A stretch of DNA of 64,000 nucleotides from Glycomyces sp. TRM65418 (GTDB lineage Bacteria; Actinomycetota; Actinomycetes; Mycobacteriales; Micromonosporaceae). The notes below the pieces were generated by a model, which did not search any database, had not been told where the DNA came from, and worked only from the letters and a program-made list of their open reading frames with translations. The position numbers and the translations under genes were made by a program. Of the stretch, positions 1-64,000 are shown in pieces; within the stretch, counting starts at the first letter, position 1, and each line of letters starts with the position of its first letter. The stretch covers positions 372,001 to 436,000 of the forward strand of contig NZ_JAJFAX010000003.1 of NCBI RefSeq assembly GCF_019710475.1, written 5' to 3'.

Positions 1-1
1 G

Positions 2-139
2 CCGACCACGCTGCTGTGGGCGTGGCTCATGTTCGGCGAGACCCTCGATGGGGCCGCCTGGATCGGGCTGGGGCTCACGGCCGCGGGCGTCACGCTGGCA
101 CTGCGACGCGGCCGCTCCCGAGAGGCGGTGCATGCCTGA
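2..139 (+). CDS. EamA/DMT-family transporter, C-terminal fragment
   Basis: The window opens inside a gene. The frame from base 2 gives about 45 residues ending at a TGA at 137-139. It shows a hydrophobic segment, the motif FGE, then a glycine/alanine-rich last helix (AAWIGLGLTAAGVTLAL) and a short basic tail. That is the usual end of an EamA-domain (drug/metabolite transporter) protein, where an LxxGE motif precedes the tenth helix. These are inner-membrane permeases for small metabolites; the substrate cannot be inferred. The start lies upstream of the window. Confidence 0.6.
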   Translation, partial: PTTLLWAWLMFGETLDGAAWIGLGLTAAGVTLALRRGRSREAVHA

Positions 140-193
140 CGGGAACGGCCGCGGCGGTCGGATCGGCGCAGTCGCGCGATCAGTGCGCTCGCA

Positions 194-457
194 TCAGTGC
201 GAGGTGCGGTGGCGTCGCTGCGCGATGCCCTCGGCGACGCCGATGAGCAGGACCGAGGCGATCACCGCCACGACGAACCCGAGCACGTTCAGCTCCATGA
301 TGTCGCCGGTGCCCAGCAGGTTCGCGATGGTCCCGCCGATGACGGAGCCGACGAGCCCGAGGAGCAGCGTGGCGAGGATGCCGAGCTGCTGCTTCCCGGG
401 CTTGATGAGGCGGGCGAGCGCACCGATGATGAGCCCTGCGACGATGAATCCGATCAT
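194..457 (-). CDS. GlsB/YeaQ/YmgE family stress-response membrane protein
   Basis: An 87-residue protein with three hydrophobic helices separated by glycine-rich turns. The opening MIGFIVAGLIIGALARLIKPG is the hallmark of the transglycosylase-associated (GlsB/YeaQ/YmgE) family, which normally has 80-90 residues, so it is full length. It is an integral membrane protein, usually induced by envelope or general stress; its biochemical role is unknown. The ATG at 457 is the only sensible start. It lies about 40 bp downstream of a DUF4383 gene on the same strand, also a small membrane protein of stress-linked loci. Confidence 0.85.
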   Translation of the reverse strand: MIGFIVAGLIIGALARLIKPGKQQLGILATLLLGLVGSVIGGTIANLLGTGDIMELNVLGFVVAVIASVLLIGVAEGIAQRRHRTSH

Positions 458-498
458 GAGCTACTCCTTGTTCGCGTTGGCGGTCTGGTGGCGGTCGG

Positions 499-957
499 TC
501 ACCGCTTGGCGCCCCGCCCGAAGATGGCGCCCAGACCGATCATGCCAACGCCGAGGACCAAATGCAGCCAATTGTCCGCATTGTTGACCGGCACGAAGTT
601 CGCAGCGGAGTCCAGGTCGATCAGCAGCCCGTAGAGCCACAGGACCAGATAGATGGCACCGCCGACGAACAGGAACATCAGCGAGCCGCGCACGGAACGC
701 GCCAGGAGGAACCCGGCGATACCGAACAGCAGGTGGACGATGTTGTGAAGCACCGAGACCTCGAAGATCCCGAAGAGCTCGGCCGAGGAATGGTGACCGG
801 CGAAGGTCATCGAGTCGAAGTCGCTGGTGATTCCCGGGACGAACCCGAGGAGGCCCACCAGGAGGAACACCAGGGCGACGAACATGGTCACGACCTGGAC
901 GGGCGCTCGTCCGCCTGTCGCGGAAGTGCCGTGCGCAGAAGATCGCATTTCAGACAT
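499..957 (-). CDS. DUF4383 domain membrane protein
   Basis: 152 residues with about four membrane segments. An N-terminal stretch of some 20 polar residues is followed by a helix ending in FVPGITSDFDSM. Then come a conserved-looking HNIVHLLFGIAGF motif, a third helix with GGAIYLVLW, and a last segment with NWLHLVLGVGMIGLG. This helix order and the two His-containing membrane motifs match DUF4383, an uncharacterised actinobacterial family. The ATG at 957 follows a clear purine-rich ribosome site (GGAAAGGGAG). Its 5' end overlaps the 3' end of the CtaG-like gene by about 70 bp in another frame. Confidence 0.8.
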   Translation of the reverse strand: MSEMRSSAHGTSATGGRAPVQVVTMFVALVFLLVGLLGFVPGITSDFDSMTFAGHHSSAELFGIFEVSVLHNIVHLLFGIAGFLLARSVRGSLMFLFVGGAIYLVLWLYGLLIDLDSAANFVPVNNADNWLHLVLGVGMIGLGAIFGRGAKR

Positions 958-1778
958 CTCAGCTCCCTTTCCTTTCGGTGGCGCTGCCGTAGTTCGGCGC
1001 TGCCGCCCACGGTGTACCCGTCTTGTCCCGGTTCAACACTCGACAGGTGTTTCCGGTAGAGGGCGCCGAACAGGACGGCGGCGACGATCAGCTCCGCGGC
1101 GTCCCCGCCGTAGTACATCAGTTGCGCGGCCGCACGGGCGGACGACGCGTCATGGCCCGCGGGGAGGGCGTGCGCGTAGAGGTACTTGGCCAGGAACGCG
1201 TGAGCGGCCACCGCGACGGCCAGCGCCGCCACGCGGACCGCCGGGCCGGGGCGGTGCGGCGCCGGGTCGGGCCCGATGATCGACCAGGTGAAGAGGTATC
1301 CGGAGGCCAGGTAGTGGACGAGCAGGAGGCCGTGGAGCAGGGGGTGTCGAACGGCGGCCTCGTGCAGCGGCGTCAGCATCACCGCGTAGAGCCCGCCGAC
1401 GCTGAGGAGGACGGCGGTGAACGGATGGCCGAGGCACCGGACGGCCCGCCGCCGCAGCAGCCGGGTCGCCTTGCGCGCCGCGGGCACGGAGAGCGTCCGC
1501 AGCAGCAGGGTCACGGGAGCGCCGAGGACGAGGCCGATCGGCGCGAACATGCCCAGCAGCAGATGCCGCGCCATGTGAGCGACCGGTTCGGGCCCCGCGG
1601 CGAGCGGCGACAGCGCGAGGGCCGCGGTCGCGCAGCCGCTCAACCACAGGACGGTCCGCCGCCGAGACCAGTCGGTCGTGCGCGTCGCGGCCCAGCAGTA
1701 GGGAACGGCAAGAAGGAGCACGACCGCGGCGGCGGTCCAGGGCAGGGGGTCGGCGCCGTGGGCGCCGTGCGCGGTCAT
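888..1778 (-). CDS. Cytochrome c oxidase assembly protein (CtaG_Caa3-like)
   Basis: A 296-residue polytopic membrane protein. It carries the features of the caa3-type oxidase assembly family (CtaG_Caa3): an AHMARHLLLGMFAP helix, then APVTLLLRTL, HPLLHGLLLVHYLASGYLF, and a helix with HAFLAKYLYA. The conserved His/Met residues in these helices are thought to help copper delivery to oxidase subunit I. The start at 1778 was chosen because its ATG overlaps the stop of the upstream DUF2243 gene (ATGA), a pairing common in actinobacteria. The polar tail of some 45 residues runs on to 888 and overlaps the DUF4383 gene; that end is unusual. Confidence 0.75.
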   Translation of the reverse strand: MTAHGAHGADPLPWTAAAVVLLLAVPYCWAATRTTDWSRRRTVLWLSGCATAALALSPLAAGPEPVAHMARHLLLGMFAPIGLVLGAPVTLLLRTLSVPAARKATRLLRRRAVRCLGHPFTAVLLSVGGLYAVMLTPLHEAAVRHPLLHGLLLVHYLASGYLFTWSIIGPDPAPHRPGPAVRVAALAVAVAAHAFLAKYLYAHALPAGHDASSARAAAQLMYYGGDAAELIVAAVLFGALYRKHLSSVEPGQDGYTVGGSAELRQRHRKERELRCLKCDLLRTALPRQADERPSRS

Positions 1779-2236
1779 CGGCGGGGCTCGCCGGAGGCGC
1801 GAGCGCTGAGGGTCAGCGCCGCTCCGGTGAGGATCAGCGTCGCGGCGGCGAGGTTCCACGCCAGGTCGTAGGGCCAGAGCTCGACGTCGTAGCGAATCTG
1901 GTGGAGGCGCAGGAGCTTGTGGACGACGAGGCCGTCGAACAGTTGGAAGGCGCCCGCCCCGAGGAGGAACCCGCCCCAGGCGGCCGTCGGGTGGAGCGTG
2001 CCGCGCCGCCGCAGGGCGGCGAACCAGAAGAAGCCGCCGGTCAGGGCGAGCAGTTCGCCGGCGTGCAGGAGCCCGTCGGACAGGAGCGCGACGTCGGTCG
2101 CGGCGGGGTCGTAGAAGTGGTGCCAGGCCAGGATCTGGTGGAAGACGATCTCGTCGACCGCCGCCATCATCCCGACGCCGATGACGGCGGCCGCCAGCGC
2201 GGACCGGCCGCGGTCGCGCAGGTCGCGTTCATCCAC
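1775..2236 (-). CDS. DUF2243 domain membrane protein
   Basis: 153 residues and four membrane helices. The first carries the family signature DEIVFHQILAWHHFYD. Later motifs are LSDGLLHAGE and GAFQLFDGLVVHKLLRLHQIR. These histidine-rich helices define DUF2243, found almost always beside a CtaG-like oxidase assembly protein, as here. The His pairs suggest a copper or heme role, but no activity is established. Its TGA overlaps the ATG of the CtaG-like gene, so translation is likely coupled. A 77-bp gap separates it from the hemerythrin gene. Confidence 0.85.
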   Translation of the reverse strand: MDERDLRDRGRSALAAAVIGVGMMAAVDEIVFHQILAWHHFYDPAATDVALLSDGLLHAGELLALTGGFFWFAALRRRGTLHPTAAWGGFLLGAGAFQLFDGLVVHKLLRLHQIRYDVELWPYDLAWNLAAATLILTGAALTLSARASGEPRR

Positions 2237-2313
2237 AGTGCACCTCTGCGTGTCCTCGAAGGGGAGGCGGGCGGGACGGTCGCGAAGGGAGGCGTCGCGA
2301 CCGTCCGCGCGGT

Positions 2314-2889
2314 TCAGCCGTTGCGCGACAGCGCGCCGCGCATCGCATCCTTCACCCGGTCGAACACGGCCAGGACCGGTCCGGCGGCGAGGTTCTCGGG
2401 CGCCGTCTCGACTCCCGGGTGCGGGTGCGTGGGCGCCGCCTTCTCGGCGATGCGGACCTGCTTGGCGAGCGTCCGGAGCCGGTCCGGCCCGTGCTGCGCT
2501 CGCAGGTAGCGGAACTCGTACTGCTCCTCGTACTGCGCGTGCGCGAGCACCGCGGCCCGCAGCTTCGCGAACGCGGCCGCGAAGTCCTCGGAGTCGCGGT
2601 CCATCGATTCCAGGCGGGCCAGCGCCTCCTTGGCCTGGTGCTCCTCGTGGAGGCGGTCCTCGACCACGCCTTCGCCGCCGTCGATCGAGCGGCGCGCGAG
2701 CGGGTGCACCACCTCCTCTTCGGCGGTCTCGTGGACGGCGAGCAGGCGCACCAGCCGCGCGAACGCCTCGTCGCGGGCGTCACCGGACGCGCGCTGCACC
2801 TCGGCGAAGAGGTCCCTGATGAGCATGTGCTGGCCCGCGAGCAGGTCGATGAGGTCCTCGACGTGCTCGGGGCGGTTCTCCACGGTCAT
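2314..2889 (-). CDS. Hemerythrin HHE-domain protein
   Basis: 191 residues in a four-helix bundle pattern with the histidine/glutamate spacing of HHE hemerythrins: QHMLIRDLF in helix 1, HETAEEEVVHP in helix 2, LHEEHQAKE in helix 3 and LAHAQYEEQ in helix 4. These residues would bind a non-heme di-iron centre used for oxygen or nitric-oxide sensing, storage or repair. The extra C-terminal part is proline-rich and probably flexible. It starts only 13 bp after the stop of the ferritin-like gene, so the two are very likely co-transcribed, suggesting a shared di-iron or redox-stress role. Confidence 0.85.
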   Translation of the reverse strand: MTVENRPEHVEDLIDLLAGQHMLIRDLFAEVQRASGDARDEAFARLVRLLAVHETAEEEVVHPLARRSIDGGEGVVEDRLHEEHQAKEALARLESMDRDSEDFAAAFAKLRAAVLAHAQYEEQYEFRYLRAQHGPDRLRTLAKQVRIAEKAAPTHPHPGVETAPENLAAGPVLAVFDRVKDAMRGALSRNG

Positions 2890-2902
2890 GGCACGGCCCC
2901 CC

Positions 2903-4117
2903 TCACTGCCGGTCCGAGCGCGGTTCGCGCAGTTCGGGCACCGGATGCTCGCCTTCGGTCGAGAGGCGGTAGTCGGTGCCGAACCGCTCGCGGTGCTCGT
3001 CGACCACGCGCTCGCTGGGCGGGGCCTCGCCGCCGTGGATCTCCTCCTGCATGCGCTCGAAGCGCTCGTGGGCCTCGCGCACGTAGCCCGCGCCGAGCGT
3101 GGTGAGGTCGATCTGGGTGTCGAGGAGCTCCCGAACGTAGGCCTTGTTGGGCTCGAAGGTGACCGGTTGCGGCAGTTCGGGGGCGAGCACCTCCTCGGGT
3201 TCGCGTCCGTCGTGCTGGCGCATCAGGTCGCAGGCCAGGCGGAGATGCTCGAGCTCCATGTCGAGGTGGAGCTCCCAGATCGCCTTGATCCTGGGATCGG
3301 ACTCGGTCTGCATGAACGAGTAGTACAGGTAGCACTCGTTGTACTCGTGGTTGACCAGGCGCTCCCACCAGGTCTCGCCGGGGTCCACGAGGGATTCGTA
3401 GTGCGTGACGTGCTCTTCCTCGATCAGTCCGATCTCCTGGTAGAGCTGCCGGGCGATCGGCTCCATGTACTGGGGGCCGACGTTCATGTAGAAGTTCATG
3501 GTCTGCTGCTCGGCGGCCATGATGGTCAGGGCGTGCAGCTTGGAGATCGGTGCGGCGGCCTCGCGGTCGTAGGGCTCGCGCACGTTGTCGTGCGGGTGCC
3601 GGTGGTGGTACTTGGTGGGCCGGCCCGGGATGACCTCGGTGAGGCCGTCGACGATCTTCTCGGCCTTGCGGTGCTGGACCATCTCGTACAGGTTGGAGTA
3701 CCGGTAGAGGTGGTCGAAGTCCTCGAGGACCCCGAACTGGTAGGCCTGCTTGAGGTACGGGTCGGGCTCCATCCGAGCCACCCAGGCGGTGAGGTCGACG
3801 GCGACCTGCTCGTAGGCGATGGTGGTCTCCAGGGCCGAAGCGCTGCCGGGGAGGAGCCAGTTCACCGCCTTCTGCTGCTGGTGCTCGATGTAGCGCACCT
3901 CGGCGAGCTGCCGCTTCACGTCCATGGACGGGCAGTTGCGCGCGAACTGGTGGCTGAAGAGCAGCGCCTCGACCTCGATGCCGTTCATCGCGATGATCCG
4001 GCATCTCGTGTACGGGTCGGCGTGGTCGGGGTCGATCGGCTCCACGTCGAGTTCGCGCCAGTTGCGAAGCTGCTTGTCGAGTGGGATGCCTCGGTGGTCC
4101 AGTGGGTTGAAGCTCAT
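2903..4117 (-). CDS. Ferritin-like (di-iron) domain protein, function unknown
   Basis: 404 residues, mostly long charged helices. Several Glu/His pairs occur at di-iron spacing: VRYIEHQQQ, TTIAYEQ, FDHLYRYS, IEEEHVTHYE and MELEHLRL. They suggest one or two ferritin-like or rubrerythrin-like bundles. No signal peptide or membrane segment is seen. The start at 4117 follows an AAGGGG ribosome site; upstream in-frame codons look non-coding. Placement just before the hemerythrin gene supports an iron or peroxide role. Catalysis (oxygenase, peroxidase, ferroxidase) cannot be told from the sequence. Proteins like this are usually annotated only as hypothetical. Confidence 0.6.
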   Translation of the reverse strand: MSFNPLDHRGIPLDKQLRNWRELDVEPIDPDHADPYTRCRIIAMNGIEVEALLFSHQFARNCPSMDVKRQLAEVRYIEHQQQKAVNWLLPGSASALETTIAYEQVAVDLTAWVARMEPDPYLKQAYQFGVLEDFDHLYRYSNLYEMVQHRKAEKIVDGLTEVIPGRPTKYHHRHPHDNVREPYDREAAAPISKLHALTIMAAEQQTMNFYMNVGPQYMEPIARQLYQEIGLIEEEHVTHYESLVDPGETWWERLVNHEYNECYLYYSFMQTESDPRIKAIWELHLDMELEHLRLACDLMRQHDGREPEEVLAPELPQPVTFEPNKAYVRELLDTQIDLTTLGAGYVREAHERFERMQEEIHGGEAPPSERVVDEHRERFGTDYRLSTEGEHPVPELREPRSDRQ

Positions 4118-4342
4118 GGAGTTCCCCTTGTCGTGGTTCGCTCGTGCGGTCGCCCGCGGCCGGTGACATCGGTGCGCGGCCGTCCCCGAGGACCGCGACC
4201 CCGCATCCGCGGTCCGCGAACCGCCTCTCTCGCACAGCGGCCGATTTAAGCCGTTTCGCGCGGACGAGGCGCCCACCGCCCCTTATGTGCCCCTGTCACC
4301 GCGGGGTGAAACCCGATCCCGGGGAGAGATCCCGACCGACGC

Positions 4343-5518
4343 TCATCGCGACGGGTGGAACACGGCGCGGACGCAGCCGTCCTCCTTGTTCTTGAAGAGC
4401 TCATAGCCTTTGGGGCCTTTGCGCAGCGGCATCACGTGCGTGGCCCAGTGGCGGGTCTCCAGTTCGCCTGCGGCCATCCGCTCCAGGAGCATCGGGATGT
4501 AGCGCTGGCCGTGCTGCTGCGCGGCGCGCACGGTCAGGCCCTTGTTCATGACCGCGCCGAGCGGGAACTTGTCGACCAGGCCGACGAACACGCCGAGGAT
4601 GAAGACGCTGCCGCCCTTGCGGCAGGCGAGGACGGCCTCGCGCACGGCCTGGGACCGGCCGGTCTCCAGGCGCAGGAACTGCTTGGCCTTGTCGTAGGCG
4701 TACTGCGGCCCGGTGCCGTGGGCCTCCATGCCGACCGCTTCGATGCAGACGTCCGGGCCCCTGCCCCCGGTGCGCTCGCGCAGCTCCGCGCCGACGTCCG
4801 TGTCCGTGTAGTCGAGGGTCTCGACGCCGAGGTGCCGCTCGGCCATGTCGAGGCGGTCGCGCAGGCGGTCGATGACGATGACGCGCTCGGCTCCCAGCCG
4901 CCCCGCGCTCCAGGCCGCCATCTGCCCGACCGCGCCGGCTCCCCACACCGCGACGGTGTCGCCGCCGGTCACGCCGCCCAGGTCCGCGCCCATCCATCCG
5001 GTGGGCGCCGCGTCGGAGGCGAACACGGCCGCGTCGTCGTCGAGGCCGTCGGGCACGGGGAACGCGCCGTAGTCGGCGAAGGGCACGCGCACGTATTCGG
5101 CGTGGCTCCCCTGGAAGCCGCCCATCGCGTGCGAGTAGCCGTAGACACCGCCGGTCTCATAGCCCCACAGGGCCGCGCCCATCCCGGCGTTCGGGTTCCC
5201 GTTGTCGCACAGCGACCACTGGCCCTCCTCGCAGTACCGGCAGCGGCCGCAGGCGATGAACGAGGCGACGACGACCCGGTCGCCGACCCGGAGGCGCTCG
5301 ACGCCCGGCCCGATCTCGACGACCTCGCCGATGAACTCGTGGCCGAGGACGTCCCCGGCCTGCATCGCGGGAACGTATCCGCCGATCAGGTGCAGGTCCG
5401 AGCCGCAGGTGGCGCTGGCGCTGACCTTGACGATCGCGTCCTGGTCGTTGAGGATCCGGGGGTCGGGCACGCGTTCGACCGAGAGTTCGTCCACGCCTTG
5501 CCAGCACAGCGCCTTCAC
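4343..5518 (-). CDS. Zinc-dependent alcohol dehydrogenase (formaldehyde-dehydrogenase-like)
   Basis: 391-residue medium-chain dehydrogenase, full length. Catalytic zinc ligands are Cys38 and His60-Glu61 (CGSDLH, GHE). The structural zinc loop uses Cys90, Cys93, Cys96 and Cys104 (CGRCRYC...LC). A Rossmann motif GAGAVG lies near residue 193. The insert after the zinc loop and overall length resemble the glutathione-independent formaldehyde dehydrogenase-like branch, so an NAD(P)-linked oxidation of a small alcohol or aldehyde is likely; the substrate is unknown. It starts with GTG at 5518, overlapping the TGA of the upstream small gene (GTGA), so it is translated from the same message. Confidence 0.88.
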   Translation of the reverse strand: MKALCWQGVDELSVERVPDPRILNDQDAIVKVSASATCGSDLHLIGGYVPAMQAGDVLGHEFIGEVVEIGPGVERLRVGDRVVVASFIACGRCRYCEEGQWSLCDNGNPNAGMGAALWGYETGGVYGYSHAMGGFQGSHAEYVRVPFADYGAFPVPDGLDDDAAVFASDAAPTGWMGADLGGVTGGDTVAVWGAGAVGQMAAWSAGRLGAERVIVIDRLRDRLDMAERHLGVETLDYTDTDVGAELRERTGGRGPDVCIEAVGMEAHGTGPQYAYDKAKQFLRLETGRSQAVREAVLACRKGGSVFILGVFVGLVDKFPLGAVMNKGLTVRAAQQHGQRYIPMLLERMAAGELETRHWATHVMPLRKGPKGYELFKNKEDGCVRAVFHPSR

Positions 5519-5982
5519 AGCCGCCCCTCTCCGCCGGAGCGGCGCGCGAGGGCCCCGATCAGCTTCCCGCCGGGGGTGTGCGGGCGGGTCGGCTCGGTCC
5601 GGAGCACCTCGCCGGTCTCCACGAGCGACTTCGCGTCTCGCAGGGCCCGGCGCACCGATTGACGGGGGTCCTCCCCCGCGATCCGCGACGCGGGGCCCGT
5701 GCGGCCCGCGGTCGCCTCGTCGGGCGGGAGGGCGGCGAGTTCGGTCCCGCGGCCGCCGAGCGCGGGGGTGATCCGCACCCGCAGGCCGGGGAGGTCGAGG
5801 GCGCGCCGCACCCGCTCGTCGCCGGCCACGTCGTCGGGCGGGGCGTTCACCGTCACGGTCAGCCAGCGCGAGTCGCCGAGCGGGGTGCGGCGGATGACGC
5901 GCCGGTTCCGGATCGCGCGCATCGCTTCCCGCAGGACCACCGGACCCGCGGTCAGCGCGATGCTCTTGACGATCGGTTTCAT
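5515..5982 (-). CDS. Conserved hypothetical protein next to alcohol dehydrogenase
   Basis: 155 residues. A basic N-terminal helix (IVKSIALTAGPVVLREAMRAIRNRRVI) leads into a beta-rich stretch containing WLTVTVNAPPDDV, LRVRITPALGGRGTELAALP, and a C-terminal helix. Proteins with this pattern accompany dehydrogenase and SRPBCC genes in actinobacteria; I know no demonstrated function. It is coupled at both ends: its ATG overlaps the stop of a 44-codon gene upstream and its TGA overlaps the GTG of the dehydrogenase. A membrane-associated accessory role is only a guess. Confidence 0.6.
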   Translation of the reverse strand: MKPIVKSIALTAGPVVLREAMRAIRNRRVIRRTPLGDSRWLTVTVNAPPDDVAGDERVRRALDLPGLRVRITPALGGRGTELAALPPDEATAGRTGPASRIAGEDPRQSVRRALRDAKSLVETGEVLRTEPTRPHTPGGKLIGALARRSGGEGRL

Positions 5983-6113
5983 GCCGTCTTCCTTCCGCGC
6001 CCGCCGCTCGCCGGGGCTCCGCGCGTCGCGCGCCGGTTCCGGACGGCGCGCGCCGCTCGGCGCAGCGCCCACATGCCTACGGCTACGGCGATGTTCTTGA
6101 ACAGCCAACTCAT
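5979..6113 (-). CDS. 44-residue small basic protein
   Basis: A short gene beginning at ATG 6113 behind a good ribosome site (GGAGAGG, about 7 nt away) and ending in a TGA that overlaps the ATG of the next gene. The product starts MSWLFKNIAVAVG, a short amphipathic or membrane-binding helix, then turns strongly arginine-rich. Its helix resembles the N-terminus of the following 155-residue protein (both have AVRNRR or AIRNRR motifs), suggesting a local duplication of a small membrane-anchor segment. The translational coupling is the main support. Confidence 0.5.
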   Translation of the reverse strand: MSWLFKNIAVAVGMWALRRAARAVRNRRATRGAPASGGRGRKTA

Positions 6114-6138
6114 ACCGGGGTCCTCTCCGCTCCGCCGC

Positions 6139-6594
6139 TCAGTCGGTTTCGGTCTTGGCCTGCGCCAAGCGCGCCAGGCGGCGAAGCGATTCGCGGTTGC
6201 GGGGCGCGATCAGTCGTGATTGGGCGGACGAGGGCAGTGCCGAGAGCGGTCCCCGTATGACCATCTCGTACATCTTGACGGTCGTGGTCCGGTCGTCGCC
6301 GGTGAGCTCGAAGCGGACGCGGGCCTTGCCGACCGGCCACATCCGGGCCTCCAGGACGAGCAGGCTCGGCGGGTCGACGCGGAGCACTTCGGTGGAGTCC
6401 TCGATGACCAGGGGCCAAGGGCCGATGCTGTGGTGGATGCGGGTGCCCTTGGCGGGCCAGCCCTCGTCGACCTCGCGGATGTGCGAGGCGCCGACGACCC
6501 AGCCGGCGTAACTCCAGCCGTCGGCGAGCACGTCGAACACCGCCTGGGGCGGGACGGGGACGCTGAGCGAGACTCCCGGGTCCGATCCGGCCAT
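6139..6594 (-). CDS. SRPBCC family protein
   Basis: 151 residues. It opens with a typical START/SRPBCC first strand and helix (VSLSVPVPPQAVFDVLADGWSY), then motifs WVVGASHIR and GTRIHHSIGPWP, a middle region of alternating strands, and a C-terminal helix (APRNRESLRRLARLA). This is the helix-grip fold that encloses a hydrophobic ligand cavity; members act in polyketide cyclisation, lipid binding or stress and are often unassigned. The start ATG at 6594 was preferred over upstream in-frame codons, which lack coding character. It lies 25 bp before the 44-codon gene and probably leads this operon. Confidence 0.8.
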   Translation of the reverse strand: MAGSDPGVSLSVPVPPQAVFDVLADGWSYAGWVVGASHIREVDEGWPAKGTRIHHSIGPWPLVIEDSTEVLRVDPPSLLVLEARMWPVGKARVRFELTGDDRTTTVKMYEMVIRGPLSALPSSAQSRLIAPRNRESLRRLARLAQAKTETD

Positions 6595-6983
6595 CGCGGC
6601 ACCTCCTCGTCGCTGACACCGCGCCTTCGGCGGCACAGCGCAAGTACCCTGCGGGCGGTCGCCCAAACCCGCCGCCGACGGCATCGGGGCCGGCGGCGGC
6701 CGCGCTGCCAGGCGTCTCGGCGGGATTGAGCCCTCCATGCTGGACGGATCGGGCGGGGACCGCGCGGCCGGGGCGCGGGAGCGGCGGGGTCCTCGGCGAG
6801 CGGCGGGCTCGGCGCAGGCGGCTCCGGGCCCACGGGCGCCGGACCGGGCGCGGGCGGAGGCCGGTCCGGCGCGAGCGCTGGTCGCAGCGCAGGCGTGCAC
6901 CGCGCGGCACGCGTGCCGGAGCGGCGGTTCGCGTTCGATCGCTCGTCCGGGCCCGGGTGCGGTCCCCCGATGCGGCTTCGCGT
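6595..6983. other. Intergenic region, about 390 bp
   Basis: Between the SRPBCC gene and the end of the CrtI-like gene, both on the minus strand. The sequence is extremely GC-rich and open in several frames, but none shows a plausible start, ribosome site or recognisable protein. It must carry the promoter of the SRPBCC operon, but I could not pick a convincing -35/-10 pair. Confidence 0.4.
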
Positions 6984-8585
6984 TCAGTCCTCGCCGTAGA
7001 GCCGCTGATGCAGCCCTCCGATGGCGGCGCGGTAGAGGCCGCCTGCGCAGCCGTTGCGGGTCAAGGCGGCCCGGGCGGCGTTCGCTCCGGCCGCGCCGTG
7101 GACGGCGCCGCCGGGATGGGCCGAGGCGCCGGCGAGGTAGAGCCGGTCCAAGGGCGTGTCGGCCCTGGCGAGACCCGGCACGGGACGGAACACGAGCTGC
7201 TGGTGAACGGCCGCCACGCCGCCGTTGATCGCGCCTTCGTCGAGGTTGCGGTCGAGCCCTTCGAGATCGCGCGGTCCGCTCACGACGCGTGCGGTGATGT
7301 GGTCCTTGAATCCGGGGGCGTACCGCTGGACGGCGCGTTCGATCCGATCGGTGAGGCGGCGCGTCCGGTCGTCGTTCCAGTCCAGGCCCCGCGGCAGGCG
7401 CGTGTAGGCCCACAGCGATTCGGTGCCGCTCGGCGAGCGGGTGGGGTCGGTGGTGGTCATCTGGCCCATGAGCACGAACGGCCGCTTCGGCTCCCGGCCG
7501 ACGGCGAACCGGGCGCTCAGCATGGAGAGCTCGTCGAGGCCGCCGCCGAGGTGGACGGTGCCCGCTTCGGCGACCGTCTCGTCGGCCCACGGGACGGGCG
7601 CGTCCAAGGCCCAGTCCACTTTGACCGTGGCCTGGTCCCATTCGAAGCGGGCGAGGTCGGAGGCGAACCGGCGCGGGAGGTGTTCGACGCCGATGAGGTC
7701 GCCGTACAGGTGCGGGGCCGTGACGTCGGCGAGCACGGCGCGGCGGGCCTTGACCGGCGTGCCCTCGCCGTCGCGGACGCCGACGGCGACGCCGCGGGCG
7801 TGGAGGACCTTCGCGACGGGCCTGCCGCATTGGACGCGGCCGCCGAGGGATTCGAGGCGCGAGAGGAGCGCGGCGGTGAGCTGCCCGGCGCCGCCTTCGG
7901 GGACGGGGAAGCCGAGGTCTTGGCCGACCATCGACAGCAGCCAGCCGAACAGGGCGCTGCCGGCCTGGTCGGGGCCGAGGCCGCTGTGCATGGCGTTGCC
8001 CGCGACGAGCGCTCGCGCGCCCTCTCCGGCGAAGCGCTCGTCGCCGAAGCGGCGGGCGGGCAGGGCGAGGGTCCTGGCGAAGCGGAGCGCGTCGGCCGGG
8101 CCGAGCGCGCGCAGGAGCCCTGCTCCGGCGCGCACGGGCGGGAAGGGGCGCAGCATCGCTTCGAGGAGGGGCTCGCGCACCCGTCGCCACAGGTCGAACT
8201 CCGCGATCCAGGCGTCCCCGTCGCCGGAGGCGAACGCCTCGAGCGAGCGGGCGGTGCGGCCGATGTCGCGGGAGAGCAGTGCCGTGCGGCCGTCGGGGAG
8301 GGGGTGGGCGAGCACTTGAGGCGCGCGCCGCCAGCGCAGGCCGTGCTGTTCGAGGCCGAGGTCGCGGATGACCGGGGAGGCCGCCCCGAGCGGGTAGAAG
8401 GCGCTGCAGCGGTCGCTGAGGAACCCGGGGGCGATCTCGGTGGTGCGCACGGCACCGCCGGGTTCGGGGGCGGCTTCGAGGACGAGCACCTCCCAACCCG
8501 CTTGGGCCAGAACGTTCGCGGCGACGAGCCCGTTGGGGCCCGCGCCGATGACGACCGCGTCGACCGTTTCGGTTTCACTCGCCAT
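6984..8585 (-). CDS. NAD(P)/FAD-dependent oxidoreductase (phytoene-desaturase/CrtI-like)
   Basis: 533 residues. A dinucleotide-binding motif GAGPNGLVAANVLA occurs at residues 14-27, followed by LEAAPEPGGAVRT. A C-terminal FAD signature YLAGASAHPGGAVHGAAGANAA is also present. These are the ends of the CrtI/phytoene desaturase-like oxidoreductase family; the central region shows the family's helical substrate domain. Actinobacteria hold many such paralogues outside carotenoid clusters, and no crtB or crtE is nearby, so a carotenoid substrate is not implied. ATG 8585 has an excellent ribosome site (GGAAGGAGG). It stands alone, 389 bp from the next gene. Confidence 0.82.
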   Translation of the reverse strand: MASETETVDAVVIGAGPNGLVAANVLAQAGWEVLVLEAAPEPGGAVRTTEIAPGFLSDRCSAFYPLGAASPVIRDLGLEQHGLRWRRAPQVLAHPLPDGRTALLSRDIGRTARSLEAFASGDGDAWIAEFDLWRRVREPLLEAMLRPFPPVRAGAGLLRALGPADALRFARTLALPARRFGDERFAGEGARALVAGNAMHSGLGPDQAGSALFGWLLSMVGQDLGFPVPEGGAGQLTAALLSRLESLGGRVQCGRPVAKVLHARGVAVGVRDGEGTPVKARRAVLADVTAPHLYGDLIGVEHLPRRFASDLARFEWDQATVKVDWALDAPVPWADETVAEAGTVHLGGGLDELSMLSARFAVGREPKRPFVLMGQMTTTDPTRSPSGTESLWAYTRLPRGLDWNDDRTRRLTDRIERAVQRYAPGFKDHITARVVSGPRDLEGLDRNLDEGAINGGVAAVHQQLVFRPVPGLARADTPLDRLYLAGASAHPGGAVHGAAGANAARAALTRNGCAGGLYRAAIGGLHQRLYGED

Positions 8586-9158
8586 GCAGGCGACACCTCC
8601 TTCCAGCGCCCCGGATACCCGAGCGGGCCGGGAAGATGCGTCGCGGTCCGATCCGTTCGGGATCCGGGCCTGGTCTCCGGCGCGAACGTGGGCGTCGACC
8701 GGGCGAGTCGGCTGGTTGCGGCGGCTGCGACCGAGGCTGTGAGGCGGGACGCGATGCGCACCGGGTCGATGCCGGCGACGACGAGTGCCGCGCCGCAGCG
8801 GATCGCGGACGCGGCCCGGCGGTCGCGGCCCGGGCGGTGTCGGCGATGGGGACCGCCCAGTGGCGCAAGGGGATCGGCGCGAGGTTCGCCCCCGAGGCGG
8901 GCGCCTGCGGCGCTCACGACGACGCACGAGCAGCGGTCGGTCGGGTCCCGCCTCCTGGCCGGGCGGCGGGGTTCGGGCAGCGCTGGGACGCGTCGCTTCG
9001 GCGGGATGCGGCGGCGCCGACGGGCTCGATCGCCTGGGGGCCCGTGCGCTTCATGTCGCGAGACGTATCGAACACCCGTTTGCGGTTGCGCTCTGCCCGC
9101 AGTTCGGTATGTTGATCTTGATCTTGATACACATGTTCGACATAACACGGGGGTTCTG
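8586..9158. other. Intergenic region between oxidoreductase and imuA'
   Basis: A 573-bp region between divergent genes. The left 450 bp are GC-rich and I see nothing specific. The right part is less GC-rich and holds a LexA-type box at 9068-9083, a short hexamer repeat (TTGATC, TTGATC, TTGATA) at 9112-9129, and a likely ribosome site before 9159. Confidence 0.5.
9068..9083 (+). promoter_or_regulatory. LexA (SOS) box upstream of imuA'
   Basis: TCGAACACCCGTTTGC matches the actinobacterial LexA consensus (CGAAC, four bases, GTTYG) in both half-sites. It lies 75 bp upstream of the GTG proposed for imuA'. Mutasome cassettes are classical SOS targets, so context and sequence agree. The same consensus was not noticed elsewhere in the window. 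Confidence 0.75.
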
Positions 9159-9962
9159 GTGGCGACATCCGTCGCGGCCGCGTTGGCCGCTGAACTCGGC
9201 CTGCGCACAGCCGCAGAACTGCGGCCCGCAACCGAAGCGGGCGACGCACCGCCGCTCACTCGAACGCGCTCGGCCGCCGACACTCCTCCCGTCGCACTCG
9301 CCGGGGCCGCTGCGCGCCCGGACGCCCTCCCCGCGACGATCCGACCGCCGAGGACCATCCTGCCCGTCACCCCTGACATTGCCGCCCTGCTGCCCTTCGG
9401 CGGACTCGCAACAGTGACCGCAATCACCGGATCCCGTCGCGGGGCCACCTCCCTGCTGTGGCGGCTGCTGGCCGGTCCCACCAGGGCCGGCGCCTGGTGC
9501 GCGCTGGTCGGCATGCCCGGCCGCTATCCCCTCGCGGCCACCGCCGCCGGGGCCGATCTCCACCGGCTCGCGTTCGTCGACGCCGCCGGCCCCCGCATCG
9601 CCGACGCCGCCGGGGCGCTCGCCGAGGGCGTCGCCGCCCTGGTCGTCCCCAGCGACGGCCTCAGCCCTGCCCAGGCGCGGCGCCTCACCGCCCGCGCCCG
9701 CAAGGGCGGGACCGCGATCGTGTGGTGGGAGACCCGCCCCGTGGCCGGCCCCGACGCCCGGCTCGAGGTGGCCCGCGTGCGGTGGCGGGGTCTGCGCGTC
9801 AACACCGATCGGCGCTGGGGCGCCGGGCGGCTCCACGCCTGCGAACTCGACGTCGCCGCCCACTGGCGTTCCGGCGGCGGCCACCGCGCCCGGGTCTGGC
9901 CGTACGGCGGCGAGCCCCAGGGAAACGTCGTCGAGCTGCGCCCCAAAGGCGGGCGGCGATGA
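9159..9962 (+). CDS. imuA': ImuA' mutasome accessory protein
   Basis: 267 residues from GTG 9159, which follows an ACGGGGG ribosome site. The N-terminal 75 residues are low-complexity. A RecA-like core then contains LLPFGGLATVTAITGSRRGATSLLWRLL, a GAWCALVGMP strand, a DLHRLAFVD motif and ALVVPSDGLSPAQARRLTARARKGG. This is the pattern of actinobacterial ImuA', an accessory factor for translesion synthesis by DnaE2. The identity is supported by order: LexA box, imuA', then imuB and dnaE2. Its TGA overlaps the ATG of the following ORF. A classical Walker A motif is not visible, as usual for this group. Confidence 0.75.
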   Translation: MATSVAAALAAELGLRTAAELRPATEAGDAPPLTRTRSAADTPPVALAGAAARPDALPATIRPPRTILPVTPDIAALLPFGGLATVTAITGSRRGATSLLWRLLAGPTRAGAWCALVGMPGRYPLAATAAGADLHRLAFVDAAGPRIADAAGALAEGVAALVVPSDGLSPAQARRLTARARKGGTAIVWWETRPVAGPDARLEVARVRWRGLRVNTDRRWGAGRLHACELDVAAHWRSGGGHRARVWPYGGEPQGNVVELRPKGGRR

Positions 9963-10336
9963 GCACGACGGCGCCCGCAGCCCCGAGCGAGCCCGCCGAA
10001 CCGCGACCGCAGCGGCGGCGGGCGGGTCGCGACCACGGGCCGCTCGCCTCGAACGCCCCGGCCGCCGTGCGCCCCGGGCTGCGGCAGACCGTTCACGGGG
10101 CCCGCCCCGGGGCGTCCGCGCGCCGAAGCCGATCCGCCGCGGCCCTGCGGCAGGCACGCCGCGGCCCACTCGCATCCGGCGATCAGGCCGCCGTCCCACC
10201 CGGGCGGCGGACCACCCGCGGGCGCGGGCCCTTCCCGCCCGCATGCCGCCGCTCGTCCGCCGCCGAGGTGAGGGCATGGGCCTCCTGCGGGGTTCGCGAT
10301 CGCGCCCGCTCGCCCCACCGCCTTCCTCGGTGGTGA
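9959..10336 (+). CDS. Arg/Pro-rich ORF between imuA' and imuB (doubtful)
   Basis: A 125-codon frame that begins at an ATG overlapping the imuA' stop and ends 6 nt before the imuB start. The translation is rich in Arg, Pro, Ala and Ser with no hydrophobic core and no domain I recognise. Either it encodes a disordered protein coupled to imuA', or it is non-coding filler that replaced the missing first part of imuB. The positional fit argues for coupling; the composition argues against a folded protein. Confidence 0.3.
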   Translation: MSTTAPAAPSEPAEPRPQRRRAGRDHGPLASNAPAAVRPGLRQTVHGARPGASARRSRSAAALRQARRGPLASGDQAAVPPGRRTTRGRGPFPPACRRSSAAEVRAWASCGVRDRARSPHRLPRW

Positions 10337-10342
10337 CCGGCC

Positions 10343-11737
10343 GTGAGCGTGCAGGCCACCGGGACCCCGAGTCGGACGCTCGTGGCGCGGCTCCCCGATT
10401 GGGATCGTGAGGACGCCGCCGCCTTCGCGCCCGTGCTCGACGCCGTCGACCTCCTCACCCCGTACGTCGAGGTGCTCGAACCCGGCGCGTTCGCCGTGCC
10501 CCTCCGCCGCGGCGCGGGCGGCGAGGCGGCCTTCTGCGAGACCCTCATCGACACCGTGGCCGGACTCGTGGACCAGGACTGCGTCACCGGGGTGGCGGAC
10601 GGCCTCTTCGCCGCCGTGCTCGCCGCCCGCGAAGGCCGCATCGTCCCGCCCGGCGGCGACGCCGCCTTCCTCGCCGCCCGCGACATCACCGACCTGCGCG
10701 CCACGGGCCTGGTCGAACCCGAGACCTGCGAGACCCTGCGCCACCTGGGCATCACGACGCTGGGGGCGTTCGCCGCGCTCCCCGGGGCGGCCGTGGCCGA
10801 GCGGTTCGGCCCCCAGGCCCGCCGCGCCCAACTGCTCGCCGCCGGGCGGCCCGCCCGCCCCCTGGCCCCCCGCCCGGCCGACCCCGACCTCACCGTCGCC
10901 ACCGTCCCCGAGACCCCCTACGCCACCGTCGACCAGGCCGTCTTCGCCGCGAGACCCCTGGCCGAGCGGCTCCTGGCCCTCCTCGACGGCCGCAACCTCA
11001 CCTGCACCCGCCTCACCGTCACCGCCCGCGCCGCCACCGGCCTGACCCGCCGACGCACCTGGCAGGTCGACCCCGCCGCGACCGCCGCCGACCTGGCCCG
11101 CCGCGTCCGCTGGCAGCTCGAAGGCTGGCTCCTCTCCAGCCGCGGCGACGCTTGCGGCGCCGCCGATGAGCACCGGACCGGCGCCGTCACCGCCCTGGAG
11201 CTCACCCCCGGCGGCCTGCTCGACCTCATCGAGGCCGGACGCGGCCTGTGGGACGTCAAGGACCCGGCCACCGCCCGCGCCGAAGCCGCCCTCCGCCGCA
11301 TGCAGAGCCTGCTCGGCCCCGAAGCCGTCCGCATCGCCGCCGCCACCGACGGCCGCGGCCTGACCGAACGCGCCGGCAGCGCCGCCTGGGAAGCCGAAGC
11401 GCCGCCCGCGCCGCCCCGCGGACCGTGGCCCGGGGCGCTGCCCGACCCGCCTCCGGCGCTGGCCGGCACCGGCGAACCGGTCGACGTGCTCGACGCCGCC
11501 GGGACCCCCGTGGCGGCCCTCGCCCGCGGCGGTCTGTCCGCCACCCCGGCGACGGTGGCCTTGGGCGGCAAGCGGATCCCGATCGTCGCCTGGGCCGGGC
11601 CCTGGCCGGTGTCCGAACGCTGGTGGAGCCCCGCGGCCCGCCGCTACACCCGCCTCCAGGTCGAGCTCGCCGACGGCAGCGCCGCACTCCTGGTCTGCGA
11701 GCGCAGCCGATGGACCGTGGGCGGCTGGTATGACTGA
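10343..11737 (+). CDS. imuB: ImuB, Y-family polymerase-like mutasome scaffold, N-terminally reduced
   Basis: 464 residues from GTG 10343. The start resembles the family opening (RTLVARLPDWD at 11-21). It then jumps at once to AFAPVLDAVDLLTPYVEVLEPGAFAVP, which in typical ImuB proteins of about 520-550 residues comes some 60-80 residues later. The following VADGLFAAVLAA, GRIVPPGG, ITTLGAFAALPGAAVAERFG (helix-hairpin-helix) and the long C-terminal region are normal. ImuB is a catalytically dead Y-family homologue that bridges DnaE2, ImuA' and the sliding clamp. The missing part is the first strand-helix unit of the palm. Its stop overlaps dnaE2 by 8 nt. No strong ribosome site precedes it. Confidence 0.75.
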   Translation: MSVQATGTPSRTLVARLPDWDREDAAAFAPVLDAVDLLTPYVEVLEPGAFAVPLRRGAGGEAAFCETLIDTVAGLVDQDCVTGVADGLFAAVLAAREGRIVPPGGDAAFLAARDITDLRATGLVEPETCETLRHLGITTLGAFAALPGAAVAERFGPQARRAQLLAAGRPARPLAPRPADPDLTVATVPETPYATVDQAVFAARPLAERLLALLDGRNLTCTRLTVTARAATGLTRRRTWQVDPAATAADLARRVRWQLEGWLLSSRGDACGAADEHRTGAVTALELTPGGLLDLIEAGRGLWDVKDPATARAEAALRRMQSLLGPEAVRIAAATDGRGLTERAGSAAWEAEAPPAPPRGPWPGALPDPPPALAGTGEPVDVLDAAGTPVAALARGGLSATPATVALGGKRIPIVAWAGPWPVSERWWSPAARRYTRLQVELADGSAALLVCERSRWTVGGWYD

Positions 11738-14700
11738 CTACGCCGAACTGCACTGCCACTCCCACTACTCCTTCGCCGACGGCGCCGACGCCCCGGCCGC
11801 GCTCACCGCCGAGGCCGCCCGCCTCGGCCTCACCGGGCTCGCGATCACCGACCACGACGGCCTCTACGGCGTCCCTCAGTTCGCTTCGGCCGCCGCCGAA
11901 GACGGCCTCCCCGCGGTCTTCGGCGCCGAACTGAACCTCGACATGCCCCGAGCCCGCCGGGGCCAGGCCGACCCGGCCGGGCGGCACCTGATCGTCCTCG
12001 CCCGCGACCCGGACGGCTACCGCCGGCTCTCGCGCGCGATCACCCGGGCCAAACTCGCCGGCGGGCGGGCCGCCGAGAAGGACCTGCCCCGCTACGACAT
12101 CGACCGGCTCGCGGCGCTCGCCGACGGCCGCTGGCAGATCCTCACCGGCTGCCGCAAAGGCGTCCTCAACACCGCCTTGGACGCCGGCGGCCCCGAAGCC
12201 GCCGAGCGCGAACTGCGCGAACTGGCCGAACGGTTCGGGCCCGAGCGCGTCGCGGTCGAACTCACCTGCCACGACCTGCCCGGGGACACCGAGCGGATCG
12301 AGGCCCTCGCGGACCTGGCCCGCCGCTGCGGCATCGCCACGGTGGCCACGAACAACGTCCACTACGCGGCCCCGCGCCGGGCCAGGGCCGCCGCCGCGCT
12401 GGCCGCGATCCGGGCCCGCACCACCCTCGACCGCGCCGACCCGTACCTGCCCGCGAACGCCGGGGCGCACCTGCGCAGCGGCGCCGAGATGGCGCTGCGC
12501 TTCGCCGACTTCCCCGAGGCGGTCGCGGCCTCCGCGCGGATCGCCGCCGAGTGCGCCTTCGACCTCAAGCTCCTGCGGCCGCGGCTGCCCCGCTACCCCG
12601 TCGCAGCCGGCCACGACGACTTCTCGGCCCTGGCCGAGCTGGTCAAGGCCGGAGCCGAGGAACGCTACGGCCCCCTCCACGACGAACGCGTCCCCGGCGC
12701 GTGGGCCCAGCTCGACCGGGAGCTGCGCGTCGTCAAGGCCCTCGGCTTCGAGGGCTACTTCCTCATCGTCGCCGACATCGTGCGGTTCTGCCGCGAGCAG
12801 GACATCTACTGCCAGGGGAGGGGGTCGGCGGCCAACAGCGCCGTCTGCTACGCCCTGGGCATCACCAGTGTGGACGCCGTGACGCACGGGATGCTGTTCG
12901 AGCGGTTCCTCTCCCCCGACCGCGACGGCCCGCCCGACATCGACCTCGACATCGAGTCGGGCCGCCGCGAGGAGGTCATCCAGTACGTCTACGGCAAATA
13001 CGGCAGGGACCGGGCCGCCCTGGTCGCCAACGTGGTGACCTACCGGCCGCGCTCGGCCGTCCGCGACGCGGCCAAGGCCCTCGGGTACGGCCACGACCAG
13101 GCCATCGCGTGGTCCAAACGCCTCCACCGCTGGGGCGGCGGCCTCGACCCCGAGGAGACCGGGCACGTCCCCGCCGAGGTCCGGGCGCTCGCCGCCGAAC
13201 TCATCGACATGCCCCAGCACCTGGGCATCCACCCCGGCGGCATGGTGCTCACCGAGCAGCCCGTCAGCGAGATCGTACCGGTCGAGCCGGCCCGCATGAA
13301 GGACCGCACCGTCCTGCAATGGGACAAAGAGGACTGCGCCGACGCCGGGCTCGTGAAGTTCGACCTGCTGGGCCTAGGGATGCTGGAGGCCCTGCACCGC
13401 ATGGCCGACCTCGTGGCCGACTTCCACGGCGAGCGGTTCGACCTGTGGCGGCTCTCGCCCGACGACGAGGACGTCTTCGCGATGCTCCGGCGCGCCGACA
13501 CCGTGGGCGTCTTCCAGGTCGAGAGCCGCGCCCAGATGGCGACCCTCCCCCGGCTGCAGCCGAAGGACTTCTACGACCTGGTCATCGAGGTCGCGCTCAT
13601 CCGGCCCGGCCCGATCCAGGGCGGCTCCGTCCACCCCTACCTGCGCCGCCGGCACGGCGAGCCGTGGGAGCACCTGGTCCCGGAGCGGCTCAAGCGGACC
13701 CTGGAGCGGACGCTCGGCGTGCCGCTCTTCCAAGAGCAGCTCATGCAGGTCGCCGTCGACGCCGCCGGGTTCGACGGCGCCGAGGCCGACCGGCTGCGCC
13801 GGGCCATGGGCGCCAAGCGGTCCGCCGAGCGCATGGAGGCGCTGCGGGTGCGCCTCTACGCCGGGATGGCCGAGCGCGGCATCGTCGGCGCGCAGGCCGA
13901 CCAGATCTACGAGCAGCTGAAGTCCTTCGCCGACTTCGGGTTCCCCGAGTCGCACTCCATGTCGTTCGCCCACCTCGTGTACGCCTCGGCGTGGCTCAAA
14001 TGCCACTACCCGGCCGCGTTCTACGCCGGGCTGCTCGCGAGCCAGCCCATGGGCTTCTACTCCCCCGCCTCGCTCATCGCCGACGCCCAGCGCCACGGCC
14101 TCGTCGTCGCGATCCCGGACGTCAACGCCGCCGAGGAGGTCGCCTCGCTCATGGCCTCCGAACGGCGATGCGAGCCGCCGGTGCGGGCGGTCGCGGACCT
14201 CCGGCTCGGCCTCGGCGACGTCAAGGGCCTGGGAGCCCCCGCCGCCGCGCGGATCGTCGCCGCGCGCGAGGCCGACGGCCCGTTCCGGAGCCTGGCCGAC
14301 CTCGCGCGCAGGGCCGGGCTGGACCGGGAGCAGCTCGAGAAGCTCGCCGTCGCCGGGGCCCTCGAAAGCCTCGAACCCGACCGCCGCAAAGCACTGTGGA
14401 CGGCCGGGACCGTGGACGAGCGGCCCGGGACGATCCCCGGCACCGGCCCGGCCGCGCCGCCCCCGACCCTCCCGGGCATGAGCGCCGCCGAACTCGCCCG
14501 CGCCGACTACACCGGCCTGGGGCTCTCGGTCGAGACCCACCCGATGGCGCTGGTCCGCACCTCGCTCGACGCCGCGGGCGTGGTCCCCAACCACCTGCTC
14601 CCGGAGGTGCGGGACGGCGCGCGCGTCGAGATCGCCGGGATCGTCACCCACCGCCAGCGCCCCTCGACCGCCAAGGGCGCCACCTTCCTGAGCCTGGAGG

Positions 14701-14909
14701 ACGAGACCGGCATCGCCAACGTCGTGTGCTCCCAAGGGCTCTGGAAGCGCTGGCGGGACGTCGCGTCGGTGGCGAAGGCCCTGCGCGTCAGGGGCACGGT
14801 GGAGAAGCCGCACGACGCCCCCGGCGAGACCATGCCGATGATCGTGGCCGACAAGCTCGTCCTGCTCGACCTGAACAGCCCGACCGCGCCCTCGCGCGAC
14901 TTCCGGTGA
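11730..14909 (+). CDS. dnaE2: Error-prone DNA polymerase DnaE2
   Basis: 1059 residues, full length for DnaE2. It starts with a PHP domain (ELHCHSHYSFADGA, ITDHDGLYG). The C-family catalytic core has the aspartate motif PPDIDLDIE around residues 401-408 and the third aspartate in KFDLLGLGML near 544. An RPGPIQGGSVHPYLRRR segment, helix-hairpin-helix motifs and a C-terminal OB fold (VEIAGIVTHRQRP) follow. It copies past DNA lesions in the SOS response, together with ImuA' and ImuB. The ATG lies inside the end of imuB. A perfect hairpin follows within 10 bp of the stop. Confidence 0.95.
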   Translation: MTDYAELHCHSHYSFADGADAPAALTAEAARLGLTGLAITDHDGLYGVPQFASAAAEDGLPAVFGAELNLDMPRARRGQADPAGRHLIVLARDPDGYRRLSRAITRAKLAGGRAAEKDLPRYDIDRLAALADGRWQILTGCRKGVLNTALDAGGPEAAERELRELAERFGPERVAVELTCHDLPGDTERIEALADLARRCGIATVATNNVHYAAPRRARAAAALAAIRARTTLDRADPYLPANAGAHLRSGAEMALRFADFPEAVAASARIAAECAFDLKLLRPRLPRYPVAAGHDDFSALAELVKAGAEERYGPLHDERVPGAWAQLDRELRVVKALGFEGYFLIVADIVRFCREQDIYCQGRGSAANSAVCYALGITSVDAVTHGMLFERFLSPDRDGPPDIDLDIESGRREEVIQYVYGKYGRDRAALVANVVTYRPRSAVRDAAKALGYGHDQAIAWSKRLHRWGGGLDPEETGHVPAEVRALAAELIDMPQHLGIHPGGMVLTEQPVSEIVPVEPARMKDRTVLQWDKEDCADAGLVKFDLLGLGMLEALHRMADLVADFHGERFDLWRLSPDDEDVFAMLRRADTVGVFQVESRAQMATLPRLQPKDFYDLVIEVALIRPGPIQGGSVHPYLRRRHGEPWEHLVPERLKRTLERTLGVPLFQEQLMQVAVDAAGFDGAEADRLRRAMGAKRSAERMEALRVRLYAGMAERGIVGAQADQIYEQLKSFADFGFPESHSMSFAHLVYASAWLKCHYPAAFYAGLLASQPMGFYSPASLIADAQRHGLVVAIPDVNAAEEVASLMASERRCEPPVRAVADLRLGLGDVKGLGAPAAARIVAAREADGPFRSLADLARRAGLDREQLEKLAVAGALESLEPDRRKALWTAGTVDERPGTIPGTGPAAPPPTLPGMSAAELARADYTGLGLSVETHPMALVRTSLDAAGVVPNHLLPEVRDGARVEIAGIVTHRQRPSTAKGATFLSLEDETGIANVVCSQGLWKRWRDVASVAKALRVRGTVEKPHDAPGETMPMIVADKLVLLDLNSPTAPSRDFR

Positions 14910-14917
14910 GCAGCCGG

Positions 14918-14949
14918 AAGGCCCGGCCCCGTTCTCGGGGCCGGGCCTT
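14918..14949 (+). terminator. Bidirectional hairpin terminator after dnaE2
   Basis: A perfect 14-bp GC-rich stem (14918-14931 with 14936-14949) and TTCT loop. It lies between the convergent dnaE2 and MFS genes and can end both transcripts; no U-tract, as usual in actinobacteria. Confidence 0.8.
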
Positions 14950-14959
14950 CGTCGTACGG

Positions 14960-16444
14960 CTAGTGGGCGGGGACGGCGCCGGGCGCCGGGTTCTCCGGCT
15001 TCCTGACCAGGAAGGCGGCGACGACGGCTACGAGGGCCATGCCGGTGCCCCACAGGAAGGCGCTGTGGACGCCGTCCGCCTGGGCGACCAGGTCGGACGC
15101 GCCGGCCTTGGCGCTGGCCGCGGCGCCGGTGGTCATGAGCGTGATGAACACCGCGGTGCCCACCGCGCCGGCGACCTGCTGGAGCGTGCTCATGATGGCG
15201 CTGCCGTGCGAGTACAGCTCCATGCGCAGCGAACCGAGCGAGGAGGTCATGAGCGGAGTCATGAGGCTGCTCAGGCCGAGGCTCAGCAGCACGTGGATGA
15301 CCACGACGAACCCGGTCGCGCTGTTCTGGTCGAGCAGGGTCATGAGCCCGAGCGCGCTCGCGAGGACGATCGAGCCGGGGATGACCAGCGGCCGGGGGCC
15401 GAAGCGGTCGTAGAGGCGGCCGATGAACGGGCCGGACAGGCCCATCGCGAGGCCGCCGGGCAGGACCACCAGGCCGGTCTCCAGGGTGGTCAGGCCCAGG
15501 ACGTTCTGGAGGTAGATCGGCAGCAGGATGAGCGAGCCGAAGAGGGTCGCCATCGAGATCAGCAGCATGATGATGCCGACGGTGAACGAGCGGCTCAGGA
15601 ACGGCCGCAGGTCCATCAGGGCCGCGTCGTCGCGCTGGAGCCGGAGCTGGCGGAAGACGAACAGGGCCAGGGAGGCGGCCCCGGCCGCGATCGCCGCGTA
15701 CGGCGGGACCGGGGTGTGGTTCCCCGCGGCCGATTCGCCGAGGCTGCTGAGGCCGTAGATGAGGCCGCCGAAGGCCACCGCGGACAGGAGCGCCGAGAGC
15801 AGGTCGAGCCTGACCTTGCGCGGCTCGGTGAGGTTCTTGATGAGGACCGCGCCGAGGACGAGGGCGAGCACGGCGATCGGGAGCACGGCGAGGAACATCC
15901 AGCGCCAGGAGGCCTGGGACAGGATGAACCCGGAGAAGGTCGGGCCGATCGCGGGGGCCACGGCGATCACGACGGTGATGAAGCCCATGGTGCGTCCGCG
16001 GCGGTCGGCCGGGACGAACGTCATCACCGTGGTCATGAGCAGCGGCAGCATGACGGCGGTGCCGCTGGCCTGGATCACCCGGGCCACGACGAGGACGGGG
16101 AAGACCGTGGCCGCGGCGGCGAGCAGCGTACCGGCGGTGAACAGCCCGATCGCGGCGATGAACACCGCGCGGGTGGTGAAGCGCTGGAGGATGAGCCCGG
16201 TCATGGGGATCACGACGGCCATGGTGAGCATGAAGCCGGTGGTCAGCCACTGCACGGTGGCGGCGGTGATCTGGAACTGGTCCATGAGGCGCGGCAGGGC
16301 CACGCCCATGACGGTCTCGTTGAGGATCATGACGAACGTGGCCACGAGGAGCACGCCGAGCACGAGTTTGATCTGACGCGCACTTGGTTCGGGAGGCGCT
16401 GCGGCGGCCTCGGGAGTCTCAGCCGGTCGCTGGTCAACGGTCAT
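14960..16444 (-). CDS. MFS multidrug efflux transporter (DHA2/EmrB-like)
   Basis: 494 residues with about 14 membrane helices. Motifs of the DHA2 drug:H+ antiporter group are present: LNETVMGVALPRLMDQF in helix 1, QWLTTGFMLTMAV in helix 2, and the helix 5 motif C-like region AIGPTFSGFILSQASWRWMF. The central loop (EPRKVRLDLLSALLSA) and late motif LYDRFGPRPLV are also typical. The polar N-terminus of some 25 residues is cytoplasmic. A TetR-family gene is divergent 142 bp away and probably represses it. The likely role is export of toxic or self-made amphipathic compounds. Confidence 0.88.
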   Translation of the reverse strand: MTVDQRPAETPEAAAAPPEPSARQIKLVLGVLLVATFVMILNETVMGVALPRLMDQFQITAATVQWLTTGFMLTMAVVIPMTGLILQRFTTRAVFIAAIGLFTAGTLLAAAATVFPVLVVARVIQASGTAVMLPLLMTTVMTFVPADRRGRTMGFITVVIAVAPAIGPTFSGFILSQASWRWMFLAVLPIAVLALVLGAVLIKNLTEPRKVRLDLLSALLSAVAFGGLIYGLSSLGESAAGNHTPVPPYAAIAAGAASLALFVFRQLRLQRDDAALMDLRPFLSRSFTVGIIMLLISMATLFGSLILLPIYLQNVLGLTTLETGLVVLPGGLAMGLSGPFIGRLYDRFGPRPLVIPGSIVLASALGLMTLLDQNSATGFVVVIHVLLSLGLSSLMTPLMTSSLGSLRMELYSHGSAIMSTLQQVAGAVGTAVFITLMTTGAAASAKAGASDLVAQADGVHSAFLWGTGMALVAVVAAFLVRKPENPAPGAVPAH

Positions 16445-16547
16445 GGGGGATGGTTCCTTCGGTGGTGTTCCTGGCCGGTGCGGGTGGGCCCGATTCGACG
16501 CCCGCCGGGGTGTCGGCGGGTGAGGGGGCGCGGCGCGCCGGATGTGT

Positions 16548-16570
16548 CAGTGACTGTCAATCATTGCAGT
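16548..16570. promoter_or_regulatory. Putative TetR operator between exporter and regulator
   Basis: The short region between divergent start codons holds CAGTGACTG (16548-16556) and CAGT again at 16567-16570. This gives ACTG and CAGT half-sites spaced by 10 bp. A local AT-rich patch here sits 17 bp before the TetR start. Inverted half-sites at such a spot are typical of a TetR operator, but the arms are short. Confidence 0.4.
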
Positions 16571-16586
16571 TGCTACCATCCGGGTT

Positions 16587-17186
16587 ATGGCCGGTGCTGG
16601 GAGTCTGCGAGAAGTATCACGTCGTGCCGTGCAGTCGAGGATCGCACGGGCCGCCGAGGAGCTGTTCATCGCAAAGGGGTTCGAGGAGACGACGGTCGAC
16701 GAGATCGCCGCGGCGGTCGGCATGTCGCAGCGCAGTTTCTTCCGGTACTTCGCCTCCAAGGACGAAGTGGTGCTCGACAACCTGGAGCGCCTGGGCGAGG
16801 AGCTGGCCGAGACGCTGGAGGCCCGGCCGGCCGAGGAGCCCGAGTGGGACTCGCTGCGGCGGTCGTTCGACCCGGTCGTGGAGCGCCTCCTCGACCCGGC
16901 GATGCGCGAGCACGACAAGGCGCTCCATCGCATCGTCGACACCAGTCCCCGCCTGTTCGCGGCCTATCTGGGCCGGCTCGACCGGCTCCAGCGCTCGCTC
17001 GCCGAGCACCTGGTGGCCCGCGCCGCCGGCTCGGGGCGCGAGCCGGACGAGCTGGTGCTGCGCGCCATGGTGGGCTGCGCGTTCGCATGCCTGCACGCGG
17101 CCATGCTCCAGTCGGCGGCCGAGCCGGAGGACTTCGGCCGGAGCCTGGACCGGGCCATGGCGGCCCTGCGTCCCGCCCAGGTCTGA
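16587..17186 (+). CDS. TetR/AcrR family regulator
   Basis: 199 residues. The N-terminal helix-turn-helix has the TetR signature: RIARAAEELFIAKGFEETTVDEIAAAVGMSQRSFFRYFASKDEVV at about residues 16-60. The rest is a helical ligand-binding and dimer domain ending near the stop. TetR proteins repress until a ligand binds. Its divergent position to the DHA2 exporter makes that exporter its likely target, together with self-regulation. The RSFFRYF recognition helix is of the kind seen in regulators of actinobacterial drug pumps. The ligand is unknown. Confidence 0.88.
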   Translation: MAGAGSLREVSRRAVQSRIARAAEELFIAKGFEETTVDEIAAAVGMSQRSFFRYFASKDEVVLDNLERLGEELAETLEARPAEEPEWDSLRRSFDPVVERLLDPAMREHDKALHRIVDTSPRLFAAYLGRLDRLQRSLAEHLVARAAGSGREPDELVLRAMVGCAFACLHAAMLQSAAEPEDFGRSLDRAMAALRPAQV

Positions 17187-17542
17187 GCCCACGGCCCCGC
17201 CTCCGGCGGTGGCGCCGGTGGACGACGGCCGACCCCTCGCCGCGGGCGAGCGCCGGCGGTCGACGGGGACCGCGGGGACGAACGCGAGCGCCGCCCGCTC
17301 GGGACCGGTGGGCCCGCGGCCATCGCCCCCGAGCGGACCGGACAGTGGTGGTGACCGCCGGCACAACCGCTCCCCCTGGCGGGGTCCGCCGTTTCGGACG
17401 AGACGGTACGGCTGCGCCGCAACGGGTTCAATGCGGGCGGTCGCGATGTCGAAATGGTTTGTCGAACGCTCGTCGCCGGAGGCAAGCTGGTGCGTGGCCC
17501 GCCTCGGCAGCGGACCGTCCCGCCGAACGCGATTGGACCACC
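17187..17542. other. Intergenic region, 356 bp
   Basis: It lies between the tandem TetR and MFS genes on the plus strand. The first 170 bp are very GC-rich. Around 17400-17520 the GC content drops slightly, and the promoter of the MFS gene is probably there, though I cannot assign boxes. No gene is seen. Confidence 0.4.
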
Positions 17543-18772
17543 GTGACCCGTCCTGCCCTGCGCGCCGCCGCGCCCGCCCGCACCGACCCCGTGCTCCTCC
17601 GCTGGCGCAACGCCGTGTTCGCCGTCTTCGCCCTCTCCGGGTTCCTGTTCGCCAACTGGGCCGCGCGGGTCCCGAACATCCGCGACATCCTCGGGGCCAC
17701 CACGCAGGAGATGGGCGTGCTCATCCTGGGCCTCGCGGTCGGCGCGATGCTCGGGCTCGTCGCCTCCAGCCACGTCATCGCCCACCTGGGCGCGACCGCC
17801 GCGATCCGCTGGTTCCTGGCCACGACCGCGGTCGGCCTCATCGCCGCGGGCCTCATCGCCGGAATCGCCCCGAACTACTGGGCGCTGTTCGCCGCGCTCA
17901 TGGTGCTCGGCGCGGGCAACGCGATCCTGGACGTGGCCATGAACCTCTCCGGCGCGGCCAACGAACGGCGCATCGGCAAGACCCTGATGCCGATGTTCCA
18001 CGCCGGGTTCAGCCTCGGGACCATGCTCGGCGCGGGCCTGAGCGCGCTCACCGAGCAGCTCGGCGTCTCCGCGGGGCTCCACCTGACCAGTGTGGGCGTC
18101 GTGGTCTTGGCCGTCGACCTGTACGTCGCCAAGCACCTCCAGCCGGCCGAGGAGCCGCGTGAGGCCGTCCCGGGCGAGCCCGCCGGATGGCGCACCCGCA
18201 TGGCCGCGTGGACGGACGTGCGGATCCTGCTCATCGGCCTGATCATCCTCGGCATGGGGTTCACCGAGGGCACCGCGAACGACTGGCTCGGCCTGGCCAT
18301 GGTCGACGGCTACGGCCTCAGCAACCCCGGCGGGGCGGCGGTGTTCGCCGTGTTCGTCACCGCGATGACCGCCGGGCGCGTCTTCGGCGGCGCGTTCCTC
18401 GACCGGTTCGGGCGCGTCCCGGTCCTGGCCGGGTCGGCCTTCCTGGCGTTCGCGGGTCTCCTGCTGGTGATCATCGGCCCGACCGCGCCGTTCGCGATCG
18501 CGGGCACCGTGCTGTGGGGGCTGGGGGCGTCGCTCGGCTTCCCGGTGGGCATGTCGGCCGCCGCCGACGACCCGGTGAAGGCCACCGCGAACGTCGCCGC
18601 GGTGGCCACCATCGGGTACTGCGCGTTCCTCATCGGGCCGCCGCTGATCGGCCTGCTGGGCGACGAGGTGGGGCTGCGCAACGCGTTCTACGTCGTGCTC
18701 GCCCTGGTGGCCGTGGCGCTGCTGTGCTCCCCTGCGGCGCGCCGTCCGAAGCAGGCCGTGACGGAGCCTTAA
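17543..18772 (+). CDS. MFS transporter (YbjJ-like)
   Basis: 409 residues, 12 predicted membrane helices. The start GTG 17543 precedes a polar N-terminus and helix 1 (FAVFALSGFLFANWAARVPNIRDILG). The AARVPNI and GMGFTEGTANDWLGL motifs occur in the YbjJ-like MFS subgroup, whose substrates are mostly unknown, with sugars or small organic molecules suspected. The mid loop is hydrophilic and the GRVFGGAFLDRFGR motif begins the second half. The ribosome site is weak. A hairpin terminator follows 8 bp after the stop, so it looks monocistronic. Confidence 0.82.
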   Translation: MTRPALRAAAPARTDPVLLRWRNAVFAVFALSGFLFANWAARVPNIRDILGATTQEMGVLILGLAVGAMLGLVASSHVIAHLGATAAIRWFLATTAVGLIAAGLIAGIAPNYWALFAALMVLGAGNAILDVAMNLSGAANERRIGKTLMPMFHAGFSLGTMLGAGLSALTEQLGVSAGLHLTSVGVVVLAVDLYVAKHLQPAEEPREAVPGEPAGWRTRMAAWTDVRILLIGLIILGMGFTEGTANDWLGLAMVDGYGLSNPGGAAVFAVFVTAMTAGRVFGGAFLDRFGRVPVLAGSAFLAFAGLLLVIIGPTAPFAIAGTVLWGLGASLGFPVGMSAAADDPVKATANVAAVATIGYCAFLIGPPLIGLLGDEVGLRNAFYVVLALVAVALLCSPAARRPKQAVTEP

Positions 18773-18779
18773 GGTGGGG

Positions 18780-18817
18780 GCGGCCCGGCGCGGGCGGTGG
18801 GGTCCGCGCCGGGCCGC
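18780..18817 (+). terminator. Bidirectional hairpin between MFS and GH43 genes
   Basis: A perfect 14-bp stem (18780-18793 with 18804-18817) and 10-nt loop, between convergent stops. Confidence 0.75.
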
Positions 18818-18825
18818 GTCGGGGG

Positions 18826-20271
18826 TCAGGTGGTGACGCGGAACGTCGCGTCGGCCCGTTCCTGGCCGGTGGACACGGGGTCCAGGCGCAGCTGGTACCC
18901 GTAGTGGCGGAGGTGCCGGCTCGGGAAGTTGTACGAGGTGAACGAGCTCCACGACGAGTCGGCCAGACCTGCGACGCGGTTGAAGGTGGCATCGGCGGCG
19001 AACTGCGAGGAGGTCTCGCGGGGCGCGAGGACGAAGTCGTAGTTCACGTGGCGCAGGAAGTGGCCCGGGAAGTTCACCGATTCGAAGGAGACGGCGCTCG
19101 ACGAGGCCAGGCCGGGGACGAGCCGGAACTGCGAGTCCACCGCGGGGCTCACGTTCGGGTCGATGCGCACGTCGAAGTTCGAGTGGCGCACGTAGCGGTC
19201 CTGGAAGTTGTAGGACTGCAGCCGGTTGAACACCGGGCTGCGGTACCGGTTCAGGACCCGGGTCTCCTCGGCGGCGGTCAGGTTGAGGACGAAGCCGTGG
19301 CGTTTGCGGTTGGCGCCGACGTTGTAGCCGGAGACGGTGCGGTAACTGGACACGCTCGCGGGGTCGGCGGTGAGGACGGGCATGTAGCCGCGGCCCGTGG
19401 CGTACTGGTCGAGCCACAGCGCCCATTCGCCGCGGTCGTTGAACTTCGCCCACATGGGGCCTTCGACGCCGGTGCCGACGAGGTTCGCGAGGTCGCCGAG
19501 CCGGGTCCAGGAGCCGGTGAGCGAGTCGGCCCCCTCGATGACGATCTGGTGCTCCTTGGAGGCCCGGTAGTAGCGGTAGCCGCCGGCCCCGCCCGCGACC
19601 TCGATGATCTGGGTGTCGATGAGGCCCTGGGCGCCGGGCCGGTCGATGTAGACCTGCGGGGTGGTGATGGAGCGGAAGTCGCCGGTGCGGGCGTACCAGA
19701 TGCGGTGCTTCTTGACGCCGCCCAGGGTCGAGTTGGTGGCCCAGTAGAGCAGGTAGTCGCCGGCCGCGGCGTCCCAGATGGCCTCGGGCGCCCAGGCGTC
19801 GCCCGCGTCGCCGATGGACCCGGCGACGTTGAGCAGCCAGGGGACGGACCAGTTGACGAGGTCGGTGGACTCCCAGACGACGAGGGAGCGGCTGCCGTTG
19901 TCGGCGGCGTCGCTCCAGGACGTGCCCGATCCGATGTGGAGGTCGGTGGCGACGATCCAGTAGCGGTTCCCGGCGGGGCTGCGGACGATGATCGGGTCGC
20001 GGACGCCCTTGGTGCCCAGGGGCGTGCGCAGGACGATCTGGCCGCGGTTGAGGTCGGTCCAGTTCAGGCCGTCGTCGGAGTGGGCCAGGTAGATCTGCTC
20101 GCCGCCGGATCCTTCGCCGACGAAGTGGGCCATGAGGTAGCCGGTGTAGGCGGTCTGGGCGGACGCGGGCGACGCCGGGAGCAGCGCGGCGGCGGGCAGC
20201 GCCACCGCCCCGGCGAGGAGCCCGCGGCGGCTGAGCCGCGAGGGCGCCCGGCGGGAAGAGGGGTTCGACAT
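18826..20271 (-). CDS. Secreted GH43-type glycosidase with AbfB (CBM42) domain
   Basis: 481 residues. A twin-arginine signal (LSRRGLLAGAVALPAAALL, cut near ASAQT) marks Tat export. Residues about 35-320 look like a five-bladed GH43 beta-propeller: YLMAHFVGEG, SDDGLNWTDLN, VRDPIIV (catalytic-base Asp region), DAWAPEAIWD (conserved Asp), and an EGPMWAKF strand carrying the likely acid Glu. Residues about 335-481 are an AbfB fold, seen as three repeats ending SYNFQDRYVRHSN, VNFPGHFLRHVN and YNFPSRHLRHYG, which binds arabinofuranose side chains. It probably trims arabinose-containing plant polymers. The upstream GTG/ATG extension was rejected in favour of the signal peptide start. Confidence 0.8.
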   Translation of the reverse strand: MSNPSSRRAPSRLSRRGLLAGAVALPAAALLPASPASAQTAYTGYLMAHFVGEGSGGEQIYLAHSDDGLNWTDLNRGQIVLRTPLGTKGVRDPIIVRSPAGNRYWIVATDLHIGSGTSWSDAADNGSRSLVVWESTDLVNWSVPWLLNVAGSIGDAGDAWAPEAIWDAAAGDYLLYWATNSTLGGVKKHRIWYARTGDFRSITTPQVYIDRPGAQGLIDTQIIEVAGGAGGYRYYRASKEHQIVIEGADSLTGSWTRLGDLANLVGTGVEGPMWAKFNDRGEWALWLDQYATGRGYMPVLTADPASVSSYRTVSGYNVGANRKRHGFVLNLTAAEETRVLNRYRSPVFNRLQSYNFQDRYVRHSNFDVRIDPNVSPAVDSQFRLVPGLASSSAVSFESVNFPGHFLRHVNYDFVLAPRETSSQFAADATFNRVAGLADSSWSSFTSYNFPSRHLRHYGYQLRLDPVSTGQERADATFRVTT

Positions 20272-20293
20272 GGGCACTCCGAGGGATGAGGCT

Positions 20294-20359
20294 GCGAAAA
20301 CGATTGATGTGAAGGGTAACAATACACATCGAGGGAGTCAATATCTTCGATATTTATCG
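20294..20359 (-). promoter_or_regulatory. AT-rich promoter/operator region of the GH43 gene
   Basis: An AT-rich island directly upstream of the GH43 start. CGAAAACGATT (20294-20304) resembles half of a LacI-family site (TGAAANCGNTTTCA). CGATATTTATCG (20348-20359) is an inverted repeat with 5-bp arms. Sugar-responsive repression is plausible; no regulator gene is adjacent, so it would be controlled from elsewhere. Confidence 0.35.
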
Positions 20360-20446
20360 GCAACGGCCGGTAAGCGGCGCCCCAGGAGCGCGGCGGGCAC
20401 GTCCGCGCCGCCGTGCGGGTCGGCCGTCGCGGTCGGGTCGCGACGG

Positions 20447-21094
20447 TCAGGCGGTCACCTGCCCGGTGGACCAGGCCCAGGCGGCGATCTCGACGCGATT
20501 GCGGACCCCGAGGCGGCGCTGCACGTTCGCCAGATGGTTCTTCACGGTGCCCGCGCTGATGAACAGCTCCGCGGCGATCTCGAGGTTCGTGCGGCCGCGG
20601 GCGACCAGGCGCACGACGTCGAGTTCGCGTTCGCTCAAGGGCTCGCCGCTCGCCGTGGGGGGCCGCGGCGGGATCATGCGGCGCAGCAGCTTCACGGTGA
20701 TCTGCGGACTGATGAGGGTCTCACCGGAGACGGCGGCCCGGATCGCCTCGATCACGAGGGTCGGGCCCGAGCGCTTGAGGAGGTAGCCGCACGCGCCGTC
20801 GCGCAGGGCGGTGTAGACGTACTCGTCGAGGTCGAAGGTGGTCACCACGACCACGTTGATCGGATCGGGCACGTCCGGTCCGGCGAGGCGGCGGGTGAGT
20901 TCGAGGCCGTCCATGACGGGCATCCGGATGTCGGCGAGCACCACGTCGGGGCGCAGGAGCTCGGCCTGCGCGAGCGCGCCGCGCCCGTCGGCGGCCTCGG
21001 CGACCACGCGCATGTCGGGCTGGGAGTCGATCACCATGCGGAAGGCCTCGCGGATGCCCTCCTGGTCGTCGGCGATGAGCACGCGGATCGTCAT
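20447..21094 (-). CDS. NarL/LuxR-family response regulator
   Basis: 215 residues. The receiver domain has acidic residues Asp9-Asp10, phospho-acceptor Asp55 (VVLADIRMPVMDG), Thr85-Thr86 and Lys107 (YLLKRSG). The C-terminal LuxR helix-turn-helix covers about 150-215 (LSERELDVVRLVARGRTNLEIA, ISAGTVKNHLANV). Its ATG overlaps the stop of the sensor kinase gene (ATGA), so the pair is one two-component system. The target may be the adjacent divergent membrane protein, but that is inference from position only. Confidence 0.93.
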   Translation of the reverse strand: MTIRVLIADDQEGIREAFRMVIDSQPDMRVVAEAADGRGALAQAELLRPDVVLADIRMPVMDGLELTRRLAGPDVPDPINVVVVTTFDLDEYVYTALRDGACGYLLKRSGPTLVIEAIRAAVSGETLISPQITVKLLRRMIPPRPPTASGEPLSERELDVVRLVARGRTNLEIAAELFISAGTVKNHLANVQRRLGVRNRVEIAAWAWSTGQVTA

Positions 21095-22248
21095 GGCGCG
21101 GTGTCCTCGTCTTGGAGGGGGAGGCGGAGTTCGAGACGCCAGCCGGGTCCGTGGGGGCCGGCTTCGAGGCGGCCGCCGAGGCTTTCGGCGCGTTCGGCCA
21201 TCCCGGCGAGGCCCAGGCCCGAGGAGGCGCGCGAGGCGGGCTTGGGGCTGCCGCGGCCGTCGTCCTCGACGGCGAGCCGGAGGTCGCCGTCCTCTTCGGA
21301 CAGCGTGATCGCGACCTCGGCGGCGGGGGCGTGGCGGCGGACGTTCGTGAGCGCCTCGGTCACCGCGCGGTGGACGACCGCCCCGGCCTCGCGCGGCACG
21401 GGCGCGGTGAGCCGCCGGTCGAGCACGGCCCGCGGCCGGCCGGACCGGTTGAACCGCTCGACCAGCGCTTCGAGGTCGTCGACCCCGGCCACGGGGGCCC
21501 GGGCCGCCTCGCCCGGGTCGTGCAGGAGCGCGAGGGTCCGGTCCATCGAACCGAGGGCGCGGACGCCGGCGGTCTCGATGCGCTCCAGCAGCTTCGCGAG
21601 GTCGGGCCGGTCGGCGGCGAAGACCAGGCGGCCCGCCTGGGCCTGCGCGACGATCTCGCTGATGTCGTGGGCGACGAAGTCGTGCAGGTCCCCCGCGAGG
21701 TCCAGGCGCTGTTCGCGCCGGGCCTCGGCGACGGCGCGGCGGCGTCCGGCCGCCAGCCATCGCAGGTAGAGCGCGACCGCCGCCGCGCCCGCGGCGGGGA
21801 TCAGCCAGATCGGCGCGCCCATCAGCAGCACCGTGCGATCGTCTTCGAGATCGAAGCGGTACAGGATCAGGGGCGTCGCGACGGCCGGCGCCGCCGCGGC
21901 GGCCATCACGGCGACGCGAGGCGCCCACAGGACCGACAAGTACACCGAGGCCGTCAACGCGATCGCCTCGATGACCGTCCACATCGAAGTGTCCACGTCC
22001 TCCGGGACGCCTCCCGCGACGACGACGCGAGCCAGGGCCGTTCCCGCCATGGAGGCGACTCCCGCGGCCAGCGCCGCGGCCGGGACGAAGCGGCGAGCAC
22101 GGGGCCCGGCCGCCAGCAGCGCCATGACCGCGAGGCCGCACGTGAGCCCGCCGACCAGGTGGACCGCCGGTTCCGGTGGCCGCCACACGGCGCCGGACAG
22201 CAGCCCGAGCACGCCGACGACGGCCAGCGGAACGCGCACTCGGAGCAT
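21091..22248 (-). CDS. Sensor histidine kinase (HisKA_3 family)
   Basis: 385 residues. Residues 1-165 contain about six membrane helices with short loops and no large extracellular domain, so it may sense membrane or intramembrane cues. The HisKA_3 box LAGDLHDFVAHDISEIV places the phosphorylated histidine at His189. The ATPase domain has the N box (TNVRRHA, Asn302), DDGRG at 329-333 and GLGLAGM at 344-350. ATG 22248 was preferred because upstream codons look non-coding. It phosphorylates the response regulator encoded next to it. Confidence 0.88.
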   Translation of the reverse strand: MLRVRVPLAVVGVLGLLSGAVWRPPEPAVHLVGGLTCGLAVMALLAAGPRARRFVPAAALAAGVASMAGTALARVVVAGGVPEDVDTSMWTVIEAIALTASVYLSVLWAPRVAVMAAAAAPAVATPLILYRFDLEDDRTVLLMGAPIWLIPAAGAAAVALYLRWLAAGRRRAVAEARREQRLDLAGDLHDFVAHDISEIVAQAQAGRLVFAADRPDLAKLLERIETAGVRALGSMDRTLALLHDPGEAARAPVAGVDDLEALVERFNRSGRPRAVLDRRLTAPVPREAGAVVHRAVTEALTNVRRHAPAAEVAITLSEEDGDLRLAVEDDGRGSPKPASRASSGLGLAGMAERAESLGGRLEAGPHGPGWRLELRLPLQDEDTAP

Positions 22249-22376
22249 GGACGCAAGCCTAAGGGCGCGGCGGCCGACCACCGATAGGCCATTCGGCACA
22301 TCGACGCCGCCCGGCGCGGCCGGAAGGGCCCGTTCGGCATATACGCACCGGAGGCGGGCCGTTCCAGGATTGGCCC

Positions 22377-23489
22377 ATGACCGACGAACTCGCGATCGAC
22401 ATCGCAACCGCATCGCCGCGACGGCGGCACTGGCACGACTGGATCGGCTACGCCGCCGCCGCATGGTCCCTCGCCTACGGCGCGCTCGGCCTGTACTGGG
22501 CGCTCGGCGGCGCGGGCTTCCCGTTCGGCGTCGGCGACGAAGAGCTCATGAGCGAACCCGAATACGCGTTCAAGGCCTCGTTCCTGGGACTCGCGACCCC
22601 CGAGACCGCCGGACCGATCATCGCCGCCCTCGGCGCCCTCGGGGCGGCGGCGGGCGTGCTCATGGCCCGCGGCTACCGGGCCGGGGCGGCCCCGTGGCTG
22701 CTGCCGGCCTTCGCGTGGACGACGGCGGTCGGACTCACCGTGGTCGTCCAGGACTACCGCCCGCTCGTCGTCATCGCCTACACGCCGATCCTGCTCGTCT
22801 CCAAGACGTTCTTCGGATGGCCCGAAGGCGCCGGATGGGCGGACCTGTACCAGCCCGAACGGGTCAACCTCCTGGTGCTGCTGCTCGCCGGGGCCGCCTG
22901 GGCGCTGACGGCGGTCGCCTACCGCCGCAGGATCGGCGACGCCTGCGGGCGCTGCGGCCGCACCGACGATGCACGGCCGTCCAGGCTCCAGCGCTGGGCC
23001 CGGCCCGCCGCGTGGACCGCCTTCGCCGTCCCGCTCGTCTACTGCGTCACCCGCTGGGCCTGGGCGCTCGGCTTCAGCCTCGGCATCGACCCCGAGTTCT
23101 TCCGCCAGGGCCAGGAGAACGGCCTGTGGCTGGCCGGGGCCGCGCTGGCGACCATGGGCGGGATCGGCGCGGTGCTCACGCTCGGGTTGATCCAGCGGTG
23201 GGGCGAGGTGTTCCCGCGGTGGATGATCGGCCTGCGCGGCAAGCGGGTCCCGCCGATGCTCGCGGTCGTGCCCGCGACGCTGGCGGCGGTCCTGGTGACC
23301 TCGGCCGGCGGCATGTACCTGCGCGTGGTCGCCGCCGACGGCGTCACGGCGAGCACGTGGCCCCTCTCGCTGCCGGAGACCCTGTGGGGGGTGTGGGGCG
23401 CGGCCCTGTTCATCGCGGCGATGGCCTACCACCAGCGGCGGCGCGAGACCTGCGGCGACTGCGGCGGGGGCGCCGCGCCCGCGGCATGA
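22377..23489 (+). CDS. Polytopic membrane protein with two Cys-pair motifs
   Basis: 370 residues, 8 or so hydrophobic helices. A cytoplasmic-type N-terminus ends with WHDWIGYAAAAWSLAYGALGLYWALGG, a start I have seen in unassigned actinobacterial membrane proteins. Two CxxC pairs, CGRC near residue 190 and CGDC near the end, could bind metal or form disulphides. It is divergent from the two-component genes with a 128-bp gap, so it may be their target. A strong hairpin follows. No transport family is recognised with confidence. Confidence 0.65.
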   Translation: MTDELAIDIATASPRRRHWHDWIGYAAAAWSLAYGALGLYWALGGAGFPFGVGDEELMSEPEYAFKASFLGLATPETAGPIIAALGALGAAAGVLMARGYRAGAAPWLLPAFAWTTAVGLTVVVQDYRPLVVIAYTPILLVSKTFFGWPEGAGWADLYQPERVNLLVLLLAGAAWALTAVAYRRRIGDACGRCGRTDDARPSRLQRWARPAAWTAFAVPLVYCVTRWAWALGFSLGIDPEFFRQGQENGLWLAGAALATMGGIGAVLTLGLIQRWGEVFPRWMIGLRGKRVPPMLAVVPATLAAVLVTSAGGMYLRVVAADGVTASTWPLSLPETLWGVWGAALFIAAMAYHQRRRETCGDCGGGAAPAA

Positions 23490-23498
23490 CCGCGAGGC

Positions 23499-23529
23499 GG
23501 GCCCGAAGCGCCGCCGGCGCTTCGGGCCC
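23499..23529 (+). terminator. Bidirectional hairpin terminator before fumC
   Basis: A perfect 13-bp stem (23499-23511 with 23517-23529), 5-nt loop, between convergent genes. Confidence 0.8.
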
Positions 23530-23536
23530 GGTGCGC

Positions 23537-24997
23537 TCAGTCGGCGAGTCCGAGGTCCCGGCGCGGATCGCCGACCATCGTCGCGGGGTCCACGATCCGG
23601 TCGAAGTCCTCGGCGCTCACGCCCAGTGCGAGCGCGGCCTCGCGGAGGGTGGTGCGCTCCTCGTCGGCCTTGTGGGCGATGGCCGTGGCCTTGTCGTAGC
23701 CGATGTGCGGGCTCAGCGCCGTCACGAGCATGAGGGAACGGCCCACGTGCTCCTCGATCTTGTCGCGGTCCAGTTCGGTGCCGTCGACGCTGAAGACCTG
23801 CAGCTTCTCGGCGGCGTCGCCGAGGATCCGGGCCGAGTGCAGCACGTTCGCGATCACCACCGGGCGCATCGTGTTCAGCTCGAAGTGCCCCTGCGCGCCC
23901 GCGGCCGCGACGATCGAGTCCTCGCCGATCACCTGGAGGCACACCATGAGCGTCGCCTCCTGCTGCGTCGGGTTGACCTTGCCGGGCATGATCGACGACC
24001 CCGGCTCGTTGGCGGGCAGGCGCAGTTCGGCGAGCCCGGCGCGCGGCCCCGACGCGAGCCAGCGCATGTCGTTGGCGACCTTCATGAGCGCCACCGCCAC
24101 CCCGCGCAGGCCCGCGCTGACGGCGACCATGCCGTCCAGAGAGGCCTGTGCCGCGAACTTGTTCGGGGCGGTGACCAGCGGGAGCCCGGTGAGCTCGGCG
24201 AGCTTCGCGGCGATCGCCTCGCCGAAGCCCTCGGGGGCGTTGATGCCGGTGCCGACCGCGGTGCCGCCGGCGGCGAGGCCGCAGACGGCCTGGAGCGAGT
24301 CCTCGAGCCGCACCCGGGCGTCGCGCAGCTGCGCGGCCCAACCGGACCACTCCTGCCCCACCGTCAAGGGCGTGGCGTCCTGCAGGTGGGTGCGGCCGAT
24401 CTTGACGACGTCGACCCACTGCTCGGCCTTGGACCGGATCGCCGCGGCCAACGCGTCCAGCTGCGGCAGCGTCCGATCGCGGAGCGCCAGCAGCGTCGCG
24501 ACGTGCATCGCCGTCGGGAAGCTGTCGTTCGAGGACTGGCTCAGGTTCACGTGGTCGTTGGGGTGGACCGGGGTCTTCGTGCCGAGCTCGCCGCCCAGGA
24601 GCTGATTGGCGCGGTTGGCGATCACCTCGTTGACGTTCATGTTCGTCTGCGTGCCCGAACCGGTCTGCCACACCGACAGCGGGAACTCGTCGTCGAGGTC
24701 CCCGGCGACGACCTCGGCCGCCGCGGCCGTGATGGCCTCCGCCAGCAGCGGGTCGAGCAGCCCGGCCTCGGCGTTCACCCGCGCCGCGGCCTCTTTGACG
24801 TGGCCGAAGGCCCGATAGACCTCGATCGGCATGCGGTCCTCGCCGATGGCGAAGTGGTGCAGCGAACGCTGCGTCTGCGCGCCCCAGTAGTGCTCGGCGG
24901 GCACCTCGATCGGGCCCATCGAGTCGCGCTCGACCCGCGTCCCGGTCGCCCCGGTGCCCACGGGCAGCGGGCGCAGCCGGTAGTCCTCAGTCGCCAT
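23537..24997 (-). CDS. fumC: Class II fumarate hydratase
   Basis: 486 residues. The fumarase/aspartase superfamily signature GSSIMPGKVNP sits near residue 331. Other family motifs are SGTQTNMNVNEVIANRA, NDHVNLSQSSNDSFPTAMH (substrate B-site region), KIGRTHLQDATPLTVGQE (catalytic His) and TGTAVGTGIN-like GGTAVGTGINAP. It converts fumarate and malate in the citric acid cycle and is cytosolic. Class II length is 460-480 residues; the extra N-terminus of about 20 residues is low-complexity. ATG 24997 was chosen since upstream frame lacks coding character. It stands alone, as is common for actinobacterial fumC. Confidence 0.95.
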   Translation of the reverse strand: MATEDYRLRPLPVGTGATGTRVERDSMGPIEVPAEHYWGAQTQRSLHHFAIGEDRMPIEVYRAFGHVKEAAARVNAEAGLLDPLLAEAITAAAAEVVAGDLDDEFPLSVWQTGSGTQTNMNVNEVIANRANQLLGGELGTKTPVHPNDHVNLSQSSNDSFPTAMHVATLLALRDRTLPQLDALAAAIRSKAEQWVDVVKIGRTHLQDATPLTVGQEWSGWAAQLRDARVRLEDSLQAVCGLAAGGTAVGTGINAPEGFGEAIAAKLAELTGLPLVTAPNKFAAQASLDGMVAVSAGLRGVAVALMKVANDMRWLASGPRAGLAELRLPANEPGSSIMPGKVNPTQQEATLMVCLQVIGEDSIVAAAGAQGHFELNTMRPVVIANVLHSARILGDAAEKLQVFSVDGTELDRDKIEEHVGRSLMLVTALSPHIGYDKATAIAHKADEERTTLREAALALGVSAEDFDRIVDPATMVGDPRRDLGLAD

Positions 24998-25133
24998 ACG
25001 GTTCGTCTCTCCCGTGCTCGATGCCGTTTCGCCCCAGGATGGCACGGTTCCCGGGATTCCGCTAAGACTCGCGCTTCGGTGGACGCCGAGCGGTTCGCGG
25101 ACCATGCTTGGCACCGGACCGAAAGGGGAGCGC

Positions 25134-25436
25134 ATGAGCGTGGACGTGGCCGACGCGCCGGGACGGGCGCGCTACGAGGCGCGCCTCCGCGGCGAGCTGG
25201 TCGCCTACGCCGAATACGTGCGCCGCGAGGGCGTCGTCACCTTCACCCGCACCGCGGTCCTCCCCCCGGCCGAGGGCACCGGGGCCGCCGCGGCGCTGGC
25301 GCGGGCGTCCCTCGACGAGACCCGCCGGCGGGGCGAGCGGGTGCGTCCGCTCTGCCCGTACTACGCGAGTTGGATCGAGCAGCACCCCGAGTACCGGGAC
25401 CTGGTCGTCGAGGGCCGCGCCACCAAGCACCCGTGA
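25134..25436 (+). CDS. Small GNAT-type N-acetyltransferase-like protein
   Basis: 100 residues from an ATG with an AAAGGGGAG ribosome site. The pattern matches the short GCN5-related family (PF14542, YjdJ-like): a strand with LRGELVAYAEYVRREG, FTRTAVLPPAEGTGAAAALARASLDE (acetyl-CoA loop) and a final VRPLCPYYASWIEQHPEYRDLV. This family keeps only the core of the GNAT fold; substrates are unknown. It is divergent from fumC by 136 bp and convergent with the pirin gene. Confidence 0.82.
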   Translation: MSVDVADAPGRARYEARLRGELVAYAEYVRREGVVTFTRTAVLPPAEGTGAAAALARASLDETRRRGERVRPLCPYYASWIEQHPEYRDLVVEGRATKHP

Positions 25437-25480
25437 GTCCGCCGGGGCGGCACGCGTCGCGCCGACGTGATCGACGCGTC

Positions 25481-25514
25481 GGCCTCGGCCCGGCGATGTC
25501 GCCGGGCCGAGGCC
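25481..25514 (+). terminator. Bidirectional hairpin after the GNAT gene
   Basis: A perfect 15-bp stem (25481-25495 with 25500-25514), ATGT loop, between convergent genes. Confidence 0.8.
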
Positions 25515-25524
25515 TGAATGATCC

Positions 25525-26496
25525 TCAGCCGGTGTGCGGCAGCTGCTTCGCGGGGATCACGCCGAGGCGGCCGGCCTGGTAGTCCTCGAAGGCCTGCACC
25601 AGTTCCGCGCGGGTGTTCATGACGAACGGCCCGTAGTGCGCCACGGGTTCGCGGATCGGCCGTCCCCCCATGACGTACAGATCCAGCTTCGGCGTGCGCG
25701 AGTCCTGCACCGGTGCGGCGGTCAGGCGGAGCGCCTCGCCGGGGCCGAACACGGCCGCCTGGCCCATCTCGATCGGACGGTCGTCGGGGCCGACCGCGCC
25801 CGCGCCCGCCAGGGCGTAGACGATCGCGTTGTACTCCGGGTGCCACGGCAGGTCCACCTGCGCGCCGGGCTCGACGGTGAGGTGCGCCAAGGTGATCGGC
25901 GTGTAGGTGACGCCCGGCCCGGCGTGCCCGGCGATGTCGCCGGCGATGATGCGGATCAGGGCCCCGCCGTCCGCAGTGGTCACCAGCGCGGCCTGCCGGC
26001 CGCGGATGTCCTGGTAGCGCGGTTGGACGAGCTTCCGGGCGCGCGGCAGGTTGACCCACAGCTGGGTGGCGTGGACGACGCCGCCGCTCATGACGAAGCT
26101 CTCGGGCGGCATCTCGTTGTGGAGGATGCCTGCTCCGGCGGTCATCCACTGCGTGTCGCCGTCGGTGATGCGACCGCCGCCGCCGTTGGAGTCCTGGTGT
26201 TCGATGACGCCGTCCATGACGTAGCTGACGGTCTCGAAGCCGCGGTGCGGGTGCCAGGGCGCGCCGGTGGGCTCGCCCGGGGCGAGGTCGACCTCGCCGA
26301 TGTGATCGAAGTGGACGAACGGGTCGATCTCGTTCATCGGGAGGCCCGCGAAGCCGCGGCGGACCTGGAAGCCCTCGCCTTCCAAGGCGAGCGGCGCCGT
26401 GATCAGCCGTCGGACCTCGCGGAAGCGGGTCATGGCCGGGTCGGGCAGCGGGAGTCGGGGCAGGACGAGGACGTCTTCGACGGTGACGGCCGGCAT
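25525..26496 (-). CDS. Pirin family protein
   Basis: 323 residues forming two cupin domains. The N-terminal domain shows PFVHFDHIGE, WHPHRGFETVSYVMDG and MTAGAGILHNEMP. Iron ligands in the usual H-x-H and H-x-E arrangement would be His82, His84, His126 and Glu128. The C-terminal cupin carries GPGEALRL and APVQDSRTPK. Bacterial pirins are linked to quercetinase activity, oxidative-stress control or metabolic switching. The divergent MarR gene and two operator palindromes in the shared promoter suggest inducible expression. Confidence 0.9.
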   Translation of the reverse strand: MPAVTVEDVLVLPRLPLPDPAMTRFREVRRLITAPLALEGEGFQVRRGFAGLPMNEIDPFVHFDHIGEVDLAPGEPTGAPWHPHRGFETVSYVMDGVIEHQDSNGGGGRITDGDTQWMTAGAGILHNEMPPESFVMSGGVVHATQLWVNLPRARKLVQPRYQDIRGRQAALVTTADGGALIRIIAGDIAGHAGPGVTYTPITLAHLTVEPGAQVDLPWHPEYNAIVYALAGAGAVGPDDRPIEMGQAAVFGPGEALRLTAAPVQDSRTPKLDLYVMGGRPIREPVAHYGPFVMNTRAELVQAFEDYQAGRLGVIPAKQLPHTG

Positions 26497-26553
26497 GGCG
26501 ATGCCTCTCAGAAGAGCACTGCATGATGTGGCAACGTACCGCCGAACGGCAGT

Positions 26554-26569
26554 AGATGACGCATCATCT
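26554..26569. promoter_or_regulatory. MarR operator 1
   Basis: AGATGACGCATCATCT is a 16-bp inverted repeat (AGATGA, 4 bp, TCATCT) upstream of the pirin gene. It shares AGATGACGC and the following TCA with operator 2, which supports binding by one regulator. Confidence 0.65.
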
Positions 26570-26596
26570 GTTTGTTCGTGAAGACTAGCGCGAAAT

Positions 26597-26612
26597 AGAT
26601 GACGCGTCAACC
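26597..26612. promoter_or_regulatory. MarR operator 2
   Basis: It contains the perfect palindrome TGACGCGTCA (26600-26609) within AGATGACGCGTCAACC. It lies 22 bp before the MarR start, a usual autoregulatory position. Confidence 0.65.
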
Positions 26613-26633
26613 ATCGGGTAGGATGGTGCCATC

Positions 26634-27122
26634 ATGACCGACGACGCCCACTGGCTGAGCCCGCAGGAGCAGCGCTCCTGGCGGGCGTTCGTGCGCTTGA
26701 ACCAGAAGCTCACCGCCCGCCTGGCCGGGGAGCTTCAGGCGCAGTCCAAACTCTCCGGCGCCGACTTCGCGATCCTCGTGGCCCTCACCGACGAATCCGA
26801 CGGCCGCCTCCGGTTCCAGGAGCTGGCCAAGGCGATCGACTGGGAGCAGAGCCGCCTGTCGCACCAGATCTCGCGCATGACCAAGCGGGGCCTCGTGGCC
26901 CGCGAGGAATGCGCCGAGGACGGCCGCGGCGCGTTCGTCGCCATCACCGCCCAGGGCCGCGCGACCATCGAGGCCGCCGCCCCCAAGCACGTCGCCACCG
27001 TCCGCCGCCTCGTCGTCGACGCCCTCTCCCCCGAGGAGTTCCAGGCCCTCGGCGACCTCGCCGACCGCGTCCTCGCCCACATGGAGCAGGGCGGCGATCA
27101 GGCCTCGGCGCCCACCGGATAG
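26634..27122 (+). CDS. MarR family regulator
   Basis: 162 residues. The winged helix-turn-helix core is clear: FRFQELAKAIDWEQSRLSHQISRM-type region at about 60-85, followed by the wing (KRGLVAREECAEDGRGAFVAITAQG). Dimerisation helices flank it. A single Cys, in the wing (EECAED), is a possible redox switch, but not proven. It is divergent from pirin with twin operators between, so pirin repression plus autoregulation is expected. Its 3' end overlaps the convergent SDR gene by 25 bp. Confidence 0.9.
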   Translation: MTDDAHWLSPQEQRSWRAFVRLNQKLTARLAGELQAQSKLSGADFAILVALTDESDGRLRFQELAKAIDWEQSRLSHQISRMTKRGLVAREECAEDGRGAFVAITAQGRATIEAAAPKHVATVRRLVVDALSPEEFQALGDLADRVLAHMEQGGDQASAPTG

Positions 27123-28030
27123 CGCACGCCGGTCAGCTCCTCCGAGACCGACCACAGCCGCGCGGCCGTCTCGGGATCCCTCGCGGGCGCGATCACGTCG
27201 ACGAGGACCGGACCGCCCCGGTACTCGCGCCTGCCGTGGGGGCCGTAGTACTGGCCGCCCTGCGCGTTCGGGTCGGTGGCGGCCCGCAGCTGCGGCAGCG
27301 CCCCCTGTTCCACCGGCTGCGTGGCGAACCGCATGATGACCGACCCGACGAGGCGCAGCGGCCCGGTGAAGCCGTTGGCGACGAGCCGCGTCCTGGTGAG
27401 CCCGGGATGGGCGATCAGGCTGCGCACCGGGCTCCCGGCCGCGCGCAGCCGCCGGTCGAGTTCGAGGCCGAACACGGCGTTGGCGAACTTCGACTGCGCG
27501 TAGAAGGCGTACGGGCGGTACCGCTCGGCCCCCGTGAGGTCGTCGAAGTGGATCCGTCCGCGACCGTGCGCCAGGGAGCTGACGGTCACCACGCGCGGGT
27601 TCCGGCCCGCTTCGAGCAGGTCCATGAGGCGTCCGGTGAGCGCGAAATGACCCAGGTGGTTGGTGGCGAACTGGCGTTCGTGGCCCTGCGGGCTCAGCGA
27701 GCGCGGCGGTGCCATGAGCCCGCCGTTGTTGACGAGCAGATCGAGGCGGTCGCGGTCGGCTCGCAGCCGCTCGGCGAACGCGGCCACCGAGTCCAGATCG
27801 GCCAGGTCGAGGAGGCGCACTTCCAGACTCGCGCGAGGGAACCGGCCGCGGATCGCCTCGGCGGCCCGGCGGCCCTTGTCCTCCGAGCGCGAGGTCATGA
27901 TCACGTGCGCGCCGCGCTCGGCGAGCCTTCGCGCCGTCTCGAACCCGAGGCCGCTGTTCGCGCCGGTGACGACGACCGTGCGCCCGGCCTGGTCGGGGAT
28001 GTCCGCTGCGGTCCAGTGCTTGCCGCCCAT
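27098..28030 (-). CDS. Short-chain dehydrogenase/reductase (retinol-dehydrogenase-like)
   Basis: 310 residues. The cofactor motif TGANSGLGFETARRLA and an acidic/basic specificity strand (IMTSRS) suggest NADP(H). NNGGLM, the serine strand VVTVSSLAHG and the catalytic Tyr-Lys in YAQSKFAN are present. Length and the extended C-terminus match oxidoreductases often labelled retinol dehydrogenase-like in bacteria. The substrate is unknown. ATG 28030 has an AGGAGG ribosome site. It overlaps the MarR gene tail to tail, and the two may be functionally related. Confidence 0.9.
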   Translation of the reverse strand: MGGKHWTAADIPDQAGRTVVVTGANSGLGFETARRLAERGAHVIMTSRSEDKGRRAAEAIRGRFPRASLEVRLLDLADLDSVAAFAERLRADRDRLDLLVNNGGLMAPPRSLSPQGHERQFATNHLGHFALTGRLMDLLEAGRNPRVVTVSSLAHGRGRIHFDDLTGAERYRPYAFYAQSKFANAVFGLELDRRLRAAGSPVRSLIAHPGLTRTRLVANGFTGPLRLVGSVIMRFATQPVEQGALPQLRAATDPNAQGGQYYGPHGRREYRGGPVLVDVIAPARDPETAARLWSVSEELTGVRYPVGAEA

Positions 28031-28229
28031 GGTGTGCCTCCTGCTCCGCACCGGGCGGCGAGCCCGCGCACGAAATGGGTTGATCGTAGCGGCCGGCGGC
28101 CGGCCGCGACGCAGTCACCGAAGCGGCGCCAGCGCGGAAGCCGTCCTCCAGGAGGTGTCCGCTCAGGAATAAAGCCGGAGCGGCGCGGGCCGGGCCGCTC
28201 GCTGGGGCCGGTCCGCCATCGGTCGTCGG

Positions 28230-28261
28230 TGACCGGTCTCAATTGGGACGAGGCAGTCAGA
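28230..28261 (+). repeat. Left inverted repeat copy 1
   Basis: Contains CCGGTCTC and GGCAGTC at the same spacing as the right end read in reverse. Confidence 0.45.
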
Positions 28262-28276
28262 CCGCTGTTGAGCTGC

Positions 28277-28327
28277 GGTTTCTCATTGTTCCTGGGGCAA
28301 GGTCCGGGTCGGTCTGTCTCGTTTTAG
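28277..28327 (+). repeat. Left inverted repeat copy 2, with 16-bp insertion
   Basis: Starts GGTTTCTC, includes GTTCCTGGGGCA, then 16 extra bases, then GTCTCGTTTTAG, identical to the inner part of the right repeat. Confidence 0.5.
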
Positions 28328-28449
28328 TTGGGGTAGATCGCTCTCCGTCGGCAATGTGGCGGAGGGCGTCTTCAGCGAATTCCGCCCCAGGAGTCATACG
28401 CCCGGCCTACCACCGACCTCTTCTGATACACACCGGCTAGGATCACCCG

Positions 28450-28851
28450 ATGGTCATCGCCATGACGGTGCTGTGCCCGGTCTCGCTGCTCACCCTCGTG
28501 GCGTTGGCGGTCGCCGCCGTGACCGTCCCCATGAGGAAGCGCCGCCCCACGCGAAGCACGGTGTTCAGCGCCGCATCGCTTGCTTCCCTGTGTATCGCAA
28601 TCCCGCTCTACCTGGCCACGCTCTTCATATCTTCACCGTGGGACACCAGATTGGAATGCGGTCGGCACGGCGCAGGCGAGTTCGTGAACCTCACAGAGTC
28701 GCTGTTTCCGCCCAGCTTCGTGCTCGAATGCACGGAGCGGACAGTACAGCTCGTTCCGGCTGGGGCCAATCCCGCACTACTACTGCTCATCGCCGCGACA
28801 GTCGGGTTCGCCGTCGCGGCGATCGTCGCCCACAAGAAGAGCACCAGATAG
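28450..28851 (+). CDS. Small membrane protein of unknown function
   Basis: 133 residues inside the repeat-bounded segment. Three hydrophobic helices are visible: residues 5-27, about 38-58, and 103-127 near the C-terminus. Between helices 2 and 3 is a polar loop with two cysteines (RLECGRHG and FVLECTERT) that could form an extracytoplasmic disulphide. No family is recognised. Codon use is less GC-biased than in neighbours, consistent with foreign origin. A hairpin follows the stop directly. Confidence 0.55.
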   Translation: MVIAMTVLCPVSLLTLVALAVAAVTVPMRKRRPTRSTVFSAASLASLCIAIPLYLATLFISSPWDTRLECGRHGAGEFVNLTESLFPPSFVLECTERTVQLVPAGANPALLLLIAATVGFAVAAIVAHKKSTR

Positions 28852-28856
28852 CGGAG

Positions 28857-28890
28857 GAGCCGGATGCCGCTTGCTGCGGTGGTCCGGCTC
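28857..28890 (+). terminator. Hairpin after the small membrane protein gene
   Basis: An 8-bp stem (GAGCCGGA with TCCGGCTC, 28857-28864 and 28883-28890) plus an inner CCGC/GCGG pair, 5 bp downstream of the stop. Confidence 0.6.
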
Positions 28891-28985
28891 TCTCGTACCC
28901 CCTGGGGTGCTTTGGAACGCAGCAACACAAGACCGGCTCAGGATAAGTGCCTCAGCTCGACTGAGACAAACCCCGGATACCTTCG

Positions 28986-29023
28986 CTAAAACGAGACTGC
29001 CCCGGAACTAACGAGACCGGACA
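28986..29023 (-). repeat. Right inverted repeat
   Basis: Reads TGTCCGGTCTCG, then GGGGCAGTCTCGTTTTAG, on the minus strand; matches both left copies. Confidence 0.5.
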
Positions 29024-29147
29024 TCGGGGACCGGTCGTCGCCGCGAGTGCTTCATCGAGGCGAATGCCTCGGTGTCGACATAACTCTCTACGTATCCGGG
29101 GCGGCGTCGGCGTGTGCCTGCGGCGCGCCCTCGGTCCGTGGCCCGGC

Positions 29148-30095
29148 TCAGGTGCCGACGAAGGCGTCCTCGTGCTCCGCGAGCCATTGCCTGAAGGTCT
29201 TGAGCTGCGGGTTGAGTTCGCGCACGGCGCCGAGGTCGCGGCGGCCGGTGAACTCGTCGTCGAACTCGGCGTAGTACTGGAACATGTTGCCCATCTCCTC
29301 GGCTCCGGGGAACCCGGCCGCGCGGAAGTCGTCGAAGGGCACCGGGTAGTAGTCCACCGGCTTGCCGAGCAGCTCGGCGAAGGCCGCGGCGTACTCCTCC
29401 CCGGTCAAGTGCTCGCCCGCGATGCTCACGGTCTCGCCGACGAGCGGCTCGCCCCGCTTGAAGATCCCGTACGCGGTGCGGCCGATGTCCTCGACGGCGA
29501 TCCCGGCGAGCCTGCTGTCGGCCATGGGCAGCGCCAGCACCATGCTGCCGTCGTCCTGGTGCTTGGGCTGGAACGACTCGAGGAAGTTCTCCCAGTAGAA
29601 GGTGGTCTGGAGGTAGGTGGTGGGCACGCCGGCCTCGGCGAACAGGGCGTTCGCCGCGCCTTTGACGTCGAAGTGGGGGACGTTGTACCGGCCCATCAGC
29701 GTGGGCATCCGGTCGTCCTCGACGGGGATCGATTCCCGGGTGTCCTCCAAGGTGGACCAGACCACGTGCTTGATCCCGGCGGCCTTGGCGGCCTCGGCGA
29801 GGTGGCGGGCCTGGGCGTACTCGCGCTCGGGATCGCCGTGCTCCCAGAAGTCGGTCACGAGGAACGCGCCGTACGCGCCCTCGAAGGCCTTGACGAGGCT
29901 GGATTGGTCGTCCATGTCGGCCTCGGCGACCTCGGCGCCGAGCCGGGCGAGCTCCTGGGCCCGCTCGGAGTCCGGGTCGCGGGTGAGCGCGCGGACGCGG
30001 AACTCGGCGTCGGGGTCGCCGAGGATCGCGCGGGCGAGTCCGCCGCCCTGCGACCCGGTCGCCCCGACCACTGCGATGATCTTCTGCTCTGCCAT
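29148..30095 (-). CDS. NmrA family NAD(P)-binding protein
   Basis: 315 residues. The N-terminal Rossmann motif VVGATGSQGGGLARAI is the NmrA/atypical SDR form. DMDDQSSLVKAFEGAYGAFLVTDFWE and KHVVWSTLED follow the family plan, and no catalytic Tyr-x-x-x-Lys is evident, as in NmrA redox sensors. Such proteins bind NAD(P) and may be sensors or reductases. It is divergent from a MarR gene with a 184-bp gap, so it is probably its target. The start ATG 30095 opens right at the Rossmann strand. Confidence 0.85.
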   Translation of the reverse strand: MAEQKIIAVVGATGSQGGGLARAILGDPDAEFRVRALTRDPDSERAQELARLGAEVAEADMDDQSSLVKAFEGAYGAFLVTDFWEHGDPEREYAQARHLAEAAKAAGIKHVVWSTLEDTRESIPVEDDRMPTLMGRYNVPHFDVKGAANALFAEAGVPTTYLQTTFYWENFLESFQPKHQDDGSMVLALPMADSRLAGIAVEDIGRTAYGIFKRGEPLVGETVSIAGEHLTGEEYAAAFAELLGKPVDYYPVPFDDFRAAGFPGAEEMGNMFQYYAEFDDEFTGRRDLGAVRELNPQLKTFRQWLAEHEDAFVGT

Positions 30096-30279
30096 GATCC
30101 TGCCTTTCGGACGTCGCCGTCGTGTTCGCTCGATTGCCTGCCTCCGCAAGCAGAGGGTAGGCGTTGCGAAGACTGGCACAGGGGCATTGCCGGAAAAACC
30201 GGGTCGAAACCCTCCGGGGCCGTCGCGATCCGAGCTTTCGGGCCCGCTCAACAGCGACGACGTCAGTAAGGTGGTCGAC

Positions 30280-30738
30280 ATGACGAAGCAGGAGACGCCG
30301 CTGACGCCGCAGGAGGAGGCGGTCTGGCGCGCCCTCGCCCCGCTGATCCTGAAGCTCCCGAAGGTGCTCGACAGCGACCTGCGCGCGGGCGCGAAGATGA
30401 GCGTGGCCGAATACGCGGTGCTGATGCACCTCTCCGAGGCCCCCGGCCGGCGGCTGCGGATGAACGAGCTCGCCGGGCGGGTCGCCATGTCGGCCAGCCG
30501 CATCAGCCGGATCGTCGACGCCTTCGCGGACGAGGGCCTGGTGACGAAGTCGCGGGTGGACGACGACGCCCGCGGCAACCTCGCGACCTTGACCGACAAG
30601 GGCTTCGAACGCCTGCGCGAGGCCTATCCGACCCACCTCGCGAGCGTCCGGCGGCGGGTCGTCGACCATTTCGCCGGACTCGACCTCAAGGCGCTCGCCG
30701 CCTGCTTCAGGGCGATCGCCGAGGAGATCAAGCGCTGA
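30280..30738 (+). CDS. MarR family regulator
   Basis: 152 residues. ATG 30280 follows AAGGTGG at ideal spacing. The winged helix core is LRMNELAGRVAMSASRISRIVDAFADEGLVTKSRV, with the wing DDDARGNLATLTDKG. No cysteine near the N-terminus suggests ligand rather than redox control. Its probable target is the divergent NmrA gene. It ends 2 bp from the convergent LysE gene without a visible terminator. Confidence 0.9.
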   Translation: MTKQETPLTPQEEAVWRALAPLILKLPKVLDSDLRAGAKMSVAEYAVLMHLSEAPGRRLRMNELAGRVAMSASRISRIVDAFADEGLVTKSRVDDDARGNLATLTDKGFERLREAYPTHLASVRRRVVDHFAGLDLKALAACFRAIAEEIKR

Positions 30739-30740
30739 GG

Positions 30741-31355
30741 TCAGGCGAGGGTGTGCGTGAACTCGACCGCCAGCCACACGGCGAAGACCAGCAGGATGAG
30801 ACCGGAGACCCGGTCGAACCAGACGCGGCGCTCCTTGGTGAGGAAGCGGCGCATGGCGTGCGCGGCCGTCGCGAGGACCAGGAACCACGTCCAGGAGGCG
30901 ATCACCGCGCCGACCGCGAAGGGCACGCGCGTGGCGACCGCCTGGGCGGTGATGGCCGCGCCGAGCACCCCCACGGTGTCGAGAATGGCGTGCGGGTTGA
31001 GCAGTGAGACCGCCGCGGTCCGGCGCAGCACCTGGCCGCGCGACCACACACCGGACTGGTCGTCCAATTCGGCGGGCCGGGTGCGCAGGGACTTGACGCC
31101 GAGATAGGTGAGGAAGAGCGCGCCCGCGAGGAGCATCGCGGGACGCAGCCCCGGCACGGAGTTCAGCAGCGCCGAGGTCCCGGCCGCGCCGAGCACGATC
31201 AGGAGGGTGTCGCAGGCGGCCGCGCCGACCACCGCCCACAGTGCACGCGGCATGCCGAGCGTGACGGCCTGCCCGAACACGAACACGTTCTGCGCCCCGA
31301 TGGGCACGATGAGCGCCAGGCCCAGGGCGAGCCCCGTGAAGAACGCGGCGGTCAC
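30741..31355 (-). CDS. LysE family amino acid exporter
   Basis: 204 residues, six hydrophobic helices. The N-terminal helix has the LysE motif GLALGLALIVPIGAQNVFVFGQA. LNPHAILDTVGVLG is the family's conserved mid-membrane segment. Members expel basic amino acids such as lysine or arginine (LysE/ArgO branch), which the AQN and NPHA motifs suggest. A LysR-type partner is not adjacent. Its ATG overlaps the stop of the B3/B4-domain gene, so they are coupled. Confidence 0.9.
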   Translation of the reverse strand: MTAAFFTGLALGLALIVPIGAQNVFVFGQAVTLGMPRALWAVVGAAACDTLLIVLGAAGTSALLNSVPGLRPAMLLAGALFLTYLGVKSLRTRPAELDDQSGVWSRGQVLRRTAAVSLLNPHAILDTVGVLGAAITAQAVATRVPFAVGAVIASWTWFLVLATAAHAMRRFLTKERRVWFDRVSGLILLVFAVWLAVEFTHTLA

Positions 31356-32086
31356 CGCGCCCGGGGCCCTTCGGCGCCGACGCGCGCCGAACGCGTCGCC
31401 GCGTCGAGCACCCGGTGATCGGTGACCCGCGCGCCCTCGGACACGAGCTCGCCGAGCCGCTCGGCCGCCGCGTCCCCGGCCGCGTGCGCTGCCGCGCTCA
31501 CGCAGTCGAGCACGAACACCGCACTGGCCGAGGCGGCGGTCACCTTGGTGGCGTCGGCGTCGCGGTGGTTCCAGTGCCGGGTCAGGACCTCGTGCCCCTG
31601 CGCGTAGACCACCTCGCCCGGCTTCGGCTCCTCGCGGACCTCGGGCTCCCCCAGCGGCGTGAAGGCGTCGCCTTCGACCGCATGCCGGATCATGACCGGC
31701 TCCTCCCCCAAGGCGGCGAGGTCGAACGCGCCCGCGGGCACGCCGAACCGCACCGACACCAGGTTGTAGGCGTCCACCGCCGGGGTGATGCGCGGCAGGC
31801 GGCCGCCCTTGGCGAGCCGCCGCTGCAGCGCCTCGACGCTCGGGCGCATCCGCTTGGGATTCGTGCCGAACGAGCGGTAGGCCGCGTGCCAGGTCGCGAT
31901 CAAGGGGTCCTCGGCGTCGAGCGCGGTCCAGTTCCCTGCCGCGGCATCGGCTTCCAGCTCGTCCACGGCCGCGGCGGCCTTCGGCCAGTCCTCGCCGTTG
32001 CGCAGCCCGTCGACGGCGATCAGGTGGATGCGCACCTGCGGGAACGCCTCGACGATCGCCTGGTCGACGGTGAATTCGCGGCTCAT
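31352..32086 (-). CDS. B3/B4 tRNA-binding domain protein
   Basis: 244 residues. The body matches the free-standing B3/B4 domain of phenylalanyl-tRNA synthetase beta: WHAAYRSFGTNPKRMRPSVEALQRR, then LPRITPAVDAYNLVSVRFGVPAGAFDLAAL, and EPKPGEVVYAQGHEVLTRHWNHRDAD. In the synthetase this fold edits mischarged tRNA; stand-alone copies are unassigned, possibly deacylases. It is coupled to the LysE exporter, suggesting a joint role in handling amino acids that are toxic or mischarged. This link is inference. Confidence 0.82.
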   Translation of the reverse strand: MSREFTVDQAIVEAFPQVRIHLIAVDGLRNGEDWPKAAAAVDELEADAAAGNWTALDAEDPLIATWHAAYRSFGTNPKRMRPSVEALQRRLAKGGRLPRITPAVDAYNLVSVRFGVPAGAFDLAALGEEPVMIRHAVEGDAFTPLGEPEVREEPKPGEVVYAQGHEVLTRHWNHRDADATKVTAASASAVFVLDCVSAAAHAAGDAAAERLGELVSEGARVTDHRVLDAATRSARVGAEGPRAR

Positions 32087-32140
32087 TCGCTGGTCCTCTC
32101 GGTCTCGGTCAAAGGCACGGTGCTGCGGGGGCGTGCTCGC

Positions 32141-33106
32141 TCAGGCGCCGCGGACGGGCGTCGCGAGGACCCCTGAACGACGGCGCAGCCGCGAGGCGTA
32201 CGCGGGGTCACCGGTCATGAGCCGCCGGTGGAGCCATGCGAGTCGGTGATGCGGTACGCCCGGCCACATGTGATGAACCGTATGGTAGCCGTCATTGTGC
32301 GGATGGATCAGCGCGCGTTGGAGGGTGCCGAGGTTGCTGACCGTGGCGTCGAAGACGGTGTCCGCGTCGCTGTAGACGTGCTCGCCGGCCTCGCCGATGA
32401 ACCGCAGGATCGGCAGGGCGACGGCGAATCCGGCGAGCCAGACGGCCGCGGCCCCGATCGCGGCCGCGTCTCCGGCGAGGGCCCATGCCGGGGCGACCGC
32501 GAAGACGGCGCCCCACACGAGCGGCAGGAGCGCGACCGCCGGTGCGGCCTGGAGGCTGTCACGCCACCAGGTGCGCTGGTAGGCGGGCAGGCGCTTGAGG
32601 AGGCCGACGACGAAGGGCGCCAATCGGGTGCGGTCGATCGCTTCGAGGTCGAGTTCGCGGTACCGCTGGCGGTCGGGATCGTCCGCGGTGCCGAACGAGC
32701 CGTGGTGGCGCAGGTGGCTCTCGCGGTAGCCGGAGAGCTGCGCGCCGGTCGGGAACGCCGCGAGGGCGGTCGAGAGGACGTCGTTGAGCATGCGGCGCTT
32801 GCGGCTCCAGTTGAAATGGGAGCCTTCGTGGACGAGGCATTCGAGCGCGCGCAGCTGCCGTCCGACGAGGACGGTGGCGAGGAGCGCGACCGGGACGCCG
32901 GCGAGCGGCTGCGCGGCGAGGAGCCGGCCGGCGGCGACGCAGGCCGCGACGATGAGGGCCTGGTCGGCCAGTGCGGCGGCGGCGGTGCGCCAGGGATTCG
33001 TGCGGTGAGCGGCCTTGATGTCCTCGCGGAGATGGGCGGGGGTGGAATAGCCGCGTCGGAAACGGATTGCTTCTACTGTGGGGACAGGGGAATTCGCTTC
33101 TCGCAT
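32141..33106 (-). CDS. Fatty acid desaturase family protein
   Basis: 321 residues with the three histidine boxes of membrane di-iron desaturases: HEGSH (93-97), HLRHH (131-135) and HTVHH near residue 275. Two pairs of hydrophobic segments separate them. The family inserts double bonds or hydroxyl groups into acyl chains or carotenoids using oxygen and an electron donor. No ferredoxin or reductase is beside it. ATG 33106 opens shortly before the conserved part. The upstream 270 bp are AT-rich compared with neighbours. Confidence 0.85.
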   Translation of the reverse strand: MREANSPVPTVEAIRFRRGYSTPAHLREDIKAAHRTNPWRTAAAALADQALIVAACVAAGRLLAAQPLAGVPVALLATVLVGRQLRALECLVHEGSHFNWSRKRRMLNDVLSTALAAFPTGAQLSGYRESHLRHHGSFGTADDPDRQRYRELDLEAIDRTRLAPFVVGLLKRLPAYQRTWWRDSLQAAPAVALLPLVWGAVFAVAPAWALAGDAAAIGAAAVWLAGFAVALPILRFIGEAGEHVYSDADTVFDATVSNLGTLQRALIHPHNDGYHTVHHMWPGVPHHRLAWLHRRLMTGDPAYASRLRRRSGVLATPVRGA

Positions 33107-33375
33107 CGTGTGCTCCGAAGAATTGGGATTCACCGTGAGCAAGGAAAGCAGAAGCGCAAGATCAACTCCACTCCATGTGACCGACATAACTTGTCATTGC
33201 ATGGCATCGCAAGATCATTCTCGATAAGGCGGGTTCGCAGAAGGGAAATTGATCTTGACTGGAGCGCTCAAGGCTTCATGCGCCATTCCATATCCGTTCA
33301 TTGCCATGCCGGTACTGATTCCCGCGTGCTTTTCGCGCGCCGAGCGCGAAAGCGGGAGTCGGTACCGGGAGAGCG
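33107..33375. other. Lower-GC intergenic region
   Basis: 269 bp upstream of the desaturase with markedly more A+T than the surrounding genes. It likely contains the desaturase promoter on the minus strand. No gene or clear boxes were assigned. It may be old foreign DNA or simply a regulatory stretch. Confidence 0.4.
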
Positions 33376-34098
33376 CTATTCGGCATGACCGCGGCAGTCG
33401 TCTTCGCAGTCGTCGGTCGCTGCGCCGCCGTTGGTGAGGACGGCCGCCGGAGCGCAGCAGTTGTCGCCCTTCCAGGCGTTGACGCCTTCCCTGACGGCGA
33501 TGGCCGCGATGGCGAGGGCCGCGAGCGGGTCGGCCCAGGACCAGCCGAACAGGCTGTTGAGCGCGAGGCCGACCAGGAGCACCGCCGAGAGGTACGTGCA
33601 CAGCAGGGTCTGCTTGGAGTCGGCGACGGCGCTCGCCGAGCCGAGTTCGCGGCCCGCCTTGCGTTGGGCGGCGGAGAGGATCGGCATGACCGCCACGGAG
33701 ACCGCGGCCAGGACCAGGCCCACAGTGGAGTGCTCGGCGTCGGCGCCCCCGATGAGGCCGCGGACGGCCTCGAACGTGACGTAGGCGGCCAGCGTGAAGA
33801 ACGAGACGGCGATGATGCGCAGGGCGAGGTGTTCGCGGGATTCGCGGACTTCGGGGTCGCGGGCGGCGAACTGCCAGGCGACGGCGGCGGCCGAGGCGAC
33901 TTCGACGATCGAGTCGAGGCCGAAGCCGATCAGGGCGGTCGAGGAGGCGACGGTGCCGGCGCTGATCGCGACGACGGCTTCGATCACGTTGTAGGCGATG
34001 GTCGCCATGACGAGGAAGCGGATGGTGCGGGCGAGGCGGGCGCGGCGCTCGGGCGTGGGCCCGGCGGGCTTGCGCGTCATCGGGAGCGGGGTCGCCAT
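33376..34098 (-). CDS. Cation diffusion facilitator-like transporter
   Basis: 240 residues with about six helices: an opening helix VMATIAYNVIEAVVAISAG, then STALIGFGLDSIVEVASAAAVAWQF (typical CDF metal helix with Asp) and later SWADPLAALAIAAIAVREGVNAW (second Asp motif). The long cytoplasmic C-terminal domain of classical CDFs is missing; instead the tail ends in a Cys/Asp-rich stretch (NCCAPA, DDCEDDCRGH), which can bind metal. Its ATG overlaps the stop of a CmtR-like gene by one base. It probably expels cadmium, lead, zinc or a similar ion. Confidence 0.85.
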   Translation of the reverse strand: MATPLPMTRKPAGPTPERRARLARTIRFLVMATIAYNVIEAVVAISAGTVASSTALIGFGLDSIVEVASAAAVAWQFAARDPEVRESREHLALRIIAVSFFTLAAYVTFEAVRGLIGGADAEHSTVGLVLAAVSVAVMPILSAAQRKAGRELGSASAVADSKQTLLCTYLSAVLLVGLALNSLFGWSWADPLAALAIAAIAVREGVNAWKGDNCCAPAAVLTNGGAATDDCEDDCRGHAE

Positions 34099-34424
34099 CA
34101 GCAGCAGTTTTCGTCTTGGGCGTCGCAGGCCTTGGGGTCGACGGCCAGGACGACGCCGAGCAGGTCGCCCAGGGCGTGGGCGAGGCGGGCGTCGGCCAGT
34201 TCGTAGCGGGTCCGGCGTCCTTCGGGGACGGCGACGACCAGGCCGCAACCGCGAAGGCAGGCGAGGTGGTTGGACAGGGACTGGCGCGAGACGCCGAGGG
34301 TCGCGGCCAGGTCGGCCGGATAGCCCGGGGCCTCGCGCAGCGCCAGCAGCAGGCGCGAGCGGGTGGGGTCGGAGAGGGCGTGCCCGAAGCGGGCCAGCAC
34401 TTGTCCGTAGGTCAGGGTCTCCAC
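34098..34424 (-). CDS. cmtR: CmtR-like ArsR/SmtB metal-sensing repressor
   Basis: 108 residues. The recognition helix has SNHLACLRGCGLVV, nearly the same as mycobacterial CmtR, placing Cys56 and Cys60 at the Cd/Pb site. A third ligand is expected from the C-terminal tail (Cys100, Cys107, Cys108). The winged HTH is complete. CmtR releases DNA when Cd(II) or Pb(II) binds. It is followed by the CDF gene, unlike the P-type ATPase partner in M. tuberculosis. A perfect palindrome lies 11 bp upstream of the start. Confidence 0.87.
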   Translation of the reverse strand: METLTYGQVLARFGHALSDPTRSRLLLALREAPGYPADLAATLGVSRQSLSNHLACLRGCGLVVAVPEGRRTRYELADARLAHALGDLLGVVLAVDPKACDAQDENCC

Positions 34425-34435
34425 GACGCGAATAG

Positions 34436-34451
34436 TACACGCAATCGTGTA
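34436..34451. promoter_or_regulatory. CmtR-type operator
   Basis: TACACGCAATCGTGTA is a 16-bp inverted repeat with perfect 6-bp arms, immediately upstream of the cmtR start on the minus strand. Spacing and location fit an ArsR/SmtB autoregulatory operator. Confidence 0.7.
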
Positions 34452-34582
34452 TTCATCGAACCGTGTACCGTTCGGAGGCCGCTCACGGGACGCCGACCGG
34501 GTGGCCGGCCGTTCCTCCCCGTGGCCGGTGCCGAGCGCCGCCGCTCCTCGCCGGTGTCGGTCGGCCGTGCGACGCTAGAGGC

Positions 34583-34855
34583 ATGTGTCGCAGTATTCGA
34601 ACCCTGTTCAATTTCGAGCCGCCCGCCACCGTCGAGGAAGTCAACGCGGCCGCGCTCCAGTACGTCCGCAAGATCAGCGGCTCCGCCCGACCCTCGCAGG
34701 CCAACCAGGAGGCCTTCGATCAGGCGGTGGCCGCCGTCCACGCCGCCACGCAGGAGCTGCTGGACTCCCTGGTGACCACGGCGCCGCCCCGAAACCGGGA
34801 GGTCGAGGAGGCCAAGGCGAAGGCCCGCGCGGCCGAACGCTTCGCCAACGGATGA
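34583..34855 (+). CDS. DUF2277 family protein
   Basis: 90 residues. MCRSIRTLFNFEPPATVEEVNAAALQYVRKISG is the signature of DUF2277, small cytosolic proteins widespread in actinobacteria and of unknown role. The opening Cys and the arginine are family-conserved. The length is normal. It starts 132 bp upstream-divergent from the cmtR operon and is followed by a strong hairpin. Confidence 0.88.
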   Translation: MCRSIRTLFNFEPPATVEEVNAAALQYVRKISGSARPSQANQEAFDQAVAAVHAATQELLDSLVTTAPPRNREVEEAKAKARAAERFANG

Positions 34856-34862
34856 CCCCGGC

Positions 34863-34901
34863 GCGGACAGGGGCCGAGCGCTGCGGTCGGCCCCTGTCCG
34901 C
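34863..34901 (+). terminator. Bidirectional hairpin after DUF2277 gene
   Basis: A perfect 15-bp stem (34863-34877 with 34887-34901), 9-nt loop, between convergent genes. Confidence 0.8.
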
Positions 34902-34917
34902 CTGCCGCCGCGGGCGC

Positions 34918-35388
34918 TCAGCTCACGGCCTTCTTGACGAGCTTCCTCAGGGCCGCTTCGCCGGCGTCGGTCAGGTCGGTCAGCGCGTAGGACGTCGGCC
35001 AGATGCCGCTGTCGTCGTCGAGGTTCGCCTCGGCGGTGAACCCGAACGAGGAGTACCGCTCCTTGTCGCCCTTCCCGCTGCGGAAGAAGCAGACGACCTT
35101 CCCGCCCCGCTCGTAGGCGGGCTGGCCGTACCAGAGCTTCGGGGCCAGCTCCGGAGCCGCGGCGCCGACGATCTCATGCACACGCTCGGCCAGCGCGCGG
35201 TCGGGCTCGGCCATCTTGGCGATGGTCGACCGCACCGCCTCCTCGTTGGCGGCGGCCTTCTCGCCGCCGCGCGAGGTGTTCTTCAGTTCCTTCGCGCGCG
35301 CTTTCATGGAGGCGCGTTCTTCGGCGGAGAATCCCTCCCCCGAGGTATCGCCTCGCTGCTGCTCCCCCGCCTTCGAAGTGCTGCTCAT
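34918..35388 (-). CDS. DUF1801 (YdhG-like) protein
   Basis: 156 residues. A charged, flexible N-terminus of about 55 residues precedes the YdhG/DUF1801 fold: AERVHEIVGAAAPELAPKLWYGQPAYERGGKVVCFF, then KERYSSFGF and LTDAGEAALRKLVKKAV. The family is related to frataxin-like iron chaperones, but function is unproved; many annotations say iron chaperone. The basic N-terminal helix (MKARAKELKNT) could bind nucleic acid. It is likely monocistronic. Confidence 0.82.
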   Translation of the reverse strand: MSSTSKAGEQQRGDTSGEGFSAEERASMKARAKELKNTSRGGEKAAANEEAVRSTIAKMAEPDRALAERVHEIVGAAAPELAPKLWYGQPAYERGGKVVCFFRSGKGDKERYSSFGFTAEANLDDDSGIWPTSYALTDLTDAGEAALRKLVKKAVS

Positions 35389-35634
35389 GGTGCGGAGCCC
35401 TTTCTGTTCGCTGAGGTTCGGTGCTTTTCACGGTATTCGCCGGCGCCTGTTCGGACTTCTCGATTCCTGATCGCTTCGGCGGGTTCGATCGCCCGTGCGA
35501 CCGCCGCTGCGGGGTTTAGCCGCCGCCTCGCACGGAAAGGCACCAGGGAACCGGATGCACCCCTGCGATATTCGAAGGAGACCGACATCGACACAGGACG
35601 CTCGCCGCGGCCCACGCCCGATCCGGACCGGACC

Positions 35635-36522
35635 GTGCGCCATCACGTGCTCGAACTGGACGGCACGGAGATCTTCTATCGGGAGTCCGGACCTCCGGAG
35701 GCGCCGGTGCTCCTGCTGCCGCACGGCTATCCGTGCTCGTCGTACCAGTTCCGGAATCTGATGCCGGATCTGGCGGACCACTGGCGCACGGTCGCCCCGG
35801 ACTTCCCGGGATTCGGGTACAGCGGCACGCCCGATCCCGAGCGGTTCGCCTACACCTTCGACGGCTATGCGGCGTTCCTGCGCCGCTTCGCCGAGCGGCT
35901 CGGGCTCGAACGGTACGCGCTCTACCTCCACGACTACGGGTCGCAGATCGGACTGCGGCTGGCCATCGCCGAGCCGCGGCGGGTGGCCGCGCTGATCATT
36001 CAGAACGGGGACGTCTACGAGGAGGAGCTCGGCCCGAAGTACCAAGGGCTGCGCGACTACTGGGAGCGTCCGACGCCCGAGGGCCGCGCCGAGCTGGAGC
36101 GGGCGGTGAGCGAGGCGGGCTTCCGGGAGGAGTTCCTGGGCGAGGTGCGGGAGGACTTGGCGGCGTTGATCCCGCCGGACCTGTGGACGCTGGCGTGGGC
36201 GCAGCTGGGCACTCCTGAACGGCGGGCGATCATGGTCGGCCTGATGGAGGGGCTGCGCGAGAACCTGGAGTGGTTCCCGCGGTACCAGGCCTATCTGCGG
36301 GAGCACCGGCCGCCGACGCTCATCGTGTGGGGCCCGCAGGACGGGTACATGCCCGAGGGCGCCGCCCGGGCGTACCTCAAGGACCTGCCGGACGCGGAGC
36401 TGCATCTCCTCGACGGCGGGCACTGGGCGCTGGAGACCAATCGCCGCGAGATCGCGGCCCTGATCCGGGACTTCCTCGCCCGGGTCCACCGCAGCGGGCC
36501 GGTGCTCGAGCGGCGGTCGTGA
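35635..36522 (+). CDS. Alpha/beta hydrolase (epoxide hydrolase/haloalkane dehalogenase-like)
   Basis: 295 residues from GTG 35635. The oxyanion motif HGYP is at 30-33. The nucleophile is Asp100 in LHDYGSQIG, the acid Asp236 in WGPQDGYM, and the base His263 in DGGHWAL. An Asp nucleophile in HDYG points to the epoxide hydrolase/haloalkane dehalogenase branch, not to serine esterases. The lid runs about 135-215. A strong AAGGAG ribosome site is 54 bp upstream, placed 6 nt before an in-frame ATC at 35587, so a longer product of 311 residues is possible; GTG is the conventional choice. Confidence 0.82.
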   Translation: MRHHVLELDGTEIFYRESGPPEAPVLLLPHGYPCSSYQFRNLMPDLADHWRTVAPDFPGFGYSGTPDPERFAYTFDGYAAFLRRFAERLGLERYALYLHDYGSQIGLRLAIAEPRRVAALIIQNGDVYEEELGPKYQGLRDYWERPTPEGRAELERAVSEAGFREEFLGEVREDLAALIPPDLWTLAWAQLGTPERRAIMVGLMEGLRENLEWFPRYQAYLREHRPPTLIVWGPQDGYMPEGAARAYLKDLPDAELHLLDGGHWALETNRREIAALIRDFLARVHRSGPVLERRS

Positions 36523-36582
36523 CCGAGCGGGCCCTTGGGGCGACGCCCCTCTACGCGGACGGGCTCAGCGCGCCTTGCGGTC

Positions 36583-37611
36583 TCAGCGGCGCTTCGGGGC
36601 CGCGGTGCTCTCGCGGAAGACGAGCTTCGGGCGCTCCGAGGAGTACCGGCGGTCGCTCGTCCCGTCGATGGCCTGGAGCAGCAGCCCGAAGCCCCGGCCG
36701 CCGAGTCCGGCGAAGTCCTGCTGGGCCGTGGTCAGCGGCGGGGACCAGAGTTCGGCCAGCGGATGGTCGTCGAAGCCCGCCACCGAGAGGTCCTCGGGGA
36801 CGCGCTTCCCCGCCTCGGCGACGCCGCGCATGACGCCCATCGCGATCTCGTCGTTGCCGCAGAACACGGCCGTGACGTCCGGGTCGGCGGCGAGCGCGCG
36901 GCCGATCGCGACGCCGCTCCTGGGGTCCCAGGTCGCGTCGAACACCGGCGGCACCGGCGCGTGGGCCTTGCGGAGCGCGCGCTTCCAACCGGTCGTGCGC
37001 CCGTCCACCCGGCGCGAGGGCGGCACCCGCACGTGGTGCACCGTGGCGTGGCCGAGCCCCAGGAGGTGGTCCGTGAGTTCCTCGGCCGCGGCGGCCTCGT
37101 CGAGGACCGCTTGCGGCACACCGGCCTCGCGGGTCCCGGACAGGGCCACGACCGGCAGCTCGTCCCCGAGCCGCTGCAGCGCCGCCACCCCCGGCGGGTC
37201 GAACTTGAGGACCACCACGCCCGCCAGGGCGTGCGTCAGCGTTGCCGAGACCGCCCGGTCCACTTCGTCCTCGTCCGGGCTCTCCACGACGGTGATCATC
37301 ACCGTGTAGCCCTCGGCCCGGGCGGCGATCTCGATGCCGCGGATCGTCTCGGCGTAGCCGTACCGGGAGGTGTTGCCCGTGATGACCCCGATGGTCCGGG
37401 ACTTGCGCGAGACGAGGACGCGGGCGGCCGCGCTGGGCCGGAAGCGCAGCTCCGCGATGGCCGCCTCGACCTGTTCGCGCTTGGCCGGACTCACCCGGGC
37501 GGCCCCGGTGAGCACGCGGGAGACCGTGGGGACCGAGACGCCGGCCCGTTCGGCCACGTCCGAGATCGTCGGGTGCTTGCCCGCTCTGCCCACGGTCCTC
37601 CTGTCGGTCAC
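36583..37611 (-). CDS. LacI family regulator (alpha-galactosidase locus)
   Basis: 342 residues from GTG 37611. The HTH (TISDVAERAGVSVPTVSRVLTG, about 15-36) with hinge SAAARVLVSRKSRTIG precedes a periplasmic-binding-like sensor (VITGNTSRYGYAET, VAGFDDHPLAE). It lies at the 3' end of the alpha-galactosidase operon; its GTG overlaps the stop of a permease remnant. The two operators at 40082-40120 are probably its sites. The ligand is likely a galactoside but this is inference. Confidence 0.9.
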   Translation of the reverse strand: MTDRRTVGRAGKHPTISDVAERAGVSVPTVSRVLTGAARVSPAKREQVEAAIAELRFRPSAAARVLVSRKSRTIGVITGNTSRYGYAETIRGIEIAARAEGYTVMITVVESPDEDEVDRAVSATLTHALAGVVVLKFDPPGVAALQRLGDELPVVALSGTREAGVPQAVLDEAAAAEELTDHLLGLGHATVHHVRVPPSRRVDGRTTGWKRALRKAHAPVPPVFDATWDPRSGVAIGRALAADPDVTAVFCGNDEIAMGVMRGVAEAGKRVPEDLSVAGFDDHPLAELWSPPLTTAQQDFAGLGGRGFGLLLQAIDGTSDRRYSSERPKLVFRESTAAPKRR

Positions 37612-37790
37612 TTGACGGCACCGCTGGTGATGCCCGAGACGACCCTGCGCTGCGCGACCACGAACGTGATCAGGAGCGGCAGGCTCATGAGGATGATATC
37701 GGCGAAGATCAGGTGCCGATGCTGGAGATACAGCCCCGCGCAGGCGACCTGGTAAAGGTTCAGCGGGAGCGTGTCGAGCCGGCCGGTCCG
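37608..37790 (-). pseudogene. C-terminal remnant of a sugar ABC permease (MalG-type)
   Basis: About 58 codons match only the end of carbohydrate ABC permeases: DTLPLNLYQVACAG, IFADIILMSLPLLITFVVAQRR and the terminal SGITSGAVK. The EAA loop and all but the last helix are absent. The frame is open upstream only because of high GC. It joins the start of a binding lipoprotein gene. A deletion seems to have fused the first and last genes of an SBP-permease-permease operon. The stop overlaps the start of the LacI gene, as expected from the ancestral operon. Confidence 0.72.
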
Positions 37791-37885
37791 CTCAAGTCGG
37801 TGCCGGCGCCGGGGTCGGAGCACCCGGTGAGTGCGATCGCGCCGATGGCGGCGACCGCCGGCGCGTTGCGGAACCTGTTCGTCAT
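37760..37885 (-). pseudogene. N-terminal remnant of a sugar-binding lipoprotein
   Basis: A 41-codon ORF from ATG 37885 with a good ribosome site (AAGGAG). It encodes a lipoprotein signal peptide with lipobox LTGC (Cys22), then SDPGAG and a few residues before a stop. The solute-binding body is missing, replaced in the other frame by the permease tail. This is the left end of the proposed deletion. A short secreted lipopeptide could still be made. Confidence 0.7.
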
Positions 37886-37912
37886 TGAATCGCTCCTTGT
37901 CGGTCGAGGGGT

Positions 37913-40000
37913 TCAGGCATCGGCGGTGAGGCGCAGCGTGCGGGCCGCGAGTGCGGCGTCGGCCGCCACGGTGAGGACGCCGGCGGCGGCGTCCCAAGTG
38001 GTCTTCCATTCCGGGAGGTCGGCGGGGAAGACGGTGGACACGGTGACCTCGCGTCCGGCGAGGTGCGGGAAGCGCAGTTCGGTGGCGTCGGGGCCGCCGC
38101 GGCGCCAGACGGAGACGAGGTCGCCGTCGGGTGCTTTGAGCCCCAGGGAGATCCACGGGTCGGTCCAGCCGGGCAGGCCGGTGGGCCAGTGCGGGTGGCC
38201 GTTCGCGATCGGGCCGCGGAGGGTCTTGGCGACGGCGATGGCCTCGGCGACCGTGCGGCGCTGGGCTCCGGTCATCGCGTTGAGGTGGCCGGAGACGTAG
38301 AAGCGGCCGAGGAGCCCGGTGACGAGGCAGAACGCGGCCTCTTCCTCGTTCATGCCGGGCTGGGGGTAGGCCCAGTTCGCGGCCTGCTCGGGCAGGAGCG
38401 AGATCGGGGCGGCGGCGGCGATCGGCGGGTATTTCGTGAACTCCTGCTGGTCTGATGTGGACTGCATGGCGAGGCGGGAGAGGACCGCGAAGTCCATGCG
38501 CATCGCGCCGGAGGAGCAGTTCTCGACCACGAGGCCGGGGTGGCGGTCGAGCACGCCGTCGAGCCAGGCGAGGTGGGCGCGATTGTGCTCGAGGAGCCCG
38601 TCGCCGATGCTGTCGGCGTCGAGATCGGTGCCGGGGCCGGGGTCGATGTTGTAGTCGAATTTGAAGAAGCCCACGCCGAAGTCGTGCACGAGCCGGTCCA
38701 CGACGGCGTCCAGATGCGCGACGGCGGCGGGGTGGCGCAGGTCGAGGTGGTAGCGGTGATGCTCGACGAGGCGCTGGCCGTGGCGCTGCAGGAAGGCCTC
38801 GTGCGGCAGCGTGTCGGCCATGGGACTGCGGACGCCGATGACCTCGGGTTCGAGCCACAGGCCGGGGACCATGCCGGCGTCGCGGATGGCGTCGACGACC
38901 TCGCCGAGGCCGCCGGGGAAGCGGGTGGTGGAGGGCTGCCACTCCCCCACCGTGGGCCACCAGTCGCCGCTGTCGTCGTACCAGCCGGCGTCGATGCAGA
39001 AGATCTCGGCGCCGACTTCGGCGGCGGCCCCGATGAGCGGGAGGAGCTTCTCGGTGGTCGGGTCGCCGAGGAGGGTGTTCATGTAGTCGTTGAAGACCAC
39101 GGGCATGGCGGCGTTGTCGACGTGCGGGCGGCGGGCGGCGCGGCGGAAGTCGGTCAGTGACGCGACGGCGTCGGTGAAGTCGGCTCCGGCGGTGACCGTG
39201 ACAGGGACGGTGGTGAAGGATTCGCCGGGGCGCAGGATCTTGGTCCAGGCCGCGTCCGCGTCGGTGGGGCCCGAGAGGCTGAAGTACGCGCCGCCGAGGT
39301 CGTCGCCCAGTTCCCAGCGCCAGGCGCCGTTGTGCTCGATCTGCCATGCGAAGGCCAAGCCCGCGGACTCGAGACCGGCGACCGGGAGGTGGCGGCCGGT
39401 GGACCACGTGCCGTCGGAGGTGATCGACCAGTGGCCGCGGGGGTCGTGGTCCTTGCCGGCGAGTTCGGTGGAGAGTCGCGGGAAGTCGTCGCCGCGCAGC
39501 GGGCTGCGGGTCCAGCGGCCTTCGCCGAACCAGTCGCTCACGCCGTGGACCCGTTCCCAGCCTGCGAGGTGGTCGCCCGGGCCGGGCTGGGTGAAGCCCA
39601 TCGACCAGGAGGCGACCGAGCGGAGGACGACGGCCCGGTCGCCGGTGGCGCGGACTTCGACGCGGGAGCGGACGGCCGCTTCGGCGTCGTCGAGGAGTTC
39701 GAGCACGACGGTGGCCTCGACGCCGTCGGCGGCCTGGCGGAGGGTCAGCACCCGGCCGCGTTCGGTGCGGGACTCGGCGTGGGAGACGTGGCGCAGCAGC
39801 GTTCCCAGTTCGGTGTGGACGAGACGGTCCGCGGCCGGCCGGCTGCCGTGGTCGGCGGTGGTGATCTCGACCAGCGGCAGCGGGTGAACCGGGAAGCCCT
39901 CCGCGCCGCGCCTGACCCGGACGATCCGCACCGGCGAGCCGGCGTCCCATTCGAACCGGAACCCGATCCGGTCACTGCCCCAAGAGAACTGCTCGTTCAC
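37913..40000 (-). CDS. Alpha-galactosidase, GH36
   Basis: 695 residues, normal for bacterial GH36. The beta-supersandwich N-terminus covers 1-300. The TIM barrel shows FCIDAGWYDD, WLEPEVIG, and the nucleophile Asp at about 448 (FFKFDYN). The acid/base Asp is in ENCSSGAMRMDF at about 503, followed by STSDQQEFTKYPP. There is no signal peptide, so it acts inside the cell on imported alpha-galactosides such as melibiose or raffinose fragments. GTG 40000 is the start. Adjacent transporter genes are broken, so import must use another system. Confidence 0.92.
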   Translation of the reverse strand: MNEQFSWGSDRIGFRFEWDAGSPVRIVRVRRGAEGFPVHPLPLVEITTADHGSRPAADRLVHTELGTLLRHVSHAESRTERGRVLTLRQAADGVEATVVLELLDDAEAAVRSRVEVRATGDRAVVLRSVASWSMGFTQPGPGDHLAGWERVHGVSDWFGEGRWTRSPLRGDDFPRLSTELAGKDHDPRGHWSITSDGTWSTGRHLPVAGLESAGLAFAWQIEHNGAWRWELGDDLGGAYFSLSGPTDADAAWTKILRPGESFTTVPVTVTAGADFTDAVASLTDFRRAARRPHVDNAAMPVVFNDYMNTLLGDPTTEKLLPLIGAAAEVGAEIFCIDAGWYDDSGDWWPTVGEWQPSTTRFPGGLGEVVDAIRDAGMVPGLWLEPEVIGVRSPMADTLPHEAFLQRHGQRLVEHHRYHLDLRHPAAVAHLDAVVDRLVHDFGVGFFKFDYNIDPGPGTDLDADSIGDGLLEHNRAHLAWLDGVLDRHPGLVVENCSSGAMRMDFAVLSRLAMQSTSDQQEFTKYPPIAAAAPISLLPEQAANWAYPQPGMNEEEAAFCLVTGLLGRFYVSGHLNAMTGAQRRTVAEAIAVAKTLRGPIANGHPHWPTGLPGWTDPWISLGLKAPDGDLVSVWRRGGPDATELRFPHLAGREVTVSTVFPADLPEWKTTWDAAAGVLTVAADAALAARTLRLTADA

Positions 40001-40081
40001 GGTGCCCCTTGCCTCGTCGTGCGCCCGCGGCCGGGAAGCGGACGCCTGGCGGTGGTTGCAGGTGGAACCCTAGCCTAAATA

Positions 40082-40095
40082 TGAAATCGATTTCA
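40082..40095. promoter_or_regulatory. LacI-family operator 1
   Basis: TGAAATCGATTTCA is a perfect 14-bp palindrome with central CG, the standard LacI/GalR form. It lies between the divergent alpha-galactosidase and GH-A genes. Confidence 0.75.
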
Positions 40096-40104
40096 AGTCA
40101 CGTC

Positions 40105-40120
40105 TTGAAATCGTTATCAA
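40105..40120. promoter_or_regulatory. LacI-family operator 2
   Basis: TTGAAATCGTTATCAA, an imperfect palindrome centred 24 bp from operator 1. Two operators on about the same DNA face fit repression of both divergent genes. Confidence 0.65.
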
Positions 40121-40193
40121 ACATCGGTACGGTCAAGCTGCGATCCCCAGGGTCCCCGTCCCCCGTCTCGACGAAGAGAGGACCGACCAGATC

Positions 40194-42881
40194 ATGAGGA
40201 GACTGATGAGCACAGCCGCTGCGGCGGCGGTCGCCGCGACCGCCGTCACCGGCCTGGCCTCCCCCGCCACGGCCGCCGAGCCCGACGTGCTCGCCGTGGA
40301 CTTCGCCGAGCGCACCGGCGGCTTCCGCGGCGGCGCCACGGGCACTCTCTACGGCTTCGGCGACGAAGGCGCCCCCACGCAGTCGCTGATCAACGGCGCC
40401 CGCATCACCAACACCTCGCAGAAGGCCCCCTACGGCACCCAGCACCCCTCCGGGGACGCCCTCAAGATCGAGGACGGCTTCTTCGCCAAGAACGGCGAGG
40501 ACATGTACGTCTACATGCAGGACTACTACCCCGACTGGCCCTACCACGGCAGCACGCGCCCCGCCGACACCCGCGCCTACGACCTGGAGGACGGCTCCTT
40601 CACCGAAGGCGGCAACGGCGTCTGGGACTACCTCGAGGTCGTCGAGTTCGTCGCCGAGGCCGTCGCCACCGACTCCGACCGCCCCCAGGACTACATCCTC
40701 ATCCCCTTCAACGAACCGGACGGCAACTGGTACCGCGACTGGCCGAACCAGAAGGAGCGGTTCCTCGCCGACTGGCAGGCCGCCTACGAGAAGATCCAGG
40801 AGGTCTGGGAGCGCCACGGCCTCGGCCGCGCCCGCGTCGGCAGCGCCGCCGACACCCGCTGGCAGCCCGAGCGCAGCGCCGACATCCTCGCGTTCGCGAA
40901 GGCCAACGGCTCGCTGCCGGACGTCACGATCTGGCACGAGCTGGGCATCGAGAACCTCGGCACCTACCGGAGCCACTTCGCGGAGTACCGCGCGCTCGAA
41001 GCCTCCCTCGGCATCGACCCGAGACCGGTGAACATCAACGAGTACGGGATGCTGCGCGACATGGGCGTCCCCGGGCAGCTGATCCAGTGGTTCAGCATGT
41101 TCGAGGACACCAAGGTCGACGCGCAGACCGCGTACTGGAACTACGCCGGGAACTTCTCCGACAACAGCGCCCGCCCGAACGGCGCGAACGCCGGCTGGTG
41201 GATGTTCAAGTGGTACGGCGACCTCCACGGCGGCGAGACGGTGCGGGTCACGCCGCCGACGCCGAACGGCGTCGACACCCTCCAGGCCATCGGCGCGATC
41301 GACGAGGCGAACCGCCGCGCCACGGTCCTCTGGGGAGGCGCCGACCGCGATGTCGCCCTCGACTTGAGCGGGCTCGACGCGTCGGTCTTCGGAGACAAGG
41401 TCGACGTGGAGATCCGCGAGAACGCCCTCACCGGCGCCGAGGGCCTCGCGGACACGCCGCGCGTGATCGCCGCCTACGACGGCCTGAAGGTCGACGACGG
41501 CTCCCTGCGGCTGGACGTGCCGACGTACGACCGGTACGCGGGCTACCAGCTCCTCGTCACGCCGAGCCAGTCGCGCGACGTCCAGGCCGAGGCCGCCGCG
41601 CAGCCGTGGCGGGACGCGATCGAGGCCGAGGACATGGCGCTCACCGCCGCCACGGTCTACACGCAGGATCCGAAGGCGAACGGCGGTTGGCAGTTCCTGG
41701 CCTCCGGCGGCCGGGACGTGGGGTCCTTCAACCGGGTCGGATCGCGCGCCGAATGGACGGTGGAGGCGCCGCACGAGGGGACCTACCGCCTCCAGGTGAT
41801 CGGCGGCGCGCCGGGCGTGCCGGGCAGGCACGCCCTGTTCGTGGACGGCGAGTCGGCGGGCACGATCCAGTACGCGGCCGACCTGGCGCTCAACGACACC
41901 AGCAGGTGGAAGTACCGCGGCAGCGCCGAGCTGCTCGTGGACCTGACCGCCGGCCGCCACACGCTGTCGATCCGCTCCAGCGCCGACGGGGTCCACCGGC
42001 TGCCGAACTCGGACATCACCCTCGACAAGGTGTCGCTGACCTCGGTCGCGGAAGGCGAGCCGACTCGGTACCCGGCCTCGGGCTTCCGCCTGGAGGACGG
42101 CGCTTCGCTGACGTGGAGCGGCAACACCAAGGGCGGCGCGGCCCTCCGCGGGGACGCGCGCGCGGACCTGTACGCGACGGCGATGGAGACCGGCTACTAC
42201 GACGTGCGAGTGGACTGGGCGTCCACCGGCGCGTCATCGGTCGAAGTGACGGTGAACGGCACGGCCGTGGCCACGATGGACGCCGACGCGGCCGGGAGGT
42301 GGCGCTCCAGCGCCACGGTCAACCTGCACGAGGGCATCAACGAGATCGAGCTCCGCTCCCCCGACGGGGCCGTGGTCCAGTCGCTCACCACCGTGCGGCA
42401 CCGCGCGGCGGACGAAGCGGCCGTCGCGATCGAGGCCGAGGACGCCGTGCTGCACGGTCGGGCCTCGGTCACCACGCTCGACGAGGGCACCGGCACCAAC
42501 GCCTCCGGCGGCGCCTTCGTGGGCTGGATCGGCGGCGGGGAGGCGAACGCGATCGAGCTGCCGCGCGACGGCTTCGACGCGGCCGGGGACTACGACGTCA
42601 CGGTGTTCTACGCGAACGCCGAGACCTCGGGCGAGCACGACTACAACCCGCAGGTGGTCGACCGCCGGCTGGAGGTGCGGGAGGGCGCCGAGCCGGTGGG
42701 CCACGCGTACTTCCGCTACACCTACTCGTGGGACAGCTTCTCGCAGCGGACCGTCCCGGTCACCCTGTCCACCGCGGATGAGCCGCTGCGGCTGGGGAAC
42801 GCGAGCGCGTGGGCGCCGAACATCGACCGGGTCGTCATCGCCCCGCACCTGGTCGGCGAACCGACGACGACCGCCCGCTAG
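40194..42881 (+). CDS. Secreted clan GH-A glycoside hydrolase with carbohydrate-binding modules
   Basis: 895 residues. A Sec signal peptide ends near ASPATAA (about 28). The TIM barrel spans about 35-345: acid/base Glu in LIPFNEPDGNWY (near 173) and nucleophile Glu in NINEYGML (near 283), as in clan GH-A; the arrangement recalls GH39-like enzymes. A small beta domain follows (345-460). Residues about 475-620 and 745-890 look like CBM35-type modules (IEAEDMAL, IEAEDAVLHG), with a further beta domain between. The exact GH family and substrate are unsure; a galactose-containing polymer is likely from its alpha-galactosidase neighbour. Confidence 0.75.
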   Translation: MRRLMSTAAAAAVAATAVTGLASPATAAEPDVLAVDFAERTGGFRGGATGTLYGFGDEGAPTQSLINGARITNTSQKAPYGTQHPSGDALKIEDGFFAKNGEDMYVYMQDYYPDWPYHGSTRPADTRAYDLEDGSFTEGGNGVWDYLEVVEFVAEAVATDSDRPQDYILIPFNEPDGNWYRDWPNQKERFLADWQAAYEKIQEVWERHGLGRARVGSAADTRWQPERSADILAFAKANGSLPDVTIWHELGIENLGTYRSHFAEYRALEASLGIDPRPVNINEYGMLRDMGVPGQLIQWFSMFEDTKVDAQTAYWNYAGNFSDNSARPNGANAGWWMFKWYGDLHGGETVRVTPPTPNGVDTLQAIGAIDEANRRATVLWGGADRDVALDLSGLDASVFGDKVDVEIRENALTGAEGLADTPRVIAAYDGLKVDDGSLRLDVPTYDRYAGYQLLVTPSQSRDVQAEAAAQPWRDAIEAEDMALTAATVYTQDPKANGGWQFLASGGRDVGSFNRVGSRAEWTVEAPHEGTYRLQVIGGAPGVPGRHALFVDGESAGTIQYAADLALNDTSRWKYRGSAELLVDLTAGRHTLSIRSSADGVHRLPNSDITLDKVSLTSVAEGEPTRYPASGFRLEDGASLTWSGNTKGGAALRGDARADLYATAMETGYYDVRVDWASTGASSVEVTVNGTAVATMDADAAGRWRSSATVNLHEGINEIELRSPDGAVVQSLTTVRHRAADEAAVAIEAEDAVLHGRASVTTLDEGTGTNASGGAFVGWIGGGEANAIELPRDGFDAAGDYDVTVFYANAETSGEHDYNPQVVDRRLEVREGAEPVGHAYFRYTYSWDSFSQRTVPVTLSTADEPLRLGNASAWAPNIDRVVIAPHLVGEPTTTAR

Positions 42882-42894
42882 GGGTTCGACCGGT

Positions 42895-42928
42895 GAAGGC
42901 CCTGAGCGCGGTCGCGCTCGGGGCCTTC
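42895..42928 (+). terminator. Bidirectional hairpin between GH-A and CitE genes
   Basis: A 15-bp stem (42895-42909 with 42914-42928) with one mismatch and 4-nt loop, ending 2 bp before the CitE stop. Confidence 0.75.
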
Positions 42929-42929
42929 G

Positions 42930-43709
42930 TCAGTCGTCGAGGAGGCGCCGGGCGCGGCCGAGCATGGCCGGGTCGACCATCTGGCCGTCCGGAAGGGTCG
43001 CGACGCCGCCGTCATCGAGGGCGTCGAGGACGGCGCGGGCCCAGGCCCGTTCCTCCTCGGAGGGGGCGAAGACCTGCTTGATGATCGGGATCTGCTTGGG
43101 GTGCACGGCGACGCGGCCGTGCAGGCCGAGGTCGCGGCCGCGTTGGGTGTCGGCGCGAAGGCCTTCGAGGTCCTGGATGGCCGGGTAGGCCGAGAGCATC
43201 GGCGCGTCCAGGCCTGCGGCGCGGGCCGCGAGGAGCAGGCTGATGCGGAGGTGGTCGCGCACGAGCGGGTCGGCGCTGCCGAGGTCGCTGGCGAGGTCGG
43301 CCTCCCCCAGGGCGATCTCGTGGACCGCGGGGTGGGCGGCGATCTCGGCGGCGGCCTCGAGGCCGCGGGCGGACTCGATGAGGGCGGTCAGCGGGAGCGG
43401 CCCGGCGAGGTAGGCCACGGCGTCGAGCATGCGCGGGCCGTCCACTTTGGGTATGCGCAGGCCCACGTCCGCGCCGGTGGACCGGATCGCGCGGATCTCG
43501 TGGGCGGCGCCGGGGTTCACGCGGATCTGGACCGCGGTCTCCGGGGGCGTGTCGATCCATTCGAGCACGTTCGCGAGCGCCTGGGCCTTCGCGCGGTCGG
43601 GCACGGCGTCCTCGAGGTCGAGGATCACGATGTCGGCCCCGGAGGCGGCGGCCTTGTCGAACCGGTCGGGCCGGTCGCCGGGCACGTACAGGGCGCTGAG
43701 GGGTCTCAT
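42930..43709 (-). CDS. HpcH/HpaI aldolase (CitE-like CoA-ester lyase)
   Basis: 259 residues. SALYVPGDRPDRFDKA and ILDLEDAV (Mg and substrate residues) open the CitE barrel. Further motifs are IRVNP, LIESARGL (catalytic Glu), GEADLASDLG (Mg Asp) and AVHPKQIPI. CitE-like enzymes cleave 3-hydroxy-acyl-CoA esters such as malyl-, methylmalyl- or citramalyl-CoA to acetyl- or propionyl-CoA and an oxoacid. Here it follows a CaiB-type CoA-transferase with an ATGA overlap, so that enzyme likely makes its CoA substrate. It is the last gene of the ten-gene locus. Confidence 0.88.
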   Translation of the reverse strand: MRPLSALYVPGDRPDRFDKAAASGADIVILDLEDAVPDRAKAQALANVLEWIDTPPETAVQIRVNPGAAHEIRAIRSTGADVGLRIPKVDGPRMLDAVAYLAGPLPLTALIESARGLEAAAEIAAHPAVHEIALGEADLASDLGSADPLVRDHLRISLLLAARAAGLDAPMLSAYPAIQDLEGLRADTQRGRDLGLHGRVAVHPKQIPIIKQVFAPSEEERAWARAVLDALDDGGVATLPDGQMVDPAMLGRARRLLDD

Positions 43710-44908
43710 ATGACGCCTTTCGCTCGCAGCAGGTCCAGCTGTTCGCGGGTGACGCCGGCCTCGGCGAGGACGGCGTCGGTGTCCTGGCCGTGGCGGCGGC
43801 CGGTCCAGCGCACCGCGCCCGGGGTCGCGGAGAGGCGGAAGAGCACGTTCTGCATCTTCATCGGGCCGAGTTCCTCGTCGTCGACCTGGAGGACGGTGCC
43901 GATGGCCCGGTACTGGGGGTCGCCGAGGACGCCGCGGACGTCGTAGACGGGGGCGATCGCGGCCTGGGCCTCCTCGAAGGCCGCGAGGACCTCGCCGGTG
44001 GGGCGGGCCGCGATCCAGGCGGACACGGCCGCGTCGAGTTCGTCGGCGTGCTCGGCGCGGGTGTGCCCGGAGGCGAACCAGGGTTCGTCGACGAGGTCGG
44101 CGCGGCCGACGAGGCGCATCACGCGTTCGGCGATCGACTGGGAGCTGGTGGAGACGGCCACCCAGTCGCCGTCGCCGGTGCGGTAGACGTTGCGCGGGGC
44201 GTTGTTGACCGAGCGGTTGCCGCTGCGGGGCTGGAGGACGCCGAGCTGGTCGTAGGCGGTGATCTGGCCGCCGAGGAGCATGAGGATCGGCTCGATGATC
44301 GCGAGGTCGATGACCTGGCCGCGTTCGTCGCGGTCGACGCCGCGGAGGGCGACGAGCACGGCGTAGGCGGTCGCGAGGGCCGCGATGCCGTCGGCGAGGC
44401 CGAACGGCGGCAGCGTCGGTGGGCCGTCGGGTTGGCCGGTGAGGGCCGCGAAGCCGCTCATGGCCTCGGCGAGGCTGCCGAAGCCGGGCCGGGAGGCGTA
44501 CGGCCCGGTCTGGCCGAACGCGGTCACGCGGGCGACGACGAGGCGCGGGTTGGCGGCGTGGAGGGCGTCGGGGCCGAGGCCCCAGCGTTCGAGGGTGCCG
44601 GGGCGGAAGTTCTCGATGAGCACGTCCGCGTCGGCCGCGAGCCGCAGGAGCAGGTCGGCGCCTTCGGCGGTGCCGAGGTCGATGGTGACGGTGCGCTTGT
44701 TGCGGCCCAGGGTCTTCCACCACAGGTTGACGCCGTCCTTGGCGGGGCCGTGGCCGCGCGCGGCGTCCGGGCGGGAGGGGTGCTCCACTTTGATCACGTC
44801 CGCGCCGAAGTCGCCGAGGAAGGTGGCGGCGATGGGGCCCGCGAAGAGCGTGGAGACGTCGAGGACGCGGAGGCCGTCCAGGGGCGGGGTGCGGTGCGGC
44901 GCGGTCAT
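43706..44908 (-). CDS. CaiB/BaiF family CoA-transferase
   Basis: 400 residues, typical for class III CoA-transferases. VLDVSTLFAGPIAATFLGDFGADVIKVEHP is the N-terminal CoA-binding signature; TLGRNKRTVTIDL and ENFRPGTLERWGLG follow. The catalytic aspartate is Asp173 (GLADGIAAL). It moves CoA between organic acids. Coupled by ATGA overlaps to both the TIM/SUMF1 gene before it and the CitE gene after it. Such a pair normally activates and splits a hydroxy-dicarboxylic acid; the acid here is unknown. Confidence 0.9.
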   Translation of the reverse strand: MTAPHRTPPLDGLRVLDVSTLFAGPIAATFLGDFGADVIKVEHPSRPDAARGHGPAKDGVNLWWKTLGRNKRTVTIDLGTAEGADLLLRLAADADVLIENFRPGTLERWGLGPDALHAANPRLVVARVTAFGQTGPYASRPGFGSLAEAMSGFAALTGQPDGPPTLPPFGLADGIAALATAYAVLVALRGVDRDERGQVIDLAIIEPILMLLGGQITAYDQLGVLQPRSGNRSVNNAPRNVYRTGDGDWVAVSTSSQSIAERVMRLVGRADLVDEPWFASGHTRAEHADELDAAVSAWIAARPTGEVLAAFEEAQAAIAPVYDVRGVLGDPQYRAIGTVLQVDDEELGPMKMQNVLFRLSATPGAVRWTGRRHGQDTDAVLAEAGVTREQLDLLRAKGVI

Positions 44909-46881
44909 GCGTTGCCCTCCAGGTCCCAGGCGAGGCGGAAGCCGATGGCGCTCGACCGCTCGACGCCGAGTCCGGCGAGCAGGAGCTTCAGGCTGAACGA
45001 CGGCTCGCGCCGGCCGCCGTCGGCGTACCAGTCGGAGCCTTCGGCGCGGTAGTCGCCGCCGCCCTTGAGCATCGCGAAGCGGGTGATGCCGTCGCTGTGC
45101 TCGCTCTCGGTCCAGTTCCACACGGCCGGGGTGCGGCGCTGGAAGCCCGGCTGCTCGGCGGCGAGCTGCCATTCGAACTCGTCGGGCAGGCGCGCTCCGG
45201 CCCAGGCGGCGTAGGCGCGGGCGTCGGCGAGGGACACGCCCGTGACGGGGGCGGTGGCGTCGCCCGTCCCGCAGAGGAACCGGTTGTCCACGCGGGGCCG
45301 GTACCCCGTCTCGGCGAGGAACCGGCCGTACTCCCCGACCGAGACCTCCAGGGGCGCGACGGCCACGGGCCGGGGGATCGCGATGTCGAGGAGCGCCTCG
45401 CGGTCGTCGTGCAGGCGCGGCGGCAGCGGCTTCCACTCCTCCACATAGGGCGCCCCTTGGTAGAGGCCGGTCTCGCGGCGGCGGTAGGTGACCGCGAGGC
45501 GGTACGCGCCGGGTTCGACCCGGATCCCTCGACCTGGGAGGAGCGAAGGCCCGGGGACCACGCGGAACGCGGAGCGGACCGGGAAGCGGGCGTCGTCGGA
45601 GCCCGGATCGTCGGCGGCGGCGAGCAGCACCTGGTCGAGCCAGGCGGGAGCCTCGGCGCCCGGGGCGAGTTCGAGGACGCCGGTGACGCCGCGGCCGGGG
45701 ACCGTGACCTCGGTGGGGTCCGCGACACCGGCGGTCACGTCGTAGCGCCTGCCGCCGGGCGGGAGCGGTGCGGCGAGCGGGTCGCCGGTCCAGTCGGCGT
45801 CGGCGCGGTTCACCAGTGTCCACAGGGTCACGCCGTCCTTGGTCCAGCGCGAGGCGTAGACCCCGGCGGTGATCGCCGCCGGGGCCGCGCCCTCGAGCGG
45901 GGACCACTCCCCCTCGGTGAGCACGTCGTGGGCGGCGCGCTGCACGCGGAGCATCCGCCGCAGCGTGGCCTCGTCGCGGCGGTTCCAGCCGACCCAGACG
46001 CCGAACACGGCGTCCCACACCAGCATCCCGGTGCCGTTCATCCACGCGGACTGGAGTTCGCCGCTGTGGTCGCGGTTCCAGCGGCGGGTCGAGTGCGTCA
46101 TGTGGCGGCGCTCGAACCAGTGGGCCCGCTGCACGCCGGGCGCCTCCGAGTCGGCGAACCACTGCGCCCAGCTGAGGAGGTGGTCCTCGATCCGCTGGTT
46201 GGGGACGCGCGACTCGCCTTCGAGGACCTGCGGCGGGTCGGTCGCGGCGAGCGCGCGCGTGAGCCTCGCGTCGCCTTCCTTGAGGGTGTCCAGGAAGACG
46301 CCGTCCACGCCGAGGTCGGTGACGAGCGCGGCGAGTTCCTCCGCATCATCGCGGCCCGTGCGCCGCGTACCGGTGTCCCAGGGGTTGTAGTCGACGAAGA
46401 CGCGGATGCCGAGCGAGTGGAACTCCTCGACCAGGGCGGCGAGGCCGGGCACGTCGCGGTAGTAGTCGAACTGGTTGCGGTCGTCGACGCCGATGATCGG
46501 GTAGGCGTGCCAGAGCACGACGCCGTCGAGGCCGCCCTGGTCGGCGGTCGCGTCGAGGAACGCGTCCACGGTGAAGCGCTGGCGGGCGTGGTCGAACAGG
46601 CGCTCGTCCCACAGCCACACCTGGGCGACGGCGTAGGCGCGGCTCGCCCAGCGGGTGTCGAGGACGTCGTAGGCGCTGCCGTCGTAGTCGAGCCGCCGCC
46701 GGGCCTCCTCCCGCCAGGCGGCGAGGTCGGCTCGCCAGCACGGCCAGTCGGCGGGGTCGTCGGGGGCGGCGAAGATCTTGGCGACGTCGCCCAGCTCGGG
46801 GTCGATCGCGCCGCCGGGTGGGAGGACCGTCGGTCGGTCGACGGGTCGGGGCACGAGCGGGTCGAACTCATCGGGTTGCAC
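44905..46881 (-). CDS. TIM-barrel glycosidase-like protein fused to SUMF1-like domain
   Basis: 658 residues from GTG 46881, inside the end of the kinase gene. Residues about 90-380 read as an alpha-amylase-like barrel: GLDGVVLWHAYPIIG, LGIRVFVDYNPWDTG, VDGVFLDTLKEG (likely nucleophile Asp) and a strand with LEGESRVP (candidate acid Glu). A beta domain spans about 380-510. Residues about 515-658 form a sulfatase-modifying-factor fold (EVSVGEYGRFLAETGYRP, LPDEFEWQLAAE, VWNWTESE, AIGFRLAWD). The cysteines used by formylglycine-generating enzymes are absent, so it is not a sulfatase activator. No signal peptide is seen; it would act in the cytosol on an imported substrate. Confidence 0.7.
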   Translation of the reverse strand: MQPDEFDPLVPRPVDRPTVLPPGGAIDPELGDVAKIFAAPDDPADWPCWRADLAAWREEARRRLDYDGSAYDVLDTRWASRAYAVAQVWLWDERLFDHARQRFTVDAFLDATADQGGLDGVVLWHAYPIIGVDDRNQFDYYRDVPGLAALVEEFHSLGIRVFVDYNPWDTGTRRTGRDDAEELAALVTDLGVDGVFLDTLKEGDARLTRALAATDPPQVLEGESRVPNQRIEDHLLSWAQWFADSEAPGVQRAHWFERRHMTHSTRRWNRDHSGELQSAWMNGTGMLVWDAVFGVWVGWNRRDEATLRRMLRVQRAAHDVLTEGEWSPLEGAAPAAITAGVYASRWTKDGVTLWTLVNRADADWTGDPLAAPLPPGGRRYDVTAGVADPTEVTVPGRGVTGVLELAPGAEAPAWLDQVLLAAADDPGSDDARFPVRSAFRVVPGPSLLPGRGIRVEPGAYRLAVTYRRRETGLYQGAPYVEEWKPLPPRLHDDREALLDIAIPRPVAVAPLEVSVGEYGRFLAETGYRPRVDNRFLCGTGDATAPVTGVSLADARAYAAWAGARLPDEFEWQLAAEQPGFQRRTPAVWNWTESEHSDGITRFAMLKGGGDYRAEGSDWYADGGRREPSFSLKLLLAGLGVERSSAIGFRLAWDLEGNA

Positions 46882-47770
46882 GGAAGTCGCGCACCTCCTC
46901 GAATGCGGGCATGGACGGGACGGCGCCGCGGCGCTGGACCGAGAGCGCTGCGGCGGCGGTCGCGAACTCGGTCGCCTCCACGAGCGATCGCTGGTCGGCG
47001 GTGCGGTCGAGCGAGGCGGCGAAGGCGCCGACGAACGCGTCCCCCGCACCGGTGGTGTCGACGGCCTCCACAGTGAAGGCCGGCACGAGGACGGGGGTCG
47101 TGCCGGGGCTGCCGACGAGGGCGCCTTCGGGGCCGAGGGTGACGATCGCGGCGCAGCCGTGGGCGGTGAGGGCCGTCAGGAGCGTCGCGCCGTCGGCGGG
47201 TCCGCCCGCGAGCTCGGCGGCCTCGTGCTCGTTGACCACGAGGATGTCGACCTCGGCGAGCATCGCGTCCGGGACTGCGGCGCTCGGCGCGGCGTTGAGG
47301 ACCACGGTGGTCGCGGCCTCGCGGGCGGCGCGCACGGCGGCCGCGACGGTGTCGAGCGGCGTCTCCAGTTGCAGCACCAGGACGTCGGCGGCGCGGATGG
47401 CGGCGAGTTCGGTGTCGGTGAGGTCGAGGAGCGCGGCGTTCGCGCCCGAGTCCACGACGATCGCGTTCTCGCCGCGCGGGTCGACGGTGATGACGGCGGT
47501 GCCCGTGGGGGCGTCGACGCGGCGGTCGAGGAGGGTGATCCCGGCGCGCCGGGCCTCCTCGGCGAGGCGGTCGCCCGCGTCGTCGCGGCCGAGGGCGACG
47601 ATGAAGCGCGTGTCGGCCCCGGCGCGGGCGGTCGCGATCGCCTGGTTGTTGCCCTTGCCGCCGGGGAAGGACGCGAAGCCGCGCGAGAGCACCGTCTCGC
47701 CGGGGGCGGGTATGCGGTCGACCTCGTAGACGAGGTCGAGGTTGGCGCTGCCGAGGACGACGACGCTCAT
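46868..47770 (-). CDS. PfkB-family carbohydrate kinase (ribokinase-like)
   Basis: 300 residues. Signature 1 is FPGGKGNNQAIATARAG at about 36-52, and signature 2 is the ATP/catalytic DTTGAGDAFVGAF near 240, with Asp base. NLDLVYEVDRIP and NEHEAAELAG are ribokinase-like, and the length is normal for RbsK. It probably phosphorylates a free sugar released by the ADP-ribosylglycohydrolase-fold enzymes coded just upstream, ribose being the simplest guess. Its ATG overlaps the upstream stop, and its end overlaps the next gene by 14 bp. Confidence 0.88.
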   Translation of the reverse strand: MSVVVLGSANLDLVYEVDRIPAPGETVLSRGFASFPGGKGNNQAIATARAGADTRFIVALGRDDAGDRLAEEARRAGITLLDRRVDAPTGTAVITVDPRGENAIVVDSGANAALLDLTDTELAAIRAADVLVLQLETPLDTVAAAVRAAREAATTVVLNAAPSAAVPDAMLAEVDILVVNEHEAAELAGGPADGATLLTALTAHGCAAIVTLGPEGALVGSPGTTPVLVPAFTVEAVDTTGAGDAFVGAFAASLDRTADQRSLVEATEFATAAAALSVQRRGAVPSMPAFEEVRDFRATR

Positions 47771-49116
47771 GGGGACACCTCCACGGTTCGGATGGCGAGT
47801 GCGGTGAATCGGGCCCCGGCGAAGCCGGGCACGGAGGTCGCGAGCCGGTCGTCGAGCGGGCCGATCCACTCGTGCGGGAGGGCCTCCGCGCCGGTGAGGG
47901 CGCCGGTGACCGCTCCGGCGGTCGCGCCGACCGAGTCGGTGTCCCAGCCGCCGGAGACGGCGAGGGTGATCGTGCGGTGGAAGTCGCCCGCGCCTCGGGT
48001 GAGCGCGAACGCGAGGAGGGCGGCGTTGGGCAGGACGTGGACCCAGTGGAGGTGGCCGTATTCGGCGTGGAGGGCGTCGACCGCGGCGTCGTCGTGGAGG
48101 TCGCCGCGGCCGAGTTCGATCCCGCGTCGGACGGCCGCGGCGTAGCGGCTGCGGGGCGGGACCACGGCGAGGCCCGTGGCCAGGACCGTGTCGATCGGGG
48201 CGCCGGTCACGGCGGCGGCGCTGGCGGCGGCGACGAACATCGCGCCGTAGATCCCGTTGCGGCCGTGGCTGAGTCGGGCGTCGATCCAGGCGAGGCGGGC
48301 GGCGGCCAGGGGGTCGCCGGGGGCGGTCCAGCCGTAGAGGTCGGCGCGGATCTGCGCGCCGATCCAGTCGCGGAAGGGGTTGCGGACCCGGCCCGCCCGA
48401 TCGGGCTCGTGACCGTCGAGGAGGTTGCGGTAGGCGATGCGCTCGGCGGTGAAGACGCGGCCGCCGGGGAGGAGGTCGAGCCAGGCCTGGGCGACGTCGG
48501 CGGTGGTGCAGGCCCGGCCGTGGCGCTCCATGAGGGCGAGGGCGATGAGCGGGAAGTTGAGGTCGTCGTCCTCGGGCATGCCGTCGATGTTCTCGAGCAG
48601 GCTGGTCGGACGGCTGCGGCGGTTCCAGGGGTGCTTCGCGGCGAGCGCGGGGTCGAGCCCGGTTTCGGTGAAGTAGGTGCGCAGGGGCCAGTTGCCGGTG
48701 TCGCGGGCGATGGCGCGGATGCCTTCGAGCGGGAGCTTCTCGACGGGTTTGCCGAGGAGGCATCCCGCGGCGCGGCCGAGCCAGGCGCCGTGGACGCGGT
48801 CGCCGAAGTCGTCGGGGGCGGCGGGCAGGTCGGGCGGTGCCGCCTCCGCGAGGATCGCGTCGAGGTCCTCGGGCTCGTCCGCGAGCAGGGGCGGCGGGTC
48901 GGGGACGCGGTCGAGTTCGGCGAGCAGTTCCCGGGCGAGCGCGCGGAGGGGGTCGGGTGCGGGCTCGGGTGAGGCCCCGCCGGGCGCCGGTTCGGGCGGG
49001 CCTCCGGCGGCGAGCCAGCGCGCGCGGAGGCCGGCGGTGTCGCGGCCGTCGAGGTCGGCCGCGACCAGGGCGTGCGGCAGAAGATCTTCGGGCTGGGTCC
49101 AGCTGAGGCGCATCAT
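47767..49116 (-). CDS. ADP-ribosylglycohydrolase family protein, large variant
   Basis: 449 residues. An N-terminal extension of about 135 residues (rich in Pro, Glu and Leu) precedes the all-helical ADP-ribosylglycohydrolase fold: VHGAWLGRAAGCLLGKPVEK replaces the usual GDALG start. The metal motif is MPEDDDLNFP instead of TDDTxM, while the late site SGGWDTDSVGATAGAVTGAL is standard. Thus di-metal binding is likely kept, with a changed substrate pocket. The family cleaves N- or O-glycosidic links to ribose. It overlaps its smaller relative upstream and the kinase downstream by ATGA. Confidence 0.82.
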   Translation of the reverse strand: MMRLSWTQPEDLLPHALVAADLDGRDTAGLRARWLAAGGPPEPAPGGASPEPAPDPLRALARELLAELDRVPDPPPLLADEPEDLDAILAEAAPPDLPAAPDDFGDRVHGAWLGRAAGCLLGKPVEKLPLEGIRAIARDTGNWPLRTYFTETGLDPALAAKHPWNRRSRPTSLLENIDGMPEDDDLNFPLIALALMERHGRACTTADVAQAWLDLLPGGRVFTAERIAYRNLLDGHEPDRAGRVRNPFRDWIGAQIRADLYGWTAPGDPLAAARLAWIDARLSHGRNGIYGAMFVAAASAAAVTGAPIDTVLATGLAVVPPRSRYAAAVRRGIELGRGDLHDDAAVDALHAEYGHLHWVHVLPNAALLAFALTRGAGDFHRTITLAVSGGWDTDSVGATAGAVTGALTGAEALPHEWIGPLDDRLATSVPGFAGARFTALAIRTVEVSP

Positions 49117-50273
49117 GCCGTCCCCTCGTGGAAGTGCTTGCGGGCGTCGGCGACGCGGGCGGCGCGTTCGGCGTCGGCGGCCCACACGTCGCGGGCGACG
49201 GCGGCGATGACCGGGCCGGTGGCGGTGATGTCCATGCGGCTGCCTTCGCTGACGTCGGCGACCCATGCGGCGGGCACGGCGTCGAGCCCGCCGAGCGCGC
49301 CGGTGATCGACCCGGCCATGACGGCGATCGAGTCGGAGTCGCGGCCGTAGTTGACCGCGCCGAGGACCGCTTCGCGGTAGTCGCCGCGGGCGGCGATGAC
49401 CATGCCGAGGGCGATCGGGAGTTCCTCGATCGATTTGGTGCGGCTGGGGATCCGGGCGTCCATGGCGGGCGCGCGGTAGTCGGGTCCGACGGTGTCGAAG
49501 GGTTCGACGGCACGTCGGAGCGCGGCGAGGCCGCTGCGCCAGTCGGTGACGCGGGCGGCGGCTTCGGCGACGGCTTCGATCGCGTGCGCGGTGCCGTCCT
49601 TGGCGAGGCGCAGCGCGGTGGCGACGATCGAGTCGACGTCGGCGCCGGGCCGCATGGCCTCGGCGACGGCGGCGGCGAAGACCCCGGCCGCCTCGCGGCC
49701 GTAGCTGGACTGGTGGGCCCCGGCGACATCGATGGCCTCAGCATAGGCGGCTTCGGGGTTCGCGGTGTTGACGATGCCGATGGGCGCGGCGTACATGGTC
49801 GCGCCGCAGTTCACGATGTTGCCGACGCCGGCGCTGCGCGGGTCGACGTGCCCGTAGTGCAATCGCGCTACCAACCACTTCTCGGCGAGGAACACTCGGT
49901 GCAGGAGGAGCGCCTCGGACTCCAGTTCCGGGACCCAGCGCTTGTCGCCGATGAGGAGGGGCACGAGGTGCTGGGCGACGGCGTGCGCGTCGAGGTGGTC
50001 GCGGACGGTGTCGTAGACGTCGACGAGGGCCGTGGTCATCAGCGTGTCGTCGGTGATGTGGCCGTCGCCTTTGTGGTAGGGGGCGATCGGGCGGGCGTTG
50101 CGCCAGTCGTCGAGGAACGGCGGCACGATGCCTTCGATGAATCCGCCGTAGCGCCGCTGGATCGCCTCGGGGCTGTTGCCTTCGGCGGCGCCGCCGAGGG
50201 CGTCGCCGACCGCCGCTCCGGCGAGCGCTCCGGTCGACTTCGTCACCAGCATGTCTTGCAGCGGCAGGGCCAT
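49113..50273 (-). CDS. ADP-ribosylglycohydrolase family protein, canonical motifs
   Basis: 386 residues. STGALAGAAVGDALGGAAEGNS holds the first motif (GDALG at 23-27). The metal-binding TDDT occurs at 74-77 (GHITDDTLMT). The C-terminal pair is RDSDSIAVMAGSITGALGG near 320. It looks catalytically complete, with two Mg ions. Known members remove ADP-ribose from proteins or hydrolyse ribosides. Location within a sugar import operon favours catabolism of a riboside over reversal of protein modification. The ribosome site is AAGGAG. Confidence 0.87.
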   Translation of the reverse strand: MALPLQDMLVTKSTGALAGAAVGDALGGAAEGNSPEAIQRRYGGFIEGIVPPFLDDWRNARPIAPYHKGDGHITDDTLMTTALVDVYDTVRDHLDAHAVAQHLVPLLIGDKRWVPELESEALLLHRVFLAEKWLVARLHYGHVDPRSAGVGNIVNCGATMYAAPIGIVNTANPEAAYAEAIDVAGAHQSSYGREAAGVFAAAVAEAMRPGADVDSIVATALRLAKDGTAHAIEAVAEAAARVTDWRSGLAALRRAVEPFDTVGPDYRAPAMDARIPSRTKSIEELPIALGMVIAARGDYREAVLGAVNYGRDSDSIAVMAGSITGALGGLDAVPAAWVADVSEGSRMDITATGPVIAAVARDVWAADAERAARVADARKHFHEGTA

Positions 50274-50359
50274 CGTGTCTCCTTGCTGTCGGTGGATGCG
50301 TCCGCCGGGGGCGGGTCCTGGAGGCGGCGCCTCCGGCGGACGCGGGGCGGTGCGGCGGG

Positions 50360-51640
50360 TCAGCCCAGTTCGTTCCAGCCGTCGGTGAGCCGCTGCCGCA
50401 GCTCGTCGACGGTGATCTCGTCCGCCAGGTACTGCTGGAGGGCGGGCGTCGCGTACTGGTCCTTCCACTGGGGGTAGTCGACGGCGGCCTGGAACGGCGC
50501 GGCCGTGAGCCCGTCGCCGGAGGCGAGGATGGCCTCCCAGCCGTGCTCGCCGGCGGTGTTCTCGGCGACGAGCGCGCGGGCCTCGGTGGAGGACGGGATC
50601 AGCCAGTCGCCCTGGGCGAGCGCGGCCTGATGCTCGGGCCGCATGAAGAAGTCGACGAACGCGGCGGCGGCTTCGACGTGCTCGCTCTCGGCGGCGACGG
50701 ACATGGTCTGCGGGTTGGCGGCCTGGACCGCGCCGGCGGTGCCGGCCAGGGGCGGCAGGACCGCCCATTCGAAGCCCTCGGGGGCGGACTCGGTGATCTG
50801 CTGGGCGACGTAGTTGCCGGCGACGTACATCGCGTACTTGCCGTCGAAGAAGCCGGGGAGGACGTCGGAGCCGCTCTGGGTGAGCGAGACCGGGTCGAGG
50901 GACCGGTCCTCGTAGGCCATGGCGTGGAGGCGTTCGGGGACGGCGAGTTCGTTCGCGCCGACCTCGATCGCGACGTCGTCGCCCGTACCGGAGAAGAAGG
51001 TCCCGTCGAAGCCGAGGGCGAGGTTCATGACGGCGGCGGTGGGCTGCTGCATGCCCCAGCCGACGCCGTACGTCTCGGCGGTGGTGAGCTGCGCGGCGAG
51101 CGCCTGGAAGTCGTCCCAGGCCAGGGTCTCCCCAGCCGGGATCGCCACGCCCGCGTCGGCGAAGGCGTCGGTGTTGACGAACACGACGTAGGACTGGAGG
51201 AGCGTCGGCGCGGCGACGACCGCGCCGTCGGGGGCGGTCACGGACTTCCAGATGTCGTCGGAGACCGCGCCCTTCACGTCGTCGCTCAGGTACGGGGACA
51301 GGTCGGCGAGGTAGCCCTGGTTGGCGAAGCCCATGATGTCGGCGGACTCGTCGTGGATGACGTCGGGCGCGGTGCCGCCCTGGAACTGGGTCACCAGCTG
51401 GTCGTGCACGTTGTCCCAACTGCCTTGGACGAGCTCGACCTGCGTGTCGGGGTTCGCCTCGTTCCAGGCGGCGACGATCGCCTCGGTGGCCTCGATCGTC
51501 GTGTCCTGGAAGGCCAGGGACTGGAAGGTGAGCGTGGTCGCGCCTTCGGCGTCGTCGTCGCCGACGCCGAAGGCCGAGCACGCGGTGAGCGCGAGGGGGA
51601 GTGCCAGGACGCCCGCGACGGCGCTGTTGCGAGTGCGCAT
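50360..51640 (-). CDS. Sugar ABC transporter substrate-binding lipoprotein
   Basis: 426 residues. A lipoprotein signal peptide ends with lipobox LTAC (Cys21). The body is a family 1 sugar-binding protein: LTFQSLAFQDTTIEATEAIVAAWNEANPDTQVELV, GTAPDVIHDE and the C-terminal TPALQQYLADEITVDELRQRL. It hands its ligand to the two permeases coded upstream. No ATPase gene is in the locus; as in many actinobacteria a shared MsiK-type ATPase is likely used. The ligand is unknown. Confidence 0.92.
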   Translation of the reverse strand: MRTRNSAVAGVLALPLALTACSAFGVGDDDAEGATTLTFQSLAFQDTTIEATEAIVAAWNEANPDTQVELVQGSWDNVHDQLVTQFQGGTAPDVIHDESADIMGFANQGYLADLSPYLSDDVKGAVSDDIWKSVTAPDGAVVAAPTLLQSYVVFVNTDAFADAGVAIPAGETLAWDDFQALAAQLTTAETYGVGWGMQQPTAAVMNLALGFDGTFFSGTGDDVAIEVGANELAVPERLHAMAYEDRSLDPVSLTQSGSDVLPGFFDGKYAMYVAGNYVAQQITESAPEGFEWAVLPPLAGTAGAVQAANPQTMSVAAESEHVEAAAAFVDFFMRPEHQAALAQGDWLIPSSTEARALVAENTAGEHGWEAILASGDGLTAAPFQAAVDYPQWKDQYATPALQQYLADEITVDELRQRLTDGWNELG

Positions 51641-51679
51641 TGGTTTCTCTCTTTCGGTAGGGAACGGCGGGATCGGGGT

Positions 51680-52534
51680 TCAGCCCTTGACCGCGCCGCT
51701 GAGGAGTCCGGCGGTGAGCCGTTTCTGTATGAGCAGGAAGAACACGAGGCTCGGGAGGCAGGCCAGGAGGGCGGCCGCGGCGAGCTGGCCGAGCTGCACC
51801 TGCCCCTCGGCGCCGACGAAGCGGGCCAGCGCGAGCGGCAGGGTCTGCATCTCGGGGTCCTGGATGAGCACGAGCGCGAAGAAGAACTCGTTCCAGGAGT
51901 TGATGAACGTGAACAGGCTGGTGGCGACCAGGCCGGGGGCGAGGAGCGGCAGGACGATCTTCACGAGGGTCTTCAGCCGCCCGGCCCCGTCGACGGCGCC
52001 GGCCTCCTCGAGTTCGACGGGGATGGCGGCCACATAGCCCTGGAGCATCCACAGCGAGAAGGGCAGGGCCCACACGGCGTAGACGAGGACCAGCCCGAGG
52101 AGGGTGTTGACCAGGCCGATGTCCTTGAGCAGCAGGAACAGCGGGATGATGATGAGGATGAACGGGAAGACCTGGCTGACGAGGATCCAGCCGGTCGCGA
52201 ACGCCCTGAGCCTGGTGCGGAAGCGGACGAGCGCGTAGGCGGCGGGCAGGGACACGGCGGTGACGACGGCGGTGGTCGTGACCGCGACCAGGAGGCTGTT
52301 GCCCGCGGCGGTGTAGAGGTCCGCCTTGTCGATCGCGGAGGTGAAGTTGTCCAGGTTCAGCTGCTGCGGCAGGAGCCCGGCGTCGGGCGAGCGCAGTTCC
52401 CGCGGCGTCTTGAACGCCGTCGTCAGCAGGAAGACCAGCGGGAACGCGAGGAAGCACATGTAGGCGGCGAGCGCGAGGTACTGGAGGGGGCGCGCGATGG
52501 GGCGGCGTCCCGCGGTTCGGGTGCGTGTGGTCAT
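51680..52534 (-). CDS. Carbohydrate ABC permease, MalG type
   Basis: 284 residues with six helices. The EAA loop (ELEEAGAVDGAGRLKTLVKIVLPLLAPG) contacts the ATPase. The start helix LALAAYMCFLAFPLVFLLTTAFKT and the terminal SGAVKG are typical for MalG-type subunits. The gene overlaps its partner by ATGA and is intact, in contrast to the permease remnant at 37.6 kb, which resembles this C-terminus. Confidence 0.92.
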   Translation of the reverse strand: MTTRTRTAGRRPIARPLQYLALAAYMCFLAFPLVFLLTTAFKTPRELRSPDAGLLPQQLNLDNFTSAIDKADLYTAAGNSLLVAVTTTAVVTAVSLPAAYALVRFRTRLRAFATGWILVSQVFPFILIIIPLFLLLKDIGLVNTLLGLVLVYAVWALPFSLWMLQGYVAAIPVELEEAGAVDGAGRLKTLVKIVLPLLAPGLVATSLFTFINSWNEFFFALVLIQDPEMQTLPLALARFVGAEGQVQLGQLAAAALLACLPSLVFFLLIQKRLTAGLLSGAVKG

Positions 52535-53454
52535 TGGAGCCGCCTCCGCATCTGGCCGCGCAGGTAGAAGAACAGGAACGCGCCGATCAGGACCACCATG
52601 ACGTTGCCCATGGCCGCGGCGTAGCCGAAGTTGCCGTACCGGAAGGCCTCGTTGTAGGCGAACAGGCTCGGGAGCATCGTGGTGCCGCCGGGGCCGCCGG
52701 CGGTGAGGACGAAGACGAGCGCGAAGGAGTTGAAGTTCCAGATCAGGTCGAGCGTGGTGATGGCGATGAGGATGGGCCGCAGCGCCGGGAGCGTGACGTG
52801 CCAGAAGCGGCGCCAGGTGCTCGCGCCGTCGATGGCGGCGGCCTCGCCCAGTTCGGCCGGGACGGCCTGGAGACCGGCGAGGAGGGTCACGGTGGTCTGG
52901 GGCATCCCGGCCCAGACGCCGACGACGATGACCACCGGGAGCGCGATCGAGGCCTCGCCCAGCCAGTTGATCCCGCCGGGGAGCCCGAGGGCGTCCATGG
53001 TGCGGTTGACGGGCCCGTAGTTCGGGTTGAGCATGAGCTGCCACATGATGGCGATGATCACCGGCGGCATCGCCCACGGGATGAGCGCGAGGGTGCGGGC
53101 GAGCCAGCGCAGCCGCAGGTCGAGGTTGAGCAGGAGGGCCAGGCCGAGGGAGGCGAGGAACTGCAGGACGGTCACGCTGCAGGCCCAGACCAGGCCGATC
53201 TTGAAGGAGTTCCAGAACAGGCCGTTCCCGGCGAGTTCGACGTAGTTCTCGAGGCCGTTGAAGCGGGTCTCGACGCCCAGGCCGGCCTCGGCGTCGGTGA
53301 AGCCGAGGAGGACGCCGTAGACGAGGGGGTAGACGCTGAAGAGCATGACCGGCAGCAGCGCGGGCAGGACGAGCGGCCAGGCGTCGCGTCCTCCGCGAGA
53401 GCGCCTGCGGCGCTGGGGTTTCGGGGTTTCGAGGGGCGGCGCGAGGGCGGTCAT
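52531..53454 (-). CDS. Carbohydrate ABC permease, MalF type
   Basis: 307 residues, six helices, with a cytoplasmic N-terminus (RRRRSRGGRDAW). Motifs: ALLPVMLFSVYPLVYGVLLGFTD, the EAA-like loop PAELGEAAAIDGASTWRRFWHVTLPALRP, and a final FFYLRGQ. It forms the channel with the MalG-type subunit. Start and stop overlap neighbours on both sides by ATGA. Confidence 0.92.
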   Translation of the reverse strand: MTALAPPLETPKPQRRRRSRGGRDAWPLVLPALLPVMLFSVYPLVYGVLLGFTDAEAGLGVETRFNGLENYVELAGNGLFWNSFKIGLVWACSVTVLQFLASLGLALLLNLDLRLRWLARTLALIPWAMPPVIIAIMWQLMLNPNYGPVNRTMDALGLPGGINWLGEASIALPVVIVVGVWAGMPQTTVTLLAGLQAVPAELGEAAAIDGASTWRRFWHVTLPALRPILIAITTLDLIWNFNSFALVFVLTAGGPGGTTMLPSLFAYNEAFRYGNFGYAAAMGNVMVVLIGAFLFFYLRGQMRRRLQ

Positions 53455-54467
53455 GGCCCCTCCACGACGGTGGATTCGCGCACGGACAGGCTCGGGGGGA
53501 TGACGAGGGTGCGGATCGGCGCGTCGGGGTCGGCGATCCGGCGGACGAGGAGTTTCGCGGCGGCCGCGGCGCGTTTGGCGGAGCCGAGGTCGACGCTGGT
53601 GAGCGAGGGGGTGGCGAGTTCGGCGGCGTCGGTGTCGTCCATGCCGACGACCGCCACGTCGCCCGGGACGCGGGCCCCGGCGGCGGCGAGTTCCTTGAGC
53701 GCCGCGACGGCGAGGAGGTCGTTGGCGCAGACGATCGCGTCGGGACTCGCTTGGGCGAGCAGGCTCGCGACCGCTTTGCGCCCGGGGCGGTAGGTGAATC
53801 CCGCTGCGGTGACCTGCAGTTCGGGGTTGCGGGGGAGGTCGAAACGTTCGACGGCGGCGAGGTAGCCGGCGAGGCGCGCGGAGCCGGGCACGGTGTCGAC
53901 CGGGCCGTTGACGAGCGCGATGCGCCTGCGGCCCTGCGCGACGAGGTGCTCGACGGCGAGGCCGATGCCGGTGGCGGAGTCGGCGCGCACGTTGTCGAGC
54001 GCGACGTCGGGCGGCGGCGACCCGATGACGGCGATCGGCAGGCGGCTCGAGCGCATCGCGTCGACGAGGTCGGGGGTGATCCGCAGCGGGCTCAGGAGGA
54101 GGCCGTCGGCGTAACCGCGGTTGAGGCTGCTGAGCAGGTCGATCTGGTCCTGCGGGTCGCTGCCGGTGGAGGAGACCACGAGCCGGTAGCCGGCCTTGGC
54201 GACGACCCCGGTGACCGCGCGCATCATCTGCACGTAGACGGGGTTGCCGACGTCGGCCACGGCGAGCGCGATCTGGTCGGTGCGGCCGGTGCGGAGGGTG
54301 CGGGCGCTGGCGTCGGGCACGTAGCCGAGTTCGTCGGCGGCCCGGCGGACCTTCTCGGTCAACTCCGGGGAGGCGGAGCCGCCGTTGAGGACCCGGGACA
54401 CGGACGCGACGGACACCCCGGCGCGCGCGGCCACGAGCGCGAGGCTCGATCGTTTCGTCTCGGCCAC
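53451..54467 (-). CDS. LacI family regulator of the ten-gene locus
   Basis: 338 residues. HTH SLALVAARAGVSVASVSRVLNGG (about 8-30) is followed by the hinge SARTLRTGRTDQIALAVAD and a sugar-binding sensor (VVGMDDTDAAELATPSLTSVDL). It is the first gene, coupled by ATGA to malF, so it is autoregulated with the whole operon. A perfect 14-bp palindrome lies just upstream of its start. The inducer is presumably the imported compound or a breakdown product. Confidence 0.92.
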   Translation of the reverse strand: MAETKRSSLALVAARAGVSVASVSRVLNGGSASPELTEKVRRAADELGYVPDASARTLRTGRTDQIALAVADVGNPVYVQMMRAVTGVVAKAGYRLVVSSTGSDPQDQIDLLSSLNRGYADGLLLSPLRITPDLVDAMRSSRLPIAVIGSPPPDVALDNVRADSATGIGLAVEHLVAQGRRRIALVNGPVDTVPGSARLAGYLAAVERFDLPRNPELQVTAAGFTYRPGRKAVASLLAQASPDAIVCANDLLAVAALKELAAAGARVPGDVAVVGMDDTDAAELATPSLTSVDLGSAKRAAAAAKLLVRRIADPDAPIRTLVIPPSLSVRESTVVEGP

Positions 54468-54495
54468 TGGCGGCCTCCGTCTTCGTCGTTGAAAA

Positions 54496-54523
54496 CGTTC
54501 TTAAGAACGATTACAAGAACGAT
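54496..54523. promoter_or_regulatory. Operator of the ten-gene locus
   Basis: CGTTCTTAAGAACG (54496-54509) is a perfect 14-bp palindrome. AAGAACGAT occurs at 54503-54511 and again at 54515-54523, giving an extra half-site 12 bp away. It precedes the LacI gene, so autoregulation is likely. Confidence 0.65.
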
Positions 54524-54829
54524 ACCAAAGCCCGCCGCACCCGTTGCCGGGGCCACATGCGAGAGGTAAAACAGCAGGCAGGATGCCGTTTGTCCAGAAG
54601 AACGGGCTTCGCGGTCGACGCTCCACTCGGCGGGCTCCGAGGCGTCGTCGATCCGTCGGCGGCGGCGTGCCGGCTCCGGCGATGGCGGTCCCTCAGGGCC
54701 CCGAGGTCGCCTTCGACGCGCTCCGCCGGGTCGCCCGCCTTCGGCGAGATCGAGCGGTGCGACCCTGGCCGCGGCCCGAACCGCTTCAGGCCTGGCGCGG
54801 TCGACGGGCCGAGGAGTTCACGGCGGGCG

Positions 54830-54859
54830 TTGACATCGATGAACAGCTATGGATATTCT
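54830..54859 (+). promoter_or_regulatory. Promoter of the GH26 gene
   Basis: TTGACA (54830-54835) matches the -35 consensus; TATTCT (54854-54859) is a plausible -10 with an 18-bp spacer. Confidence 0.6.
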
Positions 54860-54862
54860 GAG

Positions 54863-54877
54863 ATCGGCTTAACCGAT
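54863..54877. promoter_or_regulatory. Putative operator at the GH26 start site
   Basis: ATCGGCTTAACCGAT, an inverted repeat with 5-bp arms, just after the -10 box, where a bound repressor would block initiation. Confidence 0.5.
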
Positions 54878-54956
54878 TCAGCTTATGCATCCCCAGGTCA
54901 GAGCCGAATGTCGTCAACCCCTCGCACGGGGTCCCCTCGTTTCAAAGGAGACGCAA

Positions 54957-56954
54957 GTGCCTTTCTCCTCCTTCCGCGCGCCCCGGCGTGCGGTCATCAC
55001 CATGGGCGCCGCCGCCGTCGCGGCCGCCGGCGTGCCGCTTTCCGCCGCCGCCGACGAGCGCCGGGCCGCGCGGGTCCGGCTCGTCGACGACTGCGCGACC
55101 CGCGAGACCCGCGCGCTCTTCCAGTACATGCTCGACCTGCAGGGCCGCGGCGTCATGTTCGGCCACGAGCACACCCTCACCGACGGCTTCACCTTCGACA
55201 CGTTCACCGAGGAGACCTCCGACGTGGAGGCCACGGTGGGCGATTACCCGGCCGTGTTCGGCTGGGACACCCTCATCCTCAACGGCTTCCAGAAGCCGGG
55301 CGTGTACGGCGGGACGGTCGAGGAGAACATCGAGGCCCTGACCTGGGCGTTGGAGAAGTCGGACGCGCGCGGCGGGATCAACGTCCTGAGCGCGCACATG
55401 TACAACTTCGTGACCGGCGGCGACTTCTGGGACACCACGGGCCGCGTGGTCGGCCAGATCCTCCCCGGCGGCGCGAAGCACGCGGACTTCAACGAGTTCC
55501 TCGACCGCATCGCCGCGGCCGTCAAGGCCGCCAAGCGGAGCGACGGCGCCCTCGTCCCGGTCGTCTTCCGGCCCTTCCACGAGAACACCGGCGGCTGGTT
55601 CTGGTGGGGCGCCGGGCACTGCACGTCGGCCGAGTTCATCGAGATCTTCCGCTACACCGTCGAATACCTGCGCGACACCAGGAAGGTCCGCAACCTGCTC
55701 TACTCGTACTCGCCGAACTCCGGCTTCGGCGGCGACCCCGCCAACTACATGAAGACCTACCCGGGCGACGAGTTCGTCGACGTCCTCGGCTACGACGCCT
55801 ATGACAACTCCGCCGGGTCGGCCGAATGGCTCGCGTCCACGATGAAGGACCTCGCGATGGTCGTCGACCTCGCCGAGGAGCGCGGCAAGGTCCCGGCCTT
55901 CACCGAGTTCGGCGAGTCCGGCGAGGAGGGGCGCAACCTCACCTGGTTCACCGACCTCTTGGCCGCCGTCAAGGAGGACCCGAAGGCCCGCAAGGTGACC
56001 CATATGCTCACCTGGGCGAACTTCGGCGGGGACAACCGCGCGTACGTTCCGTTCCCCGGGCACGCCATGGAGCCCGACTTCGTCGACTTCCACGCGGATC
56101 CCTACTCGCTCTTCGCCTCCGACTTGGAAGGCGTGTTCGACGCCCGCACGTACGCGCTCCCGAGCGCGCCGTTCATGCACCTGGTGACCCCCACCGACCG
56201 CCAGCGCGTGACGACGGCTCAGACGAGAATCCGGATGCGGCTGACCTCGGCGACCACCCGGCGGGCCACGTACTCGATCGACGGCGGCGCGCCCGTGCCG
56301 CTGAAGAAGGACGCGGACGGCTTCTACTCGGCCGACTGGTCGATCGATCCGTCCTGGTTGGACAACCGCTCGGTCACGGTGACCGTGAACGCGAAGGTGC
56401 GCGGGAAGGACTACACCGATTCGGCGCTGGTGCTCCTGGGCGAGGTGGAGCCGCTGCCGGCCGGCTGGATCGACGACTTCGAGGGCTACGCGGGCGACGA
56501 CGTGACGCTGAGCGAGGCGTACAGCCACGTCAACGCCAACACGACGGTCCTGTCGACCGAGCACAAGGCTTCGGGCGATTACGGTCTCGCCTACTCCTAC
56601 GACTTCGCGAACGCCGGGTACACCGGGATCGGCAAGTCGGTGGGCGAGGACTGGACCGCCTTCGGCGCCTTGAAGCTGTGGCTCCGGGGCGACGGCTCCA
56701 CGAACGGGGCGACGCTGCAGGTGGTGGCCAAGGGAGCGTACTTCGAGTACAACGTGGGCCTGTCGGACACGAGCGGCCGGGACGTCGTCGCGCCGTTCTC
56801 CGAGTTCCGGCCCGCGCCGTGGGACACCGGCCACGCGGACGAGCTACTGGACGCCGAGCACCTCGCGGAGGTGTCGGCGTTCAACCTGTACCTCGGGTAC
56901 GGCGGGTCCACCGCGACGGGCACCGTCTACGTGGACGACATCCGGGCCGAATAG
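54957..56954 (+). CDS. Secreted GH26 beta-mannanase-like enzyme
   Basis: 665 residues from GTG 54957, which follows AAAGGAG. A Tat-type signal (RAPRRAVITMGAAAVAAAGVP) opens it. The GH26 barrel, about 35-390, has YMLDLQGRGVMFGHEHTLTDG, acid/base Glu209 in RPFHENTGGWFWWG and nucleophile Glu317 in FTEFGESG. A beta domain at about 405-495 and a C-terminal CBM11/CBM35-like jelly roll (WIDDFEGYAG to TVYVDDIRAE) follow. GH26 enzymes cut beta-1,4-mannans. The product would be mannan or galactomannan oligosaccharides, matching the alpha-galactosidase in the window. Confidence 0.87.
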   Translation: MPFSSFRAPRRAVITMGAAAVAAAGVPLSAAADERRAARVRLVDDCATRETRALFQYMLDLQGRGVMFGHEHTLTDGFTFDTFTEETSDVEATVGDYPAVFGWDTLILNGFQKPGVYGGTVEENIEALTWALEKSDARGGINVLSAHMYNFVTGGDFWDTTGRVVGQILPGGAKHADFNEFLDRIAAAVKAAKRSDGALVPVVFRPFHENTGGWFWWGAGHCTSAEFIEIFRYTVEYLRDTRKVRNLLYSYSPNSGFGGDPANYMKTYPGDEFVDVLGYDAYDNSAGSAEWLASTMKDLAMVVDLAEERGKVPAFTEFGESGEEGRNLTWFTDLLAAVKEDPKARKVTHMLTWANFGGDNRAYVPFPGHAMEPDFVDFHADPYSLFASDLEGVFDARTYALPSAPFMHLVTPTDRQRVTTAQTRIRMRLTSATTRRATYSIDGGAPVPLKKDADGFYSADWSIDPSWLDNRSVTVTVNAKVRGKDYTDSALVLLGEVEPLPAGWIDDFEGYAGDDVTLSEAYSHVNANTTVLSTEHKASGDYGLAYSYDFANAGYTGIGKSVGEDWTAFGALKLWLRGDGSTNGATLQVVAKGAYFEYNVGLSDTSGRDVVAPFSEFRPAPWDTGHADELLDAEHLAEVSAFNLYLGYGGSTATGTVYVDDIRAE

Positions 56955-56959
56955 GCGAC

Positions 56960-56991
56960 GCGCCCCGGTCCGGTGACGCGGACCGGGGCGC
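56960..56991 (+). terminator. Bidirectional hairpin after GH26
   Basis: A perfect 13-bp stem (56960-56972 with 56979-56991), 6-nt loop. Confidence 0.8.
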
Positions 56992-56998
56992 TCGTTCG

Positions 56999-57067
56999 TC
57001 AGATCAGGCCGGGCGCGTCCATGACCTGGGTCTGCTCGCTTTCCTTCGGTGGGCGGTACTCGGCCAT
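56999..57067 (-). CDS. 22-residue ORF downstream of ROK gene (doubtful)
   Basis: ATG 57067 to TGA 56999; the product is mainly polar (MAEYRPPKESEQTQVMDAPGLI). It begins 4 bp after the ROK stop with a second in-frame ATG directly before it, and ends just before the terminator. Position and protein-like composition are the only support. No ribosome site is clear. Confidence 0.2.
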   Translation of the reverse strand: MAEYRPPKESEQTQVMDAPGLI

Positions 57068-57071
57068 CATA

Positions 57072-58313
57072 TCAGAACGGAATAGTTTGTTCCCGTATCG
57101 GGGCGGCGGGCTCGAGTCCGATCGCATGGGCCCGCACGATCTCCAGAGCGCGTGCCAGCGCCCCGAGGCTCACCACGCCGCCGCCGAGGGGCGAGGCGAC
57201 GAGCCGCGGGGCGGGCGGGTGGGTGAGCTCGTCCAGGCGCGCGGCGGTACGCGGCAGGAGCAGGCCGAGGGATTCGGCCACCGCGCCGGAGAAGACGATG
57301 CGCTCCACGTCGAGCAGGCCGCCGAGGACCGCGCAGATCCGGGCGAGCCGCTCGGCCATCCGGTCGACGAGCCGGAGCGCGTCCGGGTCGCCGGACTCGG
57401 CCGCGCGGAGGACGACCTCGGCGCCGAGGCGGGCCCGCGGCGTCGTCGCGAGCGGACTGGATTCGTCCACCGCGCCCGAACGGCGCAGATCGACCGCCCA
57501 CTCGCGCAACAGGGCCCCGATGCCCTCGGTCGAGCCCACGCCTTCGACCAGTGCGAGGGCCCGCAGTTCGCCCGCGCCGCCGCGCCGGCCGCGCACGAGA
57601 TGGCCGTCGACCACGTAACCCGCGCCGAACCGCTCCCCCGACATCAGCGCGATGTACGAGGAGGCGCCGACGCCCGCCCCGAGCGCGCCTTCGGCGATCG
57701 CGGCGAGGTTGGCGTCGTTCTCGACCTCGGTGAGCCAGCCCCGCTCGCGGAAGTGCGCCGCGAAGCCCGGGTTCATGCGCGACCAGAACTCGTGCTCGCC
57801 GTCGGGCGAGCCGCCGTCGGCGTCGGTCGGCGCGGGCACGCCCACGGCGATGCTCATGACCGCCGACGGCGGCACGCCGGCCGATGCGAGCGCCCGGTCG
57901 ATCGTCGCGTCCGTGACCGCCGCGCGCCGCACGGCGCCGTCGGGATCGATCTCGGTGGCGGCGCGCGCGAGCTCGCGGCCGCGCAGGTCGGCGACCGCGG
58001 CGGTGACGCAGTGCTGGCCCGCGTCCACGCCGAGGACGGCCCCGGCGTCCGCGCGCAGCTCGTAGCGGCGGGCCGGGCGGCCCTTGCGGTACTCCCCCGC
58101 CGCGCGCGCGTTCGGCAGCTCGGCGAGCCAGCCGCGCTCCACCAGCTCGTCGCACAGGGTGATCACGGTGGAGCGGGCCAGGCGGGTCGCGGCGATGGCG
58201 TCCGAGGCGGTGTACGCCTCCGTGCGCCACGCGAAGTCCAGCAGCGCGGCGGCGTTCACTCGCTTGAGCGAGAACGCGGCCCGATCGGCGGATTCGGTCA
58301 CACCTCTTGACAC
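57072..58313 (-). CDS. ROK family transcriptional regulator
   Basis: 413 residues. The N-terminal winged helix (LKRVNAAALLDFAWRTEAYTASDAIAATRLARSTVITLCDEL) is at about 16-57. The ROK domain follows: VLGVDAGQHCVTAAVADLRG (phosphate loop form DxG), VENDANLAAIAEGALG (ENDAN) and GGAGELRAL. The classical ROK zinc motif (CxCGxxGC) is not present. ROK repressors sense sugars or sugar phosphates. It is divergent from the GH13 gene with an 84-bp gap holding an inverted repeat, so it probably controls that enzyme. Confidence 0.88.
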   Translation of the reverse strand: MSRGVTESADRAAFSLKRVNAAALLDFAWRTEAYTASDAIAATRLARSTVITLCDELVERGWLAELPNARAAGEYRKGRPARRYELRADAGAVLGVDAGQHCVTAAVADLRGRELARAATEIDPDGAVRRAAVTDATIDRALASAGVPPSAVMSIAVGVPAPTDADGGSPDGEHEFWSRMNPGFAAHFRERGWLTEVENDANLAAIAEGALGAGVGASSYIALMSGERFGAGYVVDGHLVRGRRGGAGELRALALVEGVGSTEGIGALLREWAVDLRRSGAVDESSPLATTPRARLGAEVVLRAAESGDPDALRLVDRMAERLARICAVLGGLLDVERIVFSGAVAESLGLLLPRTAARLDELTHPPAPRLVASPLGGGVVSLGALARALEIVRAHAIGLEPAAPIREQTIPF

Positions 58314-58341
58314 CTCGGCTCTCCGTGTTTCAGGATGGAAT

Positions 58342-58365
58342 TGATTCGAAGCTTAGATTTAATCA
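58342..58365. promoter_or_regulatory. Putative ROK operator
   Basis: TGATT (58342-58346) and AATCA (58361-58365) form an inverted repeat with 14-bp AT-rich spacer in the shared promoter of the ROK and GH13 genes. Confidence 0.4.
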
Positions 58366-58397
58366 GGATAGCAACCACCACCGAAAGGCTCTCGTCC

Positions 58398-60059
58398 ATG
58401 ACCGAGCAGCGCTCCGACACCCACGACCCGCTGTGGTGGCACCAGGCCGCCGTCTACCAGATCTACCCTCGCAGCTTCGCCGACGCCAACGGCGACGGCA
58501 TCGGCGACCTCCCCGGCATCACCTCGCGCGTGGACTACCTCGCGCGGCTCGGCGTCGACGCCGTGTGGCTGAGCCCCTTCTACCCCTCCGCGCTCGCCGA
58601 CGGCGGCTACGACGTCGACGACTACCGGGACGTCGACCCGCGCCTGGGCACCCTCGGCGACTTCGACGCCATGGTCGCGGCGCTGCACGGCGCGGGCATC
58701 AAGCTCATCGTCGACATCGTCCCGAACCACTCCTCCGATCGGCACGAGTGGTTCCGGGAGGCGCTCGCCGCGCCGAAGGGCTCCCCCGAGCGCGACCGGT
58801 ACGTCTTCCGCGACGGCCTCGGGCCGCACGGCGAGCAGCCGCCCGCGGACTGGACGTCGATGTTCGGCGGCCCCGCGTGGACGCCGGTCGGCGACGGCCA
58901 GTGGTACCTGCACCTGTTCGCCCCCGAGCAGCCGGACTTCAACTGGCGCAACGAGGAGGTGCGCGCCGACTTCCTGAAGACGCTGCGGTTCTGGTCCGAC
59001 CGGGGAGTGGACGGCTTCCGCGTCGACGTCGCGCACGCCCTCGCCAAGGACCTGCCGCCGGACCTGCCCTCGCAGGCCGAGCTGGAGGCGATGGACCGCG
59101 CCACCGGGACGCACCTGCTGTGGGACCGCGACGAGGTGCACGAGATCTACGCCGAGTGGCGCCGCGTCTTCGACGAGTACGACCCGCCGCGCATCGCCGT
59201 CGCCGAGGCGTGGGTCGACCCGCCCGCGCGCCGGGCCCGCTACGCCAGCGCCGAGGGCCTGGGCCAGGCGTTCAACTTCGACCTGCTCGAAGCCGACTTC
59301 GACGCCGCCGGGTTCCGCCGCGTCATCGACGACAACCTCGCGCAGGCCGTCGAGACGGGCTCCTCGACGACCTGGGTGTTCTCCAACCACGACGTGGTGC
59401 GCCACGCGACGCGCTACGGGCTGCCGCCCAACGGCGACACGCCCCGCAAGAGCCAGCGCGAATGGCTGCTGTCGGGCGGGACCGAGCCCGAGCTCGACGC
59501 CGTCCGGGGCCTGCGCCGCGCCCGCGCCGCGACGCTGCTCATGCTGGCCCTGCCCGGCAGCGCGTACCTGTACCAGGGCGAGGAGCTGGGCTTGGGCGAG
59601 GTCGCCGACATCCCCGACGAGGCGAGGCAGGACCCGACGTTCTTCCGCAGCCCGGGCGTCGACGTCGGCCGCGACGGCTGCCGCGTGCCGATCCCGTGGA
59701 CGGTGGAGGGCCCGTCGTTCGGGTTCGGCAGCGGGTCCGCGCACCTGCCGCAGCCGCCGTGGTTCGGGAAGCTCTCGGTGGAGGCGCAGGCGCAGGACCC
59801 GGCCTCGACGCTGGCGCTGTACCGCGAGGCCCTCGCGCTGCGCCGCCGACTCCAGACCGCGGAGACGCTCACGTGGGCGCCGGCCGCCTCGGACGAGGTG
59901 CTGCACCTGCGCCGCCCCGGCGGATGGGAGGCGGTGGCGAACTTCGGCGCGACCGCGGTGCCCATGCCCGCGGGGGACGTGCTGCTCGCGAGCGGCCCGA
60001 TCGACGGGTCGGAGCTGCCGCCCGAGACCACGGTCTGGCTGCGGGTCGCCTCGCAGTGA
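58398..60059 (+). CDS. GH13 alpha-glucosidase (oligo-1,6-glucosidase-like)
   Basis: 553 residues, no signal peptide, so cytosolic. GH13 regions are clear: AVYQIYPRSFADANGDGIGDLPGI, VDIVPNHSSD, GFRVDVAH with nucleophile Asp209, IAVAEAW with acid Glu271 and FSNHDVVRH with Asp331. The N-terminal QIYPRSF motif and length fit subfamilies 23/30 of alpha-glucosidases acting on maltose, isomaltose or trehalose-like sugars. It is controlled, most likely, by the divergent ROK protein. A perfect 18-bp hairpin follows. Confidence 0.93.
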   Translation: MTEQRSDTHDPLWWHQAAVYQIYPRSFADANGDGIGDLPGITSRVDYLARLGVDAVWLSPFYPSALADGGYDVDDYRDVDPRLGTLGDFDAMVAALHGAGIKLIVDIVPNHSSDRHEWFREALAAPKGSPERDRYVFRDGLGPHGEQPPADWTSMFGGPAWTPVGDGQWYLHLFAPEQPDFNWRNEEVRADFLKTLRFWSDRGVDGFRVDVAHALAKDLPPDLPSQAELEAMDRATGTHLLWDRDEVHEIYAEWRRVFDEYDPPRIAVAEAWVDPPARRARYASAEGLGQAFNFDLLEADFDAAGFRRVIDDNLAQAVETGSSTTWVFSNHDVVRHATRYGLPPNGDTPRKSQREWLLSGGTEPELDAVRGLRRARAATLLMLALPGSAYLYQGEELGLGEVADIPDEARQDPTFFRSPGVDVGRDGCRVPIPWTVEGPSFGFGSGSAHLPQPPWFGKLSVEAQAQDPASTLALYREALALRRRLQTAETLTWAPAASDEVLHLRRPGGWEAVANFGATAVPMPAGDVLLASGPIDGSELPPETTVWLRVASQ

Positions 60060-60126
60060 CGCCTTCGCCGCGTGGAGCGGCGGGGACCGAGGCCGTCCGA
60101 TCCCGAGCGGCGGCGAGGTCGTCGAA

Positions 60127-60166
60127 CGAAGCCGGCCCCGGCGCTGATGCGCCGGGGCCGGCTTCG
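60127..60166 (+). terminator. Strong hairpin after GH13
   Basis: A perfect 18-bp stem (60127-60144 with 60149-60166), 4-nt loop, between convergent genes. Confidence 0.85.
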
Positions 60167-60173
60167 CGAGTGC

Positions 60174-60857
60174 TCAGGGTTCGGGCGTCGCCGTAGTGCC
60201 GTCGCCCCCTCGGGCCCGTTCCTCGCTGTTGAGGAAGTAGGCCCCCAGCGAGGCCGCCAGCGCGGCGAACACGACCACGGAATAGGCGGCGAGCAGGACT
60301 TCCAGGAGCCGCGCGAAATCGCCGTCGGCGCTCAGCGGCTCGCCGGTCATCGTGCCCATCGCCGCGTCGTGCAGGGCGTCCCCGTACCGCGTGTATCCCG
60401 AGAACGCGTGGAGCAGTTGGCTGGAGCCGAGGATCACGATGAGGCTGACCGAGCTCAGCCAGCCGATCCGGCTCGACAGCAGCTGCCCGGTGGACCTGCT
60501 CCCCCGCACCGCGGAGCTCACCACGCGCCCGGCGCGGGCCGCCCGGGCCAGCTGGGCCACCCGCAGGATCCGCAGGAACGGCACGGCGAGGAACACCAGT
60601 TGCCACCAGGTGCGGCGCAGGAACGTCACCCGCCGCGGCGCGACGTAGAGCCGCAGCGCGTACTCGCCCGCGAAGACCAGCCACAGCAGCCATCCCGCGA
60701 TCGACAGCGCCGCCGTCAGCGTTTCGCCGCTCGCCATGGACTGGCCGAGGACGACCAGGACGAAGACGACGCCGAGCACGCTCATCGGGCGGTCCAGGCG
60801 CCCCGACAGCTCCTCGGCCCAGTCTTGACGCTCCGCCGCCCGATTCGGGATCCCCAT
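60174..60857 (-). CDS. Voltage-gated ion-channel-like membrane protein without K+ filter
   Basis: 227 residues. Four helices resemble a voltage-sensor domain: VLGVVFVLVVLGQSM, LLWLVFAGEYALRLYVAP (acidic S3/S2-type), and an arginine-rich S4-like stretch FLRILRVAQLARAARAGRVV. S5, a pore-loop region and S6 follow. The pore loop reads DAAMGTMTGEPLS, where a K+ channel would have TVGYGD; the selectivity filter is not recognisable. It could be a channel of other selectivity, or a sensor. No RCK domain is present. Confidence 0.75.
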   Translation of the reverse strand: MGIPNRAAERQDWAEELSGRLDRPMSVLGVVFVLVVLGQSMASGETLTAALSIAGWLLWLVFAGEYALRLYVAPRRVTFLRRTWWQLVFLAVPFLRILRVAQLARAARAGRVVSSAVRGSRSTGQLLSSRIGWLSSVSLIVILGSSQLLHAFSGYTRYGDALHDAAMGTMTGEPLSADGDFARLLEVLLAAYSVVVFAALAASLGAYFLNSEERARGGDGTTATPEP

Positions 60858-60927
60858 GCCGTGCGGGATACCCGCGCCCCCTGGGGCGACACCGCCGCGG
60901 GATTCGGTGCTCCGACGCGCCCGGATC

Positions 60928-61287
60928 TCAGCCTCCCGACCGCTCCGGCGACGACGCGGCCGCGCGGCCGTGCTCGAGCTCCTTCTCCAGCGAGAAGCTC
61001 AGGAAGGTCCGCACCAGGACGATCGCCGCCAGCACTCCCACGCTCTCGAAGGTCGGCGAGATCGCCACGGTCCGGATGATGTCGCCGGCCACCAGGAACT
61101 CCAGTCCCAGGAGGATCGAGCGTCCGAGCCCCTGCCGGTACTCGCGGTAGACCGCCGTGAAGTCCTGCGTCCGTGTCGCGCGCACGCCGAAGCGGACGGT
61201 CGTCGCCAACGCCCCGAGGATGATCACGCCCACCCCGGCCAGGTCCACGGCGGTCCCGACCGCGTGCACCGTCGTCTCGAAGTCCAT
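60928..61287 (-). CDS. DUF1622 domain membrane protein
   Basis: 119 residues, three helices. VDLAGVGVIILGALATTVRFG, then YREYRQGLGRSILLGLEFLVAGDIIRTVAI and VLVRTFLSFSLEKELE match DUF1622, small membrane proteins with a conserved Glu/Asp pair in the membrane (GLEFLVAGDIIRT). Function is unknown. The ATG at 61287 follows GGGAGGAGC; the upstream extension is non-coding in appearance. It is near the ion-channel-like gene on the same strand. Confidence 0.85.
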   Translation of the reverse strand: MDFETTVHAVGTAVDLAGVGVIILGALATTVRFGVRATRTQDFTAVYREYRQGLGRSILLGLEFLVAGDIIRTVAISPTFESVGVLAAIVLVRTFLSFSLEKELEHGRAAASSPERSGG

Positions 61288-61596
61288 CTGCGCCGCTCCT
61301 CCCGATGCCGCCCGCCGTGTCCGGAGAGGCGGGCCGTCCCCTCCGCGGACGTCCTCGCCCCCGTGCGGCGAGCACCGCGTGCCCGTTCCCTCGCTGCGTG
61401 CCCCCGAACACGTGCCGCGAATCCAACCGCAGCGTGCGAGGCGATACGGCGGTGCCTCGGCGCCCGTTCGCACCGGCTCGACGGCCCCCGCCGCGAAGGA
61501 CCGTGCATGGGTCGGCCGAGGTGCGGGTACTCCGGCCGGGCGAACGAACACCACTCATCGAGGACTCGTCCTGAGAGGACGGGGGAGAAGGCGAGT

Positions 61597-62310
61597 ATGG
61601 AACACGAACGCGGCAACATGAGAACCGCCGATCCGGGAGAGGACGGCCTGCGGCAGCAGAGCGCCGCAGTCGCCCAGGAGGGCCGAGCCGAGGCCCGGGA
61701 AGTCGCCGACACGGCGCGAGAACAGGGTCGGCAACTGGCCGATGAAGCCAAGACGCAGGTCAGAAACGTCGCCGAGGACGCCAAGGAGCAGCTCCGCGAG
61801 CAGATCGCGTCGCAGACGACCAAGGCCACCGAGTCCTTGCGGAGCCTCGGCGAGCAGGTGAGCGCCCTCGCGCAGGGCCGCCCCGAGGAGGCCGGGCCGC
61901 TGACCGACTACACGCAGGCGGCCGCCGAGCGCCTCCGCAGCACCGCCGACCGGGTGCAGGACCAGGGCATCGACGGTCTCCTCGAGGACACGAAGCAGTT
62001 CGCCCGCAGGCGGCCCGCCGCCTTCCTCTTCGGCGCCGCCCTCGCCGGCTTCGCCGTCGGCAGGCTGCTCCGCGGCGGCGGCGACGCGCACAAGCAGCAC
62101 AGCGAGTCCGAGCAGCACCGCGACACGGGCGGCACGCCCGAGCCGCAGGGGGACGCTCGGCCGACCGGGACCGCCGCCGTGAGCGGCACCGACCCGCGCG
62201 GGGACTCCTGGCCGACCGGGCCGGCCGCCGCGGGCGGCACGCCCGACCCGCGCGTTGAATCCTGGCCGACCGGGACCGTCACGGACGGCGGAGAAGGGAC
62301 CAGGCGATGA
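61597..62310 (+). CDS. Helical tail-anchored protein of envelope-stress set
   Basis: 237 residues. Residues 20-90 form a long charged coiled-coil-type helix (EAREVADTAREQGRQLADEAKTQVRN). A segment follows with TQAAAERLRSTADRVQ, and one membrane helix at about 160-177 (RRPAAFLFGAALAGFAVGRLLRG). The C-terminus has two repeated blocks (RGDSWPTG, RVESWPTG) in a flexible Gly/Thr/Pro tail. Such proteins sit before holin-like and DUF3618 genes in many actinobacteria. The stop overlaps the next ATG (ATGA). Role unknown; membrane-surface organisation is a guess. Confidence 0.75.
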   Translation: MEHERGNMRTADPGEDGLRQQSAAVAQEGRAEAREVADTAREQGRQLADEAKTQVRNVAEDAKEQLREQIASQTTKATESLRSLGEQVSALAQGRPEEAGPLTDYTQAAAERLRSTADRVQDQGIDGLLEDTKQFARRRPAAFLFGAALAGFAVGRLLRGGGDAHKQHSESEQHRDTGGTPEPQGDARPTGTAAVSGTDPRGDSWPTGPAAAGGTPDPRVESWPTGTVTDGGEGTRR

Positions 62311-62753
62311 GAGACGACGGAGACGAGCGCTCGCGAACCGGCTCGACCACGACCGCCGGAACGCGTTCCGAGCAGGAGCACCAGTCGCTCGGGCAGTTGA
62401 TCAACGAGGCCATGGGCGACGTCAGCGAGCTCATGCGCAAGGAAGTGGAGCTCGCCAAGCTGGAACTGCGCGAGGAGGCTTCGAAGGCCTCCAAGGCCGG
62501 AGCCAAGCTCGGTGCCGCCGCGGCGGCCGGTTACCTCGCGCTCCTCCTCGCGTCGTTCGCCCTCGCCTGGGGCCTGGCCGAGCTGATCGGCCCCGGCTGG
62601 GGGTTCCTGATCGTGGCGGTGCTGTACGCGGTCGTCGCGGTCGTGCTTTTCGTGAACGGACGCAAGCAGTTCCGGAAGATTTCCCCGATGCCTCGACAGA
62701 CCGTCGAGACCTTGAAGGAGGATGCGGCATGGGCACGCGAACAGACCAAGTGA
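62307..62753 (+). CDS. Phage holin family (holin_3_6, PF07332-like) protein
   Basis: 148 residues. A polar N-terminus, then an amphipathic helix (LGQLINEAMGDVSELMRKEVELAKLELREEASKA) and two membrane helices (GAAAAAGYLALLLASFALAWGLA and GWGFLIVAVLYAVVAVVLFV). This is the PF07332 pattern. Despite its name, it is a chromosomal actinobacterial membrane protein, not a phage lysis gene; no phage genes are near. Its frame overlaps the gene after it by 25 bp. Confidence 0.85.
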   Translation: MRDDGDERSRTGSTTTAGTRSEQEHQSLGQLINEAMGDVSELMRKEVELAKLELREEASKASKAGAKLGAAAAAGYLALLLASFALAWGLAELIGPGWGFLIVAVLYAVVAVVLFVNGRKQFRKISPMPRQTVETLKEDAAWAREQTK

Positions 62754-63250
62754 GACGCGAGATCGAAGACACGAGGGAGGACCTCGGCGACACGATCGAC
62801 GAGATCGGCGACCGGGTCGACCCCCGCCAGGCCGTGAAACGCGGCAAGGACCGAGTGCGGCGGCGCGTCGACGACGTCAAGGAGAAGGTGATGGGGAGCG
62901 CGGATCCGCACCGGGTCGAGGACCAGGTGAAGGGGAATCCGCTCGCCGCCGGACTGATCGCCTTCGGCGCCGGCGCGCTCATGGCGTCGCTGCTTCCCGC
63001 GGACCGGACCTCCCGCGAGGCCGCGCAGAAGCTGGCCGAAGGGGGCAAGCCCATGGCCGAGCGCGCCAAGGACGAGCTCAAGGAGGCCGGCCGGGAGGTC
63101 GGCGAGCACGTCTCGGAGAGCGCCAAGGCGTCGGCCCAGCACCTCCAGGAGGAGGCGAAGCAATCGGCCGACCAGGTCAAGCACGAGGCCAAGGCCTCGG
63201 GTGAGCACCTCAAGGACGAGTCGCAGCGCCGCGCGAGCGGGCAGGCATAG
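62729..63250 (+). CDS. DUF3618 domain protein
   Basis: 173 residues. RREIEDTREDLGDTIDEIGDRVDPRQAVKRGKDRVRRRVDDVKEKVMG is the DUF3618 signature. A membrane helix lies at about 72-88 (NPLAAGLIAFGAGALMASLLP), and the last 80 residues are a charged helical repeat (KDELKEAGREVGEHVSESAK) like LEA/coiled-coil stress proteins. ATG 62729 has a GAAGGAGG site within the end of the holin-like gene. With its two upstream partners it forms a three-gene operon. Confidence 0.85.
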   Translation: MGTRTDQVRREIEDTREDLGDTIDEIGDRVDPRQAVKRGKDRVRRRVDDVKEKVMGSADPHRVEDQVKGNPLAAGLIAFGAGALMASLLPADRTSREAAQKLAEGGKPMAERAKDELKEAGREVGEHVSESAKASAQHLQEEAKQSADQVKHEAKASGEHLKDESQRRASGQA

Positions 63251-63316
63251 CGGTCGGACGCCACGAGCGCCAGCGCTCGGAGCGGCGACCGACCGGCCGC
63301 AGGCCGCATCGACGAC

Positions 63317-63354
63317 ACGCCCCCGGGCCGATCAGAGGATCGGCCCGGGGGCGT
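63317..63354 (+). terminator. Bidirectional hairpin after DUF3618 gene
   Basis: A perfect 17-bp stem (63317-63333 with 63338-63354), AGAG loop, between convergent genes. Confidence 0.85.
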
Positions 63355-63366
63355 CGCTCGTCCCGT

Positions 63367-64000
63367 TCAGACGATCAGCAGCGCCGCGCCGGCCCCGGAG
63401 AGGACGAGGGTGGCGATCTCGAACTGCCGCTGGTCGACGCGGTGCACCACGGCCCGTCCGGCGAGCGCCCCGACGGCAACGGCCGGGACCAGTAGGAGCG
63501 CCATGAGCAGCGTGTGCCAGGTGATGAGGCCGAGGCCGACGCTGATCGGGACCTTGAACAGGTTCACCGCGAAGAAGAACCAGGCCATGGTGCCGAGGAA
63601 CCGCAGTTTCGGGAATCCCGAGAGCATCAGGTAGAGGACCATCACCGGGCCGGCCGCGTTGGCCGTCATCGTGGCCGCGCCGGCGGCGATCCCGGCCCCC
63701 GCGGCGGCGCTCTTGCGGGCCAGACCGGTCGGCGGCTTCGGCTCGGCCGGGCCTTTGCCGAACTTCGGCCGGAGCCGGGACCAGACCTGCAGCGCGAGCA
63801 TCGCCAGCAGGATCGATCCGATGAGCACCCGCATGGTCGCGTCGTCAGCGAACCACAGGGCCGCCGCGCCGCCGGCGACGCCGACCACGACCCACGGGGC
63901 CAGGCGGCCGAGGATCCGCCACTCCACGTGGCGCGAGTAGAAGCGGATCGCGAACAGGTCCCCCAGGATCAGGACCGGCAGCAGCGCCCCGGTCGACTCC
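63367..64000 (-). CDS. TauE/SafE family transporter, 3' part
   Basis: The frame is open from the window edge to the stop at 63367, so the N-terminus is missing. About 211 residues are seen. At the edge there is LLPVLILGDLFAIRFYSRHVEWR, the conserved TauE/SafE block. APWVVVGVAGGAAALWF, ALLLVPAVAVGALAGRAVVHRV and a final helix follow. These proteins export or import sulfite, sulfoacetate or related anions; the substrate is unknown. An internal GTG (63927) could be mistaken for the start. Confidence 0.85.
   Translation of the reverse strand, partial: ESTGALLPVLILGDLFAIRFYSRHVEWRILGRLAPWVVVGVAGGAAALWFADDATMRVLIGSILLAMLALQVWSRLRPKFGKGPAEPKPPTGLARKSAAAGAGIAAGAATMTANAAGPVMVLYLMLSGFPKLRFLGTMAWFFFAVNLFKVPISVGLGLITWHTLLMALLLVPAVAVGALAGRAVVHRVDQRQFEIATLVLSGAGAALLIV

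Follow-up and report, generated by a model that had tools for sequence, protein, structure and literature searches.

An imuA'-imuB-dnaE2 cassette with a lineage-fixed ImuB lacking the fingers domain in Glycomyces

Introduction

The window analysed in this study, a stretch of 64,000 nt from Glycomyces sp. TRM65418, very probably carries an imuA'-imuB-dnaE2 damage-tolerance cassette with a lineage-fixed, fingerless ImuB as its scaffold, the 380-nt stretch between imuA' and imuB being a separate, recent and untranslated spacer. The short ImuB is a real, inherited and ancient variant and not an assembly error. ImuB proteins with deleted structural elements have already been reported as a class: the available passages of a 2026 survey of bacterial DNA polymerases describe many such ImuB1 and ImuB2 proteins, the smallest of which keep the little finger (LF), the thumb and ImuB-C (PMC12926913). 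As far as these passages go, the Glycomyces protein is a lineage-fixed variant of that class; they make no mention of this lineage, nor do they specify the fingers as the missing element. What is new is the lineage map of a clean fingers loss that arose repeatedly and became fixed in the genus, as well as a genus-wide change in the clamp-binding motif. No paper naming ImuB together with Glycomyces was found in the literature searched, outside of which most subscription journals lie.

Organization of the cassette

In TRM65418 the genes follow one another in the order imuA', imuB, dnaE2, all on the forward (+) strand, and are preceded by a putative regulatory site:

9069..9082, + strand: SOS-box-like site CGAACACCCGTTTG, with one mismatch to CGAAC-N4-GTTCG, about 90 nt 5' of imuA'
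9159..9962, + strand: imuA', 267 aa counted from the GTG at 9159; the true start may differ
9963..10342, + strand: species-specific spacer of 380 nt, 82% G+C, containing an Arg/Pro-rich ORF (9959-10336) judged non-coding
10343..11737, + strand: imuB, fingerless form, 464 aa
11730..14909, + strand: dnaE2, overlapping the imuB stop; error-prone DNA polymerase by NCBIfam NF004225

The position of imuB between imuA' and dnaE2 is typical of ImuB2, the actinobacterial ImuB. The impression, gained from the letters alone, that DnaE2 and ImuA' are intact was borne out by their matches to NCBIfam models, which lie well above the cut-offs (NF004225, 1393 bits against 939 for DnaE2; NF058630, 105.4 bits against 65 for ImuA'). 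ImuA' is 57-79% identical to its Glycomyces homologues. Its C-terminal tail is of low complexity and hypervariable in length within the genus, from about 10 to 160 residues (imuA' 3' ends of L003-L016).

The same or nearly the same SOS-box-like site, CGAACACC[AC]GTTTG, is found 5' of imuA' in five other Glycomyces loci (L002/L233, L005, L013, L014 and L015), and we infer that the Glycomyces imuA' cassette may be under LexA control. Exact matches to the SOS-box consensus CGAAC-N4-GTTCG occur elsewhere in the window, at 27667-27680 and 44074-44087, both within long open frames.

The part absent from ImuB

The sequence-only reading had ImuB jump from RTLVARLPDWD straight to a segment that normally lies much further on. 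This jump is real, and it is common to all 20 Glycomyces loci with imuB. It maps to the following site:

10400..10426, + strand: junction W20-DREDAAA-F28, the site of the absent fingers domain according to the alignment and the AF2 models

Full-length actinobacterial ImuBs have 66 residues between the corresponding W and F (residues 12-77 in L104 and L027). When aligned with full-length proteins of the same family, TRM65418 ImuB reads RTLVARLPDW-DREDAAA-FAPVLDAV, so that seven residues stand in place of 66, which leaves the protein some 60 residues short of the usual length. The description of this protein as lacking its first palm segment was wrong: by the alignment, the AF2 models and the published domain limits alike, it retains palm strand beta-1 (RTLVARLPDW) and has lost the fingers. 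The published limits assign residues 1-10 and 74-165 of E. coli Pol IV to the palm and 11-73 to the fingers (PMC4564189), and residues 11-77 of Dpo4 to the fingers (PMC7641590).

AF2 models were built from TRM65418 ImuB and fetched sequences only, with L104 from Micromonospora as the full-length comparator. In L104, beta-1 (2-7) is followed by helix 11-20, strands 28-32 and 35-39, helices 41-45 and 54-60 and strand 65-68, before the palm helix (71-86) begins. In TRM65418 ImuB, beta-1 (11-16) is followed by one short helix (18-22) and then directly by the palm helix (25-38). Thus, the models with and without the segment differ by a single alpha-beta-beta-alpha-alpha-beta unit, which lies after beta-1 and before the palm helix. 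Since this order of elements corresponds to the published limits of the fingers in Pol IV and Dpo4, the absent part comprises the Y-family fingers domain and also the initial turns of the palm helix; the seven new residues, DREDAAA, are modelled as partly replacing these turns. Both models, which are of monomers, have a mean pLDDT of 85.7 and a modest pTM (0.58 and 0.47), and both match Y-family polymerases in the PDB (best E 3.9e-21 and 2.0e-14). Overall TM-scores are low, probably because of uncertain domain orientation in the models, and the domain-level reading rests on element order and sequence alignment.

Profile searches gave the same picture of an absent fingers domain. A Pfam search returned no match at all for TRM65418 ImuB. 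Pfam model PF00817 matches 42 of the 47 ImuBs in our alignment A6 but not this one, which indicates that a match to it goes with the lost segment. The presence or absence of the fingers was judged by a fingers profile and by direct reading of the sequences. This profile found no match in any forward frame of the named fingerless loci, and the idea that the 380-nt spacer or a different frame conceals the missing fingers was rejected, the spacer having no coding signal either.

Parts retained by ImuB

Over the region shared with full-length ImuBs, TRM65418 ImuB is 42-46% identical to them, and this homology covers the palm, thumb, little finger and ImuB-C. Its matches in other genera of the family reach E values down to 1e-110. 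In the ImuB profile, Pro-Gly stands at the position of the catalytic Asp-Glu of Rev1 and Pol IV; TRM65418 ImuB has LEPGAFAV at this place, and the catalytic acidic residues are absent. Two further parts are preserved:

11279..11329, + strand: RecA-NT motif AEAALRRMQSLLGPEAV, assigned by homology to ImuA' binding, aligned to ARRALVRVQGLLGPEAV and retained
11420..11734, + strand: ImuB-C domain, beta-rich and retained, with a conserved WAGPWPVxERWW block; AF2 strands at 379-463 with high pLDDT

Residues M320, L324 and V329 of TRM65418 ImuB occupy the positions of V374, L378 and V383 of M. smegmatis ImuB. We still count the fingerless protein as an ImuB2; the reduced ImuBs in the available part of the published survey are likewise filed as ImuB (PMC12926913).

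The stretch between imuA' and imuB

The Arg/Pro-rich ORF at 9959-10336 does begin in the imuA' stop, as had been noted (ATGA at 9959-9962). What was called a 378-nt insert is in fact an intergenic distance of 380 nt (9963-10342) from imuA' to imuB. This ORF had been considered as a possible new linker protein, and one might imagine a small Arg/Pro-rich product that replaces the fingers or connects ImuA' with ImuB. Its ATG overlaps the imuA' stop and its 125 codons are free of stops, which would speak for translation. However, an open frame rich in Arg, Pro and Ala tends to arise in a sequence with such a high G+C content, and the G+C content by codon position is flat in the ORF (0.81/0.79/0.86), as against 0.80/0.62/0.94 in imuB. 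Moreover, the ORF is missing from relatives that share the fingerless ImuB, and the closest relative, L002, has no DNA corresponding to it: alignment of the spacer with the 218-nt gap of L002 scored 30, where shuffled sequences gave a mean of 28 and a maximum of 46. Neither the ORF nor the spacer matches any family in Pfam, NCBIfam or Rfam. A linker protein thus appears highly improbable.

The imuA' and imuB genes of most Glycomyces overlap at stop and start (GTGA or ATGA). Among the Glycomyces loci compared, a clear gap between the two genes exists only in TRM65418, in L002 and in L012 (about 1.1 kb). The suggestion of a deletion with filler DNA is not supported, because in other Glycomyces the same short form occurs without any insert, the two genes overlapping. 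The 380-nt stretch is best read as a recent, apparently untranslated spacer specific to the species of TRM65418. It is unrelated to the loss of the fingers, which is far older. As the spacer removes the usual overlap, imuB in TRM65418 must start from its own site. A mobile element, a structured RNA and a repeat were each rejected as an origin of the spacer: it has no second copy in its own genome and no match in Rfam, and its folding energy is ordinary (z -0.96). A full match to it was not found in 22 other genomes.

Maintenance of the short gene

A damaged imuB, or a join created by a sequencing or assembly error in the TRM65418 genome, could have been suspected from a protein some 60 residues short, devoid of a Pfam match and adjoined by an unusual G+C-rich stretch. 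Nevertheless, this junction is shared by 20 genomes of Glycomyces and by sister genera, the imuB frame is intact, and the flanking imuA' and dnaE2 are intact as well. Values of dN/dS for imuB between Glycomyces pairs are 0.12-0.45 (NG86, approximate at high G+C), that is, well under 1, and the fingerless ImuB is under purifying selection. The chance that the gene is a pseudogene or an artefact is therefore close to negligible, and both were rejected.

Glycomyces genomes have either both imuB and dnaE2 or neither. The two genomes without imuB, G013 and G020, are also without dnaE2, and only a DnaE1-like polymerase with about 33-34% identity was found in them. Glycomyces amatae (G009; L077 and L095) has two complete imuA'-imuB-dnaE2 cassettes, both fingerless. 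The second of these is divergent, its ImuB being 57% identical to that of TRM65418.

Distribution and number of origins

imuB is present in 20 of the 22 Glycomyces genomes searched, each time in the short form; the genus was assigned through named loci (G. amatae, G. dulcitolivorans, G. xiaoerkulensis and others). The short form also occurs in genera g5, g8 (Actinorhabdospora filicis), g13, g14, g47 and g55. In g5 it was found in four genomes, one of them apparently Candidatus Stackebrandtia faecavium, and a fifth (G373) has the full-length protein. The ImuBs of g14 carry about 20 low-complexity residues at the fingers join. These findings agree with the proposal of a lineage variant independent of assembly, since the short form is fixed in Glycomyces and extends to sister genera. 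Comparison with relatives, the check proposed for the reduced form, did reveal the same short ImuB in them; it is therefore not new at the level of the species.

More widely, the fingers are kept in 72 of 80 named actinobacterial loci, give no match in seven and have been mostly lost in one (L147, a Pseudonocardiales MAG). Outside the family, they are absent from eight loci of family f67 (genomes of 1.5-2.2 Mb), from one of f75 (L229) and from one of f43 (L231), the f43 relatives L228 and L230 having kept them. The f67 ImuBs (L220-L227) are very small, about 357-359 aa from the first strand, and mostly keep a Q..FFG clamp motif; they are candidates for the smallest natural ImuB2. Additional palm-region insertions are seen in the fingerless ImuBs of L064 (e.g. 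EYDEASAAAASLR) and L229.

On a tree of the shared ImuB core, the short forms require five state changes, at least four of which are forced by well-supported branches. A single origin of all fingerless ImuBs was rejected (one-clade constraint, AU p 1.3e-124), and because of this the fingers must have been lost several times in Actinomycetota. The family-level short forms other than L067 (g47) form one group with weak support (61). The tree suggests that L067 represents a separate loss; the AU test (p 0.19) does not prove its separation from the Glycomyces group.

The clamp-binding motif

A second peculiarity of the Glycomyces protein lies in its putative contact with the beta-clamp:

11234..11251, + strand: degenerate beta-clamp motif AGRGLW, aligned to LQPGLW and to mycobacterial LQLPLW, with Gly in place of the conserved Gln

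The motif AG[RKQ]GLW is present in every Glycomyces ImuB examined (L002-L020, L077 and L091-L095, both G009 copies included). The Gln is kept in nearly all other aligned actinobacterial ImuBs, among them the g13, g14, g5, g8 and f67 forms. In M. smegmatis, the ImuB clamp motif 352-QLPLWG-357 is essential. No replacement motif of the QxxLF kind was found in Glycomyces DnaE2 or elsewhere in Glycomyces ImuB.

The clamp itself also differs. The C-terminus of DnaN reads MLQPLRW/F or LLQPLRF in Glycomyces, Stackebrandtia-like members and Actinorhabdospora, and LIMPIRV in other Micromonosporaceae (L246, which is the DnaN of TRM65418, and L252-L274). The change from Met to Gln affects what we take to be the cleft position corresponding to M362 of E. 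coli. Since members with an unchanged ImuB Gln have the altered C-terminus as well, this alteration alone is no explanation for the loss of that residue.

One could propose that Glycomyces ImuB and DnaE2 no longer depend on the canonical ImuB-clamp contact, and that the loss of the fingers was an earlier step of the same simplification. The genus-wide change of Gln to Gly and the lack of a new QxxLF motif in either protein would favour such a possibility. So would the QFDLFG sequence retained by Glycomyces DnaE1, which implies that the clamp presumably still accepts Gln motifs. On the other hand, the motif still has its Leu-Trp, which may permit weaker binding, and the sister genera are fingerless yet have the Gln, which uncouples the two changes. 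We regard this proposal as doubtful. It is likewise unlikely, although conceivable, that the Glycomyces mutasome has been rebuilt, with a fingerless ImuB devoid of the Gln contact and a clamp cleft that is changed throughout these genera (M of LIMPIRV to Q of MLQPLRW), so that the clamp contact recruiting DnaE2 would differ from that of mycobacteria or be much weaker.

Discussion

In active Y-family polymerases, the fingers hold the template base and the incoming nucleotide. ImuB, on the other hand, is a dead polymerase that serves as a hub or scaffold, and a catalytically inactive scaffold should need no fingers for either purpose; the repeated loss of this domain fits well with such a role. 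The fingerless protein would still bind ImuA' through RecA-NT and DnaE2 through the thumb and ImuB-C, and DnaE2 would perform error-prone synthesis, as elsewhere. Binding of ImuA' has been tied to RecA-NT by mutational work (PMC11791113), and the available part of the survey gives AlphaFold models in which DnaE2 contacts lie on the thumb and ImuB-C of ImuB (PMC12926913). With the Gln of the clamp motif lost, the Glycomyces complex could be weaker or could work differently.

The mycobacterial system (M. tuberculosis, M. smegmatis) shares with that of Glycomyces the gene order and overlaps, the dead Y-family core, the thumb, little finger, RecA-NT and ImuB-C, and the DnaE2 partner. The Glycomyces ImuB differs from it in having no fingers and in the Gly that replaces the Gln of the mycobacterial clamp motif. 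DinB (Pol IV) and Dpo4 have the same palm, thumb and little-finger fold, but they also possess the fingers and the catalytic Asp and Glu, neither of which is present in TRM65418 ImuB.

That an entire domain has been cleanly lost time and again hints at the part of ImuB that is dispensable for the mutasome, and suggests that the scaffold at work consists of the thumb, little finger, RecA-NT and ImuB-C. Fingerless ImuBs represent natural minimal ImuBs for structural work. Because they escape the Pfam Y-family model PF00817, annotation can miss them. The Gln loss throughout Glycomyces offers a testable exception to the essential ImuB-clamp binding of M. smegmatis.

A separate observation concerns contig C37 of the same genome, where a remnant of 39 residues with an internal stop (L240:2609-2725, - strand) is 62% identical to residues 405-443 of ImuB-C; judging from its sequence, it may be a decayed second ImuB copy or a fragment of one.
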